From positions 1 to 64,000 of the IMG/VR virus record IMGVR_UViG_3300027734_000055: a stretch of DNA of 64,000 bases; one strand, given 5' to 3'. Positions within the stretch are counted from its first letter, which is position 1. The number at the start of each line of letters is the position of its first letter. This document shows, piece after piece, positions 1 through 64,000 of this stretch. This DNA is from a virus. The notes under the pieces are model-generated. The model searched no databases. It saw only the letters and a list, made by a program, of their open reading frames with translations, and was not told the origin of the DNA. Made by a program: the position numbers and the translations under genes.

Positions 1-96
1 CCTGTAGGTGGATCAAGAGCAAACGATGCTGGATTAACGCCTAATGATCTAGTAGGAATAGGTAACGTAGGCACAGTAACAGTATCAACAACATAA
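1..96 (+). CDS. 3' end of zinc-ribbon virion protein (partial)
   Basis: The window opens inside this gene. The last 31 codons match the C-terminus of the complete gene at 61037-61465 almost residue for residue (shared ending NVGTVTVSTT), and the same AAGGAG-type ribosome site leads into the same next gene. The zinc-binding half lies off the left edge. It is the first part of a block that recurs in diverged form at the right end. Confidence 0.8.
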   Translation, partial: PVGGSRANDAGLTPNDLVGIGNVGTVTVSTT

Positions 97-107
97 GGAG
101 AAGTAAC

Positions 108-296
108 ATGGCATTCAGAAAAGCAGCTGACGGAATTACTAAACAAGGTAAAACCAAAGGTAAAAATTTAGGTGATGACGGCGCTACAGTAGCTATTCAA
201 AACGGTCCAGCTAAAAACACTGTCGGTAAATTAAATACTGACATGAAAAAAATGGGTCGTGGCATGGCTAAAGTTGCAGCACAAAAAAGGGGATAA
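108..296 (+). CDS. Small basic virion-region protein (62 aa)
   Basis: A 62-residue Lys/Gly-rich protein of unknown function. The start is set by AAGGAG just upstream. It has no membrane segment and no recognised domain, and the C-terminus is strongly basic (KKMGRGMAKVAAQKRG). A homologue is at 61476-61670. Its place between the zinc-ribbon protein and the adaptor gene suggests a virion or assembly role, which is inference only. Confidence 0.75.
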   Translation: MAFRKAADGITKQGKTKGKNLGDDGATVAIQNGPAKNTVGKLNTDMKKMGRGMAKVAAQKRG

Positions 297-300
297 TAAA

Positions 301-642
301 ATGGCTAAAAACGACTTTCCAAAACCAACACCAGCGGAATCTTATCCATTAGGTCACGCGACTGATAATAAAGACGCTAGTGATTTAACAGGATTTAAAT
401 ATCCATCAGGCGGCGGTAACGATATTGGTATTTATAAACAACCAATGCCTAACCCAAATAGTACAGACATTCATTTCAGTCAAGATCCTAATACATTAAG
501 ATCACAAGAAATTAGTAAGCGAACAGGCGTACAACGTGTAAGCGTAGGTGATCCTACTCGCCCTGCTAAGACTGAAGGTATTACTATGCGCGGTTATGGT
601 GCAGCTACTAAAGGCATTAAGTCTAGAGGCCCGATGGCGTAA
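301..642 (+). CDS. Conserved hypothetical protein next to adaptor (113 aa)
   Basis: The start is taken at 301 (MAKNDFPKPT) because AGGGGATAATAAA precedes it; an in-frame upstream ATG at 259 lies inside the previous gene. The protein is hydrophilic with many Pro, Gly and Lys residues and no known domain. The 61675-62019 copy is clearly homologous. It sits in the head-tail connector cluster and may be a minor virion or assembly protein, but no function can be assigned. Confidence 0.75.
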   Translation: MAKNDFPKPTPAESYPLGHATDNKDASDLTGFKYPSGGGNDIGIYKQPMPNPNSTDIHFSQDPNTLRSQEISKRTGVQRVSVGDPTRPAKTEGITMRGYGAATKGIKSRGPMA

Positions 643-645
643 TAA

Positions 646-1290
646 ATGAATTACACCCAGTTAGTTAATGAAATACAAAGTTATACTGAGAATACGTTTC
701 AAACCGTAGATATAGATACATTTATAACTCAAGCTGAACAACGTATATACAACTCAGTACATCTTCCTGCGCTTCGTAAAAATGTAACAGGAACATTAAC
801 TGCGGGTAATAAATATTTAGCAATACCAAGTAATTGGTTAGCTACGTTTAGTTTGGCGGTTATTAATGCAGACAATGAATATTTATATTTATTAAATAAA
901 GACGTGAATTTTATTAGGCAATCGTTTCCAGACACGGATTCAGATTTTTACGGGGAGCCTGAATACTATGCGGTATTTGATAATTCAGCGTTTATAGTAG
1001 GCCCTACACCTGATGCGTCATACGATGTTGAACTACATTATTTTTATTATCCAGAGTCTATTACTACAGTAGTAGGCGGCCAAACTTGGTTAGGTGATAA
1101 CTTTAGTTCCGTTCTTTTATATGGTTCTTTATTAGAAGCTTACACTTACATGAAGGGTGAAGCAGATGTTATGGCTGAATACCAAAAACGCTACGACGAT
1201 GCTATGCAATTACTTATTCAACTTGGTGATGGTAAGAATAGACAAGATGCTTATCGTTCTGGACAAGTTAGGGTTCCGGTTAGAACATGA
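646..1290 (+). CDS. Head-tail adaptor protein (SU10/phiEco32-type)
   Basis: This 214-aa protein has the look of the adaptor family of podoviruses: an N-terminal helical segment (MNYTQLVNEIQSYTEN) with the TFITQAEQRIYNS motif, a beta-rich middle (YLAIPSNWLA), the F(I/V)VGPTP motif near residue 120, then a LHYFYYPESI strand and a C-terminal helical region (LLEAYTYMKGE). Members form a ring between portal and nozzle. It overlaps the next gene by 4 bases. The second copy at 62019-62654 is of similar length (211 aa). Confidence 0.75.
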   Translation: MNYTQLVNEIQSYTENTFQTVDIDTFITQAEQRIYNSVHLPALRKNVTGTLTAGNKYLAIPSNWLATFSLAVINADNEYLYLLNKDVNFIRQSFPDTDSDFYGEPEYYAVFDNSAFIVGPTPDASYDVELHYFYYPESITTVVGGQTWLGDNFSSVLLYGSLLEAYTYMKGEADVMAEYQKRYDDAMQLLIQLGDGKNRQDAYRSGQVRVPVRT

Positions 1291-1712
1291 TTTTAGGACA
1301 AGCACAGACCACTACGTTTAAACTAAACTTATTACAAGGTTTAGTTAATTTTGATGCGGGGTCACCATATACATATAAAATAGCTTTGTATAACGCGGTA
1401 TCTACTTTAAACAGTGAAACAACTGAGTATACAACGCAAGACGAAATTACAGGTACAGGCTATACAGCTGGGGGAAAAACATTATCTCCTACAATAGGTA
1501 GTGATCCCAGTAATAACACGGCTTATGTTACGTTTGCTAATGTGACTTGGAGCCCTGCAAACTTTACCGCAGCTGGCGCTTTGATATATAATAGCACTAC
1601 AAATGCATCAGTCGCAGTACTAAATTTCGGTGGGGAAAAAACAGCCACTACAACATTTACAATAGAGTTTCCCGCAGCAACTTCGACCACTGCTGTATTA
1701 AGAATTAACTAA
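1287..1712 (+). CDS. Beta-rich virion-associated protein (141 aa)
   Basis: Unknown function. The sequence is Thr/Ala/Asn-rich with alternating hydrophobic residues typical of a beta-sandwich, and no Cys. It overlaps the adaptor stop by 4 bases, so it is translationally coupled. The copy at 62651-63076 has the same length and differs at about 17 of 141 residues. Its position between the adaptor and the fibre suggests a fibre-attachment or tail accessory protein (inference). Confidence 0.7.
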   Translation: MILGQAQTTTFKLNLLQGLVNFDAGSPYTYKIALYNAVSTLNSETTEYTTQDEITGTGYTAGGKTLSPTIGSDPSNNTAYVTFANVTWSPANFTAAGALIYNSTTNASVAVLNFGGEKTATTTFTIEFPAATSTTAVLRIN

Positions 1713-1722
1713 AGGAGTTATT

Positions 1723-2343
1723 ATGAATCAAAAAGAATCAGGCGGATTTGGCGATCAAGCTACTATCAGTTTAAATGCTGGAGCAGCTGCTAATGAAACA
1801 GTAGGCATTGAAGGTTTTTACCGCGTTGAATGTCGAGACGCAGAGGGCAGTTTAAAATGGGAAGAATCGTTTCCTAATTTAGTCAATGCAGTAGGTAAAG
1901 AGTTAATGTTCAATACATTACTTCGTACTACATCTCCATCAACATACACAACTGTTGGACCATTTCTAGGTTTAATTGGTGGCGCTACACCAACATTTGG
2001 TACAGGTTCTGATACCATGACATCACATGCTGGTTGGACAGAATTTACTAACTATACAGTAGGTGCATCAGCAGTACGCGGAACAGCTACATTTAGTGCC
2101 GCAACATCAGCAGGATCAACTCCAACTAATGTAACAACATGTGCAGCTTCTGCAATCACTTACACTATTACAGGTGCAGGTGGTATAGTAAGTGGATGTT
2201 TCTTAGTTACAGGTTCTGGAGCAGTAAATACACAAAGTAATACTGGCGGTGTTTTATATTCTGCAGGCGCATTTGCAGTAGCTAAAACTACAACAGCTGG
2301 CGATACAGTAAGCGTTACATACTCAACAACTGCGACAAGCTAA
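1723..2343 (+). CDS. Tail/fibre-region structural protein (206 aa)
   Basis: The N-terminal half contains a compact globular region (FYRVECRDAEGSLKWEESF) of a type seen in phage virion proteins next to fibre genes. The C-terminal half is Thr/Gly/Ala-rich beta sequence. AAAGGAG precedes the start. The second copy at 63087-63683 keeps the N-terminal pattern (YTFTCYDQDGNVKWEDAF) but the middle differs much more, as expected for a surface-exposed part. Function unproven; it may link the adaptor to the long fibre. Confidence 0.65.
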   Translation: MNQKESGGFGDQATISLNAGAAANETVGIEGFYRVECRDAEGSLKWEESFPNLVNAVGKELMFNTLLRTTSPSTYTTVGPFLGLIGGATPTFGTGSDTMTSHAGWTEFTNYTVGASAVRGTATFSAATSAGSTPTNVTTCAASAITYTITGAGGIVSGCFLVTGSGAVNTQSNTGGVLYSAGAFAVAKTTTAGDTVSVTYSTTATS

Positions 2344-2353
2344 GGAGTCTTAA

Positions 2354-5287
2354 ATGGCTCTTGTAGTCAAGGATCGGGTACAGGAAACTTCCACGACTAG
2401 TGGTACCGGCACACTCACGCTTTCTGGTGCAGTACCAGGGTTCCAAGACTTTTCTACTGCTATTGGTAACGGTAATACTACTTTTTATACCATATATGAC
2501 GGTACAGATTTTACTTGGGAAGTGGGTATTGGTACGGTTGGAGCAGGCACACTAGCTCGTACTACAGTTTTATCAAACTCTTCTGGTACTACATCTCCTA
2601 TTACTTTAGTCGGTAATACTTCTTCTGTATTTTGTACTTACCCCGCTGAAAAATCTATTAATTATGATGCTGATGGCGTCGCAACTATTGGTGAAGTACT
2701 TGGGTATTCTGATACAGGCATTATTGGTTCTTTTGCGTCTACTGTTGCAGGTTATAACCAAGTTGTTGTTCAAAATAAAAGTACTGCTACAAACGCATCC
2801 ACTAACTTCAATGTATCTAATGACGCCGGTACTTCAGGGTCTAATTATGCAGAACTAGGTATTAACTCTTCTACCTTTGTTGGTACAGGCTCATTTAATA
2901 TTGCAGGGGCATCTTACGTAGCATCCGCTTCTACTGATTTAACACTTGGTACATATGGTGCTTACAGCATTCACTTTGTAACTAATAGCAATACAACTGA
3001 TGCAATGACTATCTATAATAATGGTGGTGTTTCATTAGGCACGTTTGGAAATCCGGGTATCAAGAATATAGCAGCTAGTAAATTTGTGCCTGGTTATACA
3101 GCGGTTACCTCAGCAGCTGGTACTACAGTTTTAACAGCAGATTCTAATTATTACCAAAATCTAGTTGGGTCTACAACACAAACATTTAAATTGCCCGACG
3201 CCACAACCTTATTAGTTGGCACTACATTTATTTTTGATAATAATTCCTCAGGGGCTTTAACTGTTGTTGATAATGCATCAGGACCTATTGAGACAATACC
3301 TGGTGGTGCTGCAAGTTTTGTATATCTATATAATAATAGCACCGTTGCAGGTAGTTGGAACACGCACTCGTTTCTTCCAGCATCATACGACTTTAATCTT
3401 ACAACAGCTAATTTTGGTAATGCAGCAATTACTAATGCGGTTTGGAATGGTACTACAATAGCTACAGGTTATGGCGGTACTGGACTTACTACTTTTGCTG
3501 CAGCTAACAACGCTATTTATTCTACATCAAGTTCAGCTTTAGCAGCGGGCACATTACCTATTCAAGCTGGTGGTACAGCAGCTACTACATTCACAGCTAA
3601 TGGTGTTTTATATGGTAACGGTACATCTGCATTAGGTGCGACAGCAGCAGGTACTACAGGACAAGTTTTAATAGGTAATACAGGCGCAGCTCCATCATGG
3701 GGAACAATATCAAGTTCTTTAGTTAGTTCATTTAGTGCGGGTTCTACAGGCTTAACTCCAAATAGTGCAACTACGGGGGCTATTACTTTAGCAGGTACAT
3801 TAGGCACAGGTTATGGTGGTACTAATTTAACAAGCTTTACATCAGGCGGTGCTTTATACGCAACATCAACAAGTGCTTTAACTACAGGCACATTACCAGC
3901 AACTTCAGGTGGTACAGGACTATCTGCTTATACAACAGGCGATATTATTTACGCCTCAGCTACAAACACTTTAAATAAATTAGCAGATGTAGCAACAGGT
4001 AATGCTTTAATTTCAGGCGGTGTTACTACAGCACCGTCATGGGGTAAGATTGGTTTAACTACGCATGTATCTGGCACACTACCTACAGCTAATGGTGGTA
4101 CAAATTTAACAAGTTTTACATCAGGTGGCGCGTTATACGCGACATCAACAAGTGCTTTAACTACAGGTACATTACCAGCGGCTTCAGGCGGTACAAGCTT
4201 CAGTACTTATACAACTGGTGATATTATTTATGCCTCAGCTACGAACACATTAAGTAAATTGGGTGTAGGTAGTAACGGCCAAATACTTACGTTGGCTTCA
4301 GGCGTTCCTTCATGGGCAGCGAGTACAGCAGCAACAACAAGAACTACATCAACTTTTACAGCAACTGCTGGGCAAACAACATTCACAGTATCTTATACAG
4401 TTGGCTATATTGATGTATTTAGAAACGGCTCAAAACTTGCTGTTACAGATTACACAGCTACAAACGGAACATCTATTGTCCTTAATACAGGCGCCAATGT
4501 TGGGGATACTGTTGAAACAGTTGCGTATAGCGCATTGAGTTTAGGCACAGGGGTCACTTCATTTAGTACGGGTACAACAGGACTTACTCCAACTTCAGGA
4601 TCAGGAGCTATTACATTAGGTGGAACTTTAGCTGTAGCTAATGGTGGTACTGGTGTTACAACATCAACAGGCACAGGGAATGTTGTTCTTTCTACATCTC
4701 CTACTTTAGTAACTCCAATTTTAGGCACACCTACATCAGGAACTTTAACTAATTGTACAGGCCTTTCATTAACATCAGGCGTAACAGGCACACTTCCAGT
4801 TGCTAATGGCGGTACAGGCATTACAAGTTTAGGCACAGGTGTTGCAACCTTTTTAGGAACTCCATCTAGTTCTAATTTAGCTAGTGCTGTTACTGACGAA
4901 ACAGGTAGTGGTTCATTAGTGTTTGGAACATCACCTACACTTAATAACCCTACACTTACAAACTATACTGAAAGTGTAGTATCTATTGGAACAGTAACAA
5001 CATCTAATACATTATCACTAACAAATGGTACAGTTCAAACAGCAACACTAACAGCCTCGACTGCGTGTACATTTACTATGCCAACAGCTACTGCTGGTAA
5101 ATCATTTATATTACTATTAAAACAAGCTGCTGCAACAGGTAACGGTACAGCAACATTTACTTCTGTTAAATGGAATTCTGGTGGAGCACCAACGATTACA
5201 GCAACTGCCGGTAAAATGGATATATTATCTTTTGTATCAGATGGTACAAATTGGTATGGTTCATACACTCAAGGTTATACCCCATAA
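2354..5287 (+). CDS. Long repetitive tail fibre (977 aa)
   Basis: The N-terminal ~110 residues (MALVVKDRVQETSTTSGTGT... YPAEKSIN) form a conserved head that recurs at 63694-64000 and is probably the virion-attachment domain. The shaft consists of Gly/Thr/Ser-rich repeats built around GGTG/NGGTG turns, such as LPVANGGTG, TSPTLVTPILGTP and GDIIYASATNT, as found in phage tail fibres. The C-terminal ~100 residues are a Thr-rich beta domain ending YGSYTQGY. No catalytic motif is visible. The stop overlaps the next start by one base. Confidence 0.85.
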   Translation: MALVVKDRVQETSTTSGTGTLTLSGAVPGFQDFSTAIGNGNTTFYTIYDGTDFTWEVGIGTVGAGTLARTTVLSNSSGTTSPITLVGNTSSVFCTYPAEKSINYDADGVATIGEVLGYSDTGIIGSFASTVAGYNQVVVQNKSTATNASTNFNVSNDAGTSGSNYAELGINSSTFVGTGSFNIAGASYVASASTDLTLGTYGAYSIHFVTNSNTTDAMTIYNNGGVSLGTFGNPGIKNIAASKFVPGYTAVTSAAGTTVLTADSNYYQNLVGSTTQTFKLPDATTLLVGTTFIFDNNSSGALTVVDNASGPIETIPGGAASFVYLYNNSTVAGSWNTHSFLPASYDFNLTTANFGNAAITNAVWNGTTIATGYGGTGLTTFAAANNAIYSTSSSALAAGTLPIQAGGTAATTFTANGVLYGNGTSALGATAAGTTGQVLIGNTGAAPSWGTISSSLVSSFSAGSTGLTPNSATTGAITLAGTLGTGYGGTNLTSFTSGGALYATSTSALTTGTLPATSGGTGLSAYTTGDIIYASATNTLNKLADVATGNALISGGVTTAPSWGKIGLTTHVSGTLPTANGGTNLTSFTSGGALYATSTSALTTGTLPAASGGTSFSTYTTGDIIYASATNTLSKLGVGSNGQILTLASGVPSWAASTAATTRTTSTFTATAGQTTFTVSYTVGYIDVFRNGSKLAVTDYTATNGTSIVLNTGANVGDTVETVAYSALSLGTGVTSFSTGTTGLTPTSGSGAITLGGTLAVANGGTGVTTSTGTGNVVLSTSPTLVTPILGTPTSGTLTNCTGLSLTSGVTGTLPVANGGTGITSLGTGVATFLGTPSSSNLASAVTDETGSGSLVFGTSPTLNNPTLTNYTESVVSIGTVTTSNTLSLTNGTVQTATLTASTACTFTMPTATAGKSFILLLKQAAATGNGTATFTSVKWNSGGAPTITATAGKMDILSFVSDGTNWYGSYTQGYTP
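3815..3985 (+). repeat. Fibre-internal direct repeat, copy 1
   Basis: About 170 bases encoding GGTNLTSFTSGGALYATSTS through the IIYASATNT motif. The same stretch recurs 279 bases downstream with mostly synonymous changes, so the protein repeat is under selection or recently duplicated. Confidence 0.8.
4094..4264 (+). repeat. Fibre-internal direct repeat, copy 2
   Basis: Second copy of the unit at 3815-3985, again encoding the GGTNLTSF...IIYASATNT stretch. The pair could let recombination lengthen or shorten the fibre shaft. Confidence 0.8.
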
Positions 5288-6147
5288 TGTTTGCAGCAAG
5301 AAACTTTTTCTTTACTGGAAGTATTCCTAAAGTTAGCGCTGTAGAATATCTTGTTGTTGCTGGTGGTGGAGGAGGTGCTATATTTTCAGGTGGTGGCGGT
5401 GCTGGAGGTTATTTAACAGCAACAGGATATGCAGTTACTCCAGGATCACCAATTACAGTTACAGTAGGTGGTGGCGGAACTGGTGGAACAGGTGCTGTAG
5501 ATAGCACAGCCACTTGGGGCGGCACAGGTAATAATTCTGTATTTGGTTCAATAACTGCTTTAGGCGGTGGTGGCGGAGCAAGCCGACAATCAGGTGCATC
5601 TGGATTAGCTGGAAATCCCGGGGGTTCAGGCGGTGGCGCTTCTCCTGCGGATACTGCTTCAAAAACAGGTGGTGCTGGCACTGCTGGACAAGGGAATAAA
5701 GGTGGTGACCAAGTTAGCATAGGCTGGGGTGGTGGCGGCGGGGGTGGTGCAAGTGCCGTAGGTGCAAATGGATCAGGAAATACTGGTGGTAACGGAGGAG
5801 CGGGTACTGCATCTTCAATTACAGGGTCATCAGTTACTTATGCTGGTGGTGGAGGCGCAAGTTCTTATGCTGGCAATACTTTTGGATTAGGTGGCGCTGG
5901 TGGCGGAGGAAACGGAACAAGTACTGATAATGCTGCAGGTGGACAAGGTACAACAAATACAGGCGGTGGCGGTGGCGGTGGAGGATATTCTACAGGTGCT
6001 GGCGGTGCTGGAGGATCTGGTATAGTAGTCATCAGATATGCAAATAGTTATTCTGATGCAGCATCTACTACAGGTTCACCTACATTTACTAATACAGGCG
6101 GATATAAAATTTATACATTTACAGGATCAGGAAGTATTACTTTTTAA
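5287..6147 (+). CDS. Glycine-rich adhesin-like protein (286 aa)
   Basis: The start is taken at 5287 (MFAARNFFFTG), overlapping the fibre stop by one base (TAATG). After ~30 residues comes VEYLVVAGGGGGA, then about 200 residues dominated by GGGG/GGAGG runs, then a non-glycine C-terminal beta region (IVVIRYA... FTGSGSITF). This matches glycine-rich phage adhesins, where polyglycine helices present variable loops that bind the host surface, as in T-even gp38-type adhesins. A receptor-binding role is inferred from architecture. Confidence 0.75.
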   Translation: MFAARNFFFTGSIPKVSAVEYLVVAGGGGGAIFSGGGGAGGYLTATGYAVTPGSPITVTVGGGGTGGTGAVDSTATWGGTGNNSVFGSITALGGGGGASRQSGASGLAGNPGGSGGGASPADTASKTGGAGTAGQGNKGGDQVSIGWGGGGGGGASAVGANGSGNTGGNGGAGTASSITGSSVTYAGGGGASSYAGNTFGLGGAGGGGNGTSTDNAAGGQGTTNTGGGGGGGGYSTGAGGAGGSGIVVIRYANSYSDAASTTGSPTFTNTGGYKIYTFTGSGSITF

Positions 6148-6149
6148 TT

Positions 6150-6527
6150 ATGGCTCACTTCGCACAATTAGATAATAACAATATAGTGATACAAGTAATT
6201 GTTGTTAATAACAATGAATTACTAAATCAAGACGGTGATGAAATAGAACAAAAAGGTATAGACTTTTGTGAGTCTTTATTTGGACAAGATACAAAATGGA
6301 TACAAACATCATATAATGCTAATTTTAGAAAAAATTATGCTTGTGTTGGTGGAACTTACAGTAAAGAACTGGATGCATTTATTGCACCAAAACCATATAA
6401 TTCATGGATATTAAATGAAACAACTTATGTATGGGAAGCACCAATTTCTAAACCAGACCAAGATAAATTTTATGTGTGGAATGAATTAACAATAAGCTGG
6501 GAAGAATTTAACGGGGAACTAAAATGA
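6150..6527 (+). CDS. Conserved aquatic-phage fibre-region protein (125 aa)
   Basis: The pattern MAHFAQLDNNNIVIQVIVVNN near the N-terminus, FRKNYACVGGTYS in the middle and a Trp-rich C-terminus (W-x-L-N-E... WEAP ... WNE... WEEF) belongs to a small protein I know from many marine and freshwater phages, usually beside fibre genes. Function is unknown; a fibre-assembly or tip protein is possible. It overlaps the next gene by 4 bases. Confidence 0.7.
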   Translation: MAHFAQLDNNNIVIQVIVVNNNELLNQDGDEIEQKGIDFCESLFGQDTKWIQTSYNANFRKNYACVGGTYSKELDAFIAPKPYNSWILNETTYVWEAPISKPDQDKFYVWNELTISWEEFNGELK

Positions 6528-7429
6528 CGAATGCGGTAAACTTAGCAGCTTTTGCAACTAACACAGGATTATCTTTGCCTACATGGACAACGGCGGGAAG
6601 GCCTGCGTCTCCTATTAATGGTCAGGCTGGGTTTAATACTACTTTAAATTCAATAGAAGCTTATTCTACCTCAACTTCTTCATGGATTAGCACTTTATAT
6701 CCTGGTGCTGGTATTGCAAATTCAACAGGTTCTGCTTGGGGCACATCATATACAACTACGGGTTCTGGTACTGTAGTAGCCTTAGCTACATCTCCAGCGT
6801 TAACAACTCCAACTGTTACAACATCTATTGATGGCGGGGCTACATTCGGCGCATTTGCGAGCTCTACTGCATTAACTATTGGTTCTACAGCTACAGGTTT
6901 ATCTTCAACTACTAATATAAATACTGCCGTAACAACAACCGGTACTAAAGCAATTAATATCGGTACGGGCGGTACTACGGGATCAGTTACAACAATTAAT
7001 ATAGGATCTTCTGTTACTGGATCTACAATTGTACGTGGATCATTCTCAGTAGGTTCTGTAACTGCGAATACAACAGATGGCGCAATTTGGGCTTCTAATA
7101 ATATTACAGCTTTTGCAGCATCAGATATTAAGTTTAAAGAAAATGTTAGAGATATTCCTGATGCATTACAAAAAGTTGAACTGATTGGTGGTAAATTATT
7201 TGATTGGTCTGCTGAATATATAGAGTCAATGGGTGGTGAACATGATTACTTCTTGCGTAAATCAGATGCTGGTGTTATTGCACAAGATGTAGAAAAAGCT
7301 ATGCCAGAATTAGTTAGAACTCGTGATGATGGGTCTTTAGCTGTAGATTATCCAAAATTAGTAGCGCTAGCTTTTGCAGCTATAAAAGAATTAAAAGCGG
7401 AAGTAGAAGAGTTAAAGAAGGGTAAATAG
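6524..7429 (+). CDS. Tail fibre/spike with S74 self-cleaving chaperone domain
   Basis: 301 aa. The N-terminal ~190 residues are Thr/Ser/Gly-rich fibre shaft. The C-terminal ~100 residues are an intramolecular chaperone of the peptidase S74 type: SDIKFKENVR at 200-209, where S200 and K205 fit the Ser/Lys cleavage dyad; then GVIAQDVEKAMPELV, LAVDYPKLVALAFAAIKEL and a C-terminal coiled coil (ELKAEVEELKKG). In this family the domain helps fibre trimerisation and is then cleaved off. Confidence 0.85.
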   Translation: MTNAVNLAAFATNTGLSLPTWTTAGRPASPINGQAGFNTTLNSIEAYSTSTSSWISTLYPGAGIANSTGSAWGTSYTTTGSGTVVALATSPALTTPTVTTSIDGGATFGAFASSTALTIGSTATGLSSTTNINTAVTTTGTKAINIGTGGTTGSVTTINIGSSVTGSTIVRGSFSVGSVTANTTDGAIWASNNITAFAASDIKFKENVRDIPDALQKVELIGGKLFDWSAEYIESMGGEHDYFLRKSDAGVIAQDVEKAMPELVRTRDDGSLAVDYPKLVALAFAAIKELKAEVEELKKGK

Positions 7430-7431
7430 CT

Positions 7432-8466
7432 ATGACAATGAACGCGTCAGGCCCAATTAGTTTGGGTGGAGCTACAACAGGACAGTCTATTAACCTTGAA
7501 GTAGGGCAATCAGCTACGGCAACCGTAAGTTTAAATGATGCTAACGTAAGACTTTTAGCAGGTGTTCCAAGCGGTACTATTATTATGCCTACAAATTTTT
7601 ATGGTACGTCTTATAGAATTTCGCTTTCTGTTACTTTAGCTTCTAATACAGCTAATTACTCATTAAATTTATCTACAATATCTAATTATAGATCAGGTGC
7701 TTCAGATATTACTATTACCGTAAATAGTGGTGTGTATATATATTCAACAACTACCGCTGGCTACGGTATGAATCTGACAGGTGGAACTACAGGTGACTCC
7801 CTTACTATAGTTAACAATGGATTTATTCTTGGCCAAGGTGGTCAAGGTGCTAGTTATCCTGCTGCAACAGGAGTAGGTAACGTTGGTGGACCCGCACTTA
7901 ATTTACCTATATCTGCTACAATTAATAATACTAATGCTGCAGCTTATATAGCTGGCGGTGGCGGTGGCGGTGGCGCTTGGAGACAAACTACTACAGTTAA
8001 CGGCGGTGGCGGTGGCGGTGCTGGTGGTGGTCAAGGTGGTTCTGGTACTGCATCTACTGGAGGCGCTGGTGGCGGCATTGGTGCTTCTGGAAGCGTTGGC
8101 GGTGCAGGAACTGGCGGCGTGCCAGGTAGCGGTGCTGGTGGTGGCGGAGGTAGAATCTTACCGGGTGTAGGTGGTTCCGGTGGTACATCTACGACCGTAC
8201 TTGCTCCTGGACAAGGTGGTGGAGCTGGTGGCGGTGGCGAAGGTGGTGGTGGTAATAGAGGTGGTGCTGGAGGATCAGGTTCTGCTGCTGGTGGTGGCCC
8301 TAGTGCTGGCATATATTCATCTGGTGGCGGTGGTGGTTGGGGCGCTACTGGTGGAGCTTCTGGACAAGCTGCGGGTGGTGCTGGTGGTAAAGCAGTTAAT
8401 CTGAACGGTAATACAGTTACTTGGACATCTGGAGACACTACAAGAGTTTATGGTACAGTATCTTAA
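7432..8466 (+). CDS. Glycine-rich adhesin-like protein, paralogue A (344 aa)
   Basis: A short N-terminal segment (ISLGGATTGQSI) is followed by a globular beta region (LSVTLASNTANYSL ... GQGGQGASYPAATG) and then ~170 residues of poly-glycine motifs (AGGGGGGGAW, GGAGGG) ending with a conserved cap (KAVNLNGNTVTW). The globular and glycine regions are closely similar to the protein at 10803-11720. The glycine tract suggests a host-binding tip, as for the 5287 gene. The ribosome site is weak. Confidence 0.75.
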   Translation: MTMNASGPISLGGATTGQSINLEVGQSATATVSLNDANVRLLAGVPSGTIIMPTNFYGTSYRISLSVTLASNTANYSLNLSTISNYRSGASDITITVNSGVYIYSTTTAGYGMNLTGGTTGDSLTIVNNGFILGQGGQGASYPAATGVGNVGGPALNLPISATINNTNAAAYIAGGGGGGGAWRQTTTVNGGGGGGAGGGQGGSGTASTGGAGGGIGASGSVGGAGTGGVPGSGAGGGGGRILPGVGGSGGTSTTVLAPGQGGGAGGGGEGGGGNRGGAGGSGSAAGGGPSAGIYSSGGGGGWGATGGASGQAAGGAGGKAVNLNGNTVTWTSGDTTRVYGTVS

Positions 8467-8488
8467 TTAACAAATAGGAAATATAATC

Positions 8489-8797
8489 ATGGAAGAAAAA
8501 TACGCAGTGCTCGATCCCTCATTAGGGACATATAAAACAGATTTAACAATCGAAGAAGCTAGACAAGCATTTGAAAGTGCTATAAAAAATATGTTTAATA
8601 GTCAACCTTTTACGGTTAATAAATGTATTACGAATGAAAATGGTGATGTAACTTGGTCAAAAATTAATTTATTTGATGTTAATATTAATGTAGAAGTTTC
8701 TGCAAATCCTACTTTAGTTCCAGTAATAGAGCCAGTAGTAGAACCTATTGTTGAACCTATTGTTGAACCAGCCGTAGAACCTACAGCAGAAGGATAA
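8489..8797 (+). CDS. Small protein with Val-Glu-Pro repeat tail (102 aa)
   Basis: The N-terminal ~70 residues look globular (MEEKYAVLDPSLGTYKTDLT). The last ~25 residues are tandem V-x-E-P units (EPVVEPIVEPIVEPAVEP), an extended spacer as in surface or linker proteins. It sits between an adhesin-like gene and a repeat fibre gene. No domain is recognised; a fibre-associated linker is a guess. Confidence 0.65.
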   Translation: MEEKYAVLDPSLGTYKTDLTIEEARQAFESAIKNMFNSQPFTVNKCITNENGDVTWSKINLFDVNINVEVSANPTLVPVIEPVVEPIVEPIVEPAVEPTAEG

Positions 8798-8809
8798 TAG
8801 GGACAATTA

Positions 8810-9727
8810 ATGTTTGGTAATTCTGCGTTTGCTCAAGTACCTTTTGCTTCTTTACCGTCTACAGGCGGAGCAGCGTTTTTTGCGGATGTAACTGAAAATA
8901 TTAATTTAGCCGATGCAAATACTCAGGTATGGAGTTTTACACAAAGTATTACTGAAAATGTGTTGATGGGTGATTTAAGTTCATTTGGCGGTATTTTTAT
9001 TCAGACCATTAATGAGCTTATAGGGGTAGATGACACAAACACTCAAGCATTTGATTTCTTACAAGACATTACAGAAGACCAAACGTTAGATAACGCACAA
9101 GAAATAACAGCAGGATTTGCACAAAGTGTTACTGAGAATATAGAAGTTAATGAAGACCTTGTAACATATTTTGCAGCTTTAGATTCTATTACAGAAAACG
9201 CAGATTTAAATGATGTAAGAACTATAAGTGCTCAGTTTGATACAAGTAGAACTGAAAATGTAAATTTAAATGATACACCAAGTATTACAGCGCAGTTTGC
9301 AGTGTCTAGAACTGAAAATATAGATGTAGCAGATCTAAATAGTATTACAGCTCAATTTGTGGTTAATAAGGCTGAGGCAGTAACAATAGCTGATGCAGCG
9401 ACAGCAACTAATATATTTACATTTACGATTTCTGAACCTATTACATCAGTTATTTCAAATCAATCTATATCAGCTCAGTTTGTAGTAGTAGATGTAGAAA
9501 ATGTAAACATGAATGATTTGTCTACCCAACAATCTAATTACTTACAAAGTATTACTGAGGCAATCACTTTACTAGATGTATTATGTTATAACGGTTGGTT
9601 TAGAATTGATGATAGTCAGTTTGCTGGATGGACTGCAATAACAACTCCTAGTGGCGTATGGGTAGATATAAACAATGCTCAAACACCTGGTTGGGACACA
9701 ATTGATACATCACAGCCTTGTAGTTAA
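8810..9727 (+). CDS. Tail protein made of ~11 tandem 20-residue repeats
   Basis: 305 aa. From about residue 28 the sequence repeats with a nearly strict 20-residue period: each unit starts T-E-N/x-(I/V)-x-(L/V)-x-D and ends with a strand like SITAQFAVSR. I count about 11 units to ~residue 250. The last ~50 residues form a Trp-rich domain (YNGWFRIDDSQFAGW ... PGWDTID). The regular period suggests a beta-solenoid or stacked-sandwich shaft with a C-terminal tip. I do not recognise a named family. Confidence 0.7.
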   Translation: MFGNSAFAQVPFASLPSTGGAAFFADVTENINLADANTQVWSFTQSITENVLMGDLSSFGGIFIQTINELIGVDDTNTQAFDFLQDITEDQTLDNAQEITAGFAQSVTENIEVNEDLVTYFAALDSITENADLNDVRTISAQFDTSRTENVNLNDTPSITAQFAVSRTENIDVADLNSITAQFVVNKAEAVTIADAATATNIFTFTISEPITSVISNQSISAQFVVVDVENVNMNDLSTQQSNYLQSITEAITLLDVLCYNGWFRIDDSQFAGWTAITTPSGVWVDINNAQTPGWDTIDTSQPCS

Positions 9728-9762
9728 GGTATAATACGAATAACTAAAATAAAGGATTTATT

Positions 9763-10803
9763 ATGGCAAGCACCTATTCACCACTTAAAATAGAACTTAT
9801 TGGTACAGGCGACCAGTCGGGTACCTGGGGTACTACTACAAATACTAATTTAGGTACGGCGATTGAAGAAGCAATCACAGGTACAGCTGATGTTTCTTTC
9901 TCAAGTGCTGACGTTACTTTAACCTTTACTAATACTAATACTTCTCAAACGGCTCGTAACTTACGTTTAAATTTAATAGGTACTGTATCAGCTGTTCAAA
10001 ACTTAATTGTCCCAGCGATTGAAAAGCAATACATTGTTAATAACACTTTAGCTTATAATATTACAGTTAAGAACTCAACCGGTACCGGTGTAGCTGTGCC
10101 TGCTGGTAAATCGATGATTGTATTTAATACAGGGTCAAACGTAGTAGATGTTATTACAGCTTTAGGTGCGGGTACAGTACTTCCAGTAGTAAACGGCGGT
10201 ACAGGTGTTACAACATCAACAGGTACAGGTAATACTGTTCTTTCAACATCACCTACTTTAGTCACACCTATTTTAGGAACTCCGCAATCAGGTACACTTA
10301 CAAGTTGTACAGGTCTTCCACTAACAACAGGCGTAACAGGAACTCTTCCAGTAGCCAACGGTGGTACAGGCGTTACTTCTTCAACAGGAACAGGCAGTAC
10401 AGTTTTATCAGCATCTCCTACATTTACAGGAACTTTAAGTGCAGCAACAATAAGTGCTTCAGGGTCAATATCAGATTCTAAAGGTGATGTTAGATCAGCG
10501 CCTATTCAGTCAAAAACATCTGCATATGTACTAACTTCTACTGATGCTGGACAAACAATATCTATCACTACTGGCGGGGTAACAGTTAATGCATCAATAT
10601 TTAGTGCGGGGGATTTAGTTTCTATATTTAATAACTCAGGCTCATCACAAACAATTACACAAGGTACTAGTGTTACATTAAGACTCGGCGGCACAGCTGC
10701 AACAGGAAATAGGACATTAGCTCAATATGGTGTAGCTACTTTATTATGTATTGTAGGAGGCGCAACTCCAACTTTTGTTTGTTCAGGTGCAGGACTAACA
10801 TAA
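9763..10803 (+). CDS. Tail fibre with NGGTG repeats (346 aa)
   Basis: The N-terminal ~130 residues are a globular attachment-type domain (STYSPLKIELIGTGDQSGTWG, a pattern seen at the start of many phage fibres). A repeat block follows (LPVVNGGTGVTTSTGTG, TSPTLVTPILGTP, GVTGTLPVANGGTG) that nearly duplicates residues ~760-820 of the 977-aa fibre. The C-terminal domain is beta-rich. AAAGGA lies at the usual distance from the start. It overlaps the next start by one base. Confidence 0.8.
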   Translation: MASTYSPLKIELIGTGDQSGTWGTTTNTNLGTAIEEAITGTADVSFSSADVTLTFTNTNTSQTARNLRLNLIGTVSAVQNLIVPAIEKQYIVNNTLAYNITVKNSTGTGVAVPAGKSMIVFNTGSNVVDVITALGAGTVLPVVNGGTGVTTSTGTGNTVLSTSPTLVTPILGTPQSGTLTSCTGLPLTTGVTGTLPVANGGTGVTSSTGTGSTVLSASPTFTGTLSAATISASGSISDSKGDVRSAPIQSKTSAYVLTSTDAGQTISITTGGVTVNASIFSAGDLVSIFNNSGSSQTITQGTSVTLRLGGTAATGNRTLAQYGVATLLCIVGGATPTFVCSGAGLT

Positions 10804-11720
10804 TGTCTTTATTGCAAGCACTAATCGCATCTTCTCAAACAAGAATACCACTTTCTGTTACTTTAGCTTCTAATACAGCTAATTACTCATTAGATATATC
10901 TACTATATCCGGATATATTGCTACTATTTCAGATATTACTATTACTGTAAATAGCGGAGTGTACGTATATTCAACAACTACCGCTGGCTACGGTATGAAT
11001 TTAACTGGCGGCACAGCAGGCGACACACTTACTATAGTAAATAACGGATTTATTATAGGCCAAGGCGGTCAAGGTGCTAGTTATCCGGCTGCAACAGGAA
11101 ATGGTAACCCTGGGGGACCTGCTCTTAATATACCCATAAGTGCTACAATTAATAATACTAATGGCGGGGCTTTCATAGCTGGTGGTGGAGGTGGTGGAGC
11201 TGCTTGGATATCATCTTCAGTAGTCAATGGTGGAGGTGGAGGCGGTGCTGGTGGAGGTGCTGGCGGAGATGGCAATAATCAGGCTGGAACGACAGTAACT
11301 GGAGGTGCTGGTGGTGGACTAGGTGCATCAGGCAGTGCTGGAGCTTCAGGTACAAGTGGCCAACCTGGTGGGGGTGCTGGTGGTGGTGGTGGTAGAATAT
11401 TACCTGGTACAGGAGGTTCTGGTGGAACATCTTCATCTATTCTTGCTCCTGGACAAGGTGGTGGTGCAGGTGGTGGTGGTGAAGGTGGTGGCGGTAATAC
11501 TGGTGGTGCTGGCGGATCAGCAAATGGTGCAGGAAATCCTCCATCTAATCCTTTCTACTCATCTGCTGGCGGAGGCGGCTGGGGAGCTTCTGGCGGTTCT
11601 ACTAGTGGCGCTGGTACAGGCGGTTCTGGTGGAAGCGGGGGTAAAGCCGTTAACCTTAATGGTAATTCAGTAACTTGGGTATCAGGTGATACTTCTAGAA
11701 TATATGGCGCAGTATCATAA
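10803..11720 (+). CDS. Glycine-rich adhesin-like protein, paralogue B (305 aa)
   Basis: The start is placed at 10803 (MSLLQALIASSQ), overlapping the fibre stop (TAATG). Apart from its own first ~15 residues it parallels the 7432-8466 protein: LSVTLASNTANYSL, TTAGYGMNLTGG, GQGGQGASYPAATG, a poly-glycine tract, and the cap KAVNLNGNSVTW. It lacks the longer N-terminal segment of paralogue A. The likely role is a second host-binding tip; the pair looks like a gene duplication. Confidence 0.75.
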   Translation: MSLLQALIASSQTRIPLSVTLASNTANYSLDISTISGYIATISDITITVNSGVYVYSTTTAGYGMNLTGGTAGDTLTIVNNGFIIGQGGQGASYPAATGNGNPGGPALNIPISATINNTNGGAFIAGGGGGGAAWISSSVVNGGGGGGAGGGAGGDGNNQAGTTVTGGAGGGLGASGSAGASGTSGQPGGGAGGGGGRILPGTGGSGGTSSSILAPGQGGGAGGGGEGGGGNTGGAGGSANGAGNPPSNPFYSSAGGGGWGASGGSTSGAGTGGSGGSGGKAVNLNGNSVTWVSGDTSRIYGAVS

Positions 11721-11992
11721 TGAATATGGAAAAAATTACAAGCATGTTGTTCCCAGTGATAGTCTCGGCTATTGCTTGGTTACTTACTTCAATGGCGTCT
11801 ATACAAGCAGACCTCATCAGCATCAAATCTAAAATGCCTAACCTTATTACAGAACAAGGTGTGCCAACTGATAGTCCTATATCTGCTGAAGCTAGAGCTA
11901 AATTAAAAGAAGAATTAAAAGTGCAGATGGGCGAACTTAATGTACGTATTAGAATTTTAGAAGAACATGATATGCAAAGAAAGGGTAAATAA
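11720..11992 (+). CDS. Membrane-anchored coiled-coil protein of lysis cassette (90 aa)
   Basis: One N-terminal transmembrane segment (about residues 8-27, LFPVIVSAIAWLLTSMASI) is followed by a charged helical region with coiled-coil character (AEARAKLKEELKVQMGELNVRIRILEEH). It is the first gene of a tightly overlapped run with the holin and endolysin, so it could be a holin partner or an i-spanin-like protein. No lipoprotein or known spanin signature is seen, so the exact role is open. Confidence 0.6.
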   Translation: MNMEKITSMLFPVIVSAIAWLLTSMASIQADLISIKSKMPNLITEQGVPTDSPISAEARAKLKEELKVQMGELNVRIRILEEHDMQRKGK

Positions 11993-12477
11993 TGTTTAGT
12001 ATATTAAGCTCCATATTAGGTTTTGCTACTGCAGGTTTACCTAGCATATTAGGATTCTTTCAACAAAAAGGAGATCAAGCTCATGAACGTGAAATGGCAA
12101 GATTACAAAACGAGCAAGCTATGGCTATGGCTCAACAAGGTTTTCAATCACAAGAAAAAGTAGCAGCTATTGAATTGGAGGGTACTTATGCAGAAACATT
12201 CGCACAAGAAAGACAAGCACTTTATGAACATGATGCTAAATTGGTTCACGATGCAGCCCCATGGGTTAGAACTCTTAATGCAGCTGTCCGTCCTATTGTT
12301 GCTTTCACTTTTGTAGGACTACTTATATTTGTAGATGTAGCAGGTTTTATTTGGGCTGTACAAACTGTAGGGTTTAGTCGAGAGTCTATGGATGTTATAT
12401 TTTCATCAGATGAAATGGCTATTGTGGGTTCTATTATTGGCTTCTATTTTGGAGCTAGAACTTGGGAAAAGAAATAA
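11992..12477 (+). CDS. Holin, GTA-type three-transmembrane family (161 aa)
   Basis: The N-terminal hydrophobic stretch (ILSSILGFATAGLPSILGFF) is followed by an amphipathic Gln/Glu-rich helix and then DAAPWVRTLNAAVRPIVAFTFVGLLIFVDVAGFIW and a last hydrophobic helix (IVGSIIGFYFGARTWEKK). The W-x-R-x-L-x3-x-RP motif before the second segment and the F-x-FG-x-R-x-W ending fit the 3-TM holins associated with phages and gene-transfer agents. It abuts the endolysin gene, as in lysis cassettes. It would permeabilise the inner membrane at lysis. Confidence 0.75.
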   Translation: MFSILSSILGFATAGLPSILGFFQQKGDQAHEREMARLQNEQAMAMAQQGFQSQEKVAAIELEGTYAETFAQERQALYEHDAKLVHDAAPWVRTLNAAVRPIVAFTFVGLLIFVDVAGFIWAVQTVGFSRESMDVIFSSDEMAIVGSIIGFYFGARTWEKK

Positions 12478-12927
12478 GTGAATGTATCAAAAGCTGGCAT
12501 CGCTCTTATTAAACATCACGAAGGCGTGCGTAGTCGTCCCTATCGTTGCCCTGCAAACTTGTGGACTGTTGGTGTGGGTCACCTTATCGGGAATGGCAAA
12601 TTGTTGCCTGATTCTTATAACAGAACTTTTTCGGAAGAAGAAATAGATGGGCTTCTTAAATCAGACTTACGACGCTTCGAGCTTGGAATATCTAAGATGT
12701 TACCTAACGTGCCTCTTCGACAATGTGAATTTGATTGCCTTGTATCTTTTGCCTTTAATCTTGGCTTGGGTACATTTCAACGATCAACACTCCGTCAAGC
12801 GCTTCTTCGTGGGGATAAGAAAAAAGCTATGGAATCATTAATAAAATATTGTCGTGCAAGCGGTAAAATACTGAAAGGTCTGCAAACTCGCAGATTGGAT
12901 GAGAAAGCACTCTTTGAAGGTAAATAA
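12478..12927 (+). CDS. Endolysin, glycoside hydrolase 24 lysozyme
   Basis: 149 aa with a GTG start directly after the holin stop. The catalytic pattern E-8aa-C-5aa-T of phage lysozymes is present: E15 in KHHEG, C24, and T30 in LWTVGVGH; phage P21-type enzymes likewise have Cys where T4 lysozyme has Asp. The C-terminal lysozyme fold motif (FDCLVSFAFNLGLGTF) and the ending LKGLQTRRLDEKALFEG also fit. It cleaves the MurNAc-GlcNAc bond. No signal-anchor sequence is seen, so export should depend on the holin. Confidence 0.9.
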   Translation: MNVSKAGIALIKHHEGVRSRPYRCPANLWTVGVGHLIGNGKLLPDSYNRTFSEEEIDGLLKSDLRRFELGISKMLPNVPLRQCEFDCLVSFAFNLGLGTFQRSTLRQALLRGDKKKAMESLIKYCRASGKILKGLQTRRLDEKALFEGK

Positions 12928-14927
12928 TGGCACTAAGTAAATTAGTATTTAAACCAGGAGTTAATCGAGATCAGACTAATTACGCCTCTGAAGGTGGATG
13001 GTATGAAACTCAGCTTGTCCGATTTAGATCAGGGTTCCCAGAAAAGTTTGGCGGTTGGACTGTATCTAACATTACACCCTATACAGATTCTGCCCGTTCT
13101 ATATTTAGTTGGTCTACAACTGATGGATCTAACTTAATAGGTATTGGTACTAACTCAAGAGTATATGTAGGTTCAGGTACAACACTTTATGATATTACTC
13201 CTATCTATGCAACTTATACGCATTCAACAACACCTAGTACAGATAATTGTATAGGTACAACTAATGCTTCTAAAACTGTAACTGTTACTATTACAGGACA
13301 TGGTGCTACAACAGGAACTTATGTAACATTTAGTGGTATTGTAGGTACAGGATCTCCACAAAAAATTGGTGGTATTCCAATTACTGAAATGAATACAACA
13401 GTGCAAGTGACAGTTATAGATGCTAATGTATTTACATTTGAGGCGACTACTACTGCAACATCTACAACAACAGCACAAGGTGGTACTGCAATCACTGCGG
13501 TTGTTTATATGCCAGCAGGATATCCTATTACTACAGCAGGTTATGGTTGGGGTACTTCTACATGGGGTCGTGATACTTGGGGTTCTGGTTCTACACTTCC
13601 TGTATTCCAGCCAGCTAGACTTATTTTTATGGATAAGTTTAATAATGATTTACTATTTAATACTCAGTACGATACTGTATCAGGTGCAGGTGGCGATATT
13701 TATTACTGGGCTTTCGACCCGTCATTTGGTACACGAGCTGTATTATTAAGTTCTGTATCTGGTGCTGTAGCCGTACCTCAAAAAGTAGGTAAAATTTTAT
13801 TTGCCCCACAAGGTTTCTTATTTGCATTAGGGTGCACTAATTATGATCCGATAGCTTCTCCACCTGATTATTTAGGTACTTATGATCCATTACTTATTCG
13901 TTGGTCTAACGTTGATCCTGATATTGGTCCTGAGCCTGAAAATTGGCAACCTACTTTAACTAATACTTCTGGGTTCTTACGACTACAGTCAGGCTCACGA
14001 ATTGTTAGTGCAATTAATACCAGACAAGAAACACTAGTATTTACTAATACATCACTTACTTCTATTCAATATTTAGGTACGGCAGAAGTATTTGGATTGC
14101 AAGAGTTATCTCATAACATATCTATCATTGGAGCTAACGCCGTTGTAGGTTCTAATAATATTACTTATTGGATGGGCCGAGATAGATTCTATACTTATTC
14201 TGGTCGTGTAGATACATTACCTTGCACATTAAGACAATATATATTTACTGATATTAACTATACACAAAGTGCGCTTATATTTGCAGGAGTTAACAATAAG
14301 TTTACAGAGATTATTTGGTTCTATCCTTCAGCTGGCTCAGATGAGATTGATCGTTATGTTGTATTTAATTATCTTGAGAACATTTGGTATTATGGCAATT
14401 TAGAAAGAACTGCATGGATTGATTCTGGCGTATTTAATAACCCTATTGGATTAGCTAGTGATATTAATGGTGATGGCTGGGTATATCAACAGGAAAATGG
14501 TACAGATGATGGTCAACCTTTAGGCGCTCCTCCACTTCCTATTACTGCGTTTATTCAGTCAGCGGATATAGATATTAGTGACGGTGATAAATACATGTTA
14601 ATTCGTCGTGTAATTCCAGATATCAACTTCAGAGGGTCTGAAACTACTAATCCAGTAACAGGTGCTACTATAGTTCCCGAAGCTGATATTACTGTAGGTG
14701 TGCGTAATTTCCCCGGTGCTGCAAATTCTACAACAAATGCTGAAGGTCAAACAACAGATGCTACCATTGTAACTGCTACTGCTACAATAGATCAATATAC
14801 GAATCAAGTATTTATTAGAGCCCGTGGCCGTCAAATGAATTTTAGTATTAGTTCAGATACAGTAGGTACACAATGGCAACTAGGCCTACCTAGAGTTGAT
14901 GGACGCCCAGACGGAACGAGAAACTAA
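12927..14927 (+). CDS. Tail nozzle / DNA-stabilisation protein, P22 gp10-like (666 aa)
   Basis: The N-terminus MALSKLVFKPGVNRDQTNYASEGGWYETQLVRFRSGFPEKFGGW is characteristic of the packaged-DNA stabilisation/nozzle proteins of short-tailed phages. Further features are SIFSWSTTDGSNLIGIGTN, a beta-propeller-like central part (IIWFYPSAGSDEIDRYVVFNY) and RARGRQMNFSISS near the C-terminus. The complex closes the tail tube below the adaptor ring. It overlaps both neighbours by one base (TAATG). Confidence 0.85.
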   Translation: MALSKLVFKPGVNRDQTNYASEGGWYETQLVRFRSGFPEKFGGWTVSNITPYTDSARSIFSWSTTDGSNLIGIGTNSRVYVGSGTTLYDITPIYATYTHSTTPSTDNCIGTTNASKTVTVTITGHGATTGTYVTFSGIVGTGSPQKIGGIPITEMNTTVQVTVIDANVFTFEATTTATSTTTAQGGTAITAVVYMPAGYPITTAGYGWGTSTWGRDTWGSGSTLPVFQPARLIFMDKFNNDLLFNTQYDTVSGAGGDIYYWAFDPSFGTRAVLLSSVSGAVAVPQKVGKILFAPQGFLFALGCTNYDPIASPPDYLGTYDPLLIRWSNVDPDIGPEPENWQPTLTNTSGFLRLQSGSRIVSAINTRQETLVFTNTSLTSIQYLGTAEVFGLQELSHNISIIGANAVVGSNNITYWMGRDRFYTYSGRVDTLPCTLRQYIFTDINYTQSALIFAGVNNKFTEIIWFYPSAGSDEIDRYVVFNYLENIWYYGNLERTAWIDSGVFNNPIGLASDINGDGWVYQQENGTDDGQPLGAPPLPITAFIQSADIDISDGDKYMLIRRVIPDINFRGSETTNPVTGATIVPEADITVGVRNFPGAANSTTNAEGQTTDATIVTATATIDQYTNQVFIRARGRQMNFSISSDTVGTQWQLGLPRVDGRPDGTRN

Positions 14928-15223
14928 TGGCTAACATAATAAAAACAAAAGCGCCTAACTTACCTATACCTACAATTGCGTATAGCCAAACATATCAAGA
15001 ATCATTTAGTAATGCACAACGTCTTTATTTTAATACGCTTGATGCAGCTAACGGGCAAACAATTGACGCAGTAAATACTTTATCAACACCCAGTGCAGGG
15101 ATTACAGCAGCTCGTCCAAGTACAGGTTTACAAGTAGGACAGTTTTATTTTGATACTACTATAAATAGACCCATTTGGTGGACTGGAAGTAATTGGATAA
15201 ATGCTGCAGGAACCGTAGTATAA
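14927..15223 (+). CDS. Small virion-region protein (98 aa)
   Basis: The start overlaps the nozzle stop by one base. The C-terminal half (RPSTGLQVGQFYFDTTINRPIWWTGSNWINAAGTVV) is a short beta motif often found on phage fibre or tip proteins, where QFYFDTTIN-x-P-I-W-W-x-G forms a hairpin. The N-terminal half is helical. It is probably a minor tail component; the precise role is unknown. Confidence 0.65.
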   Translation: MANIIKTKAPNLPIPTIAYSQTYQESFSNAQRLYFNTLDAANGQTIDAVNTLSTPSAGITAARPSTGLQVGQFYFDTTINRPIWWTGSNWINAAGTVV

Positions 15224-15270
15224 GGCTTAGAAACATGATATTATTAGCACATATTTAAGGACTTTCAATT

Positions 15271-17451
15271 ATGACAACATCCCACACAGCTCAAGGTTTA
15301 GCTTCTCTAGGTCGTAACGGCGACTCAATGCTCGTTCATATGAGTCCTCACGAGGTTGCAGGACTTAATTATCTTGCAAAAAAACAAGGCACTAAACTTA
15401 CTGTTAACCCAGATACAGGCCTTCCAGAAGCGTTTAGTCTAGGCGGGTTCTTTAGTTCATTATTACCTACTTTAGTAGGTGGCGCTTTTGGATTTGGTGC
15501 AGCCCCTTTATGGGCAGGTATAGCAGCGGGAGCGGCAACAGGAGCTGTAACTAATAAAAAGAACCCATTGATGGGGGCTTTAATGGGGGGACTAGGCGGT
15601 TATGGAGGTATGGGTATCGGTGACGCCCTATCTAAAACTATGGCTATTACTAGCCCTGCTTCAATAGCTTCTCCTGCAGCACAATCAGCTGTATCGGGTA
15701 TAGGACCAGGTGCAATAGGCACTACAGGAGAAATAGGTGGTGCTAATTTAATTGGTAGTGGTATTGCTGGGGGTACAGCAGGAACTAATGCTGCTGCGTC
15801 AAATATTTTTGGGGCGATGAAGAATTCAGGTGTTAATATAGCTGATCCTATAGCACAAGACGCTGCTAAAAATGCGCTACAATCAATTCCTAAAACATCA
15901 AACTTTTCTGGTATAAATATGGATCCTACTTCTAAGTTCTTGGAGCCAACAGTATTCGACCAAGGTTATGGCGCTTCTATAGCCCAGCCTAGTGGTACTG
16001 CGGGCGGATCTACATTAATAGGTGAAGCTAGAAATTTAGGTAATAGTGCATTATCAAACCAAAGCCCTCTTATTGCAGGAGCGATGTCAAGTTCACCTAC
16101 TCCAGGATTTGGAGAAACATTCATAGATCAATTAGGTGGTAATAGTGCTGCCATGAAAAAATTAGGTCTTCCATTAGGTGGGGCTGTATTAGGCGGACTA
16201 GAACCTTCTGATATTTATGGTAATCCTATTAAGCCAAAAGAAGATAAATACGATCCATACGCTACATTAAATTTAAGTAATGATACAGGTCTTCGGTTAG
16301 TTGCTAAAGGTGGCTATATTGATGGATATGCAGTAGGTGGAGTAGTATCTAATCCTTCAGTAGGTGGAGGTATTTCCGATTTATATAACAGACCTGAAGG
16401 TCAAGCCACTGAAACAATTTCAGAAGACGGTTATGGTATTGGTAGATTAAATACTTTAGCTGGGCAAGAGGCATTAAATAATGCTAAGACTTTAGGCTAT
16501 GCAATGGGCGGTCCGGTAAGTTTTGCTGATGGTGGTGACGCTATGAAATTACAAGATGAAATTACACCTATTGATCAAAGTATGGGATTAGGTAATCTAA
16601 GTGCTACTGTGCCTCCTCCTGCAGGACAAGCAATGCAAGCTAACCAAGTTCAAAATACAGCGTCAGCGTTATCAGATACAGCAAGTTCAGAAGGTAGTAT
16701 TGTTGCCCAAGTAGCAAACAATTTAAGAAACGATCCTAACTACCAACCAAAGAATCCTATTGAAGCTGCTATCGTAAAACAAATGAAAGGTACTGAGCCT
16801 ACAGACCAAGGAAAACAAGCACAAGGTTTGGGTTCGATTGCGCCTAGCCAACCTATGGCACCAAGTTATAATCCGTCAGTTGCTATGGGCCCAACATATT
16901 ATGCTGGCATGAATGCACCTCGTGGATTTGCTGATGGTGGCGATGTAGCTAGTGGCGATTTATCTGCAGAAAGCGCGGCTGACTTAGTAGCATTCCAAAT
17001 GGCTCAAGCTAATAATCCTTCAGGTTTATATGGCGCTAATAGTCAAGGTTATGGTATTACTGCACCAACAAGAAATCCTACTGTTCCTTCATATAGTGTT
17101 TCTCCAGAAATGCAAAGATCCATGGCGATGAGAGATTTAGAGAGACAAAGATTAGAAGCTCTTGTTGCACCCTCATATAGACCAAGAGGTTATGCGCATG
17201 GCGGTTACTTAGATGGCGCTGGTGATGGTATGTCTGACTCAATACCTGCTACAATAGAAGGTAAACAGCCAGCACGTTTAGCAGACGGTGAATTCGTAGT
17301 ACCAGCAGATGTTGTAAGTCATTTAGGTAATGGTTCATCTAAGGCAGGGTCAAAGAGACTTTATGCTATGTTAGACAAAGTAAGAAAAGCTAGAACAGGT
17401 CATACTAAACAAGGTAAAGAAATTAATCCTAGTAAATACATGCCTGCATGA
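15271..17451 (+). CDS. Large internal virion (ejection) protein (726 aa)
   Basis: Starts MTTSHTAQGLASLGRNGDSMLVHMSPHEVAGL. It contains a Gly/Ala-rich hydrophobic stretch at ~55-115 (FFSSLLPTLVGGAFGFGAAPLWAGIAAGAATGAV) able to insert into membranes, a low-complexity middle, and a conserved C-terminal region (DGMSDSIPATIEGKQPARLADGEFVVPADVVSHLGNG). This design is common to uncharacterised podovirus-like ejection proteins of aquatic phages. It lies at the head of four genes for internal proteins. The role in DNA ejection is inferred from context. Confidence 0.65.
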   Translation: MTTSHTAQGLASLGRNGDSMLVHMSPHEVAGLNYLAKKQGTKLTVNPDTGLPEAFSLGGFFSSLLPTLVGGAFGFGAAPLWAGIAAGAATGAVTNKKNPLMGALMGGLGGYGGMGIGDALSKTMAITSPASIASPAAQSAVSGIGPGAIGTTGEIGGANLIGSGIAGGTAGTNAAASNIFGAMKNSGVNIADPIAQDAAKNALQSIPKTSNFSGINMDPTSKFLEPTVFDQGYGASIAQPSGTAGGSTLIGEARNLGNSALSNQSPLIAGAMSSSPTPGFGETFIDQLGGNSAAMKKLGLPLGGAVLGGLEPSDIYGNPIKPKEDKYDPYATLNLSNDTGLRLVAKGGYIDGYAVGGVVSNPSVGGGISDLYNRPEGQATETISEDGYGIGRLNTLAGQEALNNAKTLGYAMGGPVSFADGGDAMKLQDEITPIDQSMGLGNLSATVPPPAGQAMQANQVQNTASALSDTASSEGSIVAQVANNLRNDPNYQPKNPIEAAIVKQMKGTEPTDQGKQAQGLGSIAPSQPMAPSYNPSVAMGPTYYAGMNAPRGFADGGDVASGDLSAESAADLVAFQMAQANNPSGLYGANSQGYGITAPTRNPTVPSYSVSPEMQRSMAMRDLERQRLEALVAPSYRPRGYAHGGYLDGAGDGMSDSIPATIEGKQPARLADGEFVVPADVVSHLGNGSSKAGSKRLYAMLDKVRKARTGHTKQGKEINPSKYMPA

Positions 17452-17861
17452 ACATCGTACAAATCGTAGCGCCCAATAACATATATAATGTTTGGGAAGA
17501 TGTAAAAGAATATTTAAATGCTTCTATTAATGTAAGCGGCGGGGATTTTACTTTAGACCAATTAAAATTAATATTGGCTAGAGGTGAACAAACATTATTA
17601 GTATCTGTTGATGAAAAAGGCATACTTAATGGCGCGATGACTGTAGAGTTTTCTAATCGTCCTAATAACCGAGTGATGTTTATTACAGCATTAGGTGGAA
17701 ATGGTATAGTAAATAAAGACACATTCGACCAAGTAGAATCATGGGCTAGAATGCAAGGTGCAACAAAAGTAAGTGCATGGGCACAAGAAGCGCAAGCAAG
17801 GTTGTACAAAATCAAATCAAATTTTAATACTGTAAGATACGTTGTGGAGAAAGATTTATGA
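17448..17861 (+). CDS. GNAT-like small protein among internal virion genes (137 aa)
   Basis: A short alpha/beta protein with alternating strands and helices (TLLVSVDEKGILNGAMTVEF ... RVMFITALGGNGI ... FDQVESWARMQGATKVSAWA) resembling a GNAT acetyltransferase fold. A clear acetyl-CoA binding R/Q-x-x-G-x-G/A is not seen, so it may be a non-enzymatic fold relative. T7-like phages also carry a GNAT-like protein next to their internal core proteins. It overlaps both neighbours by 4 bases. Confidence 0.55.
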   Translation: MNIVQIVAPNNIYNVWEDVKEYLNASINVSGGDFTLDQLKLILARGEQTLLVSVDEKGILNGAMTVEFSNRPNNRVMFITALGGNGIVNKDTFDQVESWARMQGATKVSAWAQEAQARLYKIKSNFNTVRYVVEKDL

Positions 17862-18961
17862 AATTATTTAATTTGTTTAACTGGGTTACTAATCTAGTAG
17901 AAGCATTTACATTTTATGGCGGTGGTGACTCTGGTGGTGGAGGCTCTCAAACTTCTACTTCTTATTCTACTAACTTACCTGAATATGCAAAGCCCTACTA
18001 TGAAGAGCTTTTAAAACAAACAGGTAAAAATGTTTATACGACTGATGCCTCAGGTACTGTTACAGGCGTTAAAGGTATGCCTACTTATACTGGGGAAAGA
18101 ATTGCAGGATTTACTCCAGAACAATTAAAAGTTCAATCTGATGTAGCAGGTATGACGAGACCTGGTGGTTTTGGTGCAGCTACTACAGGACTTGGTGTAG
18201 GACAAACTATGGGTTTCGGTGCTGCGGGTACTGGACTTTCTCAAGCATTTGGTTATACACCCACAACAACTTATGGGGGTACATTTACACCAGGCGCAGC
18301 TGCTGCTTATATGTCGCCTTATGCTTCTAATGTAACTGACATTGCTGTAGCCGAAGCGCGTAAACAAGCAGATTTAGATAGGTCTGCAGGTGCACTAGGT
18401 GCTATTGGTCGAGGTACATTTGGTGGCGCACGTCAAGCTTTATTACAAGCTGAACAAGGTAAAGGTGCTGCACAAAATATTGCTAATATTAGAGCTCGTG
18501 GTCAACAAGAAGCATATACAAATGCTCAACAACAATTCCAAGCTGACCAAGCTAGACGCTTACAAGCTGAACAACTTAATCAACAAGCACAACAATATCA
18601 AGCAGGACTTGGTAAAGACATCGGTCTTGCGGGTCTTACAACTGGTATTGAAGCTTCTGGTAAACAAGCAGCAGCAGCCGCAGCACAACAAACTGCTGAT
18701 CTAGAAAGATTAAAAGCACAAGCAGCTACGGGTGCTGAACAACAAGCTTACCAACAAAAAATTGACGATATTAAATATCAACAGTTCCAAGAACAAAATA
18801 ATTACCAAAAACAACAACTTGAATATCTCAGTAATATTCTTCGTGGTAATGCAGCGGCTCTTGGGTCAACTCAAGTTCAATATACACCACCACCTTCTAC
18901 TGTATCTCAAATTGGTGGTTTAGGTTTAGCTGGACTTGGTTTAATGAAAGCTTTAGGTTAA
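17858..18961 (+). CDS. Internal virion protein with Gln-rich helices (367 aa)
   Basis: A hydrophobic start (KLFNLFNWVTNLVEAFTF) and a Gly/Ser linker (GGGDSGGGGSQ) are followed by a conserved region (YYEELLKQTGKNVY ... YTGERIAGFTPEQ) and a long Gln/Ala helix (~residues 165-330). The last residues are Gly/Leu hydrophobic (IGGLGLAGLGLMKALG). The mix of amphipathic helices and membrane-seeking ends fits an ejection protein. It has no enzymatic motif. Confidence 0.6.
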   Translation: MKLFNLFNWVTNLVEAFTFYGGGDSGGGGSQTSTSYSTNLPEYAKPYYEELLKQTGKNVYTTDASGTVTGVKGMPTYTGERIAGFTPEQLKVQSDVAGMTRPGGFGAATTGLGVGQTMGFGAAGTGLSQAFGYTPTTTYGGTFTPGAAAAYMSPYASNVTDIAVAEARKQADLDRSAGALGAIGRGTFGGARQALLQAEQGKGAAQNIANIRARGQQEAYTNAQQQFQADQARRLQAEQLNQQAQQYQAGLGKDIGLAGLTTGIEASGKQAAAAAAQQTADLERLKAQAATGAEQQAYQQKIDDIKYQQFQEQNNYQKQQLEYLSNILRGNAAALGSTQVQYTPPPSTVSQIGGLGLAGLGLMKALG

Positions 18962-18970
18962 GGATAAACT

Positions 18971-20488
18971 ATGAACATTATTAAATTACAAAATGAATTA
19001 AAAGGTGTGCCTGATGACGCACTTATTGGTTATGTTCAAAATCCTACAGGCACTGTACCTAGTTATTTAGCATTATCAGAATTACAACGCAGAAAAGAAA
19101 TGCGTGAAAAATATCAAGCCGCTCAACCAGAAAAGACAACTGTAGCTGAAGATTTAGCAGCACCACAACCACAAGGTATTGCGGCAATCCAACAACCTGC
19201 ACAAGCTCCTGTAGCAGAACCAGGTGTAGCAGGTCTTCCTGTACCTGATCAAATGTTCAGTGGCCAAGGTATGGCAGCTGGTGGTATCGTAGCGTTTGAT
19301 GATGGTGGCTATGTTAATCCTGGTTTAGTAGGAGGCCCTGTACAAGAATCATTACCTTGGTATTCAGGTATTAATGATTTTTTAAATAGAAATTTTGATT
19401 GGTCAGCTACAAATAGAGCAGCAAGAGAAAAAGGTATTGGAAATGAAGTAACTAATCCGTTTATTTCTGGTATGCCTAGAACTGATATTGCAGATGAATA
19501 CTTAATGCTTCGTCAAAAAGTTAATACAGGTAAAGGTACTTATCAAGATATTGATCGTATGAAACAAATTGAAGGTCAAGGTACTCCTGCAGCACAAGTT
19601 CCTACTGGTGGCGGTTATATACCTGGTCAAAAAACTCAAGCTGATATTCAATCTGATATTGATAAACAAAGGCAATTAGCTAAAGATAAAGAAGCTGCTA
19701 TTAAAAATGTATATGCACCTAAAGGTGGTGCAGCAAAAGAAAGTATTAAGAGCCTAGCTGATTATGCTAAAGAATTTAGAGATGTTGTAGGCGAAGATCC
19801 TATGCAAAAAGCTTTAATGAAAAGAATGGAATCTATGGATACAGCTGCAGCTAAACAAGCAGAACAAGCACCATGGATGGCATTAGCACAAGCTGGCTTC
19901 TCTATGGCCGGTGGTAAGTCTCCATATGCATTACAAAATATTGCAGCCGGTGCATTAGAAGGCGTTAAAACTTATGGTGACGCTAAAGATAAAATGGCTG
20001 CATTAGAAGATAAACGATTCAGTCTTATGGCTGATATGGCTAAATCTCAACGCGCTGAACAACTTGCTATTGCATCTAAAGGTGCTGATAGTCGTGATGC
20101 TGCGTTAGCTCGCGAACAACAAGATAGACTTAATAAAGAGAAGATGGCTAATGATATGCAAATCCATTTACTCGACAATACGTTTGACTTACGTGGTAAA
20201 GAAATTGCTGCGGCTCAAAAAGATCAACCTGATGCTACAGCAAGAGCTACTAAGATTTGGCCTTTAGTTCCTGAACAACAAGAATACAAAGATAAAATGA
20301 AGCAACTTATTAATACATTAGGTGATGAAGCTCCAACACCAGGTACTAGAAATCATAATAAATATCTTGAAGGTAGAAGAGCTATTGAAAACGAAGTCTA
20401 TAATAATTTAATTAGAAAACCTGGTATGGGCACAACTGGCGCACGATATACATTTGATGCGACTAGTGGAAAGATAATGCCACTCTAA
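18971..20488 (+). CDS. Internal virion protein (505 aa)
   Basis: The N-terminus MNIIKLQNELKGVPDDALIGYVQNPTGTVPSYLALSELQRRKEMR is a motif common in aquatic-phage internal proteins. A Pro/Ala/Gln-rich linker, the MAAGGIVAFDDGG motif and a long helical C-terminal half (KAALEDKRFSLMADMAKSQRAEQ) follow. AAGGA precedes the start, and the stop is one base before the next start. It is probably an ejected core protein. Confidence 0.6.
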   Translation: MNIIKLQNELKGVPDDALIGYVQNPTGTVPSYLALSELQRRKEMREKYQAAQPEKTTVAEDLAAPQPQGIAAIQQPAQAPVAEPGVAGLPVPDQMFSGQGMAAGGIVAFDDGGYVNPGLVGGPVQESLPWYSGINDFLNRNFDWSATNRAAREKGIGNEVTNPFISGMPRTDIADEYLMLRQKVNTGKGTYQDIDRMKQIEGQGTPAAQVPTGGGYIPGQKTQADIQSDIDKQRQLAKDKEAAIKNVYAPKGGAAKESIKSLADYAKEFRDVVGEDPMQKALMKRMESMDTAAAKQAEQAPWMALAQAGFSMAGGKSPYALQNIAAGALEGVKTYGDAKDKMAALEDKRFSLMADMAKSQRAEQLAIASKGADSRDAALAREQQDRLNKEKMANDMQIHLLDNTFDLRGKEIAAAQKDQPDATARATKIWPLVPEQQEYKDKMKQLINTLGDEAPTPGTRNHNKYLEGRRAIENEVYNNLIRKPGMGTTGARYTFDATSGKIMPL

Positions 20489-20489
20489 A

Positions 20490-23400
20490 ATGCCAAGCGT
20501 AAACGTACCAGGATTTGGAGTCATTGACTTTCCGGAAGATATGTCTCCGGATCAAATTAGCGAAGCAATCAAAACACAAGTTCCTGCTTTTAGACAAAAA
20601 AGAGATGAAGAACTTAGACCTGATTTATCATTAGGTGAAGCTGCTAGACGTGCAGTGATTCGTGGCGGTAAACAAGTAAGTTCTGCATTCGGTGATATTA
20701 TCCCAGCAATTGGTGCAAGCGCATTAGGTTTTGATGACTATGCTAAACGCCAAATGGAAGAAGCTGCGGCAACCCAAGAAGAAATTCAAAATAGATTTGC
20801 TCCTGAAGTTCGATCCTATAAAGAAGTAACTGGCCCAATGTCTGCACTTAAGTATGGTGTAGAAACCGTTGGTGAACAAATTCCTAATTTAGCAACAGCG
20901 TTAATACCAGGTGGTGTAGGCGCTATGCTAGGTAGACGTGCTGCGATGGGTGCGGCTGAAGCTGCTGGACTCGGTACAAAAGAAGCTACCGAATTATTAG
21001 CAAGTCGTCAAGCACTCGGTCAAAACTTAGGTGTCTATCTAGGTTCATATGCTCAAAACGCTCCTGAAGTATTTCAAAATATATACGACACCTCTGGTCA
21101 ATTAGAACCAAGTGCAGCTTTGTTATTTAGCTCAGTCGGCGCTGCGTTAGATTCTGCGTTCCCTGCGGCAATTATGAATAAACTAACTAAGCCTGCTAAG
21201 ATGGGCTTGATAGAAAAGGTATTAGAAAAGTCTGGCATGGAGCCAAGTTTACTTCGTAAGATTACAGCAAGTGTGCCGGAGTCTATAGCACTAGAAGGTT
21301 TAACTGAGGGTGCACAAGAAGCTATTAGTTTAAAAGCAGAAAACTTTGTTAATAAGAATGCTGGACTATTTAATTCTGAAGGCTGGAATCGCATACTAGA
21401 ATCTACTATACGTGGTGGTATTGCCGGTGGTGCATTTGGTACTGCTGCAGCTATCCCTGAAAGATTAAGTGAAAGAGCTCAAGCTCAACCTACGCCAACA
21501 ACTGAACAACCTACACCTGAATCTGATATAGTAGGAATTAAAAAAGAACCTGCTGTGCAGGAGATGAGGACACAAGATGGACTTCCAATCACCGGAACTA
21601 GAGAAGTTAACACCGCAGGAATTGGAGAAACTCTTCAAGTACCTGGACGACCCAATGAGCCAGGACTTCCCACAGGAACTACAGAAGATCTCGGAGCTGG
21701 AGCTCCTGGGGTTACAACTAATGTTGAACCAACTGATGGACGAGAAGCGCAACAGCCCTCTACACTAACTCAAGACGCTCAAGATTTAATACGTTCAGTC
21801 GAGGCTGGTGGTGTACCAGCTATGATGACTAATAATCTTCGACGTATTGCAAAAGAAAACGGAATTGAGCTTACTCCACAAACAACACCTAATGACATTA
21901 TTGCAGCACTTCAAACTAAATTAACTGAAGCCAAGCCATTAGACATAACAGATACAGCACCTATTAGAGATGCAGCTGAAGTTCCTACTGACGTTAAAGA
22001 TTCTGAAATCACTCCTCAAGAAATAGTTAAAGCTCAACCTAGCCCAGAAACAGTTACATTACCTGATACAAAAGAAACAGCTCAATCTATTATTGATCAT
22101 CTTGTTAATGAATTTGGTAATAATATTAGAACTGCTCAAAATAGAGGCACTATAAAAGTTGTAAATAATGCTGAAGAGCTTTCTAAATTAGGAGTAGATG
22201 TAGCGCCTAATGCTATTGGGGCATACTCAAAAGGTACGTCTTATATTATAGCTAACCGTTTAACTAAAGATAACTCAAGACGTGCTTTGTTACATGAAGT
22301 AGGAGAGCACCACGGGTTAGAAGGCATGCTTGGTAAAAATATTTATAAACAAGTCTTACGCCAAGTTAAACAACTTAATACTATGGATAAGGTTGTTACC
22401 GAAGCTCATGACCATGTTACTCAACAATACCCAGAATTACAAATAGGTTCAGATGCACATACACGAGAAGTGCTTGCACGGATAGGCGAAGTAGCTCCAG
22501 AAAATACATTGTGGAGAAAAGTTGTTGGTGCGGTTAAAAACTTTTTAACTAAAGCTGGATTATATAATCCTAACAAAATGACTACAGCAGATCTTCATGA
22601 TTTGATTCTGCACTCTACCAGAACTGTATTAAAACGTGGTACGCCTCAACAAATAACTACCAAGCCAGAAGTTCAAATGGCTAAAGCAGGTCCTACTAAT
22701 ACAGTAGATCCACAAAATTCTAAAGGTGTTATGGACTCCGTAGGTGATACTATTAAAGCTACACCTATATATAACTCTAGATTAGCACAAGATGTAAGAA
22801 ATGTTTATTCTACAATCCCAGATAGACTTAGAGCTATTGGTCTTTCATTCTTATCATTACCTCAACAAGCAGATTTATTTGGTAAAGAACTTCCGGCGCT
22901 TAATGATCTATTAGATATTATTAATAAACGTGCTGGTGCATTACAACAATATCGACAACAAGTTGATGACAAAGTATTTAGGGGTTTTGAATTACTTAAA
23001 AATTATCCTAAACCAGTTGTAGATAAATTTAACGATGTTGCACATAAATTAACAGCGCTTCGTATTGATCCTAGAAGAGGCAAAGATGAACAAGAAAATT
23101 GGAATGACCAATTAATAGCTGCATGGAATAATATAGATAAACCTTTACGCGATCTAGCATATGAATACTCAGATGCTTTTGGCAAATCTAGAGAGACTAT
23201 GATTAAACAAGTAGAACTCTTTGCTGGTAAATCTATTGCGGATCAATTAAGAAATAGGTTTGAAAAAGAAAAGATTTCATTCTACTTACCATTAAGACGT
23301 AAAGGTAATTACAGATTAGCTTACTTTGATAAAGATGGTGAGCGTGTTGTAATTCATAAAGAAACTCCTGCTGAACTAGCTATTGCAGTTAAAGAAGCGC

Positions 23401-25394
23401 AGAAAGCTAATGGCCAAGACATAACAACTAGTTTACTCACAAGAGAATTAAACTATAAAGATACGCCTCCTTTAGGATTTGCAAAAAGTATTATTGATTT
23501 ACTAGATGAAAATATTGACGCAGATATTAATGATCCGGATTCTATCTTAGCTAAAGAGAATTTAATTAATGAAGTCTATAAAACTTATCTAGACACATTC
23601 CCTGATGAATCCTTACGTCAACAAATGCGTACTCGTGAAGGTATCGAGGGATATATTAAAGATGTTGTAGGTGGATATGCAGATGTAGGATCTAAACTAG
23701 CACATCAAGTTTCTAATCTTGAATATAAACCATTACTTGATAAAGCTATGGCAGATGTTAAAAAGAACGAAGCTGATTATAGATTATCTCATCCAGACTT
23801 AAAAGATAATGTGCCTGTAACCCAAGTCGTTCAAAACTTAATTGATCAAAGAAAATTTCTTGACAACCCTGTAGCTGACAGTATCTCTTCAAGAGCCAGC
23901 TGGTTTAGTTATATGTGGCATATTGCAGGTAATGTATCTTCTGCTGTAGTCAACTTAACTCAAGTTCCTATGGTAGTACTTCCTATGCTTGGCGGTAAAT
24001 ATGGCTGGTCACAAGCAAGTGCTATGTTAAAAGAAGCATACTCTCAATATACTAAAGGCGGCTTAGATGTCAATCGTAAGTTCTTACCTGATTTTACTTT
24101 TGGCGCTAATCTAAAACCCGGCGATAAATATTATAACTTGTACCACAATGCAGTAAGTCGTTCTGCTATTCGACGCAGTGTAGGATATGAACTTACAGAA
24201 ATGAGACGTAGAACTACTGAAGAATTTACAGGTAGAAGAGCTAAGATTGAAACTGGTCTAGGTTGGATATTCCAAAACTCTGAAAGAATGAATAGAGAAG
24301 TGACATTAATCGCTGCGTTCAATTTAGCTAGACAAAGTGGTTTATCTGAACAAGCTGCAATTGATGAAGCTATTGATATGACAACTCGTACTCATTCCCA
24401 TGCTTTATCTGAAGCGGGTCCTCGTATGTTCCAAAACGGTATTGGTAAGATTGCATTCACATTTAAATCTTTTGCTCAAGCTCAGATATATAACATGGCT
24501 CGCTTATTCTATTTAGCATTTAAAGGCGCTAGCGTAGAAGACAGGAGACTTGCACAAAAACAATTGACTGGTATTCTAGGTATGACCTATGCATTCTCTG
24601 GACTCCAAGGCTTACCAACTTATGGCGCGGCTAACATGTTTGCGTCTGCGGTTGCAGCTATGTTTGGTGATGACGATGAACCATTTGATTTTGATGAATC
24701 AGTTCGATCAGCAATCGGTGACATTGGCTACAAAGGCCCACTCAATGCGTTAACGAATATCGATATAGCATCGAGAACAGGTTTCAATGGTATGGTGTGG
24801 CACGATGACCCAAGACGTTTAGCAGAGGTTGGATTTGCTCCGTACTTTATGGAACATTTCTTTGGCCCTTCCTATCAAGCTTTATTTGTGAACCCAGGCC
24901 GGGCAATTAAACTTATGAATGAAGGCCAAGTATATAGAGGCCTTGAAACTGTTACACCATCGTTTGTGCGTAATCCTATGAAAGCATTCCGCTTTGCAAC
25001 TGAAGGCGCTAAGACAACTAACGGCGCACCTATTGTTGATGACGTAAGTGCATATAGTGCATTCATGCAAATCTTTGGATTTAATAATGCCGAGTTATCA
25101 GAAGCTTATGCACGAGCTGGATCTATGAAAAAGGCAGAACAAGCTATTATGGCAAGACGCACAGCGTTATTAGATTTACACTTCTTAGCTAAGTCTAATG
25201 GTGATGACGATATGTTAGCTGAAATTAAAGATAAGATTGCAGGATATAATGAGTCATATCCAAGTAATAAGATTTCTGCTGATACATTAGCTAGATCCTA
25301 TCGCGGTCATACAGAAAGAATTAAAAACTCTGTTGACGGTGTTTATCTTAATAAGAAACTTAAGAATCAAATCATCGAAGAATACGGCGACTAA
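20490..25394 (+). CDS. Giant internal virion protein with metallopeptidase-like motif (1634 aa)
   Basis: The N-terminus MPSVNVPGFGVIDFPEDMSPDQISEAI is a short conserved module found on phage ejection proteins. Residues ~90-300 contain Ala/Gly-rich helices; ~330-530 are low complexity. At 602-611 the sequence HEVGEHHGLE gives an HExxxHH pattern like the metallopeptidase domains of large phage polyvalent proteins. The rest is mainly helical, with ITRTHSHALSE- and AFTFKSFAQAQIYNMARL-type segments. It is the largest product and the last late gene. An infection-time role is inferred; protease activity is a hypothesis. Confidence 0.7.
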   Translation: MPSVNVPGFGVIDFPEDMSPDQISEAIKTQVPAFRQKRDEELRPDLSLGEAARRAVIRGGKQVSSAFGDIIPAIGASALGFDDYAKRQMEEAAATQEEIQNRFAPEVRSYKEVTGPMSALKYGVETVGEQIPNLATALIPGGVGAMLGRRAAMGAAEAAGLGTKEATELLASRQALGQNLGVYLGSYAQNAPEVFQNIYDTSGQLEPSAALLFSSVGAALDSAFPAAIMNKLTKPAKMGLIEKVLEKSGMEPSLLRKITASVPESIALEGLTEGAQEAISLKAENFVNKNAGLFNSEGWNRILESTIRGGIAGGAFGTAAAIPERLSERAQAQPTPTTEQPTPESDIVGIKKEPAVQEMRTQDGLPITGTREVNTAGIGETLQVPGRPNEPGLPTGTTEDLGAGAPGVTTNVEPTDGREAQQPSTLTQDAQDLIRSVEAGGVPAMMTNNLRRIAKENGIELTPQTTPNDIIAALQTKLTEAKPLDITDTAPIRDAAEVPTDVKDSEITPQEIVKAQPSPETVTLPDTKETAQSIIDHLVNEFGNNIRTAQNRGTIKVVNNAEELSKLGVDVAPNAIGAYSKGTSYIIANRLTKDNSRRALLHEVGEHHGLEGMLGKNIYKQVLRQVKQLNTMDKVVTEAHDHVTQQYPELQIGSDAHTREVLARIGEVAPENTLWRKVVGAVKNFLTKAGLYNPNKMTTADLHDLILHSTRTVLKRGTPQQITTKPEVQMAKAGPTNTVDPQNSKGVMDSVGDTIKATPIYNSRLAQDVRNVYSTIPDRLRAIGLSFLSLPQQADLFGKELPALNDLLDIINKRAGALQQYRQQVDDKVFRGFELLKNYPKPVVDKFNDVAHKLTALRIDPRRGKDEQENWNDQLIAAWNNIDKPLRDLAYEYSDAFGKSRETMIKQVELFAGKSIADQLRNRFEKEKISFYLPLRRKGNYRLAYFDKDGERVVIHKETPAELAIAVKEAQKANGQDITTSLLTRELNYKDTPPLGFAKSIIDLLDENIDADINDPDSILAKENLINEVYKTYLDTFPDESLRQQMRTREGIEGYIKDVVGGYADVGSKLAHQVSNLEYKPLLDKAMADVKKNEADYRLSHPDLKDNVPVTQVVQNLIDQRKFLDNPVADSISSRASWFSYMWHIAGNVSSAVVNLTQVPMVVLPMLGGKYGWSQASAMLKEAYSQYTKGGLDVNRKFLPDFTFGANLKPGDKYYNLYHNAVSRSAIRRSVGYELTEMRRRTTEEFTGRRAKIETGLGWIFQNSERMNREVTLIAAFNLARQSGLSEQAAIDEAIDMTTRTHSHALSEAGPRMFQNGIGKIAFTFKSFAQAQIYNMARLFYLAFKGASVEDRRLAQKQLTGILGMTYAFSGLQGLPTYGAANMFASAVAAMFGDDDEPFDFDESVRSAIGDIGYKGPLNALTNIDIASRTGFNGMVWHDDPRRLAEVGFAPYFMEHFFGPSYQALFVNPGRAIKLMNEGQVYRGLETVTPSFVRNPMKAFRFATEGAKTTNGAPIVDDVSAYSAFMQIFGFNNAELSEAYARAGSMKKAEQAIMARRTALLDLHFLAKSNGDDDMLAEIKDKIAGYNESYPSNKISADTLARSYRGHTERIKNSVDGVYLNKKLKNQIIEEYGD

Positions 25395-25595
25395 CTATTT
25401 AATTCGCCAAGCTCTAACACCTAAACATCCATCCTTTTCTGTAACATAAGCTTTAACAACTACCTTTGCACGTTTAGCACCTGTTTCTATTGCGTAAATA
25501 ATAGGCGAAGGCTTTAAGGTGGGGACAAAGAAACTATCCCCAACACTCATTGCTTCAAACGGAAATATCCATTCAGGTTCTTTAGTGAGACTCAC
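25395..25595 (-). CDS. Small early protein at end of leftward arm (66 aa)
   Basis: The compact sequence (EWIFPFEAMSVGDSFFVPTLKPSPIIYAI ... KVVVKAYVTEKDGCLGVRAWRIK) matches a small family seen in many phages next to replication genes; its function is unknown. The start overlaps the primase-helicase stop by 14 bases. Its stop codon directly abuts the stop of the convergent giant late gene with no base between. Confidence 0.75.
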   Translation of the reverse strand: MSLTKEPEWIFPFEAMSVGDSFFVPTLKPSPIIYAIETGAKRAKVVVKAYVTEKDGCLGVRAWRIK

Positions 25596-28434
25596 TGTCT
25601 AATCCTTTTAATAAGGCTTCAGGAAGAGTAGCTAAATTTATCTTATAAACACTGGTAGCTGATTTACCAAAATCTTTCCATCCTGCATTCATACGTTTCT
25701 TAACATTAGATCCCGCATCTACTTCAATACCTGATTCTTTCATTTGGAATAAGAATTCCTTACGACTGACTGACATTTCACTTAAGTATTTATCAAACTC
25801 AGTTTTAGAAATCCACATCGTATGCTCGTCATTTTCTACGCGGATTACAAAAGCAGTACGTGGTTCCATCGTAATCTTATTGTCTTTGAATGCTAGAATG
25901 CCAGTTTGATTTTTATTAATATAATCTGAAAGCACTGATTCATAATCAATACTATTAACCTTAACTACATTGTCTTTAATAGTAATCATTTCAGTTACAA
26001 TCTTTTTATATATTCTATCAAGATCAAACTGTGTAATACCTGACGCATTAGTAATTTCACCTGATGTCATAGCAGCTGCAACTAAGTTTTGATAAAAGCG
26101 ATATGATGTATCATCGCCAAAGTCTTTAGAAAACTTAGCGCACCACTTATCAATCATCTTACCAATTTCTAATTCACCTGTTTTGTATACAGCTTTGATA
26201 AACTCTGGTCCTGCCCATCCATGATTAAATCTAAATGAATCAAATATCTCACGACCAAGTGTTGCGTCGTCTCTAAATACATCAGGCTTTCTTACTGATA
26301 GTTCAATAAGTCTTGCTACCTCACCATTAGGATCTTTTTTCAACGTAGTTAATTTATCGTATAAAGAATGATTTGATGTAAAGATTGCAATCAACGATGC
26401 TGACATCTCGTGTTCACGTTCTGCATTTACTGAAGCTTGCATTCTGATCTTAGATTTACCTTGTGAAATCTTATGGATCAATTGTGATAATGTCTTAGGT
26501 AATATATTACCCACCTCATCGAGGCCAAATGGAATATTATGTAGACCTAAGTATCGGCCTGTCATACCATTTTCTGTTGCATCTAACACAGATAGATCCT
26601 TTGGATTACCCCATACACTTAGTGCTGAATATAAAGCACCTGTCTTAGCTGCACCTGATTCACCTGTTAAACAGATTGTCACACCTGATGTAGATGTATA
26701 GTCCATGAGTGCTGAACCAAATCCTGCTAACATTGTAAACGCATGTAGTTCTAAACTTGGTTTATTAAGTTTATTAGCTGCTTCTTTCCATTCTTCGTAC
26801 TTACCTGCTGGGGCTAAGTGTTTAGCAATACCTCGACATAATGGTGAAGTCGGAGATGATACATCTTTAAAATCTCTTGTGTATTCAAGCGCACCAATGA
26901 CAAACGATTCTCTGTTTGGTGTCCATCCCATTTGCATCCGCATAACATCTGCAGCTGACTTGTTCATTAAGTATTGTCCCCATTTAATTATGTAGTTCAT
27001 AAGATATCCTACCTCCTTGTTTCCGGGATTAAATAAAACGCCATTACTTGCAATAGCTTCTTTAAACTTCTCAATGGCATATACATGCTTGATAGGTAAT
27101 AAGAATTCTCTTTCGGGGTCGTTTGGTAACATGGCCTTCATGAGCAGACATTCTCCATCTGCAACACTAAAGATTCGTTTCGTTGGGTAGATATCATAAA
27201 GTGAAACTATGATAGGATCTTTGGGGATCGGTACTCCATTTTCATCGTATTCATGCGGTGGTAAGTAATATATACCTCCGTTTTTACCGTAGACAAAAGG
27301 TTGTAATTCTTGTGGTAACCCATTGAGCTTGGTTGTAATTTTTGTAGTTTGGTTAACTACTTCTGTTTTAGTTTCTAGTACCGTCTCGCTGACAGGTTGT
27401 GACATCTGTAGTTCTTTACCTATGGCTAACGGATTTGTAATCTTGCCTCTAAACGGACACCCTTCGCAACCGCCCGGATTAACGTTGTTAAAAGTATCGC
27501 AAGAGTGTGGTTTATCTTGTGTAGCTTGGGCCTTTCTATTAGTAGCTTCTCGGTCATAGCCTGGATGCTCTTCTGACATCATATGGATCGCTGTGTCACG
27601 ATCAGAACAATGTTGTGCTATGGATAACCCAGAATACCAAATAGGTTCTTGTAAAGTCTTTGCATTTTCTAAGATAAACTTAATCTGATTACATCCCTTA
27701 CCTTCTAAAGACTTAACTGCGATATCGGAAAACTTAGTTTGGAAATTATCCAACTTCATCATCTTACGTTGATCTTCACTTAGTCCTGTCTTAGGTAACG
27801 CTGCAATTAAATCGTCATGCGTTTGTGCAACAGCGCCTAAGAAAGTTTTAAACTCGTCAAATGAGTACATTGGGATATCTGTGCCCAATACTTTAGTAGG
27901 ACTTGGGGGATCTGTTTTTTGATTAAACGTATTTGGACAACGTAAAATCCTAGCTAAATCTGCTGTGACCACAGGATCTATGTTAAGACCGTGTGTTAGG
28001 CAAAAGTTTTTAAACTTCTCAGCGTAGGGTTTCCATTCTGCTGCAGGTACGTCTTGGTCAAATAACCAGTATGCGTGAACCCCACCGCCTGAATCTATTC
28101 TCACTGGAGGTGGCAATTCATTATCTAAAACAAATTTATCGATAGCATCAAGGGCGTCTTCTTTAGACTCATATCCTTTGCCTTCGCCGACATCTAAATC
28201 TACAAAGAAAGATTTAACTGCTTTAGCTTCCTCTGCCTTACGACTATAACCATTGAATGAACTAAGTGCTACAAAGATATTAGTCTTCGTATTTTTCTTA
28301 GATTCAACAAATGATTCTAACTCATCTATGTTTTCTACGAATTTGTGCTTAGTGATCTTAGCTATCGGATCGATAGTAGCTACACAATATACGCCTGTAG
28401 ATGGCAATGCTTTCTTATAAAATTCTTTAATCAT
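25582..28434 (-). CDS. Primase-helicase (D5/DUF927-type, 950 aa)
   Basis: The N-terminal ~200 residues look like an archaeo-eukaryotic-type primase region (FVDLDVGEGKGY; VRIDSGGGVHAYWLF; ADLARILRCPNTFNQK). Around 311-330 is a Cys cluster (C-x-GGCEGCPFRG) like a zinc or Fe-S site. The C-terminal half is an ATPase with Walker A GESGAAKT (~residue 585-592) and Walker B FGLDEVGN, resembling DUF927-type phage helicases. It would prime and unwind DNA at the fork. The ATG is the only in-frame start; a stop lies upstream. Confidence 0.8.
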   Translation of the reverse strand: MIKEFYKKALPSTGVYCVATIDPIAKITKHKFVENIDELESFVESKKNTKTNIFVALSSFNGYSRKAEEAKAVKSFFVDLDVGEGKGYESKEDALDAIDKFVLDNELPPPVRIDSGGGVHAYWLFDQDVPAAEWKPYAEKFKNFCLTHGLNIDPVVTADLARILRCPNTFNQKTDPPSPTKVLGTDIPMYSFDEFKTFLGAVAQTHDDLIAALPKTGLSEDQRKMMKLDNFQTKFSDIAVKSLEGKGCNQIKFILENAKTLQEPIWYSGLSIAQHCSDRDTAIHMMSEEHPGYDREATNRKAQATQDKPHSCDTFNNVNPGGCEGCPFRGKITNPLAIGKELQMSQPVSETVLETKTEVVNQTTKITTKLNGLPQELQPFVYGKNGGIYYLPPHEYDENGVPIPKDPIIVSLYDIYPTKRIFSVADGECLLMKAMLPNDPEREFLLPIKHVYAIEKFKEAIASNGVLFNPGNKEVGYLMNYIIKWGQYLMNKSAADVMRMQMGWTPNRESFVIGALEYTRDFKDVSSPTSPLCRGIAKHLAPAGKYEEWKEAANKLNKPSLELHAFTMLAGFGSALMDYTSTSGVTICLTGESGAAKTGALYSALSVWGNPKDLSVLDATENGMTGRYLGLHNIPFGLDEVGNILPKTLSQLIHKISQGKSKIRMQASVNAEREHEMSASLIAIFTSNHSLYDKLTTLKKDPNGEVARLIELSVRKPDVFRDDATLGREIFDSFRFNHGWAGPEFIKAVYKTGELEIGKMIDKWCAKFSKDFGDDTSYRFYQNLVAAAMTSGEITNASGITQFDLDRIYKKIVTEMITIKDNVVKVNSIDYESVLSDYINKNQTGILAFKDNKITMEPRTAFVIRVENDEHTMWISKTEFDKYLSEMSVSRKEFLFQMKESGIEVDAGSNVKKRMNAGWKDFGKSATSVYKINLATLPEALLKGLDSESH

Positions 28435-28470
28435 ATGCAGTGACTTTCTATTTTTTTAGTCAACAGTACT

Positions 28471-28509
28471 CCTCCGCAATAAATTGCGTTTTTTCAAATA
28501 CCACGGAGG
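28471..28509 (-). promoter_or_regulatory. Inverted repeats upstream of primase-helicase: operator or RBS-masking hairpin
   Basis: Two nested inverted repeats lie in the 96-base gap between the HTH gene and the primase-helicase. The outer arms TCCTCCG/CGGAGGA place an anti-Shine-Dalgarno sequence upstream of a GGAGGA. The inner palindrome CGCAAT-AA-ATTGCG (28475-28488) could bind a dimeric regulator. Behind the GGAGGA a 10-codon TTG-initiated frame ends at the ATG of the primase-helicase (ATGA overlap), so a leader peptide is possible. Confidence 0.4.
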
Positions 28510-28530
28510 AATCTCTATTCTACTACGTTT

Positions 28531-28842
28531 TTATATCTTATCGATAACTTTAGAACTAATAAAATCTTTAGCATCGGTCGACGTTACAGCAGGCAACATA
28601 CCCTTGTCAAGACCTTTGTTTACTAACTCTATAAATTTAGTTATCCTTTCATAATTTTTTTCTCTTACATATTGACCCCTGAACCAACTATGTATAGACA
28701 TTCTTGATACATTGAAGGCCTCAGCTACATAGGTGGTAGGTAGATTTGCTTTTACACAAACCTTACCTAGTTGTACTCCTATTCTTGTTGGGTCAGCTTT
28801 CTGTAAGGTAATTAAAAATTGTTCACTATAAGGACGTGCCAT
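28531..28842 (-). CDS. Helix-turn-helix regulator (103 aa)
   Basis: A central HTH is visible: LPTTYVAEAFNVSRMSIHSWFRG, with the helix-turn-recognition spacing of Cro/XRE-like or phage terminase-type DNA binders. AAGGAGATAAC precedes the start. It lies inside the replication operon directly upstream of a palindrome, so it may autoregulate or control the primase-helicase. No integrase or opposing repressor gene is present, so a lysogeny switch is not indicated. Confidence 0.7.
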   Translation of the reverse strand: MARPYSEQFLITLQKADPTRIGVQLGKVCVKANLPTTYVAEAFNVSRMSIHSWFRGQYVREKNYERITKFIELVNKGLDKGMLPAVTSTDAKDFISSKVIDKI

Positions 28843-28851
28843 GTTATCTCC

Positions 28852-29733
28852 TTATGATTTAGCAGACCATTTGTTGATGATACTACTTACATCAGCTTTA
28901 GGTGCCTGCGGTTGTTGAACAGATGATTCTCTTAATACAGGTTCTGATACATCAGCTTGTGGCGCAGCCTGTGTAGGTGCCGGTTGTGCTGGCGCTACAT
29001 TAGGAACTACTGGTGTAGCTAACATATCTTCTTCTTCCTTCTCTTGATAGATAGAAAGTTTGACATAGTTCTGAGCTTCTTCTGAATTAGCTAATTCGTT
29101 TAATGCAGGAATTACTTCAAGAGGCACAGGTGCGCTTGGTGCAAATAATAACTTCTGATACGTTGCCGCAGGATCAAAATACATCTTAGTCACAGCAGCG
29201 TTGTTATTAATACCACTTGCAGCTAGGTATCTAATATACGTTTGGAACGGACGACCACCATTAACTTCGTCACCAAAACATGACTTAGGTGAAAGAATTA
29301 ACTGGATCAATTCCTTAGGTTTAGCAGGAGTTACTACAGCAGTTCTCCATGTAAGCTTACATTGTTGTGCAGCACCTTTGATACTATGCGGACATTGATT
29401 ACATGCCGGAGCTTGTTTATTCTTAACATCAGCATCAGGTGTTCTAGCATCACTTGCCCAGCAAATAATCTTAGCTTTTTTACCAGGAGTATAAGTACTA
29501 TCATATAAAGTTCTGCATGGTGTATGCGCCATCTTTACAAAGATAATATCCATTTCCCCGTTTACAGGTGATGATGCTACCTCGTTGCCATTCACAAGCA
29601 TCGTGAACTTACGACCTTCTGTTGAAATCTTTCTACTATTAGCACGACCCGCAACTGCCAATGTATCTTGATTAAGACCATTAGGTGATGCTAATGAATT
29701 TTGTTGCAACTGACTAATTAAATCCATACTCAT
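28852..29733 (-). CDS. Cys-containing replication-region protein, possible ssDNA-binding (293 aa)
   Basis: The N-terminal two thirds look globular with a Cys motif (C-x2-C in ACNQCPHSIKG, plus nearby C residues) that could bind zinc. FTMLVNGNEVASSPVNGEMDIIFVKM has the strand pattern of an OB-like or beta-barrel region. The C-terminal third is Pro/Ala/Gln-rich and disordered with a short conserved tip (ISSIINKWSAKS-like). Its place between the HTH gene and the helicase genes suggests a single-strand binding or recombination role, but this is not established. Confidence 0.5.
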   Translation of the reverse strand: MSMDLISQLQQNSLASPNGLNQDTLAVAGRANSRKISTEGRKFTMLVNGNEVASSPVNGEMDIIFVKMAHTPCRTLYDSTYTPGKKAKIICWASDARTPDADVKNKQAPACNQCPHSIKGAAQQCKLTWRTAVVTPAKPKELIQLILSPKSCFGDEVNGGRPFQTYIRYLAASGINNNAAVTKMYFDPAATYQKLLFAPSAPVPLEVIPALNELANSEEAQNYVKLSIYQEKEEEDMLATPVVPNVAPAQPAPTQAAPQADVSEPVLRESSVQQPQAPKADVSSIINKWSAKS

Positions 29734-29743
29734 ATACTTCTCC

Positions 29744-30175
29744 TTATTTACTTGTTGGTTTTCTTACAACTACACTAAACTCTCTTACTGAATTAATACC
29801 TGGTGGTAAACCTTCACCTTCATGGTTTGCCATATGCTCTGCAAAATTAGTATTGTGAATACGTTGTTGCAGTAACTCTAAAGCACCGTGCTCTAAAATA
29901 TAAGTTTTAAACTCATCCCAATTAATACATGAGAATTGTTCTTTGACTGTTCTAGTAATCGTGCCATTATTAGTACGAACACTTTCTACATTCATTGCAT
30001 TGCATTCTGCTAACATGGCTTGTTCTAACTGTGTTAATTCATCTGATAGCTCGCCATCTTTTGTTTTGTATTGCCTATACAAGTTTTCTCTAGCTGTTCT
30101 AATGGCAATATATGCTTTAACCATTTCGTCTAGCTTTGGACTTTCATGTACCGGTTGTTCTAATTCTTCAGTCAT
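29744..30175 (-). CDS. Phage replication-region hypothetical (143 aa)
   Basis: The N-terminal half is a charged helical region (YIAIRTARENLYRQYKTKDGELSDELTQLEQAMLAECNAM); the C-terminal half has the motif SVRTNNGTITRTVKEQFSCINWDEFKTYILEHGALELLQQRIH. The same arrangement occurs in small phage proteins beside ssDNA-binding or recombination genes. Function unknown. The start overlaps the upstream stop (ATGA). Confidence 0.65.
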   Translation of the reverse strand: MTEELEQPVHESPKLDEMVKAYIAIRTARENLYRQYKTKDGELSDELTQLEQAMLAECNAMNVESVRTNNGTITRTVKEQFSCINWDEFKTYILEHGALELLQQRIHNTNFAEHMANHEGEGLPPGINSVREFSVVVRKPTSK

Positions 30176-30449
30176 TTGTTAAAATCTCCTCTAAATGGTC
30201 GTTAAGATACTTATTAATAAACTTCTTTCCTGCATCTGTAATTCTCCAATAAACGCCTGACGGTCGAGTATTAGCTTCTAAATATCTATTTGGTTTTTTC
30301 CTAATTACCGCTGAAAATATTCGTACGTACCCGTGACCCCAAGACTCACAGAATTCATGCACTGTTTCATGGTGTACTTTTCTATCTTTAAAATTTGTCC
30401 ACCAATTTAACATCCAGACATATTCTCTAGCTTCTTTATTTAATCTCAT
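30168..30449 (-). CDS. Small winged-helix-like early protein (93 aa)
   Basis: The pattern (REYVWMLNWWTNFKDRKVHHETVHEFCESWGHGYVRIFSAVIRKKPNRYLEANTRPSGVYWRITDAGKKFINKYL) resembles a small winged-helix fold with a final YWRITDAGKKF wing. It may bind DNA. It is coupled to the SNF2-like gene by a 4-base overlap. Confidence 0.6.
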   Translation of the reverse strand: MRLNKEAREYVWMLNWWTNFKDRKVHHETVHEFCESWGHGYVRIFSAVIRKKPNRYLEANTRPSGVYWRITDAGKKFINKYLNDHLEEILTND

Positions 30450-32011
30450 GTTCCTAATTCCTCTCTATAAAGATCAACTAATTTTGTATGTAAATCTACT
30501 TTGCCTTGTAACATGGCATACATCTTTCGCTCTACTTCTGAACCTTGTAAATGTACTACGGTCATTTTGTTTACTTGTCCTACGCGATCCATACGAGCAA
30601 TACATTGTAAATACGTTTCAACTGACATCACTGGAGACCAAAATACGACTGTGTTAGCTGCAGTTAAAGTTACACCATGAGATGCAGATTGTGGCTGAAT
30701 CACTAATACTCTTGGCTCTTCCATTGTTTGAAATTGGTTTATTATGGTAGCACGTTGTGTAGCTGATACGTCGCCTTGAATAATCTTATTAGTAATGCCT
30801 TTGTCTTCTAGATGCCTAGCCACTAATTCAATGGTGTGTCGATAAGGAACGAAGATAATAACTTTATGTTCTGTCTCGTCTATAACTTCCATTAACGCAT
30901 TAAGACGTGGTTGAACATCGAACTCTAATACTTCTTTAGTATCTGTATATACAGCACCACCTGATATTTGTAATAGTTTATTTAAACCCGCCGCAGCATT
31001 AACTGCACTAATCTGTGCGCCGGCAGCTTCAATCATCATTTGTTCTTTAAGCATTTTGTAATACTTCTGAACTTGTGGTGTGAGCGGAATCTCACGTGTT
31101 GTATAAAGTACGTCAGGTAAATCTAAACAATCTGCCTTAGCAAAACGAATAGCAGGTTGTAACGCTTTGAATACTTCGTTCTTAGCATTAGGTTTAGGAA
31201 CCCATTTAAATCGTGTAACTTGATACATAACTTTATCGCGCCATGCCATAGAGAATTTAGGTACGTTCTGTGGACAAACAAGTCTTGCTAATCCATACGC
31301 ATCAACAGGCGATTGAGACGCAGGTGTACCTGTCATCATCCATAGTCTTGTCTCAGGTTTAAGTAATTTAGCTAGGGTCTTCCAACGCGTAGTAGACGGA
31401 CTCTTATATGCATTAGCTTCGTCGATAACAATTAAATCAAATCCACCTTTTATAATATCGTCTTTAACAATTGCCACACCGTCGTAATTAATAATTACAA
31501 ATTCGTATGGGCCTTCTATAACTTTAGTTCTTTTAGCTGCGGGGCCATGAGCCACTGCAACGGATCTATGCATAGCCGTATTTAAAATATCAGCTTGCCA
31601 AGCAGAATACATAATCGATAAAGGGCATATTACTAAAACTCTTTTAATAATCTTTTGGGTCATCAAATAATCTGCAGCCCAGATGACAGAAGAAGTTTTA
31701 CCTGTACCTGCTTCGTTAAAACAGAATGCACGATGATTAATACTTAAGAATTCAGAAGTTACACGTTGATGATCAAAAGGTTTATAAAGACCTGGATAGT
31801 TATAATCACGTTTGATTGGTGAAGGTAAATTGTTTCGGAAAGAAACAATCTGGTTGAGTCTAGTCATCTCTGGAACATCCCAGAATATAACCATCTCAGC
31901 TAAGTTACCATTGCGCTCTACAACCTCAGACTTAGCAATGTTATCTGTAATATGCGGAACGATGTGTTCCGGTACTGTAATTTTTAATGCGGTGTTTTGT
32001 ATGATTTCCAT
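30446..32011 (-). CDS. SNF2-family DNA helicase/translocase (521 aa)
   Basis: Residues ~75-110 carry the Q-like motif and Walker A (NEAGTGKTSS, 98-107). The DEAH-type motif reads LIVIDEANAYKS (~200), motif III WMMTGTPASQSP, and motif VI QCIARMDRVGQVNKMTVVHL, all typical of SNF2-like phage helicases. The ATG at 32011 is chosen over an upstream TTG because a promoter places the transcription start at this ATG, with no Shine-Dalgarno. It is probably involved in replication or recombination. Confidence 0.85.
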   Translation of the reverse strand: MEIIQNTALKITVPEHIVPHITDNIAKSEVVERNGNLAEMVIFWDVPEMTRLNQIVSFRNNLPSPIKRDYNYPGLYKPFDHQRVTSEFLSINHRAFCFNEAGTGKTSSVIWAADYLMTQKIIKRVLVICPLSIMYSAWQADILNTAMHRSVAVAHGPAAKRTKVIEGPYEFVIINYDGVAIVKDDIIKGGFDLIVIDEANAYKSPSTTRWKTLAKLLKPETRLWMMTGTPASQSPVDAYGLARLVCPQNVPKFSMAWRDKVMYQVTRFKWVPKPNAKNEVFKALQPAIRFAKADCLDLPDVLYTTREIPLTPQVQKYYKMLKEQMMIEAAGAQISAVNAAAGLNKLLQISGGAVYTDTKEVLEFDVQPRLNALMEVIDETEHKVIIFVPYRHTIELVARHLEDKGITNKIIQGDVSATQRATIINQFQTMEEPRVLVIQPQSASHGVTLTAANTVVFWSPVMSVETYLQCIARMDRVGQVNKMTVVHLQGSEVERKMYAMLQGKVDLHTKLVDLYREELGT

Positions 32012-32017
32012 TCTAGT

Positions 32018-32045
32018 ATAGTAACACAACTAGATATCATGTCAA
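32018..32045 (-). promoter_or_regulatory. Promoter for SNF2-like gene (leaderless)
   Basis: TTGACA (32040-32045), a 16-base spacer and TACTAT (32018-32023), then exactly six bases to the ATG at 32011. The predicted +1 falls on or next to the start codon. The -35 is perfect; the -10 matches 4 of 6. An alternative -10, TATACT, with a 19-base spacer overlaps. Confidence 0.6.
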
Positions 32046-32059
32046 GTATTAATTTACTA

Positions 32060-32647
32060 TTATTTAATTATAAAATTAAATCCAATACTTATTCTATCTT
32101 CTTCTGAATTATTATTATCTACTCCATGAGGTATCCAAGCAGGGAACAATATTATTTTATTTGCTTTAGGTTTATATCTTATGTTTTGGTACGTATTTCT
32201 ATTATTGTTATCTAAGAACATACCATACAGCGCCTCTAATTTAGCGTCGTTATAAAATATAATATCCCCACTATGTTCATTAACATTAACATAATATACT
32301 CCAGATAATACTGCTTGGGGGTGTGTATGAGTTTGGTTGGAACTGTTTTTAGGGTTTATGTTTATCCATGCATTTGCTAATTTTAAGTTTTGAATTACAC
32401 CAAAATCTTCTACTACCATAGAAACTACCGACTTTATTTCTTTTAATAAATTAGATATATAGGGTCTTTTTTTATCTATAAATATATCGTCACTTTGCCA
32501 TCCATTTATATTAGATTTTATGCATCCTTCGCTATTTAATTGTTCTTTATAGCATTCTTCTTTTATTAAATTTGGGTTGATTTGTGTTTCAGGAAAATCA
32601 AAAAACCAAATAGGCGTGGCCCACCAATCTTCTCTTTTAATTTGCAT
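32060..32647 (-). CDS. 2OG-Fe(II) oxygenase-like protein 1 (195 aa)
   Basis: Family-like features: NAWININPKNSSNQTHTHPQ with metal ligands H-x-H or H...D, then LSGVYYVN, the second His in FPAWIPHGVDNN, and the 2-oxoglutarate-binding Arg in EEDRISIGFNF. This is the TIGR02466-like group abundant in aquatic myoviruses and podoviruses. Substrate unknown; proline or protein side chains and nucleobases are possible. The start overlaps the upstream stop (TAATG). Confidence 0.8.
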   Translation of the reverse strand: MQIKREDWWATPIWFFDFPETQINPNLIKEECYKEQLNSEGCIKSNINGWQSDDIFIDKKRPYISNLLKEIKSVVSMVVEDFGVIQNLKLANAWININPKNSSNQTHTHPQAVLSGVYYVNVNEHSGDIIFYNDAKLEALYGMFLDNNNRNTYQNIRYKPKANKIILFPAWIPHGVDNNNSEEDRISIGFNFIIK

Positions 32648-32952
32648 TACTTTTTCTTGCGTTCTCTTTTACTTGCTTCGGACACTAAATTGTGTTTGGA
32701 ATCTCTTTTAAATGATCGGTTCTTTTTAGCATCTTGGACGAAATATCCATCCTTGTTTGAACCACCCTTGTCAAGAGCTTTTTTGTGGGATACATCTTTA
32801 CCTTCTCTAATTTCTGCTGTATGGTCTTTGTCTTTAGGACTATCAAAATATTTCTTATCGATTGCACGACGTGCACGTTGACGCTCCATCCGTTTTTTAT
32901 GTTCTAACGGGGAGTCTTTATAGATAGGTCTTGGTTTATTAACGAAAGGCAT
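32647..32952 (-). CDS. Basic protein, possible degenerate HNH-like (101 aa)
   Basis: Very rich in Lys/Arg/Asp. The pattern EGKDVSHKKALDKGGSNKDGYFVQDAKKNRSFKRD resembles a short HNH-like domain (D/E-x-x-H-x2-A-x3-GG-x2-x3-N-x-x-x-x3-x2-N) found in aquatic phages. It has its own leaderless-type promoter. It may bind nucleic acid; nuclease activity is uncertain. Confidence 0.65.
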   Translation of the reverse strand: MPFVNKPRPIYKDSPLEHKKRMERQRARRAIDKKYFDSPKDKDHTAEIREGKDVSHKKALDKGGSNKDGYFVQDAKKNRSFKRDSKHNLVSEASKRERKKK

Positions 32953-32958
32953 AGCGCT

Positions 32959-32986
32959 ATTATATCATCCTTGGTTAAAGTCACAA
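32959..32986 (-). promoter_or_regulatory. Promoter for 101-aa basic protein (leaderless)
   Basis: TTGTGA (32981-32986), a 16-base spacer and a perfect TATAAT (32959-32964), then six bases to the ATG at 32952. The geometry is identical to the SNF2 promoter. The closest purine-rich run (AAGGA) is 15 bases from the ATG, too far to serve as a normal ribosome site. Confidence 0.6.
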
Positions 32987-33621
32987 GACTTAACAGGGCA
33001 GAACCTGCATAAAGGCGTATAGTTAGGCGGCCAACTGTTTGTTTCGTATGAATTATTTAATCTTTCTAGTGGACCCTTAAACTTTTCCCAAGATTTGTCA
33101 ATATCTTTTCTATCATATTCTTCTGTAATAAATGAATTGTGCATCACAAATAATAAACCTGCTTTAATTTTATTTACTTGTGGGAAGTGGGCAAATGTCA
33201 TAAGAGACATCAGTCTTAATTGTTTAGGATCGGGATACTTATTACTACCAGTTTTATAATCGACAATAAAAGCATAGTCTCCATCCACAATAAGCAAGTC
33301 AACAATACCGCGTACCCAACGCTTTGGATCTCCAAAATCACATACGGTTTTATCTTCGTATAGCGCCATTTCATACTCTGCATACTTTGTGCCAGGGATT
33401 GCAATAAGGCTATCAGCTGCAGCTTTAAATCTAAGGTAATTGGTTGCAAGTTCTTTACCATCTTTAACGTAGTCTTCCAAAGCTTTATGAACTTCTGTTC
33501 CATATTTCATTTGCTCCGAAGGAATGATTTCATAATTCTGTACAACTTTAATTTCATAATATTGCTTAGGACAATTTTGATATTGTTTAAGCGACGAGAA
33601 AGACCATGTAAAGTCAGCCAT
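32965..33621 (-). CDS. RecB/Cas4-like PD-(D/E)XK nuclease (218 aa)
   Basis: The core is visible: GTEVHKALEDYV (~42-53), the conserved E in AEYEMALYED, GIVDLLIVDGDYAFIVDYKTGS (D-x-n-D-x-K) and Q in DPKQLRLMS. C17 (QNCPKQY) plus C205, C208 and C213 (CRFCPVKSC) match the four-Cys Fe-S arrangement of AddB/Cas4 exonucleases. Likely 5' exonuclease in recombination or replication. The start overlaps the upstream stop (TAATG). Confidence 0.85.
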   Translation of the reverse strand: MADFTWSFSSLKQYQNCPKQYYEIKVVQNYEIIPSEQMKYGTEVHKALEDYVKDGKELATNYLRFKAAADSLIAIPGTKYAEYEMALYEDKTVCDFGDPKRWVRGIVDLLIVDGDYAFIVDYKTGSNKYPDPKQLRLMSLMTFAHFPQVNKIKAGLLFVMHNSFITEEYDRKDIDKSWEKFKGPLERLNNSYETNSWPPNYTPLCRFCPVKSCDFNQG

Positions 33622-33788
33622 TAGTCTTCTTTCTTTTGAACTTCGCCAGTTGATTTATTTAATTCATATTCAGTTTCTTCGGGTTTCTTTTTACGGAAAA
33701 TCAAATCAAAGTTTTTTTCAAACATTTCATTGTTTGGTTTACTATGCAACCAATCCCCTGTTGATTCATTTCTTGCTGTCTTTTTCAT
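33621..33788 (-). CDS. Small early protein upstream of nuclease (55 aa)
   Basis: 55 codons beginning MKKTARNESTGDWLHSKPNN, preceded by GGAGGTATAT, an excellent ribosome site. The stop overlaps the RecB-like start (TAATG), so the two are coupled. It is hydrophilic and charged with no known domain. It may be a partner of the nuclease, which is inference from coupling only. Confidence 0.65.
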   Translation of the reverse strand: MKKTARNESTGDWLHSKPNNEMFEKNFDLIFRKKKPEETEYELNKSTGEVQKKED

Positions 33789-34191
33789 ATATACCTCCGT
33801 ATGTTTTTAATATCCAATTTGCAAATTTAATAAGTTCTTCTGGTGATGCATTACCTTTCATTGTATTAGCTTGATGACTAATAACTTGAATATTTCCTTT
33901 TGTGTACCCTTTAGTATTGTCTATCCTATCTATGGAAGGAGAATTATTATGTGGTCCTGATCGTACATCTACGCACTTATGTCTAATAATCTCTATATCT
34001 AATATAGGACACGTAGTAGGGATCTCAACATCTATAGCTTCTATATTAAATTCTAACCCCCGTTTAATTGCTCTTTGTCTAGCGCCATTCATCAATACTC
34101 TATGAGGGTACTTTAGCCTCCATGCTTTAACTCTTGCATAGATTTTGTCTTTATTCTTTTCTCTATATAGCTTTTTACTAGGGTGCTCCAT
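33766..34191 (-). CDS. HNH endonuclease 1 (141 aa)
   Basis: Classic phage HNH: CPILDIEI (C-P-I-L-x3), then a loop, then SPSIDRIDNTKGYTKGNIQVISHQANTMKGNASPEEL with the H-x-N/D-x-H-like catalytic and metal residues D-R-I-D...N-x4-H. The N-terminal basic helices (KLYREKNKDKIYARVKAWRLKYP) are a DNA-binding extension. Probably a free-standing homing endonuclease, not required for growth. It overlaps the following small gene by 23 bases. Confidence 0.85.
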   Translation of the reverse strand: MEHPSKKLYREKNKDKIYARVKAWRLKYPHRVLMNGARQRAIKRGLEFNIEAIDVEIPTTCPILDIEIIRHKCVDVRSGPHNNSPSIDRIDNTKGYTKGNIQVISHQANTMKGNASPEELIKFANWILKTYGGIYEKDSKK

Positions 34192-34193
34192 AA

Positions 34194-34817
34194 TTATCCA
34201 AAGAACCTTTCTATTACTACATTACTTTTCCGTAGATTCCAATTTGCAGGAACTACTTGTATATTATTAGGTACATGTAATCCTGAAATAATTGTACCTC
34301 TTAATGGGATAATATGATCTACATGCCAATCAAATCCAAACATATTACTCCTAATATGAGCTAACTCGTATGCATTTTCTAGTATCCATAGATCATCTTT
34401 AGATAACCATTTAGGTGTTCGATTACATTTATCTGCCCTACGTTTACCCCAACGAGCCCTAAATTTTTCTTTATTTTCTTTTCTATATTCTTTATCACGC
34501 GCTAATTTTTTATCTTTATGTTTTATATACTGCTCTTTGCTTCTGGCTAATATTTTTTCTTTATTTTCTTTGTATTGTTTTTTCCTTCTAGCTAATATTT
34601 TTTCTTTATTTTCGTCATACCATTCTTTATTTTTCCGGCAAAGTTCTTCTCTATTATTTTGATAAAGCACTTTGTTTTTTGCTGATATTATTTCTTTATA
34701 CTTTTCATTATACTTTTCTCTATACGCTTTTATTTTTTCAGGATTATTTATACGCCATTTTTTCTTATACCCTTTTATTTTTTCCTTTTTACTAGCACTC
34801 TCCATAACTCGCTCCAT
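34194..34817 (-). CDS. HNH endonuclease 2 with helical repeats (207 aa)
   Basis: The N-terminal ~125 residues are four imperfect ~15-residue units (NKEKILARRKKQYKE), Lys/Glu-rich, predicted to be long helices that bind DNA. The C-terminal domain has the HNH core DWHVDHIIPLRG ... GLHVPNNIQVVPANWNLRKSN. The start overlaps the 3' end of the polymerase gene, and a second ATG at 34805 (MESASKK) is equally possible. A homing endonuclease associated with polA is typical of phages. Confidence 0.85.
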   Translation of the reverse strand: MERVMESASKKEKIKGYKKKWRINNPEKIKAYREKYNEKYKEIISAKNKVLYQNNREELCRKNKEWYDENKEKILARRKKQYKENKEKILARSKEQYIKHKDKKLARDKEYRKENKEKFRARWGKRRADKCNRTPKWLSKDDLWILENAYELAHIRSNMFGFDWHVDHIIPLRGTIISGLHVPNNIQVVPANWNLRKSNVVIERFFG

Positions 34818-36657
34818 GATTAGCTTCGCACGCTACGGGTAGCCCTGTTGCCCAACTAGGAGGTGTAGACATAGTGGACGTTATGAAGGAGAGGGCTTCT
34901 TCCACTTCTGTCTCAGGAACAACATTGACTACCGCATCGTGAACAGTAAGCACAGGTCGATACTTCTTATTAATTTCTATCATCTGTTCTCCTACAATAA
35001 TACGAGCTAGCGCTTGTACCACATTCTCAACTACAGATCCACCCCAAATTGATATCATGCCCCGTCTTGACTTATATACAAATTTAGACTTAGCTTCTGA
35101 TACATCCCATGTAAGGCCAGGATAGTATATGTACAATCCGTTTGGTAATCTTATGCCTTTTGGTGTTACGAGTAAAGCATTATGTGCATCCAAATAATAA
35201 GGCTTTTTATCTTTAGGCCACGCAGCCATAGTCTGCAATGCTTCATCGCAAGTTTTCCATAAGTCAATCACCTTGTTATTAACTTCCCGATAAACCCCTA
35301 CAAGGCGCTTACATTCTTGCTCATCCATAACAACACCGGCTGATATCTTTAATGTCTGTTGTAATTTGGCTGCCCCTGTACCGTAGCCTAGGCCTAGAAT
35401 ACAAGTCTTACCTACTGCACGTTCAGTCTTATTCTCTTTTGTAATTTGTTTGTTGTAAACTTTAGAAGCAAACTCACTATAAACATCTCGGCCTTCTTCA
35501 TACCATTTAACAATATCGTTCTGCCCAGCTAACCAAACTAAGACTCTAGCCTCGATCTGAGAGGAGTCACAGTTAATGACTTGATGTCCTTCAGGGGCTA
35601 CGATTGCATTCTTTAATGCTTTCTTTTTCTTGTCTCGTGCAGGTAAGTTTTGGAAGTTAACTTTATCTGATCCTGCCCATCGCCCTGTATGAGCGCCATA
35701 GTATTTCAATGGGATAGGTAGTTTGCCTTTGTTACGAGCACCAATACCTAAGAATCTTTCAATACGGGATTCTTCTATAGTTGATTTAGTACCCAACCTA
35801 ACTCGGCAAAGTTCTTGAATATAGGGATCTTCGTGTTCACATAAATCTAAAAAGCCTTGGTCCCCTTTAGCTAAAGCAAACGTATCCTTGCCTGTCGCAG
35901 GACTTACCTTAAGTGGCACAGTAACACCTAGTTCTTGAAGGATCTCGGCAAACTGTTTATTACTAGCGAGCTTGCCTCTCACACATTCTTCTGTATCACA
36001 TTCTAATCTTGTCATCAGGCCTTTTAATAGTTCTGACTTTTCTGCCTGTACTTCTTCTAACCTAGCTTGTAATAAGGCGTCGTCGACTTCTAGGACTGGC
36101 TCTGTATACATGCGTAATGTTAAATCAATTAACTTAATTTCATTCTCTGGAAACTCAGGGGCTAAGATTTGAAATAGCTTATACGTAAGTTCTACGTCGT
36201 TCTTACAGTATTCGCCATACTGGGAAAGGTCTTGGATAGAAAAGTTTTCTAGTCGTTTACCCTTGGCATCAATAACTTCTGTACCCTTACGGCCTAGATT
36301 GTATTTCTCCACAAGAAAAGCGAGACTTCCGCCCACGTCCACGCCATGCACAGCTCGTGCCATAGATAGCGTATCCAAATAGATAGCAGGAATGATATTA
36401 AAAATGAATGAAAGAATACCTCCGTCGAACTGCGTGTTGTGGCATAAGAGGACAGACTCTTTCCAATTGATTTGATCAAGTTCTTGTTTGATTGCATTGT
36501 GAGTTCCTGTAATCCATCGTGACTCCCCATCATCAATCTTAATACCTACGCCGATGACTTGGAATCTTGGATCTCTAATATATTCTTCCGTGGTTAAACC
36601 TGAAAGAGAAAAACCTACATCGTAGTAGGTCTCAAAATCTAGTGTAATTAATTGCAT
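34792..36657 (-). CDS. DNA polymerase, family A (621 aa)
   Basis: 3'-5' exonuclease motifs: DFETYYD (7-13), CHNTQFDGG (~75) and YCKNDVELTYKLF (~150). Polymerase motif A is DSSQIEAR (~360), motif B R413-x3-K417-x3-L421-x3-Y425, and motif C VHDAVV (~567). The residue equivalent to E. coli Pol I F762 is Leu. No 5' nuclease domain is present. It is the replicative polymerase of the phage, in the same operon as the nuclease and oxygenases. Confidence 0.95.
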   Translation of the reverse strand: MQLITLDFETYYDVGFSLSGLTTEEYIRDPRFQVIGVGIKIDDGESRWITGTHNAIKQELDQINWKESVLLCHNTQFDGGILSFIFNIIPAIYLDTLSMARAVHGVDVGGSLAFLVEKYNLGRKGTEVIDAKGKRLENFSIQDLSQYGEYCKNDVELTYKLFQILAPEFPENEIKLIDLTLRMYTEPVLEVDDALLQARLEEVQAEKSELLKGLMTRLECDTEECVRGKLASNKQFAEILQELGVTVPLKVSPATGKDTFALAKGDQGFLDLCEHEDPYIQELCRVRLGTKSTIEESRIERFLGIGARNKGKLPIPLKYYGAHTGRWAGSDKVNFQNLPARDKKKKALKNAIVAPEGHQVINCDSSQIEARVLVWLAGQNDIVKWYEEGRDVYSEFASKVYNKQITKENKTERAVGKTCILGLGYGTGAAKLQQTLKISAGVVMDEQECKRLVGVYREVNNKVIDLWKTCDEALQTMAAWPKDKKPYYLDAHNALLVTPKGIRLPNGLYIYYPGLTWDVSEAKSKFVYKSRRGMISIWGGSVVENVVQALARIIVGEQMIEINKKYRPVLTVHDAVVNVVPETEVEEALSFITSTMSTPPSWATGLPVACEANHGASYGEC

Positions 36658-37277
36658 TTAAAGTGGTAATTTCCTGAAACTGATATTCTGTATTTGTCTG
36701 AGGTATAAAATGGATAAACTGTATGATTCATTGCGGCAGGAAATACTAATACTTTATTTCTATAGGTTTTATCCGCGGGTATTTGTTCACCTATTATTTT
36801 TCCCATAGAATTAATATATGTAAATGCAAAATGTCCGGGGACTGGGCTAACGGCATTAATAACAGCTTCTCTAGCCATTTCATCTTCCATGGAGTATGGA
36901 ATTTCTAACCAAATGACAAAACTATATATCCCTGTATGTGAATGCATCGGATTAAACTCATACTTTTTTTGAAAGTTTATCCACACTTTATCTAGTCCGA
37001 TAGGTACATCCTTAGATAGCATTTCAAAACTGTTTGTATAATTAAAATAAGAATCGTATTGAGTAATTAACGGCGCTATTAAATTATGCACGTGGTCTAC
37101 AGATTTTTCTAATAAATATTCTTTTTCTATATTTCCTACTAAGTATTTATTATGAGGTTTTGCTTTACTAAAATTAGACATAATCTCATCAGCTTCATCT
37201 CGAACAGGTTTTAATTCTTCGTCAGTAAATTGAGATGTTAAATACCCAATATTATTAAATGTCATTAATGTGGTCAT
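36648..37277 (-). CDS. 2OG-Fe(II) oxygenase-like protein 2 (209 aa)
   Basis: Conserved core: NFQKKYEFNPMHSHTGIYSFVIWLEIPY (first His ligand pair H-x-H), central strand PGHFAFTYIN, then LVFPAAMNHTVYPFYTSDKYRISVSGNYHF with the distal His and the Arg for 2-oxoglutarate. It is a different subfamily from the 32060 protein. It overlaps the polymerase start by 10 bases. The target is unknown. Confidence 0.8.
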   Translation of the reverse strand: MTTLMTFNNIGYLTSQFTDEELKPVRDEADEIMSNFSKAKPHNKYLVGNIEKEYLLEKSVDHVHNLIAPLITQYDSYFNYTNSFEMLSKDVPIGLDKVWINFQKKYEFNPMHSHTGIYSFVIWLEIPYSMEDEMAREAVINAVSPVPGHFAFTYINSMGKIIGEQIPADKTYRNKVLVFPAAMNHTVYPFYTSDKYRISVSGNYHFKCN

Positions 37278-37365
37278 ATAATTGGTGGGCTACTTGCGGT
37301 TTATAATAGCAAAAATACCGTCTAAGAACTTTAACATATATAAAAAGTGCGTTCGCCCAGTAACT

Positions 37366-37608
37366 TTATAGTATCGACAACACTACCACGAACACGAAGA
37401 ATAATCCAAGCATAATTCTGTTGGTCAGCTTCTCATCTTTTTCTATTTGGTCTTCGCTTTGATATATCCCGCCCCATGCTTCTCGTGCTGAACGAGGTGT
37501 AGGTTTACTTACTGTATCGGGTCTAAAAAAGTGAATTCCTTTTCTAGCGTTCTTGCGAAATACTTTTAGCTGTTCATGGTTAAACACTTCATAGTCTGCT
37601 GTTACCAT
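37366..37608 (-). CDS. Small C-terminally membrane-anchored protein (80 aa)
   Basis: The start is taken at 37608 (MVTADYEVFNHEQLKVF) because AGGAGG sits 6 bases upstream; an ATG at 37659 has none. It has a basic middle (RKNARKGIHFFRP) and one C-terminal transmembrane segment (RIMLGLFFVFVVVLSIL). An early membrane protein of unknown function. The 88 bases between it and the oxygenase gene hold only a weak -10-like element. Confidence 0.7.
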   Translation of the reverse strand: MVTADYEVFNHEQLKVFRKNARKGIHFFRPDTVSKPTPRSAREAWGGIYQSEDQIEKDEKLTNRIMLGLFFVFVVVLSIL

Positions 37609-37633
37609 AACTTTCCTCCTATTATGTTTAATT

Positions 37634-37828
37634 TTACTTCTTGTATCTTTGGTATTCATCTCTACACTCTATTGAGCACCAACGCTTTTGATCTTTAACT
37701 TTATCACCACACCATATACATTGTCCAGTACTATTTACAATCTTATGGGCTTCGGCTGACGCATTGTGGATTGCCACGTCTGTCGCGTGTTGCATACAGT
37801 CATTGGCGCGGTCTATGTCATCGTCCAT
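37634..37828 (-). CDS. DksA/TraR-type zinc-finger protein (64 aa)
   Basis: Starts MDDDIDRANDCMQHATDVAIHNA, the usual N-terminus of small TraR/DksA-like phage proteins, and contains CIWCGDKVKDQKRWCSIECRDEYQRYKK (C-x2-C-x9-C-x3-C), a C4 zinc site near the C-terminus. Relatives bind the secondary channel of RNA polymerase and alter transcription; that role here is an inference. A GTG at 37855 would add nine residues. Confidence 0.7.
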   Translation of the reverse strand: MDDDIDRANDCMQHATDVAIHNASAEAHKIVNSTGQCIWCGDKVKDQKRWCSIECRDEYQRYKK

Positions 37829-38024
37829 GGTAATACTCTTTATTTCTCTCGCCACGTGGGGTAGGTGGCGGTAAGGTTATAAGCCCCTGTAACTCTAAAT
37901 ACTTTAGTCTATGGGGGTTTGTTATGCAACCCTGTATAATAAGTTTTCTTGTTGCATTCGGATTGGCTTTGATGTATGCATTTATCTTTTTGGCCTGTCT
38001 CGCATCGTCTAACTTGGTATACAT
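37818..38024 (-). CDS. Small early protein, possible DNA-binding (68 aa)
   Basis: Start at the ATG at 38024, which overlaps the upstream stop as TAATG; a GTG 12 bases earlier is in frame. The helix-turn-helix-like stretch (ARQAKKINAYIKANPNATRKLIIQGCITNPHRLKYLELQGLI) looks like a winged helix beginning. Unknown function; it overlaps the zinc-finger gene by 11 bases. Confidence 0.6.
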   Translation of the reverse strand: MYTKLDDARQAKKINAYIKANPNATRKLIIQGCITNPHRLKYLELQGLITLPPPTPRGERNKEYYHGR

Positions 38025-38200
38025 TAAAATAAACACTCACCTACTAATGCCATCAAGTCTTCCTTAACTTCAATTGGTTTATCTAGTTTGACTACGTTCT
38101 TACCTTGATCTTTGTGCCACTTAGCTTCGCGAACAGACCAACGATATTGGCGTATAACTTCGCCATCACTATCTACTACTGCGTAACTAAAAGGAATCAT
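38024..38200 (-). CDS. Small early protein (58 aa)
   Basis: Start at 38200 (MIPFSYAVVDSDGEV), chosen for the ATGA overlap with the upstream gene. A compact beta-type sequence (SYAVVDSDGEVIRQYRWSVREAKWHKDQGKNVVKLDKP). No known domain. It belongs to the small-protein bank of the early operon. Confidence 0.65.
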   Translation of the reverse strand: MIPFSYAVVDSDGEVIRQYRWSVREAKWHKDQGKNVVKLDKPIEVKEDLMALVGECLF

Positions 38201-38349
38201 GCGTCCCACCTTGTTTTAAAATGCCACCACATTTTTCTAAACTTTGTCATTTCATTATCGAATCGTTTTCGTTTATCAGAGCCTCTCATTTTAAACCACC
38301 GTCTTAATAATAACTTACCACCTACTCTTTTAGCGCCGAATACAATCAT
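38197..38349 (-). CDS. Small basic Trp-rich protein (50 aa)
   Basis: Not previously obvious because of its length: MIVFGAKRVGGKLLLRRWFK continuing to WWHFKTRWDA. It is strongly basic with five Trp and several Phe, and overlaps both neighbours by 4 bases (ATGA), so it is surely translated with them. The first ~15 residues could be a membrane or amphipathic helix. No function is assigned. Confidence 0.6.
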   Translation of the reverse strand: MIVFGAKRVGGKLLLRRWFKMRGSDKRKRFDNEMTKFRKMWWHFKTRWDA

Positions 38350-38462
38350 TTCTTTTCTACTTGTTGCGTTTGTTCTTTAGGTTGTTCTTTATTAAAATCA
38401 GGTGCATATGTTGCTACCCAACACGCGACCCATATAGCAGTTAACCATCCGATTACGTCCAT
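38346..38462 (-). CDS. Tiny membrane protein (38 aa)
   Basis: 38 codons: MDVIGWLTAIWVACWVATYA is one transmembrane helix, followed by a Gln/Lys/Glu-rich tail (FNKEQPKEQTQQVEKK). GGAGATAG precedes the ATG. It is coupled to the next gene by an ATGA overlap. It could target a host membrane complex. Confidence 0.6.
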   Translation of the reverse strand: MDVIGWLTAIWVACWVATYAPDFNKEQPKEQTQQVEKK

Positions 38463-38473
38463 CACCTATCTCC

Positions 38474-38965
38474 TTAAAAGTAGTTTATGTTTATATTTAC
38501 TCTTGTTTTTTTGTCTGTGCAATAATAAGAATTATGCATTTTATGTGATTCAAATAATAATATTCTATTTTCTACCGACTCTATCTCTGTACCGTCATCA
38601 AGAGTGGTAGGTCCGTTATTTGTATTAATATAATATATGGCACCTTTATGTTCGTAAGGATAATCCGTGTGCTCAATATCTTGTATATGATGTCCTATGT
38701 TTGGATATAAGTTGCTTTTTATTTTTATCAAAGCCTTTATATCTAATTTTGAAATTAATGGATCTAATACCGATAAAAATGCGCTATTAGGGGCGTTGTT
38801 TTTATAAAATATGTGACAAAAATAGAATACTTTTTCTAACTCTACATTTAGATAAGTAACATCAGGGTGATAAAACCATGGAAAATCTTTATTGTGCATT
38901 AACATGTCTCTGATGGATTCAAAATCCTTCTTCGGTAAAAAATTATCTATTACTTTATATTTCAT
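38474..38965 (-). CDS. 2OG-Fe(II) oxygenase-like protein 3 (163 aa)
   Basis: Starts MKYKVIDNFLPKKDFESI, the common N-terminus of small cyanophage-type oxygenases. The metal triad looks like H-x-D in DIEHTDYPYEHKG and H in FESHKMHNSYY, followed by the 2OG Arg in KKTRVNININYF. A beta turn (GPTTLDDGTEIE) lies between. AAGGA precedes the start. It is a third, divergent member beside the ones at 32060 and 36648. Confidence 0.8.
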   Translation of the reverse strand: MKYKVIDNFLPKKDFESIRDMLMHNKDFPWFYHPDVTYLNVELEKVFYFCHIFYKNNAPNSAFLSVLDPLISKLDIKALIKIKSNLYPNIGHHIQDIEHTDYPYEHKGAIYYINTNNGPTTLDDGTEIESVENRILLFESHKMHNSYYCTDKKTRVNININYF

Positions 38966-38974
38966 ACATATCCT

Positions 38975-39184
38975 TTAAAAACTTCTTTGTTCAAAACATT
39001 CTAGGTGTGACTTAACATAGAAGTTAGGTCTAATCTCTTCGTAGAGTTCCCCTTCCACGCATTTGAGATTCATGCTGTATTTCTTTTGAGTGTGTGCGTA
39101 TTGCATCACTGCCCATGTTAAACAACATCCAATAATAAATCCTACGACTGCAAACCCTGTGCCTTCATATTTATTAGAGTCCAT
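38975..39184 (-). CDS. Small membrane protein (69 aa)
   Basis: One transmembrane segment at ~10-28 (GFAVVGFIIGCCLTWAVMQYA) with a short N-terminal tail, then a soluble C-terminal part with two Cys (LKCVEGELYEEIRPNFYVKSHLECF). It overlaps the upstream gene by 11 bases. The start codon sits inside that overlap. Function unknown. Confidence 0.65.
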   Translation of the reverse strand: MDSNKYEGTGFAVVGFIIGCCLTWAVMQYAHTQKKYSMNLKCVEGELYEEIRPNFYVKSHLECFEQRSF

Positions 39185-39425
39185 TGTATGCCTCCATCAT
39201 TTTTTGTGTTGATTCTTTATAACTCTTAACGCCTGTAATCTTCTCTGCTTTCGATTCATCTTTGTAGAGAGGGGTTAGAACGATGTTATGTTTCTTGGTT
39301 GGCAAATCGCGAATCCAAGATAACTCTGTCGGCCTAAATTGTGAGATCGATGACCATACTAAGTCACCGTCATTATTAAATTCTTCTATCGACCATGCGT
39401 ATGGTTGTTTAAGGGTTTCTTGCAT
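39174..39425 (-). CDS. Small early hypothetical (83 aa)
   Basis: No domain recognised. Soluble, mixed charge (YAWSIEEFNNDGDLVWSSISQFRPTELSWIRDLPTKKHNIVLTPLY). The N-terminal half resembles the SYAVVDSDGEVIRQY start of the 38024 gene in style, which may indicate a shared small fold. It overlaps the cell-wall hydrolase gene by 17 bases. Confidence 0.6.
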   Translation of the reverse strand: MQETLKQPYAWSIEEFNNDGDLVWSSISQFRPTELSWIRDLPTKKHNIVLTPLYKDESKAEKITGVKSYKESTQKMMEAYNGL

Positions 39426-39795
39426 ATTTACCTTCCCCCTGCTTATAAAATATTAAGTGTGACCACTTAACTACTGGTTTTAAATTGTACCACGACTTTG
39501 GTTTTCGTATAGTGGTATCATGAAAATGTGTTGCTCCGTAACTATAATCTACTTCTAATCTATGTAATACTCTGTATGCTATGTTTTTATATTCTTGTCG
39601 GATCACCGAAGGTGGCTTGGTTAAACCATACCAACTAAACTGTGCTGGACGTTTCATTTCATAACATACGTTCTTGTGTTCAAACTCAGCTCTACGCATC
39701 AAAACGTAACCTACTGCGATTTGAGCTTCACGTGGTTCATGCGCCGACTCCATGTAAATGGTTGTGGCGAGGCATAACAATGCTTGATCTAGCAT
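39409..39795 (-). CDS. SleB-like cell-wall hydrolase (128 aa)
   Basis: Hydrolase_2/SleB pattern: LLCLATTIYMESAHEPREAQIAVGYVLMRRAE with the catalytic-type Glu in YMESAHEP, CYEMKRPAQFSWYG, and YGATHFHDTTIRKPKSWYNL. It cleaves peptidoglycan. It lies in the early arm, apart from the holin-endolysin cassette at 12 kb, so it may act at entry, in late lysis backup, or in remodelling. There is no signal peptide. AAAAGGAG lies upstream. Confidence 0.8.
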   Translation of the reverse strand: MLDQALLCLATTIYMESAHEPREAQIAVGYVLMRRAEFEHKNVCYEMKRPAQFSWYGLTKPPSVIRQEYKNIAYRVLHRLEVDYSYGATHFHDTTIRKPKSWYNLKPVVKWSHLIFYKQGEGKYARNP

Positions 39796-39823
39796 ATGTA
39801 CTCCTTTTCTTTAAGAACAGGTA

Positions 39824-40174
39824 TCAGTTCTTTCTTTTGGATTGTTCTTCGATATCGTCAGAAATAAGTTTGGTGTACCCAATAATATCTAGCCAATGAT
39901 CAGGCTCATTTGGGTTACCGTGTAAGATACGACCAACTTTGGTCATGATCATATCAAGCGATTCTTGTTGGGCAAAAGATAAATCCCTCCACCTTTCAGT
40001 GCCACGCATGATATTCTTTAATACTTGAATGGTTGTTGCTTTAGGTGCAAATGCCCCATGTGTTGCTTCTCTTTGTTTTAAAACGTCTACGATAGATATA
40101 GGATTACCCGCGCCCTCGTTTAAAACTGTTTTACTTCCTGTATAACTATTAAGAATTTTCTTCATTCTAGTCAT
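39824..40174 (-). CDS. DUF6378-like early protein (116 aa)
   Basis: The core reads LKQREATHGAFAPKATTIQVLKNIMRGTERWRDLSFAQQESLDMIMTKVGRILHGNPNEPDHWLDIIGYTKLI, which matches a phage family of MazG-like alpha-helical character (D-x-W-x-D-x-x-GY). AAGGAG precedes the ATG. Possibly nucleotide-related; not demonstrated. Confidence 0.75.
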   Translation of the reverse strand: MTRMKKILNSYTGSKTVLNEGAGNPISIVDVLKQREATHGAFAPKATTIQVLKNIMRGTERWRDLSFAQQESLDMIMTKVGRILHGNPNEPDHWLDIIGYTKLISDDIEEQSKRKN

Positions 40175-40458
40175 TCTAACTCCTTTAGCATAGCTAATAG
40201 TTCCTGTATATTACCCTCATTTACCACGATTGCCAAGCCTTTCTGGGCAATGATCTGCTTGATGTTGTGTTTTTGCAACAACGTAGGTTCATTGTTTCCG
40301 GCCTTACATTCGATGCCAATGAAGCGTCCTTTGTAACACGCGATGATGTCAGGCACACCACTCCTACCAAATCCCGCAGTCATAGGGGAAAAGTGGTATG
40401 CACCTAGATCATCTAATATTTTCTTGACATGCTTCTTTACTTTACCTTCCGGTGTCAT
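40171..40458 (-). CDS. VRR-NUC nuclease (95 aa)
   Basis: The start is taken at the ATG at 40458 (MTPEGKVKK); an upstream TTG in frame would add five residues. The nuclease motif GVPDIIACYKGRFIGIECKAG with a following L-x-Q (TLLQKHNI) is the PD-(D/E)XK core of VRR-NUC proteins, often acting on branched DNA or as a resolvase. Overlaps both neighbours by 4 bases. A Holliday-junction role is inferred. Confidence 0.85.
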   Translation of the reverse strand: MTPEGKVKKHVKKILDDLGAYHFSPMTAGFGRSGVPDIIACYKGRFIGIECKAGNNEPTLLQKHNIKQIIAQKGLAIVVNEGNIQELLAMLKELE

Positions 40459-40658
40459 TTCAATATACCCCAACAGATTTGTAATTTATTCCAAAAAGAT
40501 AATTTCTTTGTGTTTGCTACCATATAATCTGATAATGCTTTTTGAATACCCGCTTGCAATATAACTTCTCTACCCGCTTGGTTCATGTCTAATGTTAATT
40601 TGCAATCGCCTTCGTTTGTATCTTTAATGCTCACTACTTTTATGTAAGGCTTAGCCAT
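40455..40658 (-). CDS. Small early hypothetical (67 aa)
   Basis: MAKPYIKVVSIKDTNEGDCKLTLDMNQAGREVILQAGIQKAL resembles short phage proteins with an N-terminal beta hairpin and a helical C-terminus. The start has GGAG upstream. It is coupled to the VRR-NUC gene. Function unknown. Confidence 0.65.
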   Translation of the reverse strand: MAKPYIKVVSIKDTNEGDCKLTLDMNQAGREVILQAGIQKALSDYMVANTKKLSFWNKLQICWGILK

Positions 40659-40667
40659 TTGTTTCTC

Positions 40668-40940
40668 CTAGATTGTAGGTATCACGTTGATTTCAGATTG
40701 GCTTGATGTCCATACGCTACCCGCTTCATTACCCTCGTCATCAGACATCGCAATGATCCAATGGCCATCAGTAAACTCAATGACAAGACCTGACTTAATC
40801 CAACCGATGTCTTCTGTTTCTCTATCGTTTAAATATCTGACACGTCGTATGGTTTTACCTACCAAGAAATTACTTGCAAGGTTTCCCCAATGTTCTCTTA
40901 GTTCTGCATTAGTATGTTCAATCACGCTTATCTGTTCCAT
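40668..40940 (-). CDS. Small early hypothetical (90 aa)
   Basis: A predicted small beta-barrel-like protein: FLVGKTIRRVRYLNDRETEDIGWIKSGLVIEFTDGHWIIAMSDDEGNEAGSVWT. This pattern is found in aquatic phages as an orphan. It overlaps the 40918 gene by 23 bases, and AAGGAG lies upstream within that gene. Function unknown. Confidence 0.7.
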   Translation of the reverse strand: MEQISVIEHTNAELREHWGNLASNFLVGKTIRRVRYLNDRETEDIGWIKSGLVIEFTDGHWIIAMSDDEGNEAGSVWTSSQSEINVIPTI

Positions 40941-41070
40941 CTTGTTTCTCCTTTAGTTTAAATCGTTCTGATCCTTTGTTTATCAAACGTGCGTATGCAC
41001 TTGCGTCTTCTAACGCGCTGTCTTCGAACAGTGATTGCTCTTGTATTACGTCTTCTAATGTTCTATCCAT
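40918..41070 (-). CDS. Tiny charged early protein (50 aa)
   Basis: MDRTLEDVIQEQSLFEDSALEDASAYARLINKGSERF and a Lys-rich tail, 50 codons, ending inside the next gene. The first 35 residues are helical and acidic. TGAGGA upstream is a moderate ribosome site. Overlooked in longer-ORF views; the tight packing supports it. Confidence 0.55.
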   Translation of the reverse strand: MDRTLEDVIQEQSLFEDSALEDASAYARLINKGSERFKLKEKQDGTDKRD

Positions 41071-41071
41071 A

Positions 41072-41353
41072 TTAATCCTCACATACTCCACCTACGCAGG
41101 CACGAGCGATGATCTCATTTTCTAAATCATTGTATGCGTCTGCTTGGATTAAGTGATCTCTATATTTAACGAGACGTTCATAGAGTGTGTGGTCAGACTC
41201 TAGTACCGATGCCTTGACAACTAGACCCTTCTCGCGTGCGGTCTCGGATAATATGGTAGCTACATGGTCACTTGGTTCTACGCCCCATGTCTCTACTTGG
41301 TTTAAATATGTATCGTCCATGGATACTTCTACTACTACGCTAAACTTGGCCAT
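41072..41353 (-). CDS. Small early hypothetical (93 aa)
   Basis: The N-terminal strand FSVVVEVSMDDTYLNQVETWGV, a helical middle, and a C-terminus with two Cys (RACVGGVCED). No known domain. AGGAG precedes the ATG. It is one base from the next small gene, consistent with an operon. Confidence 0.65.
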   Translation of the reverse strand: MAKFSVVVEVSMDDTYLNQVETWGVEPSDHVATILSETAREKGLVVKASVLESDHTLYERLVKYRDHLIQADAYNDLENEIIARACVGGVCED

Positions 41354-41362
41354 GCTTTTCTC

Positions 41363-41584
41363 CTAATGAATTGTTTGTTCTTCTTCGTCACGCTTTTTCA
41401 TTTCTTGTGCATCGATCCACGCGATTGCTTCTGTCTTACATTGTTCTATTTCGTCATCACTAAGTCGCTCTGATATCTCTTGTGCAATTAGTACTACTTT
41501 GTTATGTGCCTCGTCTGTAGGGGCAGTGATCGCCAAGATCAGTGCGTGGGTTAGTGCTTCTCTGTCATTGTTAATGATAGCCAT
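41363..41584 (-). CDS. Small early hypothetical (73 aa)
   Basis: An alpha-helical acidic protein (ALTHALILAITAPTDEAHNKVVLIAQEISERLSDDEIEQCKTEAIAWI). GAGGTAAATC is the likely ribosome site. A helical bundle is likely. Function unknown. Confidence 0.65.
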   Translation of the reverse strand: MAIINNDREALTHALILAITAPTDEAHNKVVLIAQEISERLSDDEIEQCKTEAIAWIDAQEMKKRDEEEQTIH

Positions 41585-41592
41585 GATTTACC

Positions 41593-41772
41593 TCATCTCA
41601 ACAAAGTAATAAGCAAAAGAAATACACTGATACCCCAACCTACTATCTCACTTACAATCAATCGTCTGTATCTAGATTTTGGTATCGTCACATATTCACT
41701 CATATATATTTCCCTTTCATAGTTTCTATAACTTGCTGATGGCGGTGTTTTAAATATCGGTTTTGTTTTCAT
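41593..41772 (-). CDS. Small membrane protein (59 aa)
   Basis: The start is taken at 41772 (MKTKPIFKTPPSAS) because GAGGAG lies seven bases upstream; a second candidate at 41703 (MSEYVTIPKS) has weaker support and would give 36 aa. The C-terminal transmembrane segment (LIVSEIVGWGISVFLLLITLL) is common to both. Overlaps the upstream gene by 23 bases. Confidence 0.6.
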   Translation of the reverse strand: MKTKPIFKTPPSASYRNYEREIYMSEYVTIPKSRYRRLIVSEIVGWGISVFLLLITLLR

Positions 41773-42001
41773 TCTTCTTCTCCTCAAAGTTTTTTAATGA
41801 TTGCATATACTGATTTGTTGCAAAGTTAATACCTCTTATTACACCGAGTCGCATAGCATCGTAGAACATCTTTGCATCTTTTTCTTTTCGTTCTCTTTTG
41901 TGTTCGTCAGCATATGCGTAATACTCGGCCACTGCTACCTCGATAATATCCTCTTCAAACTTGCGTTTCTTTTCTTCGTTGACTTGATGTTGTGTCATCA
42001 T
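41750..42001 (-). CDS. Small early hypothetical (83 aa)
   Basis: Start at the ATG at 42001 (MMTQHQVNEEKKRKF), overlapping the upstream stop; a TTG nine bases earlier is in frame. Charged helical sequence with a conserved middle (FYDAMRLGVIRGINFATNQYMQSL). No known domain. Confidence 0.6.
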   Translation of the reverse strand: MMTQHQVNEEKKRKFEEDIIEVAVAEYYAYADEHKRERKEKDAKMFYDAMRLGVIRGINFATNQYMQSLKNFEEKKNENKTDI

Positions 42002-42162
42002 GCCCCCCAATACTTACTATTAATTTCAGTAAACATATCTTGAATCGTTTCATCATCGAACACTTCGTTGTCAAAGTGTGACTTCGGATATCTACTCTTT
42101 AAATACTCATCTATACAAGTTCTCATCTCGTTAATACTTGGTACTCTCATATCAATACTCAT
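41998..42162 (-). CDS. Small early hypothetical (54 aa)
   Basis: 54 codons, MSIDMRVPSINEMRTCIDEY to SKYWGA, preceded by AAGGAGG, and overlapping the next start by 4 bases. Mostly acidic. Not visible among longer frames, but the ribosome site and overlap make it a convincing gene. Confidence 0.65.
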   Translation of the reverse strand: MSIDMRVPSINEMRTCIDEYLKSRYPKSHFDNEVFDDETIQDMFTEINSKYWGA

Positions 42163-42323
42163 TGAAAAATCCTCCTTATACCATCAAAAATACCTAGTAA
42201 ATCATTAGGTTTTAAATCGTTCTTGTTAAATGAAAATGGCGTCTTCCTACCATTACCATGCACCACATACCCTGTCACTACTACTTGCTCTACTATGTAT
42301 TGCTTTTCTTTTTTAGTAGTCAT
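42159..42323 (-). CDS. Small early hypothetical (54 aa)
   Basis: 54 codons, MTTKKEKQYIVEQVVVTGYV then HGNGRKTPFSFNKNDL and an acidic C-terminus. Starts inside the preceding gene and ends with an ATGA overlap into the next. A small beta-type protein. Function unknown. Confidence 0.6.
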   Translation of the reverse strand: MTTKKEKQYIVEQVVVTGYVVHGNGRKTPFSFNKNDLKPNDLLGIFDGIRRIFQ

Positions 42324-42567
42324 AACTCTTGTGTTCCTCTTCTCTTTCTTTGTTTAATAAGTATTGCTCTGTGTCACTCATAGGTGGGTCATATACTTTA
42401 CCTGAACCCCTTACCATTTGTCTATCAATTTCGTCTAGTTCTTTTTCTCTATCCATGAGGTCTTGCCCTGTTAAGAAATGGTTCTCATGGCAACAACTTA
42501 ACTTGTCATTCTGTTCTGCGTAGCAATAAACACAGTAATAAACATCTTTTTCAAAGTCATCACTCAT
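42313..42567 (-). CDS. Small Cys-rich acidic protein (84 aa)
   Basis: YYCVYCYAEQNDKLSCCHENHFL has C-x2-C and CC-x-x-x-H spacing that could bind zinc. The remainder is acidic helical (DREKELDEIDRQMV). Unknown function; overlaps both neighbours (8 and 11 bases). Confidence 0.65.
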   Translation of the reverse strand: MSDDFEKDVYYCVYCYAEQNDKLSCCHENHFLTGQDLMDREKELDEIDRQMVRGSGKVYDPPMSDTEQYLLNKEREEEHKSYDY

Positions 42568-42751
42568 CGTCGTCCTCCTCGTATAAAGTTTTTAAGATAA
42601 ACTTTGCCCATGATTCTGCTTTTTCCCCATCAATCAAGGATACAATGTCTATCCCCATATCATCGGCAACCTCGTTAGCCTCTTGTAAGTCTTTGCACTT
42701 ACCTACACAATACATATCGCCCTCGTTGCTTATTCCATACCATTTACTCAT
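42560..42751 (-). CDS. Small early hypothetical (63 aa)
   Basis: MSKWYGISNEGDMYCVGKCKDLQEANEVADDMGIDIVSLID fits a short beta-alpha-beta unit. A C-terminal acidic tail (EEDDDE) closes it. AGGAGG is well placed. Function unknown. Confidence 0.6.
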   Translation of the reverse strand: MSKWYGISNEGDMYCVGKCKDLQEANEVADDMGIDIVSLIDGEKAESWAKFILKTLYEEDDDE

Positions 42752-42760
42752 CTTGTCCTC

Positions 42761-42961
42761 CTAGTTTAGATTTAATTCTTTTCTTACTTCTAATTCTTTT
42801 TCCCACTTTTCTTCTTGGTGTCTTTCTTCCTCAAGTTCTGTTAAGTAGTCATCTACATATTGTGCTAGGTGTTCGGGGAAATTTATCTCTTCTTTTTTAC
42901 CATCTTCCCATTCGATATCCATAACTAACTTCCATGATGTTATTCTTTTTATATCACTCAT
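42761..42961 (-). CDS. Small acidic early protein (66 aa)
   Basis: DIKRITSWKLVMDIEWEDGKKEEINFPEHLAQYVDDYLTELEEERHQEEKWEKEL. A short N-terminal beta region followed by a charged helix. Overlaps the upstream gene by 4 bases. No domain recognised. Confidence 0.6.
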   Translation of the reverse strand: MSDIKRITSWKLVMDIEWEDGKKEEINFPEHLAQYVDDYLTELEEERHQEEKWEKELEVRKELNLN

Positions 42962-43131
42962 ACATTTACCTCCATGTTGTCAGCACAATTATTAAATCGT
43001 TTTGTTGCCTCGTGTCTTATGTCGTCCATGAGTTTAAGATATTCTTGTGGGTCTTCTACTCCCTCAATCTCATCGGCGTCTTGCATTGCGTTTAAGACAT
43101 TCTTATATATCTCGTTGGCTCTACTCATCAT
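42958..43131 (-). CDS. Small acidic early protein (57 aa)
   Basis: 57 codons, MMSRANEIYKNVLNAMQDAD then EIEGVEDPQEYLKLMDDIRHEATKR. A helical acidic protein. Ends with ATGA into the next gene and begins inside the previous one, so it is part of the overlapping series. No function seen. Confidence 0.6.
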   Translation of the reverse strand: MMSRANEIYKNVLNAMQDADEIEGVEDPQEYLKLMDDIRHEATKRFNNCADNMEVNV

Positions 43132-43297
43132 CAATCACCTCGTCTATGTCATCTACCTCAAAATTAGCCGAGTCAATTACATCTTCCTCATTAGCCGTTT
43201 CAACAAAGGTGTTGTATGCCTCGTCCTCGTTCTCTGCCTCTACTATCTTTTCATAGAATATTGTTTCTGTTGCCGTCACTAGATATTTCTTTTTCAT
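43121..43297 (-). CDS. DpnD/PcfM-like small protein (58 aa)
   Basis: MKKKYLVTATETIFYEKIVE-AENEDEAYNTF: a beta strand followed by the EAENEDEA motif, as in small DpnD/PcfM-like proteins and in the 43732 gene. AGGGAGGGAAC precedes the ATG. The Asp/Glu-rich tail (DDIDEVIDDE) is extreme. Role unknown. Confidence 0.6.
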   Translation of the reverse strand: MKKKYLVTATETIFYEKIVEAENEDEAYNTFVETANEEDVIDSANFEVDDIDEVIDDE

Positions 43298-43518
43298 GTT
43301 CCCTCCCTTTCAAAGTAATTCATACATTGTTCATAGATACCATTGAATAAGTCTTGTCCTAACTCTGTGTTGCATGAGTTTCCGTCTTCGTCCTCTGTAA
43401 TACATTTGCCTTCCAAGTCCAACAAAAATACTACATCATCATAGATTGCCTCTGCCAACTCCCCTGCTTTTTCATTTGGTGAATTGTCTATTACTTCTGT
43501 GCCGTCAATGAGTTTCAT
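43294..43518 (-). CDS. Small acidic early protein (74 aa)
   Basis: MKLIDGTEVIDNSPNEKAGELAEAIYDDVVFLLDLEGKCITEDEDGNSCNTELGQDLFNGIYEQCMNYF. Acidic, three Cys, probably two helices around a loop. Overlaps the downstream gene by 4 bases. No family recognised. Confidence 0.6.
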   Translation of the reverse strand: MKLIDGTEVIDNSPNEKAGELAEAIYDDVVFLLDLEGKCITEDEDGNSCNTELGQDLFNGIYEQCMNYFEREGT

Positions 43519-43519
43519 G

Positions 43520-43735
43520 TTATGCCTCGTATGCTCTTAAATAATCGTCAACTGCGTCTTCTACCTTTTCACCTATATATGAACCTTTGATGAGTTCGAT
43601 GCAATCCTCGTCTGAAAATGTATAACCTCGCTTTAATGCCTCTACTTTGATTTCATCATGGGTCATATCGCTCTTACCTAGTTTGCTTCTGTATATCTCG
43701 TTTGTGACTCGTTCTATTTCGTTAAATAGGTTCAT
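43520..43735 (-). CDS. Small acidic early protein (71 aa)
   Basis: MNLFNEIERVTNEIYRSKLGKSDMTHDEIKVEALKRGYTFSDEDCIELI-type helix-loop-helix sequence. Overlaps the next gene by 4 bases. Function unknown; same style as its neighbours. Confidence 0.6.
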   Translation of the reverse strand: MNLFNEIERVTNEIYRSKLGKSDMTHDEIKVEALKRGYTFSDEDCIELIKGSYIGEKVEDAVDDYLRAYEA

Positions 43736-43941
43736 GCTTGTGCCTCCAATGGTTTAACTTCTTCTGCCTCTGTTCCATAAATTTCCATGGTTTCGTAGTC
43801 TTCTTGGTTCTCAAACTCACCTATCTCGTTTGATTCGTGGACTTGGTTAATCGCTTCGTCCTCGGACTCGGCTTCTACATAGAACACTTCGCACTCGGTA
43901 AACGAAACTCTTCTTGGTATGCTGACTTTAAATGTTTTCAT
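43732..43941 (-). CDS. DpnD/PcfM-like small acidic protein (69 aa)
   Basis: MKTFKVSIPRRVSFTECEVF-YVEAESEDEAINQVHES has the same strand plus EAESEDEA signature as the 43121 product, so the two may be distant paralogues. Acidic C-terminus (YGTEAEEVKPLEAQA). Overlaps both neighbours by 4 bases. Confidence 0.6.
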   Translation of the reverse strand: MKTFKVSIPRRVSFTECEVFYVEAESEDEAINQVHESNEIGEFENQEDYETMEIYGTEAEEVKPLEAQA

Positions 43942-44159
43942 AGTGTTTCCTCCTTAAAAGATACATCACAAGTTAACTTCCAATTATCAAAATACCCTTT
44001 TCTTTCTATACCAAACTCCATCAACTTATCTTCAAACATCTTTAGTATTTCCTCATACATATCCTCACTGATGTCCGATAGGTCTGCTTGTAGTCCGTTG
44101 TTCTCTACGAATACTTCTGCCTTTGCTTGCATTACTTCGTCTTCGATGTTGATAGTCAT
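43938..44159 (-). CDS. Small acidic early protein (73 aa)
   Basis: MTINIEDEVMQAKAEVFVENNGLQADLSDISEDMYEEILKMFEDKLMEFGIERKGYF. Acidic, largely helical. Coupled by ATGA to both neighbours. No function can be read from the sequence. Confidence 0.6.
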   Translation of the reverse strand: MTINIEDEVMQAKAEVFVENNGLQADLSDISEDMYEEILKMFEDKLMEFGIERKGYFDNWKLTCDVSFKEETL

Positions 44160-44383
44160 ACTATCCTCCCTATTGACTCCATGAATAACTCTCTTAACTG
44201 AATGTCTATGTTCTCACCTCGTCGGTGTTTCTCGTATAGCGTGGTAAAAGGTAGCCTTTCCATGACAACATAGTCCCTTTCTCGTGCTTCCTCTGCTATG
44301 TCTTCGTCATCAACTAAACCTAGATCGATTGACATATACTCGGTGTTAATTTCACCCTCGTTGCGTTTGATATCTACTATCAT
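44156..44383 (-). CDS. Small early hypothetical (75 aa)
   Basis: MIVDIKRNEGEINTEYMSIDLGLVDDEDIAEEARERDYVVMERLPFTTLYEKHRRGENIDIQLREL. Beta N-terminus and acidic helix. Overlaps neighbours by 4 bases. Unknown. Confidence 0.6.
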   Translation of the reverse strand: MIVDIKRNEGEINTEYMSIDLGLVDDEDIAEEARERDYVVMERLPFTTLYEKHRRGENIDIQLRELFMESIGRIV

Positions 44384-44565
44384 AGTATTTTCCCTTTTAA
44401 TAAGTCGTTAATTAAAGCTATATAGCTACTTGCCATGACTGATTTAAACTTTGGGTCAGTAAGCCCTCCTAAAAATTGCTCGGCATCACTCGGTGTTAAA
44501 AATGCCTTTGTTAATTGTTTATTAGTATAAGAATTGTATCCACTTGCTAAAAAGACCTTAACCAT
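44380..44565 (-). CDS. Small early hypothetical (61 aa)
   Basis: MVKVFLASGYNSYTNKQLTKAFLTPSDAEQFLGGLTDPKFKSVMASSYIALINDLLKG. Less acidic than its neighbours and Ser/Thr-rich. One base separates it from the upstream gene. No known family. Confidence 0.6.
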   Translation of the reverse strand: MVKVFLASGYNSYTNKQLTKAFLTPSDAEQFLGGLTDPKFKSVMASSYIALINDLLKGKIL

Positions 44566-44566
44566 G

Positions 44567-45019
44567 TTATTCCCCTAGTTTGCGTTGTTGAAGTTTGATG
44601 ATGTGATACCCTGTGACACTTTCATATCCGAGTGTTTCTAATACTTCGTGAGGGTTTGGGTAATACCCTTCCTCTTCTTCAAACTTTTTAGCTTCTTCGT
44701 CATACTCGGTTTCCAAATCTTTATGATCTCTAAAATCTATGCTCTCGTTTACATCTGATGCGTCATAGGTGCAACTATCCCCTACAATTACATACAACAA
44801 GTCCTCGTCTTCTTTAGGGTTCATAGAAAAACTAGCGATATCTACCCATTTAAAGTCTTCATGTTGTTGAAGGGGAACGAGGGTATAGTCCCCTATTATC
44901 TGAATATCTGCCCACTTCTGTTCACCGAATGCAAAGACTCGCTTTCCGTCTTTTTCCCATATCTCACAATCCCACGATGACCATTTATAAGGTCTTAACA
45001 TTTTTCTCTGCTTTTCCAT
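44567..45019 (-). CDS. First gene of small-protein operon (150 aa)
   Basis: The N-terminal half (RMLRPYKWSSWDCEIWEKDGKRVFAFGEQKWADIQIIGDYTLVPLQQHED) looks like a beta-sheet domain; the C-terminal half is acidic (DRDHKDLETEYDEEAKKFEEEEGYYPNPHEVLETL). GGAGGCAAT precedes the ATG, 32 bases after the predicted transcription start of a strong promoter, so it should be among the first products made. Function unknown. Confidence 0.65.
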   Translation of the reverse strand: MEKQRKMLRPYKWSSWDCEIWEKDGKRVFAFGEQKWADIQIIGDYTLVPLQQHEDFKWVDIASFSMNPKEDEDLLYVIVGDSCTYDASDVNESIDFRDHKDLETEYDEEAKKFEEEEGYYPNPHEVLETLGYESVTGYHIIKLQQRKLGE

Positions 45020-45057
45020 ATTGCCTCCTAGTTAATAAAATATACTGCCTGTCACTA

Positions 45058-45085
45058 ATCATACCTATCCTATACTATATGTCAA
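45058..45085 (-). promoter_or_regulatory. Strong leftward early promoter
   Basis: TTGACA (45080-45085), a 16-base spacer and TATGAT (45058-45063) on the - strand. Predicted +1 near 45051. It would drive the small-protein bank and possibly the whole replication arm down to 25.4 kb. Confidence 0.8.
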
Positions 45086-45130
45086 GTAGTATTTACTAAT
45101 TATATTTATAGGGGTTTTGTAGGTCGGCTT

Positions 45131-45760
45131 GTTTAATACTTGAGTGATCTACTAGGGTTTTACTGCCTATATACTTGACTCTTTTACTAGGTTATCTCTG
45201 CCAAAACTATGTTTACCTTTTAAAACAATGACTTACCTAGTTTTACTTGGTTTTGAGTCCCTCGTAAGTGCTTGATTATAAACATGTTCTCAATGTTCTA
45301 CTTTGTTAACTTTACGAATAGCTACATGGAACATGGAAATAGAGAGGAAATGAAAATGGTAAGTCCTTGTTATATATAAATAAATATTTTTATTATTATT
45401 ATTATAATGCTTATTTTTTGTGCAATGTTCCATGTTCTTGCTCTTCGACGATAGTGATAGGGGTTTTGCTTTTCACTGCGCAAAGAGCCTTCTTTGTCAC
45501 CAAGTCTTTCCAAGTTTTACCCTCCGTCCCCTATGTTAACCGAGTAGGAACATGGGAACAAACCTTGTAAATCAAAGACTTACCTAAAAAAAGTAGGAAC
45601 ACAGAGTGGAACAAAGTAGGAACAAAGTGGAACATGGCTTTTCCGAGGTTAAACTTGGTCATGACTAGGGAATTCCCCGTGAGCAATTGGCTTTGATACC
45701 TGTTCCCTCCCCCGTCTCGTACGATCCCCCCTAAATTAAATACTTGAGTAAAACAGTCAA
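45131..45760. other. Gene-free origin-like region
   Basis: This is the core of a 908-base stretch (45020-45927) with no credible gene. It holds repeated GGAACA elements in both orientations (45287-45305, 45326-45334, 45426-45437, 45545-45560, 45591-45636), repeated TTTAACTTGG/TTTACTTGG elements (45241, 45648, 45868), and an almost pure A/T tract at 45370-45420 that could melt easily. Iterons, AT-rich tract and early promoters together suggest a replication origin. Origin activity is inference. Confidence 0.55.
45591..45636. repeat. Tandem GTAGGAACA/GTGGAACA iterons
   Basis: Four head-to-tail units of 11-12 bases with the core AGT(A)GGAACA: AGTAGGAACAC, AGAGTGGAACAA, AGTAGGAACAA and AGTGGAACATGG. 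A fifth unit lies at 45544-45552, and inverted copies lie upstream. Such spacing is typical of initiator-binding iterons. Confidence 0.65.
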
Positions 45761-45764
45761 CTAC

Positions 45765-45798
45765 TAAAAAAGAAAAAGCCCTACTTTGAATAGGGCTT
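45765..45798 (-). terminator. Rho-independent terminator (leftward)
   Basis: Stem AAGCCCTA/TAGGGCTT (45776-45783 and 45791-45798) with a 7-base loop; on the - strand it is followed by TTTTCTTTTTT. It ends the short operon at 45928-46426 and insulates the origin-like region. Confidence 0.8.
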
Positions 45799-45804
45799 AG
45801 TCTC

Positions 45805-45830
45805 ACTGAGTTAACTAGGTTTAACTCAGT
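45805..45830. repeat. Perfect 10-bp inverted repeat
   Basis: ACTGAGTTAA - ctaggt - TTAACTCAGT. There is no T-run on either side, so it is more likely a protein site or cruciform than a terminator. A second inverted repeat GTTTAA-cttgg-TTAAAC (45868-45884) lies 40 bases downstream. Confidence 0.6.
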
Positions 45831-45927
45831 TATCACGCGGGTTGACCTTGCTGACAGCGTTCACTTTGTTTAACTTGGTTAAACCGCATGAGCTGATATG
45901 TGGCCTTGAATATTAAGTAATGCATGG

Positions 45928-46095
45928 TTATGCCTCGGGGTGATTGTGTGTGAATGCTTCTTGGCCTAGTCTAATTAGTTTAACGGCCTCCATGATAGTT
46001 AACCCGTGATGCTCGGCATACTTTTCATAGGTTAAGTAATTATTACGCCAGTCTAAATAGATATTGATTAACGTGGTTCTGTTTTCTGTAAACAT
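45928..46095 (-). CDS. Small early protein (55 aa)
   Basis: The start is taken at 46095 (MFTENRTTLINIYLDW) because AAGGGGG lies five bases upstream; an in-frame start at 46149 lies inside the previous gene. The C-terminal motif LTIMEAVKLIRLGQEAFTHN is common in phage early proteins. Function unknown. Confidence 0.65.
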   Translation of the reverse strand: MFTENRTTLINIYLDWRNNYLTYEKYAEHHGLTIMEAVKLIRLGQEAFTHNHPEA

Positions 46096-46105
46096 GGTGA
46101 CCCCC

Positions 46106-46426
46106 TTAGAATTGCTGAAATATAAAATGGTTAACGCCGTCAACCTCATGAGAACCTAGCAACCAAGTGTTATCTTGTAAAAAGTCCTCGACCTCCTCGC
46201 TATCTCCGACCATATCGCCGTAAGTATCTCTGACTTCTTTTTCTGATAGCTCACTAAAGCCACAGCATAGGGCGATAACATCAAGTTCCATATCTTCACC
46301 CGCGTCAACCTCGTACTGTTCAAGGGCATTGAATAGAATCTCTAAGCCCTCATAGCTAAACTGCTCACCTCTTCCCATATCTTTAAATGCTTTTCTAAAA
46401 TCATAATCGTTGATTGTCTGATACAT
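46106..46426 (-). CDS. Conserved small early phage protein (106 aa)
   Basis: MYQTINDYDFRKAFKDMGRGEQFSYEGLEILFNALEQYEVDAGEDMELDVIALCCGFSELSEKEV. This pattern (RGEQFS...LF-x2-LE-x2-E...ELDVIALCC) is a widespread phage and plasmid orphan family of unknown function. TAGGGAG lies upstream, and a promoter places +1 about 33 bases before the ATG. Confidence 0.75.
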   Translation of the reverse strand: MYQTINDYDFRKAFKDMGRGEQFSYEGLEILFNALEQYEVDAGEDMELDVIALCCGFSELSEKEVRDTYGDMVGDSEEVEDFLQDNTWLLGSHEVDGVNHFIFQQF

Positions 46427-46465
46427 AATTAAACTCCCTAGTTATTAATTAAATACTACGATTCA

Positions 46466-46493
46466 AGGATACATTAATTAAAATAAATGTCAA
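46466..46493 (-). promoter_or_regulatory. Leftward early promoter
   Basis: TTGACA (46488-46493), a 16-base spacer and TATCCT (46466-46471). Predicted +1 near 46459. It drives the 46426-45928 pair, which ends at the terminator at 45765-45798. Confidence 0.65.
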
Positions 46494-46542
46494 CTAATAT
46501 TTTACAATTATAAGCAAATAGATAAAAGGCCCCCACCTCGGA

Positions 46543-46565
46543 CCCCTACCCACCCCCCACCCCCC
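46543..46565 (-). other. G-quadruplex motif
   Basis: On the - strand: six G, T, six G, T, three G, TA, four G, with another run of five G to 46530. This fits the strict G3+N1-7 rule. It lies in a 418-base gap (46427-46844) of very AT-rich DNA, about 50 bases upstream of the leftward promoter. The rest of the gap holds nothing that I can identify beyond short A/T runs. Confidence 0.6.
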
Positions 46566-46844
46566 AAAAATTTTAAAAGGAATTATTTTTTATCTTCTAC
46601 ACTTAGACTTACACGAACGATGTAATAAAAAGTGAAATACCCCCATACCAAATAAAAAGGGTAAACAAAAAAATATTTTGCAAAAAAAGTTGAAAGTTTA
46701 GTTAGTAAAGTTTCATTCAAAAGAAAGGAAAAGGTAAAACGAATGAAAACAAAAGGAGGGCGCAGATTTAATAGTTAGTGCATACTAAGTAGAAAGCCAA
46801 AAAATACTTAGCTTACTATGTCCTCTGATGTTGGCTTGACCGCC

Positions 46845-47186
46845 CTAGATTGCTTTTGGATCGAGGTTATAAAGCTCGCAGTAGGTATTAGACAAAGCCT
46901 TAAAAGATCTACCATGTTTATCCCAGGCCGGGTCTTTAGAAACATAGAGGGCAAGATGTGCCATCTCGTGAAGCAAAGTTGATTGAATAGTATAGAAGTG
47001 ACCACATACTTCGGAGCTTATTTCGATAGCCATGTCAACTTCGTCAAAACAACCGTATATATCTATACTTTTAATAACACGGAATTTAAGTTTACTTGCG
47101 GGAGGGAGTTTAAATTTATCGAATGGAGGCAGCTTAGCAAACGCCGTGTACAAAATAGCTAGGTATTGTGGCTTTAAAACTGTCAA
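46845..47186 (-). CDS. SprT-like zinc metallopeptidase (113 aa)
   Basis: Motif STLLHEMAHLALYV (HEMAH = HExxH) followed by the third ligand in WDKHGRSFKALSNTYCEL, the SprT pattern. SprT-like proteins of phages and of the Spartan group act on DNA-associated proteins. The start is the TTG at 47186, overlapping the upstream stop (TTGA); the first ~40 residues (TVLKPQYLAILYTAF) precede the strand that leads to the zinc site. Confidence 0.8.
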   Translation of the reverse strand: MTVLKPQYLAILYTAFAKLPPFDKFKLPPASKLKFRVIKSIDIYGCFDEVDMAIEISSEVCGHFYTIQSTLLHEMAHLALYVSKDPAWDKHGRSFKALSNTYCELYNLDPKAI

Positions 47187-47305
47187 AATGAAAAAACCTG
47201 AAAGAAATACCAAGCAGTATTACCAGTAAAAACAAGTTCAGCCTCAGCGGTATGAATCCACCAAAGCAAAATCCCTGCAATAGTAATTAGAATTAAGTCT
47301 TTCAT
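47183..47305 (-). CDS. Tiny membrane or secreted peptide (40 aa)
   Basis: 40 codons: MKDLILITIAGILLWWIHTA is a hydrophobic helix, followed by a short tail ending YFFQVFSF. Its stop overlaps the TTG of the SprT gene, which suggests coupled translation. It may tether or regulate the SprT protein, or be an independent early membrane peptide. GAGG sits 12 bases upstream, a little far. Confidence 0.5.
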   Translation of the reverse strand: MKDLILITIAGILLWWIHTAEAELVFTGNTAWYFFQVFSF

Positions 47306-47337
47306 AAGAGTATTTTACCTCTTTTTAATATAAACTA

Positions 47338-47346
47338 TGTTACAAT
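47338..47346 (+). promoter_or_regulatory. Extended -10 promoter candidate for late operon
   Basis: TGTTACAAT (extended -10 with TG two bases before TACAAT), 47 bases before the terminase operon start. The -35 at 47318-47323 (CCTCTT) is poor. It is the only rightward candidate upstream of the terminase gene, and phage late promoters often need an activator. Confidence 0.4.
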
Positions 47347-47392
47347 CGGCAATAAAGCTGCAAATAATTTCACAAGGTGTAATCAGCGACAC

Positions 47393-48046
47393 ATGACAGA
47401 CCCGAATACTCAACAAAATCAACAAGATAAACCCAATAACGACGTGGTTATTGTGCCTTTTATCGAAGAAAATATACCTATACCCAAGAATGCTAGGGAT
47501 GCCCTACCAAGTATGACGTCGGAAGACGAAGTTATGCTCAGGGCGCAAACTATTAAAGAAGTAAGTGACATTATGGGTGAAGAAATTGTGCCAAATGCAA
47601 AAAATATTAAAGAAGCTGAAGATTTAGCACGCAAAATGGTAGAAAACCCAGGCCTAAAACAAGAATACGGTATATATGCTAACGAAACTGTGGCTTACTT
47701 AGGTGGGTTAGTAGGAACTTACAACCACATGATCGTAAAAGACCTAGCAGATTTGAAGTTATTCGTAGTAAATAAGTTGGTCGAAATTGTGCATCACCAA
47801 GATAGTAATATAAAAGAACAAATTACAGCATTAAGATCTATTGGTGAGGTCGATGGCATAGATGCATTTAAGAAGAAGACAGAAGTCATCCACAAAATGG
47901 AGACAATGGAAGAAGTTGAAACTGAGTTACTATCCATGTTGAAAGAATTAAAAGCGAAAGCATTATTAAAGCCTAAATCAGAAACGATAGACGCAGAAAT
48001 TGTAGAAGATGACAGAGACGACACCGAAACCAAAACTGACAAGTGA
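47393..48046 (+). CDS. Terminase small subunit-like protein (217 aa)
   Basis: Immediately upstream of and overlapping TerL by 38 bases, the standard position for TerS. The sequence has an N-terminal disordered part, a helical centre (AQTIKEVSDIMGEEIVPNAKNIKEAEDLARKM) and a charged C-terminal helix. A clear HTH is not obvious by eye, so identification rests on position and helical composition. TerS would bind DNA at pac or cos and activate TerL. Confidence 0.6.
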   Translation: MTDPNTQQNQQDKPNNDVVIVPFIEENIPIPKNARDALPSMTSEDEVMLRAQTIKEVSDIMGEEIVPNAKNIKEAEDLARKMVENPGLKQEYGIYANETVAYLGGLVGTYNHMIVKDLADLKLFVVNKLVEIVHHQDSNIKEQITALRSIGEVDGIDAFKKKTEVIHKMETMEEVETELLSMLKELKAKALLKPKSETIDAEIVEDDRDDTETKTDK

Positions 48047-49556
48047 GAATATTGAGGAACTAGAGTCCCTATTCCAAGTAGCAGACCCAGCGGACAAAGT
48101 TAAACTTCAAAAACTTCTTAAAACTTATAAGAGCAAGGTTGTCGAAAAATCGGGTAAAGATAATTTTTTAGATTTTATACAACATGTATACCCAGGTTAC
48201 ATTATAGGAGAGCACCATAGAAAACTTGCGCAAATATTTGAAGACATTGCCAATGGAATCAAGAGAAGAGTTATTGTTAATATTGCGCCACGACATGGGA
48301 AGTCTGAGCTTATCTCATATCTTGCGCCTGCTTGGTTTCTTGGAAAGTATCCTCATAAGAAAGTTATTATGGCGTCTCATACCGCTGATCTTGCTGTTAA
48401 CTTTGGTCGTCGCGTTAGAAACTTGGTGGGTGCTGATGCATACAAAGATATTTTTCCACAGGTAGAACTACAAGCTGACAGTAAATCGGCATCACGATGG
48501 GGGACAAACTTTAATGGAGAATATTTTGCAATTGGTGTGGGTGGTGCCCTCGCTGGTCGCGGGGCTGATTTGTTTATCATTGATGACCCACACTCTGAAC
48601 AGGATGCTAAGCTTGGACGAGCTGATGTATTTAAGCCTGCTTGGGAGTGGTTTCAGTCTGGCCCTCTTCAACGTCTTATGCCGGGTGGCGCGATTATTGT
48701 AGTAATGACTCGGTGGTCTAAGTTAGACTTGACTGGTGAGATTGTGAACCAGATGGTGAAGCAAGAAGGTGTAGACGAGTGGGAAGTAGTAGAGTTCCCG
48801 GCTATTATTGAGAATAAACAAGGTGAAGAAGAATCACTCTGGCCTGAATTCTGGCCACTCAAAGAACTCTTAGCAAAGAAGGCAGCGCTAGATGTTCGGT
48901 ACTGGAATGCTCAGTATTTACAAAACCCGGTATCAGAAGAAGGTGCGCTAATTAAAAGAGAGTGGTGGAAGATATGGGAAGGTGAAGATCCGCCTCAATG
49001 TGAATTCACCATTATGTCACTGGATGCCGCACAGGAAGCGACAAACAGGGCAGACTATAATGCATTAACAACTTGGGGTGTCTTTTTTAACGAAGAAACC
49101 AATAATTATAATATAATACTATTAAATAGTATTAAACAACGACTAGAGTTTCCTGAGCTTAAAGAGCTTTGTATACAAGAGTATAAGGAATGGGAACCTG
49201 ATGCGTTTTTAGTTGAAAAGAAATCTAACGGCGCTGCACTCTATCAAGAGTTTAGACGGATGGGTATTCCTGTCGGTGAATTTACACCTGGTAAAGGTCA
49301 AGATAAAATCAGTCGAGTAAATGCCGTGTCAGATCTATTTAGAAGTGGTATAGTGTGGGCTCCAGATAGACGATGGGCACATGAGGTTATAGAAGAGTGT
49401 AATGATTTCCCAAGTGGTGCTAATGACGACCTTGTAGATAGTACAACACTTGCATTAATGAGATTTAGACAAGGCGGATTTATTAGATTACCAAGTGATG
49501 AACCCGATGAAGTTTATGGATTCAGAAGCAACAGTAAAAAATTATATGCATTATAA
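48009..49556 (+). CDS. terL: Terminase large subunit (515 aa)
   Basis: ATPase: Walker A APRHGKSE (93-100), Walker B LFIIDDP (188-194), and the coupling motif MTRW (~235). Nuclease: RNase H-like MSLDAAQ (~336), with TTWGVFF nearby, and acidic residues toward the C-terminus (PSGANDDLVDSTTLALMRF). This motor packages concatemeric DNA and cuts it. Length is usual for TerL. AAGGATTAATT leads into the portal gene. Confidence 0.95.
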   Translation: MTETTPKPKLTSENIEELESLFQVADPADKVKLQKLLKTYKSKVVEKSGKDNFLDFIQHVYPGYIIGEHHRKLAQIFEDIANGIKRRVIVNIAPRHGKSELISYLAPAWFLGKYPHKKVIMASHTADLAVNFGRRVRNLVGADAYKDIFPQVELQADSKSASRWGTNFNGEYFAIGVGGALAGRGADLFIIDDPHSEQDAKLGRADVFKPAWEWFQSGPLQRLMPGGAIIVVMTRWSKLDLTGEIVNQMVKQEGVDEWEVVEFPAIIENKQGEEESLWPEFWPLKELLAKKAALDVRYWNAQYLQNPVSEEGALIKREWWKIWEGEDPPQCEFTIMSLDAAQEATNRADYNALTTWGVFFNEETNNYNIILLNSIKQRLEFPELKELCIQEYKEWEPDAFLVEKKSNGAALYQEFRRMGIPVGEFTPGKGQDKISRVNAVSDLFRSGIVWAPDRRWAHEVIEECNDFPSGANDDLVDSTTLALMRFRQGGFIRLPSDEPDEVYGFRSNSKKLYAL

Positions 49557-49565
49557 GGATTAATT

Positions 49566-52070
49566 ATGGCAGACATAGATAAAAGTTTAGCACAAGCACC
49601 TCAAGGCCTAGAAGAATTAGCAGCGGCACAACCTTCATTAGAAATTGATATCGAGAATCCAGAATCAGTCACACTTGATGACGGTAGTATGGAAGTTACA
49701 ATCATTCCAGGTAAAGACGTTGCTGGCGATGAATTCAATGCTAACTTAGCTGACGATTTAGATGAAGGACAACTTACAGAATTATCAGGTGATCTTATTG
49801 GTGAATACGATGCCGATATTTCGTCTCGCAAAGATTGGCTAACTACTTACGTAGATGGCTTAGAGTTACTAGGTCTTAAAGTAGAAGACCGTACAGAACC
49901 ATGGCCTGGGGCATGCAATGTGTACCACCCCTTGATGACAGAAGCGCTTGTTAAATTCCAAGCTGAAACTATGATGGAGACATTTCCAGCATCGGGCCCA
50001 GTAAAAACACAAATCGTTGGTAAGATCACACCGGAAAAAGAACACGCTGCAGAACGCGTTCAAGAAGACATGAACTATCAGCTCATGGATAAAATGCCTG
50101 AGTATAGACCTGAACATGAACGCATGTTATGGGGACTAGGTTTAGCTGGTAACGCATTTAAAAAAGTTTACTATGATCCAAACTTAGAACGCCAAGTTTC
50201 TATGTATGTTCCTGCGGAAGATATTGTTGTTCCATACGGCGCATCTAATTTAGAAACATGTGAACGTGTGACACACGTCATGAGAAAAACTAAGAATGAA
50301 TTACGTAAACTACAAGTAGCAGGATTTTATCGCGATGTAGATTTAGGTGAACCGTTCTTAGATATTGATGAAGCAGAGAAAAAAATTGCAGAGAAGTTAG
50401 GATTTAATCCTACAGAGGATGACAGATATAAGATCCTCGAAATGCATGTCAATTTAGATTTAGAAAACGGTGATAGTGAAGATGGTATTGGTGTACCTTA
50501 TGTAGTTACAATTGAAAAAGGCACAGGCACTATTTTAGCCATACGTCGTAACTGGAACCCAGACGACAAATTAAAATTAAAACGTCAACACTTCGTTCAT
50601 TACGGTTACATACCAGGCTTTGGTTTCTATTGCTTTGGTTTAATTCATTTGATAGGTGCTTTCGCCAAATCAGGTACTATGATCTTACGTCAACTTGTTG
50701 ACGCAGGTACTCTATCAAACCTTCCAGGTGGACTAAAATCACGCGGTCTACGTATTAAAGGCGATGACACACCGATTGCTCCAGGTGAATGGCGTGATGT
50801 AGATGTACCTAGTGGTGCAGTGCGTGACAACATCTTACCGCTTCCATACAAAGAGCCTTCACAAGTATTAAACCAATTGATGAATCAAATCATCGAAGAA
50901 GGTCGTGCGTTTGCTAATGCTGATGGATTAAAAGTTTCAGATATGTCTGCCAATGCTCCAGTCGGTACTACATTAGCTATTCTTGAAAGAACATTGAAAG
51001 TAATGAGTGCTGTACAAGCGCGTATTTACTATGCAATGAAACAAGAGTTTAAACTTCTTAAAGTTATCATTCGTGATTACACCCCACAAGAATATTCATA
51101 CGAGCCTGAAGTAGGTGATAGAAGAGCTAAACAAGCTGACTATGATAATGTTGATGTGATTCCAGTATCAGATCCAAATGCTGCAACGATGTCACAAAAA
51201 GTTGTGCAGTATCAAGCTGTTATGCAAATGGCTCAACAATATCCACAGATCTATGACTTACCAGAACTTAATAAACAAATGCTTGAAGTATTAGGCATTA
51301 AAAATATTGCCAAGCTTATTCCTAGTACAGAACAAATCACAGCAAAAGATCCTGTGACAGAAAATATGGCGATCATTAATGGTAAACCAGTTAAAGCGTT
51401 TATCTACCAAGATCATCAAGCACATATTCAAGTACATATGGCGGCTATGCAAGATCCTAAGATTCAGGAAATGGTTGGACAAAATCCGATGGCACAAACG
51501 ATTCAAGCTGCAGCTATGGCACATATTAATGAACACGTTGCATTCGAGTATAGAAAACAACTTGAAGAACAATTAGGTGTACCGTTACCAGCTCCAGATG
51601 AAGTATTACCAGAAGATGTTGAATATGAAATTTCTAAACTTATGGCTCAAGCAGCAGGTAAATTATTAGCTAAAGATCAAGCAGAAGTTCAACAACAACA
51701 AGCTCAACAACAGCAACAAGATCCAATCATTCAAATGCAACAACAAGAGTTGGCTCTCAAAGCACAAGACTTACAACTTAAGGCACAAAAAACTCAAGCA
51801 GATATTGAGATTGAACATATGAGAGTTGGCATTGAGAAGATGCGTGTTGAGTCACAAGAAAGAATTGCTGGAGCTACCTTAGGTGCACAATCAGTTAAAT
51901 CAGAAAAAGATTCAGAGATTAAACAATTTGTAGAAGGCACCAAAATAGGTATTCAAGCAGTTAAAGATAATGCTGAACAAGAACTTCGCAGAGAACAAGC
52001 TCAACTACAACACCACGCTCAAATGGAACAAGTTAAAGTACAGCAAAGGAATCAACAACCTAAGGAGTAA
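49566..52070 (+). CDS. Portal protein (834 aa)
   Basis: Resembles SU10/phiEco32-type portals: RKDWLTTYVDGLELLGLK near residue 90, EPWPGACNVYHPLMTEALVKFQAETMMETFP, and RPEHERMLWGLGLAGNAFKKVYYDP. The last ~200 residues are a Gln/Glu-rich helical barrel (QQQQAQQQQQDPIIQMQQQE). Forms the dodecameric channel at the head vertex. AAGGATTAATT precedes the start. Confidence 0.9.
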   Translation: MADIDKSLAQAPQGLEELAAAQPSLEIDIENPESVTLDDGSMEVTIIPGKDVAGDEFNANLADDLDEGQLTELSGDLIGEYDADISSRKDWLTTYVDGLELLGLKVEDRTEPWPGACNVYHPLMTEALVKFQAETMMETFPASGPVKTQIVGKITPEKEHAAERVQEDMNYQLMDKMPEYRPEHERMLWGLGLAGNAFKKVYYDPNLERQVSMYVPAEDIVVPYGASNLETCERVTHVMRKTKNELRKLQVAGFYRDVDLGEPFLDIDEAEKKIAEKLGFNPTEDDRYKILEMHVNLDLENGDSEDGIGVPYVVTIEKGTGTILAIRRNWNPDDKLKLKRQHFVHYGYIPGFGFYCFGLIHLIGAFAKSGTMILRQLVDAGTLSNLPGGLKSRGLRIKGDDTPIAPGEWRDVDVPSGAVRDNILPLPYKEPSQVLNQLMNQIIEEGRAFANADGLKVSDMSANAPVGTTLAILERTLKVMSAVQARIYYAMKQEFKLLKVIIRDYTPQEYSYEPEVGDRRAKQADYDNVDVIPVSDPNAATMSQKVVQYQAVMQMAQQYPQIYDLPELNKQMLEVLGIKNIAKLIPSTEQITAKDPVTENMAIINGKPVKAFIYQDHQAHIQVHMAAMQDPKIQEMVGQNPMAQTIQAAAMAHINEHVAFEYRKQLEEQLGVPLPAPDEVLPEDVEYEISKLMAQAAGKLLAKDQAEVQQQQAQQQQQDPIIQMQQQELALKAQDLQLKAQKTQADIEIEHMRVGIEKMRVESQERIAGATLGAQSVKSEKDSEIKQFVEGTKIGIQAVKDNAEQELRREQAQLQHHAQMEQVKVQQRNQQPKE

Positions 52071-52074
52071 CTAA

Positions 52075-52269
52075 ATGGACCAAACGCTAGAGCTATTATT
52101 GTCTCGAATAGATGATCAGCGCAAAACAGTTTTAAATAATTTAGGAGACGGAGCAGCAAAAGATTTTGCTTCGTACCAAAATATGGCAGGATATATACGA
52201 GGTCTATCCGTCGCAGAAAGTATGATTAAAGACCTTGCACAAAGAATGGAGACATTTGAAGATGAGTGA
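52075..52269 (+). CDS. Small head-region protein (64 aa)
   Basis: MDQTLELLLSRIDDQRKTVLNNLGDGAAKDFASYQNMAGYIRGLSVAESMIKDLAQR. Helical, the sort of short protein often placed between portal and scaffold in these phages, where it may be an assembly chaperone or head protein. The next start lies inside it (ATGAGTGA overlap). Confidence 0.65.
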   Translation: MDQTLELLLSRIDDQRKTVLNNLGDGAAKDFASYQNMAGYIRGLSVAESMIKDLAQRMETFEDE

Positions 52270-52714
52270 TAACGGGCAAATACTCACGATGAATAAAAAT
52301 CTATTAGACGCAAGTGGTCGACCGATTGTTATTCCATCGTTAGATGCAGTAGATGCAGAAGACATACCGATTGAAGAACGTGGTTTACAGTTACCTGAAC
52401 CTAAAGGATACAAGATACTTTGTGCAATTCCTGACGCTTCAGAAACATACAAAGGTGGTATTGTAAAAGCAGATTCAACTAGAACTGTAGAAGAACATTC
52501 AACTGTAGTTTTATTTGTAGTAAAAGTAGGTGACCTAGCTTATAAAGATGAGACTAGATTTCCTACAGGTCCATGGTGTAAAGAGGGTGATTTTGTTTTG
52601 ACACGTGCATACGCAGGTACAAGATTTAAAATCCACGGAAGAGAATTCCGCATTATTAACGACGATACAGTTGAGGGGGTTGTTCAAGATCCTCGCGGCT
52701 ATACTCGCGCATAA
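52262..52714 (+). CDS. GroES-like co-chaperonin (150 aa)
   Basis: The start is taken at 52262 (MSDNGQILTM), with GGAGACATTTGAAG upstream. The GroES fold is visible: LPEPKGYKILCAIPDASETYKGGIVKADST contains a mobile loop like GGIV-L of GroES, followed by VVLFVVKVGDLAYKDE and the final strands GDFVLTRAYAGTRFKIHGREFRIINDDTVEGVV. Phage T4 gp31 is the model: it replaces host GroES to fold capsid protein. It lies just ahead of the scaffold and major capsid genes. Confidence 0.8.
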   Translation: MSDNGQILTMNKNLLDASGRPIVIPSLDAVDAEDIPIEERGLQLPEPKGYKILCAIPDASETYKGGIVKADSTRTVEEHSTVVLFVVKVGDLAYKDETRFPTGPWCKEGDFVLTRAYAGTRFKIHGREFRIINDDTVEGVVQDPRGYTRA

Positions 52715-52724
52715 GGAGAGCTAA

Positions 52725-53780
52725 ATGGCTACCGAAACAAAAGATGGTATTGTATATGAATACCCAGATGATATGGATATACCAGGTACGACAGGTAATA
52801 AAGTAAGTGACGAAACAGAAGTTGATCTAAGTCCCAAAGAAGCTGAACCTAAAGCAGAAAAAAAGGTTGAGGCTAAACAAGAGGATTTTGATCTTGAGAT
52901 AGAAGATGATACTCCGCCACAAGATAAAGGTCGTGAACCTTTACCAAAAGATGTGGTAGAAGAATTAGAAAAAGATACGCTTGATGATTACTCTGAACGA
53001 GTTAAACAACGTATGGCGCAGCTTAAAAAAGTTTGGCATGACGAAAGACGTGCTAAAGAATCAGCTGACCGAGAAAGACAAGAAGCTATTAAATTTGCTC
53101 AACAAATTGCGGATGAGAATAAAAAGTTAAAGTCAACTTTAAGTTCTGGCGAAGCAACTTATATTGAGACATTAAAAAATTCTTTAGACTCACAGTTACA
53201 TTTAGCCAAGCGAGACTATCGTGAAGCTTATGATTCTGGTGATACTGAGAAAATTATTGATGCTCAACAACGCATGAATGATGCACAACTTAGGTTGTCT
53301 CAAGCTAATAGTTATATATCCCAATATCAAAGACCTTTACAAGAGGACAAAAATGAGGTATATATACCACAATTACAACAACAGCCTCAAACACAGGCAT
53401 TTAAACCTGATTCTAAAGCACTTGCTTGGCAGGATAAAAATGATTGGTTTGGATCTGATGAAGAAATGACAAGCCTTGCATTAGGCTTACATGAAAAATT
53501 AGTTAGGAGTGGCATAGATCCCACCTCTGACGAATATTATCGTCGTATCGATGGTACGATGCAGAAACGATTCCCAGAATACTTTGGGGATGCAACGCTA
53601 GACGAGGAAACACCCGCCCAGCGCACAAAACCTTCGAATGTAGTTGCCCCGGCAACGCGTAGCACCGCGCCTAAAAAAGTGCGTCTGACGAAGACACAAG
53701 TAGCGTTAGCCAAGAAATTTGGTCTAACACCGGAGCAATATGCAAGAGAAACTTTAAAATTGGAGAACGCAAATGGATAA
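52725..53780 (+). CDS. Scaffolding protein (351 aa)
   Basis: Acidic N-terminus (PKEAEPKAEKKVEAKQEDFDLEIEDD), a long coiled coil (~80-190, KQRMAQLKKVWHDERRAKESADRERQEA), a Gln/Pro linker, and a compact C-terminus (TKTQVALAKKFGLTPEQYARETLKLEN) that likely contacts the capsid protein. This order and place, directly before the coat genes, is standard for scaffolds. AAGGAG precedes the ATG. Confidence 0.8.
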   Translation: MATETKDGIVYEYPDDMDIPGTTGNKVSDETEVDLSPKEAEPKAEKKVEAKQEDFDLEIEDDTPPQDKGREPLPKDVVEELEKDTLDDYSERVKQRMAQLKKVWHDERRAKESADRERQEAIKFAQQIADENKKLKSTLSSGEATYIETLKNSLDSQLHLAKRDYREAYDSGDTEKIIDAQQRMNDAQLRLSQANSYISQYQRPLQEDKNEVYIPQLQQQPQTQAFKPDSKALAWQDKNDWFGSDEEMTSLALGLHEKLVRSGIDPTSDEYYRRIDGTMQKRFPEYFGDATLDEETPAQRTKPSNVVAPATRSTAPKKVRLTKTQVALAKKFGLTPEQYARETLKLENANG

Positions 53781-54222
53781 CAACAGACAAGATCGTGAAT
53801 TACAAACAAGAGAAGAATTTCAAAGACCTGATAGCTGGAAACCTGCATCATTACTACCTGAGTTTAAAAAGGTACCTGGTTGGGCTTACAGATGGATTCG
53901 TACAAGTGTCATGAACGAGGCTGATAATCTAAATGTTTCTTCAAAAATGCGTGAAGGATGGGAGCCCGTTAAATTAGCGGACCACCCTGAAATGAAGTTA
54001 ATGGTTGACCAAAACTCTCGCTTCAAAGAAGGCGTTGAAATTGGTGGATTATTACTTTGCAAGATCCCAGAGGAGTTTGTTGCACAACGTAAGGCTCATT
54101 ATGCTAATCAAGCAAAACAACAAGCCGATGCAGTTGACAACAGCTTCTTAAAACAAAGTGATGCTCGTATGCCTCTGTTCGCAGAGTCAAAATCTACGAC
54201 ATCCTTTGGTAAAGGTAAATAA
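53773..54222 (+). CDS. Conserved head-region protein (149 aa)
   Basis: The N-terminus (DRELQTREEFQRPDSWKPASLLPEFKKVPGWAYRWIRTS) is shared by small phage proteins next to capsid genes. A helical tail follows. It overlaps the scaffold stop by 8 bases. The role is probably assembly related; unproven. Confidence 0.65.
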   Translation: MDNNRQDRELQTREEFQRPDSWKPASLLPEFKKVPGWAYRWIRTSVMNEADNLNVSSKMREGWEPVKLADHPEMKLMVDQNSRFKEGVEIGGLLLCKIPEEFVAQRKAHYANQAKQQADAVDNSFLKQSDARMPLFAESKSTTSFGKGK

Positions 54223-54243
54223 TATAAATATAAGGAGATTACT

Positions 54244-54843
54244 ATGTCATATCCAACAGTAACCGCTCCATACGGATTAAGACCTATTAATCGTTTTGAC
54301 GGCATGCCATATGCTGGTGCTACTAATCAGTACCCAGTAACAAGTGGTCAAGCAGTTTATAACGGTCAAGTGGTTGCATTCGTAAATGGCGGTACAGTAT
54401 CACCAGTAGCATCCCACACAGCTAGTACTTACGCTGTAGGTGTTGTAATGGGTGTTCAATACACAAACTCAACAGGTCAAACAGTGCAAGCTCAATATGC
54501 ACCAGCATCTGGCGTAACTAACGTTATTGCTTATGTTGTAAATGATCCAGCTGCAGAGTTTAAAGTAGCAGTTACAGGTAATAATCAAACGATTACTCCA
54601 GTAGCAGGCACTGTTTTAAACACAAACGTTTTATTAGTAGTAGGTACAGGAGATACAGCAACAGGTAATATTAATTCATCTATTGATGGTTCTTCTGCTA
54701 ACAGTACTGCTACATCACTATTTAGAGTTACTGCTCTTATTCCAGAAACTATCGATCCAACAACTGGTTACTATTCAGAAGTTGTCGTTAAGTTCAACGG
54801 AACATGGCATCAACAATTATCAACAACCGGTACTACAACTTAA
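54244..54843 (+). CDS. Putative capsid decoration protein (199 aa)
   Basis: MSYPTVTAPYGLRPINRFDGMPYAGATNQYPVTSGQAVYNGQVV fits the YGLRPIN...GMPYAGATxQYP pattern common to small phage proteins directly before the major capsid gene. Beta-rich, Thr/Ala/Gly-rich, with no Cys. TAAGGAG precedes the start. The decoration role is by analogy and position. Confidence 0.65.
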   Translation: MSYPTVTAPYGLRPINRFDGMPYAGATNQYPVTSGQAVYNGQVVAFVNGGTVSPVASHTASTYAVGVVMGVQYTNSTGQTVQAQYAPASGVTNVIAYVVNDPAAEFKVAVTGNNQTITPVAGTVLNTNVLLVVGTGDTATGNINSSIDGSSANSTATSLFRVTALIPETIDPTTGYYSEVVVKFNGTWHQQLSTTGTTT

Positions 54844-54855
54844 GGAGAATAAAAC

Positions 54856-55770
54856 ATGGCTATTTCACGCGCACAGCTCCTTAAGGAGCTCTTACCAGGA
54901 CTAAATGCACTATTTGGTCTAGAATACAAACGTTACGGTGAAGAATCTAAAGAAATTTACGAAACTGAAACATCAGAACGTTCATTCGAAGAAGAAACAA
55001 AACTTTCAGGTTTCTCAGCAGCACCAGTCAAAAACGAAGGCACTGCAATCGCTTATGACAATGCTCAAGAAGCTTGGACAGCTCGATACAATCATCAAAC
55101 TATCGCTCTTGGCTTTTCTTTAACAGAAGAAGCTGTAGAAGATAACTTGTATGATACATTATCAGCACGTTACACAAAGGCTTTAGCTCGCGCTATGGCT
55201 TACACAAAACAAGTTAAGGCTGCTTCAGTTCTTAATAATGGTTTCAATAACTCCGGCTCTTATGACGGTGGTGACGGCGTATCATTATTTAACACAGCTC
55301 ATCCTCTTGTTTCAGGTGGCACAAACAGCAACACTCAATCAACTCCTACAGACTTGAACGAAACAGCATTGGAAAATGCAGTTATTCAAATCGCTGCTTG
55401 GACTGATGAACGTGGTCTTTTGATCGCTGCTCAACCACGTAAGTTAGTAGTTCCACCAGGTAATCAATTCGTTGCAACTCGTTTGCTCGAAACTGAACTT
55501 CGTGTTTCTACAGCTGACAATGACATCAATGCTATTAAGAATAATGGTTCAATTCCAGAAGGTTACACAATTAACCACTTCTTAACAGATCCTGATGCTT
55601 ACTTCTTAACAACTGATGTACCTAACGGCATGAAACACTTTGTGCGTACTCCGTTATCTACTTCAATGGATGGCGATTTTGACACAGGCAATGTTAGATA
55701 CAAAGCTCGTGAGCGTTATTCATTCGGTTGGTCAGATCCTCTCGGTATGTGGGGTTCACCAGGCGCTTAA
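54856..55770 (+). CDS. Major capsid protein (304 aa)
   Basis: AISRAQLLKELLPGLNALFGLEYKRYGEESKEIYETETSERSFEEETKLSGFSAA is an N-terminal arm type of coat proteins; the middle has TARYNHQTIALGFSLTEEAVEDNLYDTLSARYTKALARAMAYTKQVKAASVLNNGF, and the C-terminus has RYKARERYSFGWSDPLGMWGSPGA, which resembles Mu-type/HK97-like coats. It is followed by a terminator, as often for the most abundant product. Confidence 0.9.
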   Translation: MAISRAQLLKELLPGLNALFGLEYKRYGEESKEIYETETSERSFEEETKLSGFSAAPVKNEGTAIAYDNAQEAWTARYNHQTIALGFSLTEEAVEDNLYDTLSARYTKALARAMAYTKQVKAASVLNNGFNNSGSYDGGDGVSLFNTAHPLVSGGTNSNTQSTPTDLNETALENAVIQIAAWTDERGLLIAAQPRKLVVPPGNQFVATRLLETELRVSTADNDINAIKNNGSIPEGYTINHFLTDPDAYFLTTDVPNGMKHFVRTPLSTSMDGDFDTGNVRYKARERYSFGWSDPLGMWGSPGA

Positions 55771-55792
55771 TAGCAACTGGCTACGTACTACT

Positions 55793-55827
55793 AAAAGGGC
55801 TCACTTAAAATGTGGGCTCTTTTTTTA
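55793..55827 (+). terminator. Rho-independent terminator after major capsid gene
   Basis: AAAAG-GGCTCAC, 7-base loop, GTGGGCT-CTTTT, then T's to 55827; two G-U pairs are needed. It would reduce read-through from the capsid gene into the downstream pqqA cassette. Confidence 0.75.
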
Positions 55828-55921
55828 CCTGTAATTCATGGTTTTCTTGATGTTTGTTTTCATTCAATTTGAAATAATGCAGTTGTAGAGTGAAAACTTT
55901 ATATAACTTTAGGAGATTATT

Positions 55922-55999
55922 ATGAAAACATGGACTAAACCAGCAGCAACTGAAATGAGATTTGGCTTTGAAGTAACTATGTACGTAATGAATAAGTAA
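55922..55999 (+). CDS. pqqA: PqqA-like PQQ precursor peptide (25 aa)
   Basis: The complete 25-residue product begins MKTWTKPAATEMRFGFEVTM and ends YVMNK, with TAGGAGATTATT as a strong ribosome site. It matches PqqA throughout: WTKPA near the N-terminus, the R-x-G-F segment, and the E17-V-T-M-Y21 core, where E17 and Y21 are the residues that PqqE joins to make PQQ. From memory, Acinetobacter PqqA reads WTKPAFTDLRIGFEVTMY in the same region, 14 of 18 identical. PqqA is a RiPP precursor carried by PqqD to radical-SAM PqqE. The window has no pqqBCDE, so host enzymes are required. Flanked by terminators, it behaves like a moron. No convincing promoter is seen. Confidence 0.9.
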   Translation: MKTWTKPAATEMRFGFEVTMYVMNK

Positions 56000-56020
56000 T
56001 AGTTCTTTGCTTTAAATTAA

Positions 56021-56040
56021 GGGGCTTCGGCCCCTTTTTT
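56021..56040 (+). terminator. GGGGC-TTCG-GCCCC terminator after pqqA
   Basis: A perfect five-pair GC stem with a TTCG tetraloop and six T's, 21 bases after the pqqA stop. Among the strongest terminators in the window. Confidence 0.9.
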
Positions 56041-56042
56041 AC

Positions 56043-56070
56043 TTGCTTTATATATAAAATGTAGTATTAT
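56043..56070 (+). promoter_or_regulatory. Rightward promoter upstream of structured leader
   Basis: TTGCTT (56043-56048), a 16-base spacer and TATTAT (56065-56070, 5 of 6). Predicted +1 near 56077, so the mRNA would begin with the structured leader. It lies immediately after the pqqA terminator, so expression of 56159 is likely independent. Confidence 0.55.
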
Positions 56071-56076
56071 TCTCCT

Positions 56077-56158
56077 ATCCGGGTATATCCGGTTTATTAG
56101 ACTGTCCCGGCAGACGCATATAAGACTAATAGACTTAACTCTATATGGAGAAAATCAA
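56077..56158 (+). ncRNA. Structured 5' leader of 56159 gene
   Basis: CCGG-GTATAT-CCGG (56079-56092) forms a first hairpin. TATTAG (56095-56100) pairs with CTAATA (56126-56131) to enclose CTG-TCCCGG-CAG (56102-56113). The structure sits between a promoter and a well-spaced TATGGAG ribosome site. It does not match any riboswitch class I know. Confidence 0.5.
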
Positions 56159-56584
56159 ATGGCTTATACAACCTTTAGCGGCCCAGTCCGTTCATTAGCA
56201 GGCTTTGCAGAACCAGTAACATACATCAAAGCTACAGACGTAGTAGCAGGTGAAGTTATTATTGAAGCAGGCGCTAACGTAGTTATTCTTTCACCAGCAG
56301 ATGGTGGTCCAGCAACTGAAGCTGCTTTAGTACTTCCAGAAGTAGTTAGTGGTGCATTTACTTTAGCTGATCAACCAGCAGATGCTCAATACAATGGTAT
56401 TAAAGGCTCAGTATTGAACTACGGTGCAGTTGCTCACGTATTAAAAGGCTACGGCACACAAAAAGTTAACGGTTCAACAACAGGCGTTGTTATTCCAGCT
56501 GGCTATGTTACTCAATGGGGTGGCAACGGTAACCAAGCTGCGCCTTGGGCTGCTGCTAACTCAGTTCTTTCAACAGCTAAATAA
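56159..56584 (+). CDS. Putative capsid-associated protein (141 aa)
   Basis: MAYTTFSGPVRSLAGFAEPVTYIKATDVVAGEVIIEAGANVVILSPADGGP is beta-rich, Gly/Ala-rich and has no Cys. It is a frequent neighbour of podovirus capsid genes in aquatic phages. A head decoration or cement role is a guess. Controlled by its own promoter and structured leader. Confidence 0.6.
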   Translation: MAYTTFSGPVRSLAGFAEPVTYIKATDVVAGEVIIEAGANVVILSPADGGPATEAALVLPEVVSGAFTLADQPADAQYNGIKGSVLNYGAVAHVLKGYGTQKVNGSTTGVVIPAGYVTQWGGNGNQAAPWAAANSVLSTAK

Positions 56585-56593
56585 TTAAACTCT

Positions 56594-56610
56594 GGGGGCG
56601 CTTAGCCCCC
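56594..56610 (+). terminator. Stem-loop after 56159 gene
   Basis: GGGGGC-GCTTA-GCCCCC with no long T-run behind (TTAATT). Likely weak or partial terminator, or mRNA 3'-end stabiliser. Confidence 0.5.
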
Positions 56611-56635
56611 TTAATTAAACTTAAGGAGATTAATT

Positions 56636-57148
56636 ATGAGTATGCAATATGATGTAAAACAAGCACACTTAAATTCTAGTGGGTATTTTGTAAAATTTGC
56701 TACACGCGTTAAAGGGCTATCATTTGCAGGTACTGCTTCTGCCGGGACTATAGTTTTATTTGATACCGCAGCAACCCCTGTATCAGCAGGCGTAACTTAT
56801 GCACAAGCAGCTAATACTGTAACAGTAACCAAAACAAACCATGGATTAAATACAGGCGATGTTATTGGTATTCACTTTTTATCAAATGCCGGTGTTTCAG
56901 CTACTGATGGTACATATGCTATTACTAAAACAGGCGCAGATACTTTTACAGTTACAGATATTAATTCACGTACAATAACAAGCACTGCTGCTGTATATAC
57001 TGTTGGTAAATGGCTTATGACTTATGAAGTTACTGCCGCAGATACCTATACTAACGTGCCTTTTATTCCAGGTGAAGGTATAAGAGCAAATACAGGTATA
57101 TATGCGTATATGACTAACTTAGAATCAGCACAAATAATTTATGGCTAA
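56636..57148 (+). CDS. Virion-region beta-rich protein (170 aa)
   Basis: MSMQYDVKQAHLNSSGYFVKFATRVKGLSFAGTASAGTIVLFDT resembles phage proteins with a beta-jelly-roll pattern. TAAGGAG precedes the ATG. It overlaps the next gene by 8 bases. Function unproven; a structural role is likely. Confidence 0.6.
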   Translation: MSMQYDVKQAHLNSSGYFVKFATRVKGLSFAGTASAGTIVLFDTAATPVSAGVTYAQAANTVTVTKTNHGLNTGDVIGIHFLSNAGVSATDGTYAITKTGADTFTVTDINSRTITSTAAVYTVGKWLMTYEVTAADTYTNVPFIPGEGIRANTGIYAYMTNLESAQIIYG

Positions 57149-57401
57149 GAAACAAGGTCCTTCTCTAGCAGTTGGACGTGGTGAGAAACTTCCTGTATCA
57201 AAAGGTGCAGGGCTCACGGCTAAGGGTCGTGCAAAATATAATGCAGCTACTGGGTCTAACCTAAAGGCTCCTCAACCACAAGGTGGACCTCGTAAGAAGT
57301 CATTTTGTGCTAGGATGTCAGGCATGCCTGGTCCGATGAAAGACGAAAAAGGTAGACCTACTAGGAAAGCCGCGTCACTTAAAAGGTGGAATTGTAAATG
57401 A
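57141..57401 (+). CDS. DUF6321-like conserved phage protein (86 aa)
   Basis: SLAVGRGEKLPVSKGAGLTAKGRAKYNAATGSNLKAPQPQGGPRKKSFCARMSGMPG: this highly conserved, basic phage protein is known as DUF6321. Its C-terminus has RWNCK. Function unknown. It overlaps both neighbours (8 and 4 bases). Confidence 0.75.
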   Translation: MAKKQGPSLAVGRGEKLPVSKGAGLTAKGRAKYNAATGSNLKAPQPQGGPRKKSFCARMSGMPGPMKDEKGRPTRKAASLKRWNCK

Positions 57402-57619
57402 GTGCAGAACGCGAAGTTATAGAACACGGTGTTGAAATTAAACATATTCAATCAGATGTGGATAGTATTATGGAAGACATGGAACAATTAAAAGCTCGTC
57501 TTGATAGTATTGAAAAGACATTAGAAGAAATCAAAGGCGGTTGGAAAGTTTTTATTGCTATTGCTACTATTATTTCAGGAGTTATAAGCTGGATGGTAAC
57601 GCATTGGTTAGGTAAGTAA
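57398..57619 (+). CDS. Holin-like/coiled-coil membrane protein (73 aa)
   Basis: An N-terminal coiled coil (KHIQSDVDSIMEDMEQLKARLDSIEKTLEEIKGG) is followed by one C-terminal transmembrane helix (WKVFIAIATIISGVISWMVTHW), the layout of hemolysin XhlA-type lysis proteins. A second candidate lysis component apart from the 12-kb cassette; it could instead be a virion anchor. Confidence 0.6.
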   Translation: MSAEREVIEHGVEIKHIQSDVDSIMEDMEQLKARLDSIEKTLEEIKGGWKVFIAIATIISGVISWMVTHWLGK

Positions 57620-57622
57620 AGT

Positions 57623-57796
57623 ATGTTAAGTAAAATTTTAAATATTTTTAATAAGGAAAAAACTATGGAAGACTCAAAAGTAGATCAAGCCACTGAAGCT
57701 GCAGTAGAAGCTATTGTAGAAGAAGTAAAAAAAGAAGTTAAAAAAGAAGTTAAAAATCAAGGTGTTTCTTGGTTCACTAATACAGATGCCAAGTAA
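57623..57796 (+). CDS. Small charged helical protein (57 aa)
   Basis: 57 codons: MLSKILNIFNKEKTMEDSKV to KNQGVSWFTNTDAK. Central Glu/Lys helix (AAVEAIVEEVKKEVKKEVKN). Overlaps the next start by 11 bases. Not recognised; it lies in the head/assembly gene run, so an assembly role is possible. Confidence 0.6.
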   Translation: MLSKILNIFNKEKTMEDSKVDQATEAAVEAIVEEVKKEVKKEVKNQGVSWFTNTDAK

Positions 57797-58316
57797 ATCT
57801 AAAGCACAAAGAAATCTTATGGCTGCCGCAGCTCACAATCCTGCGTTTGCTAAAAAGGTAGGGATTCCTGTATCAGTAGCTCAGGAATTTAACAAAGCTG
57901 ACAAAGGTAAAAAATTTAAGGAGGGTGGTATGATGGATAAGAAAGATTTAATGCAGGATAAAATGCTTATTAAAAAAGCAATGAAACAACATGACGCACA
58001 AGAACATAAGGGTGGCAAAGGTACTAAGCTAGCTCTTAAAAAAGGTGGCGTTGCTAAAACTGTTACTAAGGAGATGGAATATGATTATAAAACAGGTAAA
58101 AAATCTTTTACTGGTACAACTGCCCAAAAAGATGCTCACGCTGAAAAAGAAGGTAAAATCGTTGCTAAACATTTAGCTTATGATAAAGATATGGACAAAA
58201 TGTGTGGTGGTGGTATGGCTAAATCTAAAAAATATGCTAGCGGCGGTAAAGTATCTCAACTAGCTAAAGCTAATGGTATTGCTGTTAAAGGCAAATCAAG
58301 AGGCACACTTATTTAA
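57786..58316 (+). CDS. DUF3008-like basic protein with repeated tail (176 aa)
   Basis: The start is taken at 57786 (MPSKSKAQRNLMAAAAHNPAFAKKVGIP), which resembles DUF3008-type phage proteins. Middle Lys/Gly-rich. The last ~22 residues (KVSQLAKANGIAVKGKSRG then T-L-I) are repeated in the next gene. Basic throughout; possibly DNA-binding or internal head protein. Confidence 0.6.
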   Translation: MPSKSKAQRNLMAAAAHNPAFAKKVGIPVSVAQEFNKADKGKKFKEGGMMDKKDLMQDKMLIKKAMKQHDAQEHKGGKGTKLALKKGGVAKTVTKEMEYDYKTGKKSFTGTTAQKDAHAEKEGKIVAKHLAYDKDMDKMCGGGMAKSKKYASGGKVSQLAKANGIAVKGKSRGTLI

Positions 58317-58325
58317 GGATATATC

Positions 58326-58742
58326 ATGGCAGAAAAAAGAAAAATGATGGACGAGTTTAAAGCAATAAAAGATGCTCAAGTTTTAAGAGAAATGTCTGAT
58401 GATCCAATAGCAGCACAACGCGCATTAAATGCAACAGCACAAACTGCTAAAGCTTTAAGAGGTATGCAAATGGGTAAAATAGAAGCCCCTATGAGCGACG
58501 ATATGGGTCCATCTTCTAAAGTACCTCCTGTTAAAATGCCTGACTTAAAAACTAAAGATACAGGCGATAAAAATGAATTTGATGTTAAAGGTGAAAAAAT
58601 GCCTGGATATGAAAATTCAAAACCTATGAAAAAAGGTGGCAAAGTAAAAGCTAAATGTATGGCTTCAGGTGGCAAAGTGTCCCAATTAGCAAAAGCTAAT
58701 GGTATCGCTGTTCGCGGCAAGTCTAGAGGACGTATTATTTAA
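58326..58742 (+). CDS. Protein sharing the C-terminal tail (138 aa)
   Basis: MAEKRKMMDEFKAIKDAQVLREMSDDPIAAQRALNATAQTAKALRGM. Its C-terminus SGGKVSQLAKANGIAVRGKSRG-RII is almost the same as that of the 57786 gene product, while the rest is different. Unknown function; the common tail may be a sorting or assembly tag. Confidence 0.6.
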   Translation: MAEKRKMMDEFKAIKDAQVLREMSDDPIAAQRALNATAQTAKALRGMQMGKIEAPMSDDMGPSSKVPPVKMPDLKTKDTGDKNEFDVKGEKMPGYENSKPMKKGGKVKAKCMASGGKVSQLAKANGIAVRGKSRGRII

Positions 58743-58751
58743 GGAGCCCAT

Positions 58752-59831
58752 ATGGGTGGTGTAGTTAGTGCTATAGGAAATGCGGTAGGCAGTGTAGGTA
58801 ATATAGCTTCTGGCGTTGCTGGGGCTATTCCAGGCATTGGTCCAATTGCGGGTCCAATTGTAGGGGGTCTTACAGGCGGTCCTATAGGATTTGCTTCGTC
58901 TCTTGCAAGTCAAGCGCTACAAGGTAATTATGGTGGTGGCGGAGGCGGCGGTGGAGGTTCTAGTGGTGGGATTCCTACTTATGGAACTACTGATGCCGCG
59001 GGGAATTTAGTTGCACCCCCTCCTGGTTTTAACTATGGTGCTAACACCTATACTTACGGCGATAAACCGTATGATGCTTCTAAGTACTTTGTATCAGGTA
59101 ATAAAGGGGTATACAATATTCTTCCCGAGTTAGGTAATATGTATAGCCCAGAAGCTCAAGGTGCTCAAGGGACATCAAGTTTCAATGCATATCAAAATAT
59201 ATACGGCAAAATGGCGGGTGATGAATTAGCTCAAGCTAACTTACAAAAATCATTTAATCCTGGCATGTTATCAGTAGCACCAGTTAATAATACTTATACA
59301 CCTATTAGCGATTTTAACCCAGCTACTACTCCATACGCAGGAGCTCAGGCAAATTTACCTGATTATTTAAAACAAGATATTCAATCTGCATATAGCGAAT
59401 ATCAACCACAAGCGCAAACAAGTGGATCAAGCTACTTACCTATTCAGTATGCGGACTTTGGTTTTGGTAGTGGGGACCAAGCTTATAAATTAGCTCAATA
59501 CGCAGCTCAAAATAAGAACCCTTTCTTCCAAGCTTATGCAGAGCCAACAAATACAGCAGCACCGCAGATGGCTAACCCATTTGCTTTTGCTAGACCGCCA
59601 GAGGCACCCGCGCCTGCACCAAGTCCTTACCAACCTGTAGAAGGTGGAGCACGAAGAGGACCTGCTGAACGAGGTATGGTACCAGCAACCACTGCATCTA
59701 TGGGAACATTTAGACCTGTAGAAGCAAGTACAGCAACACCAACATCAACAGCTACAATGGGTAGACCTGAAGATTATAAACCTGTTAATATTAGAACTGG
59801 CGGATTAGCTAGTTTAAGGAGAAAAGCATGA
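58752..59831 (+). CDS. Glycine-rich internal virion protein (359 aa)
   Basis: The N-terminal ~65 residues are Gly/Ala/Ile hydrophobic (VVSAIGNAVGSVGNIASGVAGAIPGIGPIAGPIVGG), followed by GGGGGGGGGSSGG and Pro/Tyr-rich sequence. A membrane-active head or ejection protein is plausible. Overlaps the next gene by 4 bases. Confidence 0.55.
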   Translation: MGGVVSAIGNAVGSVGNIASGVAGAIPGIGPIAGPIVGGLTGGPIGFASSLASQALQGNYGGGGGGGGGSSGGIPTYGTTDAAGNLVAPPPGFNYGANTYTYGDKPYDASKYFVSGNKGVYNILPELGNMYSPEAQGAQGTSSFNAYQNIYGKMAGDELAQANLQKSFNPGMLSVAPVNNTYTPISDFNPATTPYAGAQANLPDYLKQDIQSAYSEYQPQAQTSGSSYLPIQYADFGFGSGDQAYKLAQYAAQNKNPFFQAYAEPTNTAAPQMANPFAFARPPEAPAPAPSPYQPVEGGARRGPAERGMVPATTASMGTFRPVEASTATPTSTATMGRPEDYKPVNIRTGGLASLRRKA

Positions 59832-60088
59832 GACCTTCAAGAGGCATGGGCGCTATAAAGAAAACTAAATTACCTAGTGCTGTAGAAAATAAAATGCCTA
59901 AAGGCGTAGTTAAAGCTAGACGAGATAACACAGACTTTACTCAGTTTAAAGAAGGCGGTCCTATAGGACTTTATGCAAACATGAATGCTAGAAAGAAAAA
60001 AGGTATTTCAAGACCTAAATCAAAATCTACAATTGCACCTAAAGCTTATGCAAACATGAAAGCGGGATTTCCTAAAGGGAAAAAATAA
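59828..60088 (+). CDS. Small basic protein (86 aa)
   Basis: MRPSRGMGAIKKTKLPSAVENKMPKGVVKARRDNTDFTQFKEGGPIGLYANMNARKKKG. Lys/Arg-rich, no domain. Its stop overlaps the next ATG by one base (TAATG). Common in this group of phages; function unknown. Confidence 0.65.
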   Translation: MRPSRGMGAIKKTKLPSAVENKMPKGVVKARRDNTDFTQFKEGGPIGLYANMNARKKKGISRPKSKSTIAPKAYANMKAGFPKGKK

Positions 60089-61032
60089 TGGCAGACTTAA
60101 CCACAGGACAGACAAGTTTTAATTTAGATTTAAATAATCTTGTTGAAGATGCATTTGAACGTTGCGGACAAGAGTTACGTACTGGATACGATTTAAGAAC
60201 TGCAAGACGTTCACTAAATATTATGACAGCTGAATGGGCAAATCGTGGTCTTAATTTATGGACCATAGAACCTGGTCAAATTACAATGAATCAAAATCAA
60301 ATTATGTATGCATTACCAGTAGATACAGTTGACTTGCTTGACATGGTGACACGTACTGGAACAGGACAGAACCAACAAGACATTAATATTAACCGTATTT
60401 CTGAATCAACATATATTACAATACCTACTAAGAATGCAACGGGTAGACCTATTCAGGTTTGGATTAATAGACAAAGTGGTCAAATAAATCCTACTACAAT
60501 ACTTTTGGATGAAACATTAACTGCTACAGCTTCTACTGCAGCAAACCCACAAACTATTACTTTAACTTCAACTGTAGGTTTAGCACAGTTTGGTTTTGTA
60601 AATATTGGTAATGAAACTATTCAATATGGTGGTATAGACGGTAATGATATAACAGGTTGTATAAGAGCTGTTAATAATTCTACATTAGAACCTCATGCTA
60701 TTGGTGCTAAGATTTATGTAAATAATTTACCTACTGTTAATGTATGGCCCACACCTGAGCAAAGTAATTTTTACCAATTTGTATATTATAGATTAAGACG
60801 CATTCAAGACGCAGGTAACGGTGTTAACGTAGAAGATATTCCGTTTAGATTTATTCCTGCTATGGTTGCAGGAGTAGCATATTATATGAGTATGAAATTA
60901 CCGGGTGTTGACCCTACTAGAATTCAAATGTTAAAAGCTGATTATGAACAACAGTTTCAATTAGCAGCTGACGAGGATAGAGAAAAGGCAAGCGTTAGGT
61001 TTGTACCTCGTGAAATGTTTTACCACGGGTAA
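60088..61032 (+). CDS. Head-tail connector, P22 gp4-like (314 aa)
   Basis: NLDLNNLVEDAFERCGQELRTGYDLRTARRSLNIMTAEWANRGLNLWTIEPGQITMNQNQIMYALP is the P22 gp4-type tail-accessory signature: an N-terminal helix bundle followed by a beta region. The rest has a beta insertion (~140-220) and a C-terminal helical part (FRFIPAMVAGVAYYMSMKLPGV). Attaches the tail to the portal. Distinct from the adaptor at 62019. Confidence 0.8.
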   Translation: MADLTTGQTSFNLDLNNLVEDAFERCGQELRTGYDLRTARRSLNIMTAEWANRGLNLWTIEPGQITMNQNQIMYALPVDTVDLLDMVTRTGTGQNQQDININRISESTYITIPTKNATGRPIQVWINRQSGQINPTTILLDETLTATASTAANPQTITLTSTVGLAQFGFVNIGNETIQYGGIDGNDITGCIRAVNNSTLEPHAIGAKIYVNNLPTVNVWPTPEQSNFYQFVYYRLRRIQDAGNGVNVEDIPFRFIPAMVAGVAYYMSMKLPGVDPTRIQMLKADYEQQFQLAADEDREKASVRFVPREMFYHG

Positions 61033-61036
61033 TTAA

Positions 61037-61465
61037 ATGCCAAGTAAATACGCAAGCGCCAAGAATTCCATTGCCCAGTGTGATCGCTGTGGTTTTAGAT
61101 ATAAGTTAAAACAACTTAAAAGATTGGTTATAAAGACCAAAAATGTTAATATACTGGTATGTCCTGAATGTTGGGAGCCGGATCAGCCACAATTAAGTTT
61201 AGGCTTATATCCAGTTAACGATCCGCAGGCGGTTAGAAATCCAAGACCCGACTTAGGATATTACCAATCTGGTCTAAATGGATTGCAAACTATTGCTCAA
61301 ACAGGTCCGTTACAAAGAGAAACAGGTGTGCCTTTATTAGGTAGCCGAGTTATTCAATGGGGATGGAATCCTGTGGGGGGTTCAAGATTAAACGATGCTG
61401 GATTAACGCCTAATGATCTAGTAGGAATAGGTAATGTAGGCACAGTAACAGTATCAACAACATAA
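61037..61465 (+). CDS. Zinc-ribbon virion protein (142 aa)
   Basis: Two CxxC pairs (C-D-R-C and C-P-E-C) form a rubredoxin-like or zinc-ribbon site in residues ~14-45. The C-terminal part has LGSRVIQWGWNPVGGS, frequent in phage virion proteins. The 3' end has a diverged second copy at 1-96. Possibly a minor head-tail protein. Confidence 0.75.
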   Translation: MPSKYASAKNSIAQCDRCGFRYKLKQLKRLVIKTKNVNILVCPECWEPDQPQLSLGLYPVNDPQAVRNPRPDLGYYQSGLNGLQTIAQTGPLQRETGVPLLGSRVIQWGWNPVGGSRLNDAGLTPNDLVGIGNVGTVTVSTT

Positions 61466-61475
61466 GGAGAAGTAT

Positions 61476-61670
61476 ATGGGATTCAGATCAGCAGCAGATG
61501 GTATTACTAAACAAGGTAAAACTAAAGGTCGTAACTTAGGTGACGACGGCGCTAAAGTAGCTATTCAAAATGGTCCAAAAGAATCAGGTAGCAAAGGTGG
61601 TAAAACTAATGCTGACATGAAAAAAATGGGTCGTGGTATGGCTAAAGTTGCAGCACAAAAAAAGGGGTAA
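61476..61670 (+). CDS. Small basic virion-region protein, second copy (64 aa)
   Basis: Homologue of the 108-296 gene; it differs by a two-residue insertion and some substitutions (ESGSKGGKTN vs KNTVGKLN). AAGGAG precedes the ATG. Function unknown. Confidence 0.75.
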   Translation: MGFRSAADGITKQGKTKGRNLGDDGAKVAIQNGPKESGSKGGKTNADMKKMGRGMAKVAAQKKG

Positions 61671-61674
61671 TAAA

Positions 61675-62019
61675 ATGGCTAAAAATGACTTTCCAAAACC
61701 AACACCAGCGGAATCATTTCCACTAGGTCACGCTAAAGAAAACAAAGATGCAAGTGCCTATACAGGATTTAAATATCCATCAGGCGGTACTGGCAGCGAT
61801 ATTGGCATATATAAACAACCAATGCCTAACCCAAATAGTACTGATATACATTTCAGTCAAGATCCTAATAAATTAAGATCACAGCAAATTAGTAAGCAAA
61901 CAGGCGTCCAACGTGTAAGCGTGGGTGATCCTACTCGCCCTGCTAAGACTGAAGGTATTACTATTCGTGGTTGCGGCGCAGCTACTAAAGGTACTAAAGC
62001 TAGAGGTCCGATGGCGTAA
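61675..62019 (+). CDS. Conserved hypothetical, second copy (114 aa)
   Basis: Start at 61675 (MAKNDFPKPTPAESF), with AGGGG upstream. Same architecture as the 301-642 gene. One extra residue appears in the GGTGSDI segment. It overlaps the adaptor start by one base here, whereas the left copy has three bases between them. Confidence 0.75.
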   Translation: MAKNDFPKPTPAESFPLGHAKENKDASAYTGFKYPSGGTGSDIGIYKQPMPNPNSTDIHFSQDPNKLRSQQISKQTGVQRVSVGDPTRPAKTEGITIRGCGAATKGTKARGPMA

Positions 62020-62654
62020 TGAACTACACGCAGCTAGTTGATGAAATACAAAGTTATGTAGAAAATACGTTTCAGACAACGGATATAGACACGTTTATAA
62101 CCCAAGCCGAACAACGTATTTATAACTCAGTGCAACTTCCTGCGCTTAGAAAGAACGTAACAGGCTCTCTTACTACAGGTAATAAATATTTAGCTATGCC
62201 TAGTGATTGGCTTGCTACATTTAGTTTGGCAGTGATTAATGCAAATAATGAATACTTATATCTTTTAAACAAAGATGTAAACTTTATTAGGCAGTCTTAC
62301 CCAGATACAGATTCTGATTATTATGGTGAACCTGCATATTATGCGGTATTTGATAGTACTACATTTATTGTAGGACCTACTCCAGATGCTTCGTATGCTG
62401 CGGAACTTCATTATTTTTATTATCCAGAGTCCATTACTACTGCTGGAACCTCTTGGTTAGGCGATAACTTTAGTTCTACATTGTTATATGGCTCATTATT
62501 AGAAGCTTATACCTACATGAAGGGCGAACAAGACATTATTAATCAATACCAAAAACGATATGATGAAGCTATGATTCTATTGAAACAATTAGCTGATGGC
62601 AAAGATAGACAAGATGCTTATCGTTCAGGTCAAGTAAGGTACCCAGTTAGATGA
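62019..62654 (+). CDS. Head-tail adaptor protein, second copy (211 aa)
   Basis: Same adaptor family as 646-1290: TFITQAEQRIYNSVQLPALRKNVTG and FIVGPTPDASY motifs. Three residues shorter. Changes are scattered, including the YYYPESITTAGTSWLG loop, so both copies appear functional. A virion needs only one adaptor, which supports the view that the two ends are one locus sampled twice. Confidence 0.75.
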   Translation: MNYTQLVDEIQSYVENTFQTTDIDTFITQAEQRIYNSVQLPALRKNVTGSLTTGNKYLAMPSDWLATFSLAVINANNEYLYLLNKDVNFIRQSYPDTDSDYYGEPAYYAVFDSTTFIVGPTPDASYAAELHYFYYPESITTAGTSWLGDNFSSTLLYGSLLEAYTYMKGEQDIINQYQKRYDEAMILLKQLADGKDRQDAYRSGQVRYPVR

Positions 62655-63076
62655 TCTTAGGACAAGCACTGACCACAACCTTTAAGGTAAACTTATTAAA
62701 AGGTTTAGAGAATTTTTACACGGGGTCACCTTATACATATAAAATAGCCTTGTATAATGCGGTAGCTACTTTAAATAGCGAAACAACTGCATATACAACG
62801 CAAGACGAAATTACAGGTACTGGCTATATAGCGGGGGGTAAAGTTTTAGCTCCTACCGTAGGTAGTGATCCTAGTAATAACACGGCTTATGTTACGTTTG
62901 CTAATGTAACTTGGAGCCCTGCAAGCTTTACGACTGCTGGCGCTTTAATATATAATAGCACTACAAATGCATCAGTCGCAGTACTAAATTTTGGTGGTCA
63001 AAAAACAGCCACTACAACATTTACAATAGAATTCCCTTCAGCAACTTCAACCACTGCTGTAATACGAATTAACTAA
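62651..63076 (+). CDS. Beta-rich virion protein, second copy (141 aa)
   Basis: Same length as 1287-1712, about 124 of 141 residues identical by eye. Overlaps the adaptor stop by 4 bases as in the left copy. No frameshift or stop, so no sign of decay. Confidence 0.7.
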   Translation: MILGQALTTTFKVNLLKGLENFYTGSPYTYKIALYNAVATLNSETTAYTTQDEITGTGYIAGGKVLAPTVGSDPSNNTAYVTFANVTWSPASFTTAGALIYNSTTNASVAVLNFGGQKTATTTFTIEFPSATSTTAVIRIN

Positions 63077-63086
63077 AGGAGTAATT

Positions 63087-63683
63087 ATGAGCAACATAGA
63101 CAAATTTGGAATGGGCGACTCAGTTGATGCGTCTGTGACAAGAAATGCTGGATCAAATGATGAGTTTGGTCTAAACGGCGTCTATACATTTACATGCTAC
63201 GATCAAGACGGCAATGTTAAATGGGAAGACGCATTTGAAAATTTAACAACAAACGTAGGTCGTCAAAGCTTACTAAATTCTTATTTTGCTAACACAGGTG
63301 GCGGCGCAGTTGTTATGGGTCTTATGACTAATAATGCTGTACCAGCATCTATTCCAGCTTATACAGATACACAAGCATCTCATGCTGGTTGGTTTGAAGC
63401 AGGTTCTGCAAATGCACCTACATATTCTGGTACAAGAAAAACACCAGCATTTAGTACTGCAACAAATGCTAACCCATCAGTACTTTCTACATCAGCAGCG
63501 GTAGTATTCTCAATGACTGGTTCTGGTACTGTAACAGGTGCATTTATTAATATTGGTGGTACATCAGCGATTGATAATACGACAGGTACATTGTTCTCTG
63601 CAGGTAACTTTACAGCAGGTTCTAAAACTGTAACATCAGGCGACACAATTAACGTAACATATACTTTATCAGCTTCGGGCTAA
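63087..63683 (+). CDS. Tail/fibre-region protein, second copy (198 aa)
   Basis: Related to 1723-2343 at the N-terminus (YTFTCYDQDGNVKWEDAFENL) but more diverged and eight residues shorter. The variability fits surface exposure or lineage-specific adaptation. AAAGGAG precedes the ATG. Confidence 0.65.
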   Translation: MSNIDKFGMGDSVDASVTRNAGSNDEFGLNGVYTFTCYDQDGNVKWEDAFENLTTNVGRQSLLNSYFANTGGGAVVMGLMTNNAVPASIPAYTDTQASHAGWFEAGSANAPTYSGTRKTPAFSTATNANPSVLSTSAAVVFSMTGSGTVTGAFINIGGTSAIDNTTGTLFSAGNFTAGSKTVTSGDTINVTYTLSASG

Positions 63684-63693
63684 GGAGTCTTAA

Positions 63694-64000
63694 ATGGCTC
63701 TAGTGGTCTATGATCGAGTCCAGGAAACGACGACTACATCAGGTACGGGTTCTGTAACCTTACTTGGTGCAGTCAGCGGATTCCAATCGTTTGCTGTTGT
63801 TGGAAATAGCAATACTACCTATTACACTATTACAGATGGTGCTCAATGGGAAGTAGGTATTGGTACATATTCTACATCGGGTCCTACGTTAGCACGTACT
63901 ACAGTATTATCTAATTCAAATGGTAATACATCGCCTATTACTTTATCAGGCGGAACAGCTCAAGTCTTTGTTACTTATACTGCTGAAAAATCAGTCAATC
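63694..64000 (+). CDS. Tail fibre N-terminus (partial, runs off the window)
   Basis: Begins MALVVYDRVQETTTTSGTGS and stays open to the last base. The first ~100 residues parallel the fibre at 2354 (EVGIGTYS... LARTTVLSNSNGNTSPITL ... YTAEKSVN). Ribosome site AAGGAG is present. The rest is beyond the window. Confidence 0.8.
   Translation, partial: MALVVYDRVQETTTTSGTGSVTLLGAVSGFQSFAVVGNSNTTYYTITDGAQWEVGIGTYSTSGPTLARTTVLSNSNGNTSPITLSGGTAQVFVTYTAEKSVN

Follow-up and report, generated by a model that had tools for sequence, protein, structure and literature searches.

In Escherichia coli, the alpha-operon (S4) operator is a pseudoknot at the ribosome site that controls initiation. Pseudoknots also underlie the SAM-II, preQ1, and fluoride riboswitches, which are small and carry their expression helix next to the Shine-Dalgarno. 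The E. coli rpsO (S15) translational operator is likewise a pseudoknot at the ribosome site controlling initiation (PMC3014915). In phages, the leader pseudoknot of gene 32 in T4, T2, and RB69 acts as the translational operator for gp32, and a 2010 review presents this T4-type element as perhaps the only viral pseudoknot in translation autoregulation (PMC3014915). There, a single pseudoknot is separated from the start codon by 67 nt, which include an unstructured A+U-rich operator.

Here we describe a leader RNA found in positions 1-64,000 of the IMG/VR virus record IMGVR_UViG_3300027734_000055 (the window, i.e. the whole 64,000-nt stretch analysed; the full record is 74.8 kb). Gene 32 is its closest functional parallel, as both systems place a pseudoknot in a phage mRNA leader upstream of the ribosome site of one gene. 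Unlike gene 32, this leader is a double pseudoknot that ends directly at the Shine-Dalgarno, precedes a virion gene, and occurs in unrelated phages; an unstructured A+U-rich operator of the gene 32 type is not present, i.e. the last strand of the fold (D′) ends at the Shine-Dalgarno itself. It differs from the rpsO and alpha-operon operators in topology and in the genes involved, with no sequence relation found, and none of the SAM-II, preQ1, or fluoride riboswitches matches it in Rfam, its context being one virion gene. A search of Rfam 15 returns no match at gathering scores in 14 homologous loci, in line with the initial annotation, which had described a structured leader of no known class; with loose thresholds, the window and two homologues (L139 and L122) give weak chance-level matches only, all far below the cut-off. 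In the literature, we found no description of this double-pseudoknot leader. We file it as a new RNA family of a kind already known, namely a leader pseudoknot controlling translation.

The leader is part of a virion block with the order 199-aa gene, major capsid gene, terminator-like hairpin, PqqA gene, terminator, promoter with leader, and 141-aa gene. Its main features are:

54856-55770: Mu gpT-like major capsid gene, upstream of the leader
55922-55999: gene for a 25-aa PqqA peptide (Pfam PqqA PF08042, E 8e-11), located after the capsid gene and before the leader; it has a terminator of its own
56019-56036: pqqA terminator hairpin, directly before the leader promoter
56043-56070, + strand: promoter, with -35-like TTGCTT (56043-56048), a 16-nt spacer, and -10-like TATTAT (56065-56070)
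56077-56150, + strand: whole leader RNA, from the predicted 5′ end to the Shine-Dalgarno
56159-56584, + strand: gene for a 141-aa virion protein, a capsid cement or spike candidate, following the Mu gpT-like major capsid gene

Inspection of the sequence finds the promoter TTGCTT-16-TATTAT present after the pqqA terminator exactly as first annotated. From its position, transcription is predicted to start at about 56077, and the first strand of the fold (A) begins approximately 2 nt from this point. The arrangement recurs among homologues: in 49 of 67 non-redundant sequences, a TA-type -10 hexamer ends 6-9 nt 5′ of strand A, compared with 9.1 in shuffles. Judged from the -10 position only, the 5′ end of the transcript would thus fall inside the structure. 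With the -10 box at a fixed distance before strand A and the Shine-Dalgarno located where D′ stops, the RNA appears to occupy nearly all of the 5′ UTR, its 5′ edge lying close to the first transcribed base and its 3′ edge at the Shine-Dalgarno. The PqqA gene, which is also found upstream of the leader in close relatives (e.g. L082), suggests a methylotroph-type host.

Comparison across homologues, read with a structure parser, shows the leader as a double pseudoknot whose strands follow each other as A B C A′ C′ D B′ D′. A helix of 9 bp, P1 (B/B′), encloses a second helix, P2 (C/C′). Pseudoknot 1 joins the 5′ strand A to the loop of P2, while pseudoknot 2 joins strand D, in the junction, to strand D′ adjoining the Shine-Dalgarno. 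In the window, these parts are placed as follows:

56079-56083, + strand: strand A, CCGGG, the 5′ strand of pseudoknot 1, pairing with 56106-56110
56089-56092, + strand: second CCGG, which could instead pair locally with strand A as a hairpin and which overlaps P1
56092-56100, + strand: strand B, GTTTATTAG, the 5′ strand of P1
56101, + strand: A101, unpaired between P1 and P2 (99% A in 96 sequences)
56102-56104, + strand: strand C, CTG, the 5′ strand of P2
56106-56110, + strand: strand A′, CCCGG, within the P2 loop, partner of strand A
56111-56113, + strand: strand C′, CAG, the 3′ strand of P2
56114-56116, + strand: junction ACG (A114 99%, C115 98% in 96 sequences)
56117-56122, + strand: strand D, CATATA, junction loop, the 5′ strand of pseudoknot 2
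56123-56125, + strand: junction AGA (G124 98%, A125 100% in 96 sequences)
56126-56134, + strand: strand B′, CTAATAGAC, the 3′ strand of P1
56139-56150, + strand: small hairpin formed by CTC/GAG, in which D′ is the loop and the 3′ arm is part of the Shine-Dalgarno
56142-56147, + strand: strand D′, TATATG, the 3′ strand of pseudoknot 2
56147-56150, + strand: Shine-Dalgarno GGAG, sharing one base with D′

Five junction bases (A101, A114, C115, G124, and A125) are nearly invariant, at 98-100% in 96 sequences. Among these, C115 probably pairs with G124, because the two leaders that change both positions (L028 and L034) have T and A there. A covariance model of the leader (R1) scores 66.8 bits at 56077-56149 as the sole match in the 74.8-kb record, the window sequence being itself among the 20 members of the model.

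Taken alone, the sequence folds with an energy that does not improve on shuffled versions (z -0.15), so the case for the structure rests on comparison. ViennaRNA with held helices is also uninformative on this leader; both results follow from the fact that nested models cannot represent pseudoknots. The RNA may have been overlooked because single-sequence folding does not reveal its structure. Homologues of the 141-aa gene were taken from IMG/VR and the regions upstream of them were read, and these leaders have one common pattern despite wide sequence divergence. In a MAFFT alignment of 20 sequences, 97.4% of cells are paired, vs 72.9% in shuffled and 31-46% in slid controls. A covariance model was then built on P1 and P2 only, with A/A′ left out of its structure, and applied to 80 viral contigs retrieved by their capsid protein only. 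The RNA is found in 70 of the 80, on the same strand and once each, a short way downstream of the capsid gene or behind a gene inserted there. One of the remaining ten (L039) carries the RNA by eye, and in the other nine, the sequence stops before the next gene or other genes are inserted there; none of these ten has a 141-aa-type gene lacking the RNA.

The main alignment, obtained with this model, holds 96 sequences with a mean identity of 51%. Across A/A′, P1, and P2, 98.1% of its cells are paired (69.6% when shuffled, 19-55% when slid), and two-sided compensatory changes are present at 15 of the 17 pairs. Specifically, all 9 pairs of P1 show two-sided changes, with 96.6% pairing in the 96 homologues, and P2 is paired at 100%, its middle pair being changed on both sides in 36 sequences. 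Strands A and A′ are paired in 99.6% of cells and have two-sided changes at 4 of 5 pairs, though this helix is absent from the structure of the model; a partner-swap test scores the native combinations at 14.2 vs 10.0 after swapping (sd 0.27, z 15.5). The G-T pairs seen in P1 are taken to indicate selection on RNA rather than DNA. The long-range TATTAG/CTAATA pairing proposed in the initial annotation is real, and forms the inner part of the 9-bp P1, where it encloses CTG/CAG and where all 9 pairs covary.

The D/D′ helix (CATATA/TATATG) adjoining the Shine-Dalgarno had not been part of that annotation. It was assessed with the swap test, a fixed-column count on the alignment (A4) being unsuitable because D and D′ shift by at least one base between types. 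Native partners score 14.5 vs 9.8 when swapped (sd 0.29, z 16.3), and nearly all of the 39 helix types listed are well paired, including CATATA/TATATG, CATACA/TGTATG, ACATGC/GCATGT, TAGTAG/CTACTA, ATGCAA/TTGCAT, and CTTACCA/TGGTAAG. Four related leaders (L119, L120, L129, and L135) have a missing or weak pseudoknot 2.

A local CCGG/CCGG hairpin (56079-56092), which was also proposed at first, is possible in a subset of leaders but is not the general fold, in which CCGG(G) pairs with the P2 loop (99.6% of cells). When the covariation check is run on both early proposals, TATTAG/CTAATA covaries strongly, whereas CCGG/CCGG fails in about half of the homologues. The hairpin is mostly limited to CCGG-, CTGG-, or CCAGG-type leaders, and its swap score (z 5.8) is driven mainly by palindromic CCGG types. 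Where it can form, it would do so at the expense of A/A′ and the foot of P1. As the main fold, it is ruled out: homologues replace it by the pseudoknot with the P2 loop.

The end of the fold is closely aligned with the ribosome site. Of 73 homologues, 37 have the Shine-Dalgarno starting precisely where D′ ends (mode 0) and 69 have it within -4 to +6 nt of that point, and D′ mostly ends 10-15 nt before the start codon. The small hairpin around D′ has a score of 7 or more in 70 of 96 homologues and a swap z of 6.0, which is weaker support than the other helices have. Not every leader type masks the Shine-Dalgarno: in the GTG...CAC type, it lies outside this hairpin.

Two RNA patterns, both blind to genes, were also run on IMG/VR; each matches at least 120 stretches, and the matches listed comprise 238 contigs. 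A recognised version of the same virion gene lies downstream in 228 of these; 3 more have near variants by eye, 1 is ambiguous (L291), and 6 have no readable gene, i.e. the same virion gene follows the RNA in at least 231 of the 238 matches listed. Downstream N-termini among these matches read M..TTFSGP (211), M.FATHLGPW (10), or M..STTQSIWR (7). The capsid gene is present at most 2.5 kb upstream in 215 of the 238, and no metabolic gene is seen downstream of the RNA in any of them. When whole records are searched, 13 have a match, and all but one of these (12) contain a single copy. Record G002 has a second copy, each copy following its own capsid gene at opposite contig ends, and is probably a mixed assembly. 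At opposite ends (L140 and L141) of the 65-kb record behind L013, the capsid gene, the endonuclease gene, and the leader all occur twice, the genes downstream of the leaders being different; this record is probably a mixed assembly of two related phages.

Among named phages, the RNA is carried by Pelagibacter phage HTVC023P (leader at 26774-26844), phage DSL-LC04, and ct7L0027, with divergent versions of poor model score in HTVC027P and 023Pt_psg01. It was not found in CRP-901/902, Planktothrix Pag-Yong1, or the Alcaligenes or Caulobacter relatives. In a set of 200 genomes related to a Pelagibacter MAG, the only match is in that MAG, which holds phage genes, and the RNA is absent from the other 199. 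Phage records searched by nucleotide sequence give no match, and the same is true for a protein search with the 141-aa protein of the window; a distant relative led to HTVC023P and HTVC027P.

The 141-aa protein has no PHROG match, no significant Pfam match, and no relative in the PDB by sequence search. Its predicted model (mean pLDDT 81.5) resembles phage tail/spike domains (T4 gp9/gp10-type and TSP4) as well as a phage capsid spike, with Z of 8-10, though a shared fold shows no function. In DSL-LC04, the gene at the same position is annotated as 'cement protein'. The protein is likely to be a capsid-surface accessory protein, as far as the model and gene position indicate. The gene after the leader has at least three N-terminal types (TTFSGP, THLGPW, and TTQSIWR) on variable bodies (e.g. 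L004, L041, and L052), two of which are weakly related (31% identity), and this variation suggests modular exchange of the capsid-surface protein.

The initial annotation had offered a translational switch, an RNA stabiliser, or a factor-binding site; any of these may apply, and the strict one-gene specificity and the contact with the Shine-Dalgarno favor translational control. We infer, with confidence that is evenly balanced, that the leader acts in cis on translation initiation at one capsid-accessory gene, probably under the control of a phage protein. Two features are the grounds for proposing an action on initiation: the last helix touches the Shine-Dalgarno or overlaps it, and the RNA is carried by a single gene. 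In our judgement, the gene specificity and phage-only distribution favor a trans-acting phage protein over a metabolite, and the invariant junction favors it over plain stabilisation. The 5′ strand is locked into the P2 loop and the strand before the Shine-Dalgarno into the P1/P2 junction; under this mechanism, the fold would gate ribosome binding. As long as it persists, nucleotides adjacent to the Shine-Dalgarno would be unavailable, as would part of the Shine-Dalgarno itself in most homologues. The lifetime of the fold would be set in trans by a factor that is most likely a capsid or cement protein of the phage acting in feedback, and it would determine how much capsid-accessory protein is supplied per capsid protein. 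In addition, the 5′ pseudoknot would probably protect the 5′ end of the message from decay.

Some findings speak against gating: D/D′ is missing or weak in four leaders and Shine-Dalgarno masking does not extend to all types, while CRP-901/902 have the same gene family behind a different leader, and the leader of the Planktothrix phage has no match. Feedback by the downstream protein itself is weakened because the RNA precedes genes with three different N-termini. More tentative is the fuller proposal of a new viral RNA class, i.e. a double-pseudoknot operator, present once per genome in HTVC023P-type phages and their freshwater relatives, through which a capsid or cement protein would set its own dosage.

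The main rival to a regulated element is a constitutive stabiliser that also presents the ribosome site. The fold would then hide the 5′ end from RppH and RNase E (or RNase J) and leave the Shine-Dalgarno accessible on its 3′ side; the message would be long-lived and strongly translated, with no regulation. Structures at the 5′ terminus do sequester the 5′ end and block RppH and RNase E (PMC3997798), the start of strand A so close to the predicted transcript start is as expected, and virion proteins are needed in large amounts. However, a simple hairpin would suffice for this, the five invariant unpaired bases and fixed helix lengths exceed the need, and the element serves one gene only; what is conserved is a specific tertiary fold, not any stem-loop. 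We consider stabilisation as the whole function less likely than regulation, but the most serious of the alternatives.

If the leader sensed a small molecule or an ion in the manner of a riboswitch, the helix near the Shine-Dalgarno serving as its expression part, this would account for the compact pseudoknot, the invariant junction, and the helix abutting the Shine-Dalgarno, all as in pseudoknot riboswitches, and the conserved fold with its five nearly invariant junction bases is aptamer-like. Riboswitches usually recur before several metabolic genes, whereas this RNA, among the matches listed, precedes one virion gene only and not metabolic or transport genes, and it is absent from the 199 other host-type genomes, which makes a sensor improbable. 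Slightly less probable again is a promoter-proximal antiterminator RNA, similar to HK022 put, that would modify RNA polymerase for the downstream late genes. The RNA does stand at the very 5′ end of a transcript running into further virion genes, but such a role gives no reason for the last helix to abut the Shine-Dalgarno so exactly, and no bypassed downstream terminators have been shown. Double pseudoknots are typical of several ribozymes, and a self-cleaving or processed RNA (e.g. HDV-like) could trim the message at the leader. The promoter already sets the transcript start at the 5′ edge of the RNA, though, no Rfam ribozyme matches, and the strand order, with A′ inside the P2 loop, is unlike that of HDV (P1 P2 P3 P3′ P1′ P2′), and we see very little prospect for this option. 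An artefact of chance or base composition, which the shuffled-like folding energy of the single sequence might suggest, is excluded by the covariation, the capsid-retrieved contigs, and the swap tests.

Control of translation initiation by the leader, if true, would be a rare phage example of translation controlled by a pseudoknot, here before one capsid-accessory gene. Its carriers belong to a very common aquatic phage group, HTVC023P-type phages and their freshwater relatives being among the most abundant viruses known, and HTVC023P on HTCC1062 is a cultured phage-host pair that provides a ready model. The leader also offers an annotation marker for HTVC023P-type phages and a means of studying how the stoichiometry of capsid proteins is determined.

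The interval separating the capsid gene from the leader seems to be a hot spot for insertions. For example, L018, L042, L048, L140, and L141 have homing-endonuclease-like genes there (reading like YYFTG.PC..GH), and L071 has an inserted GIY-YIG-like gene.

The same position also holds other structures. In the Roseobacter phages CRP-902 and CRP-901 (L146 and L147), the gene family downstream is the same (MATSTFS...) but the leader departs from the fold; between the capsid gene and the next gene, a stem of CTGTCT with AGACAG is possible, ending at the Shine-Dalgarno. In Planktothrix phage Pag-Yong1 (L143, 3440-3507), a different possible pseudoknot occurs at the same place, formed by GACCCGGGG/CCCCGGGTC and CCGTCT/AGACGG. 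The latter helix touches the Shine-Dalgarno, and this pseudoknot is perhaps an independent solution to the same need.
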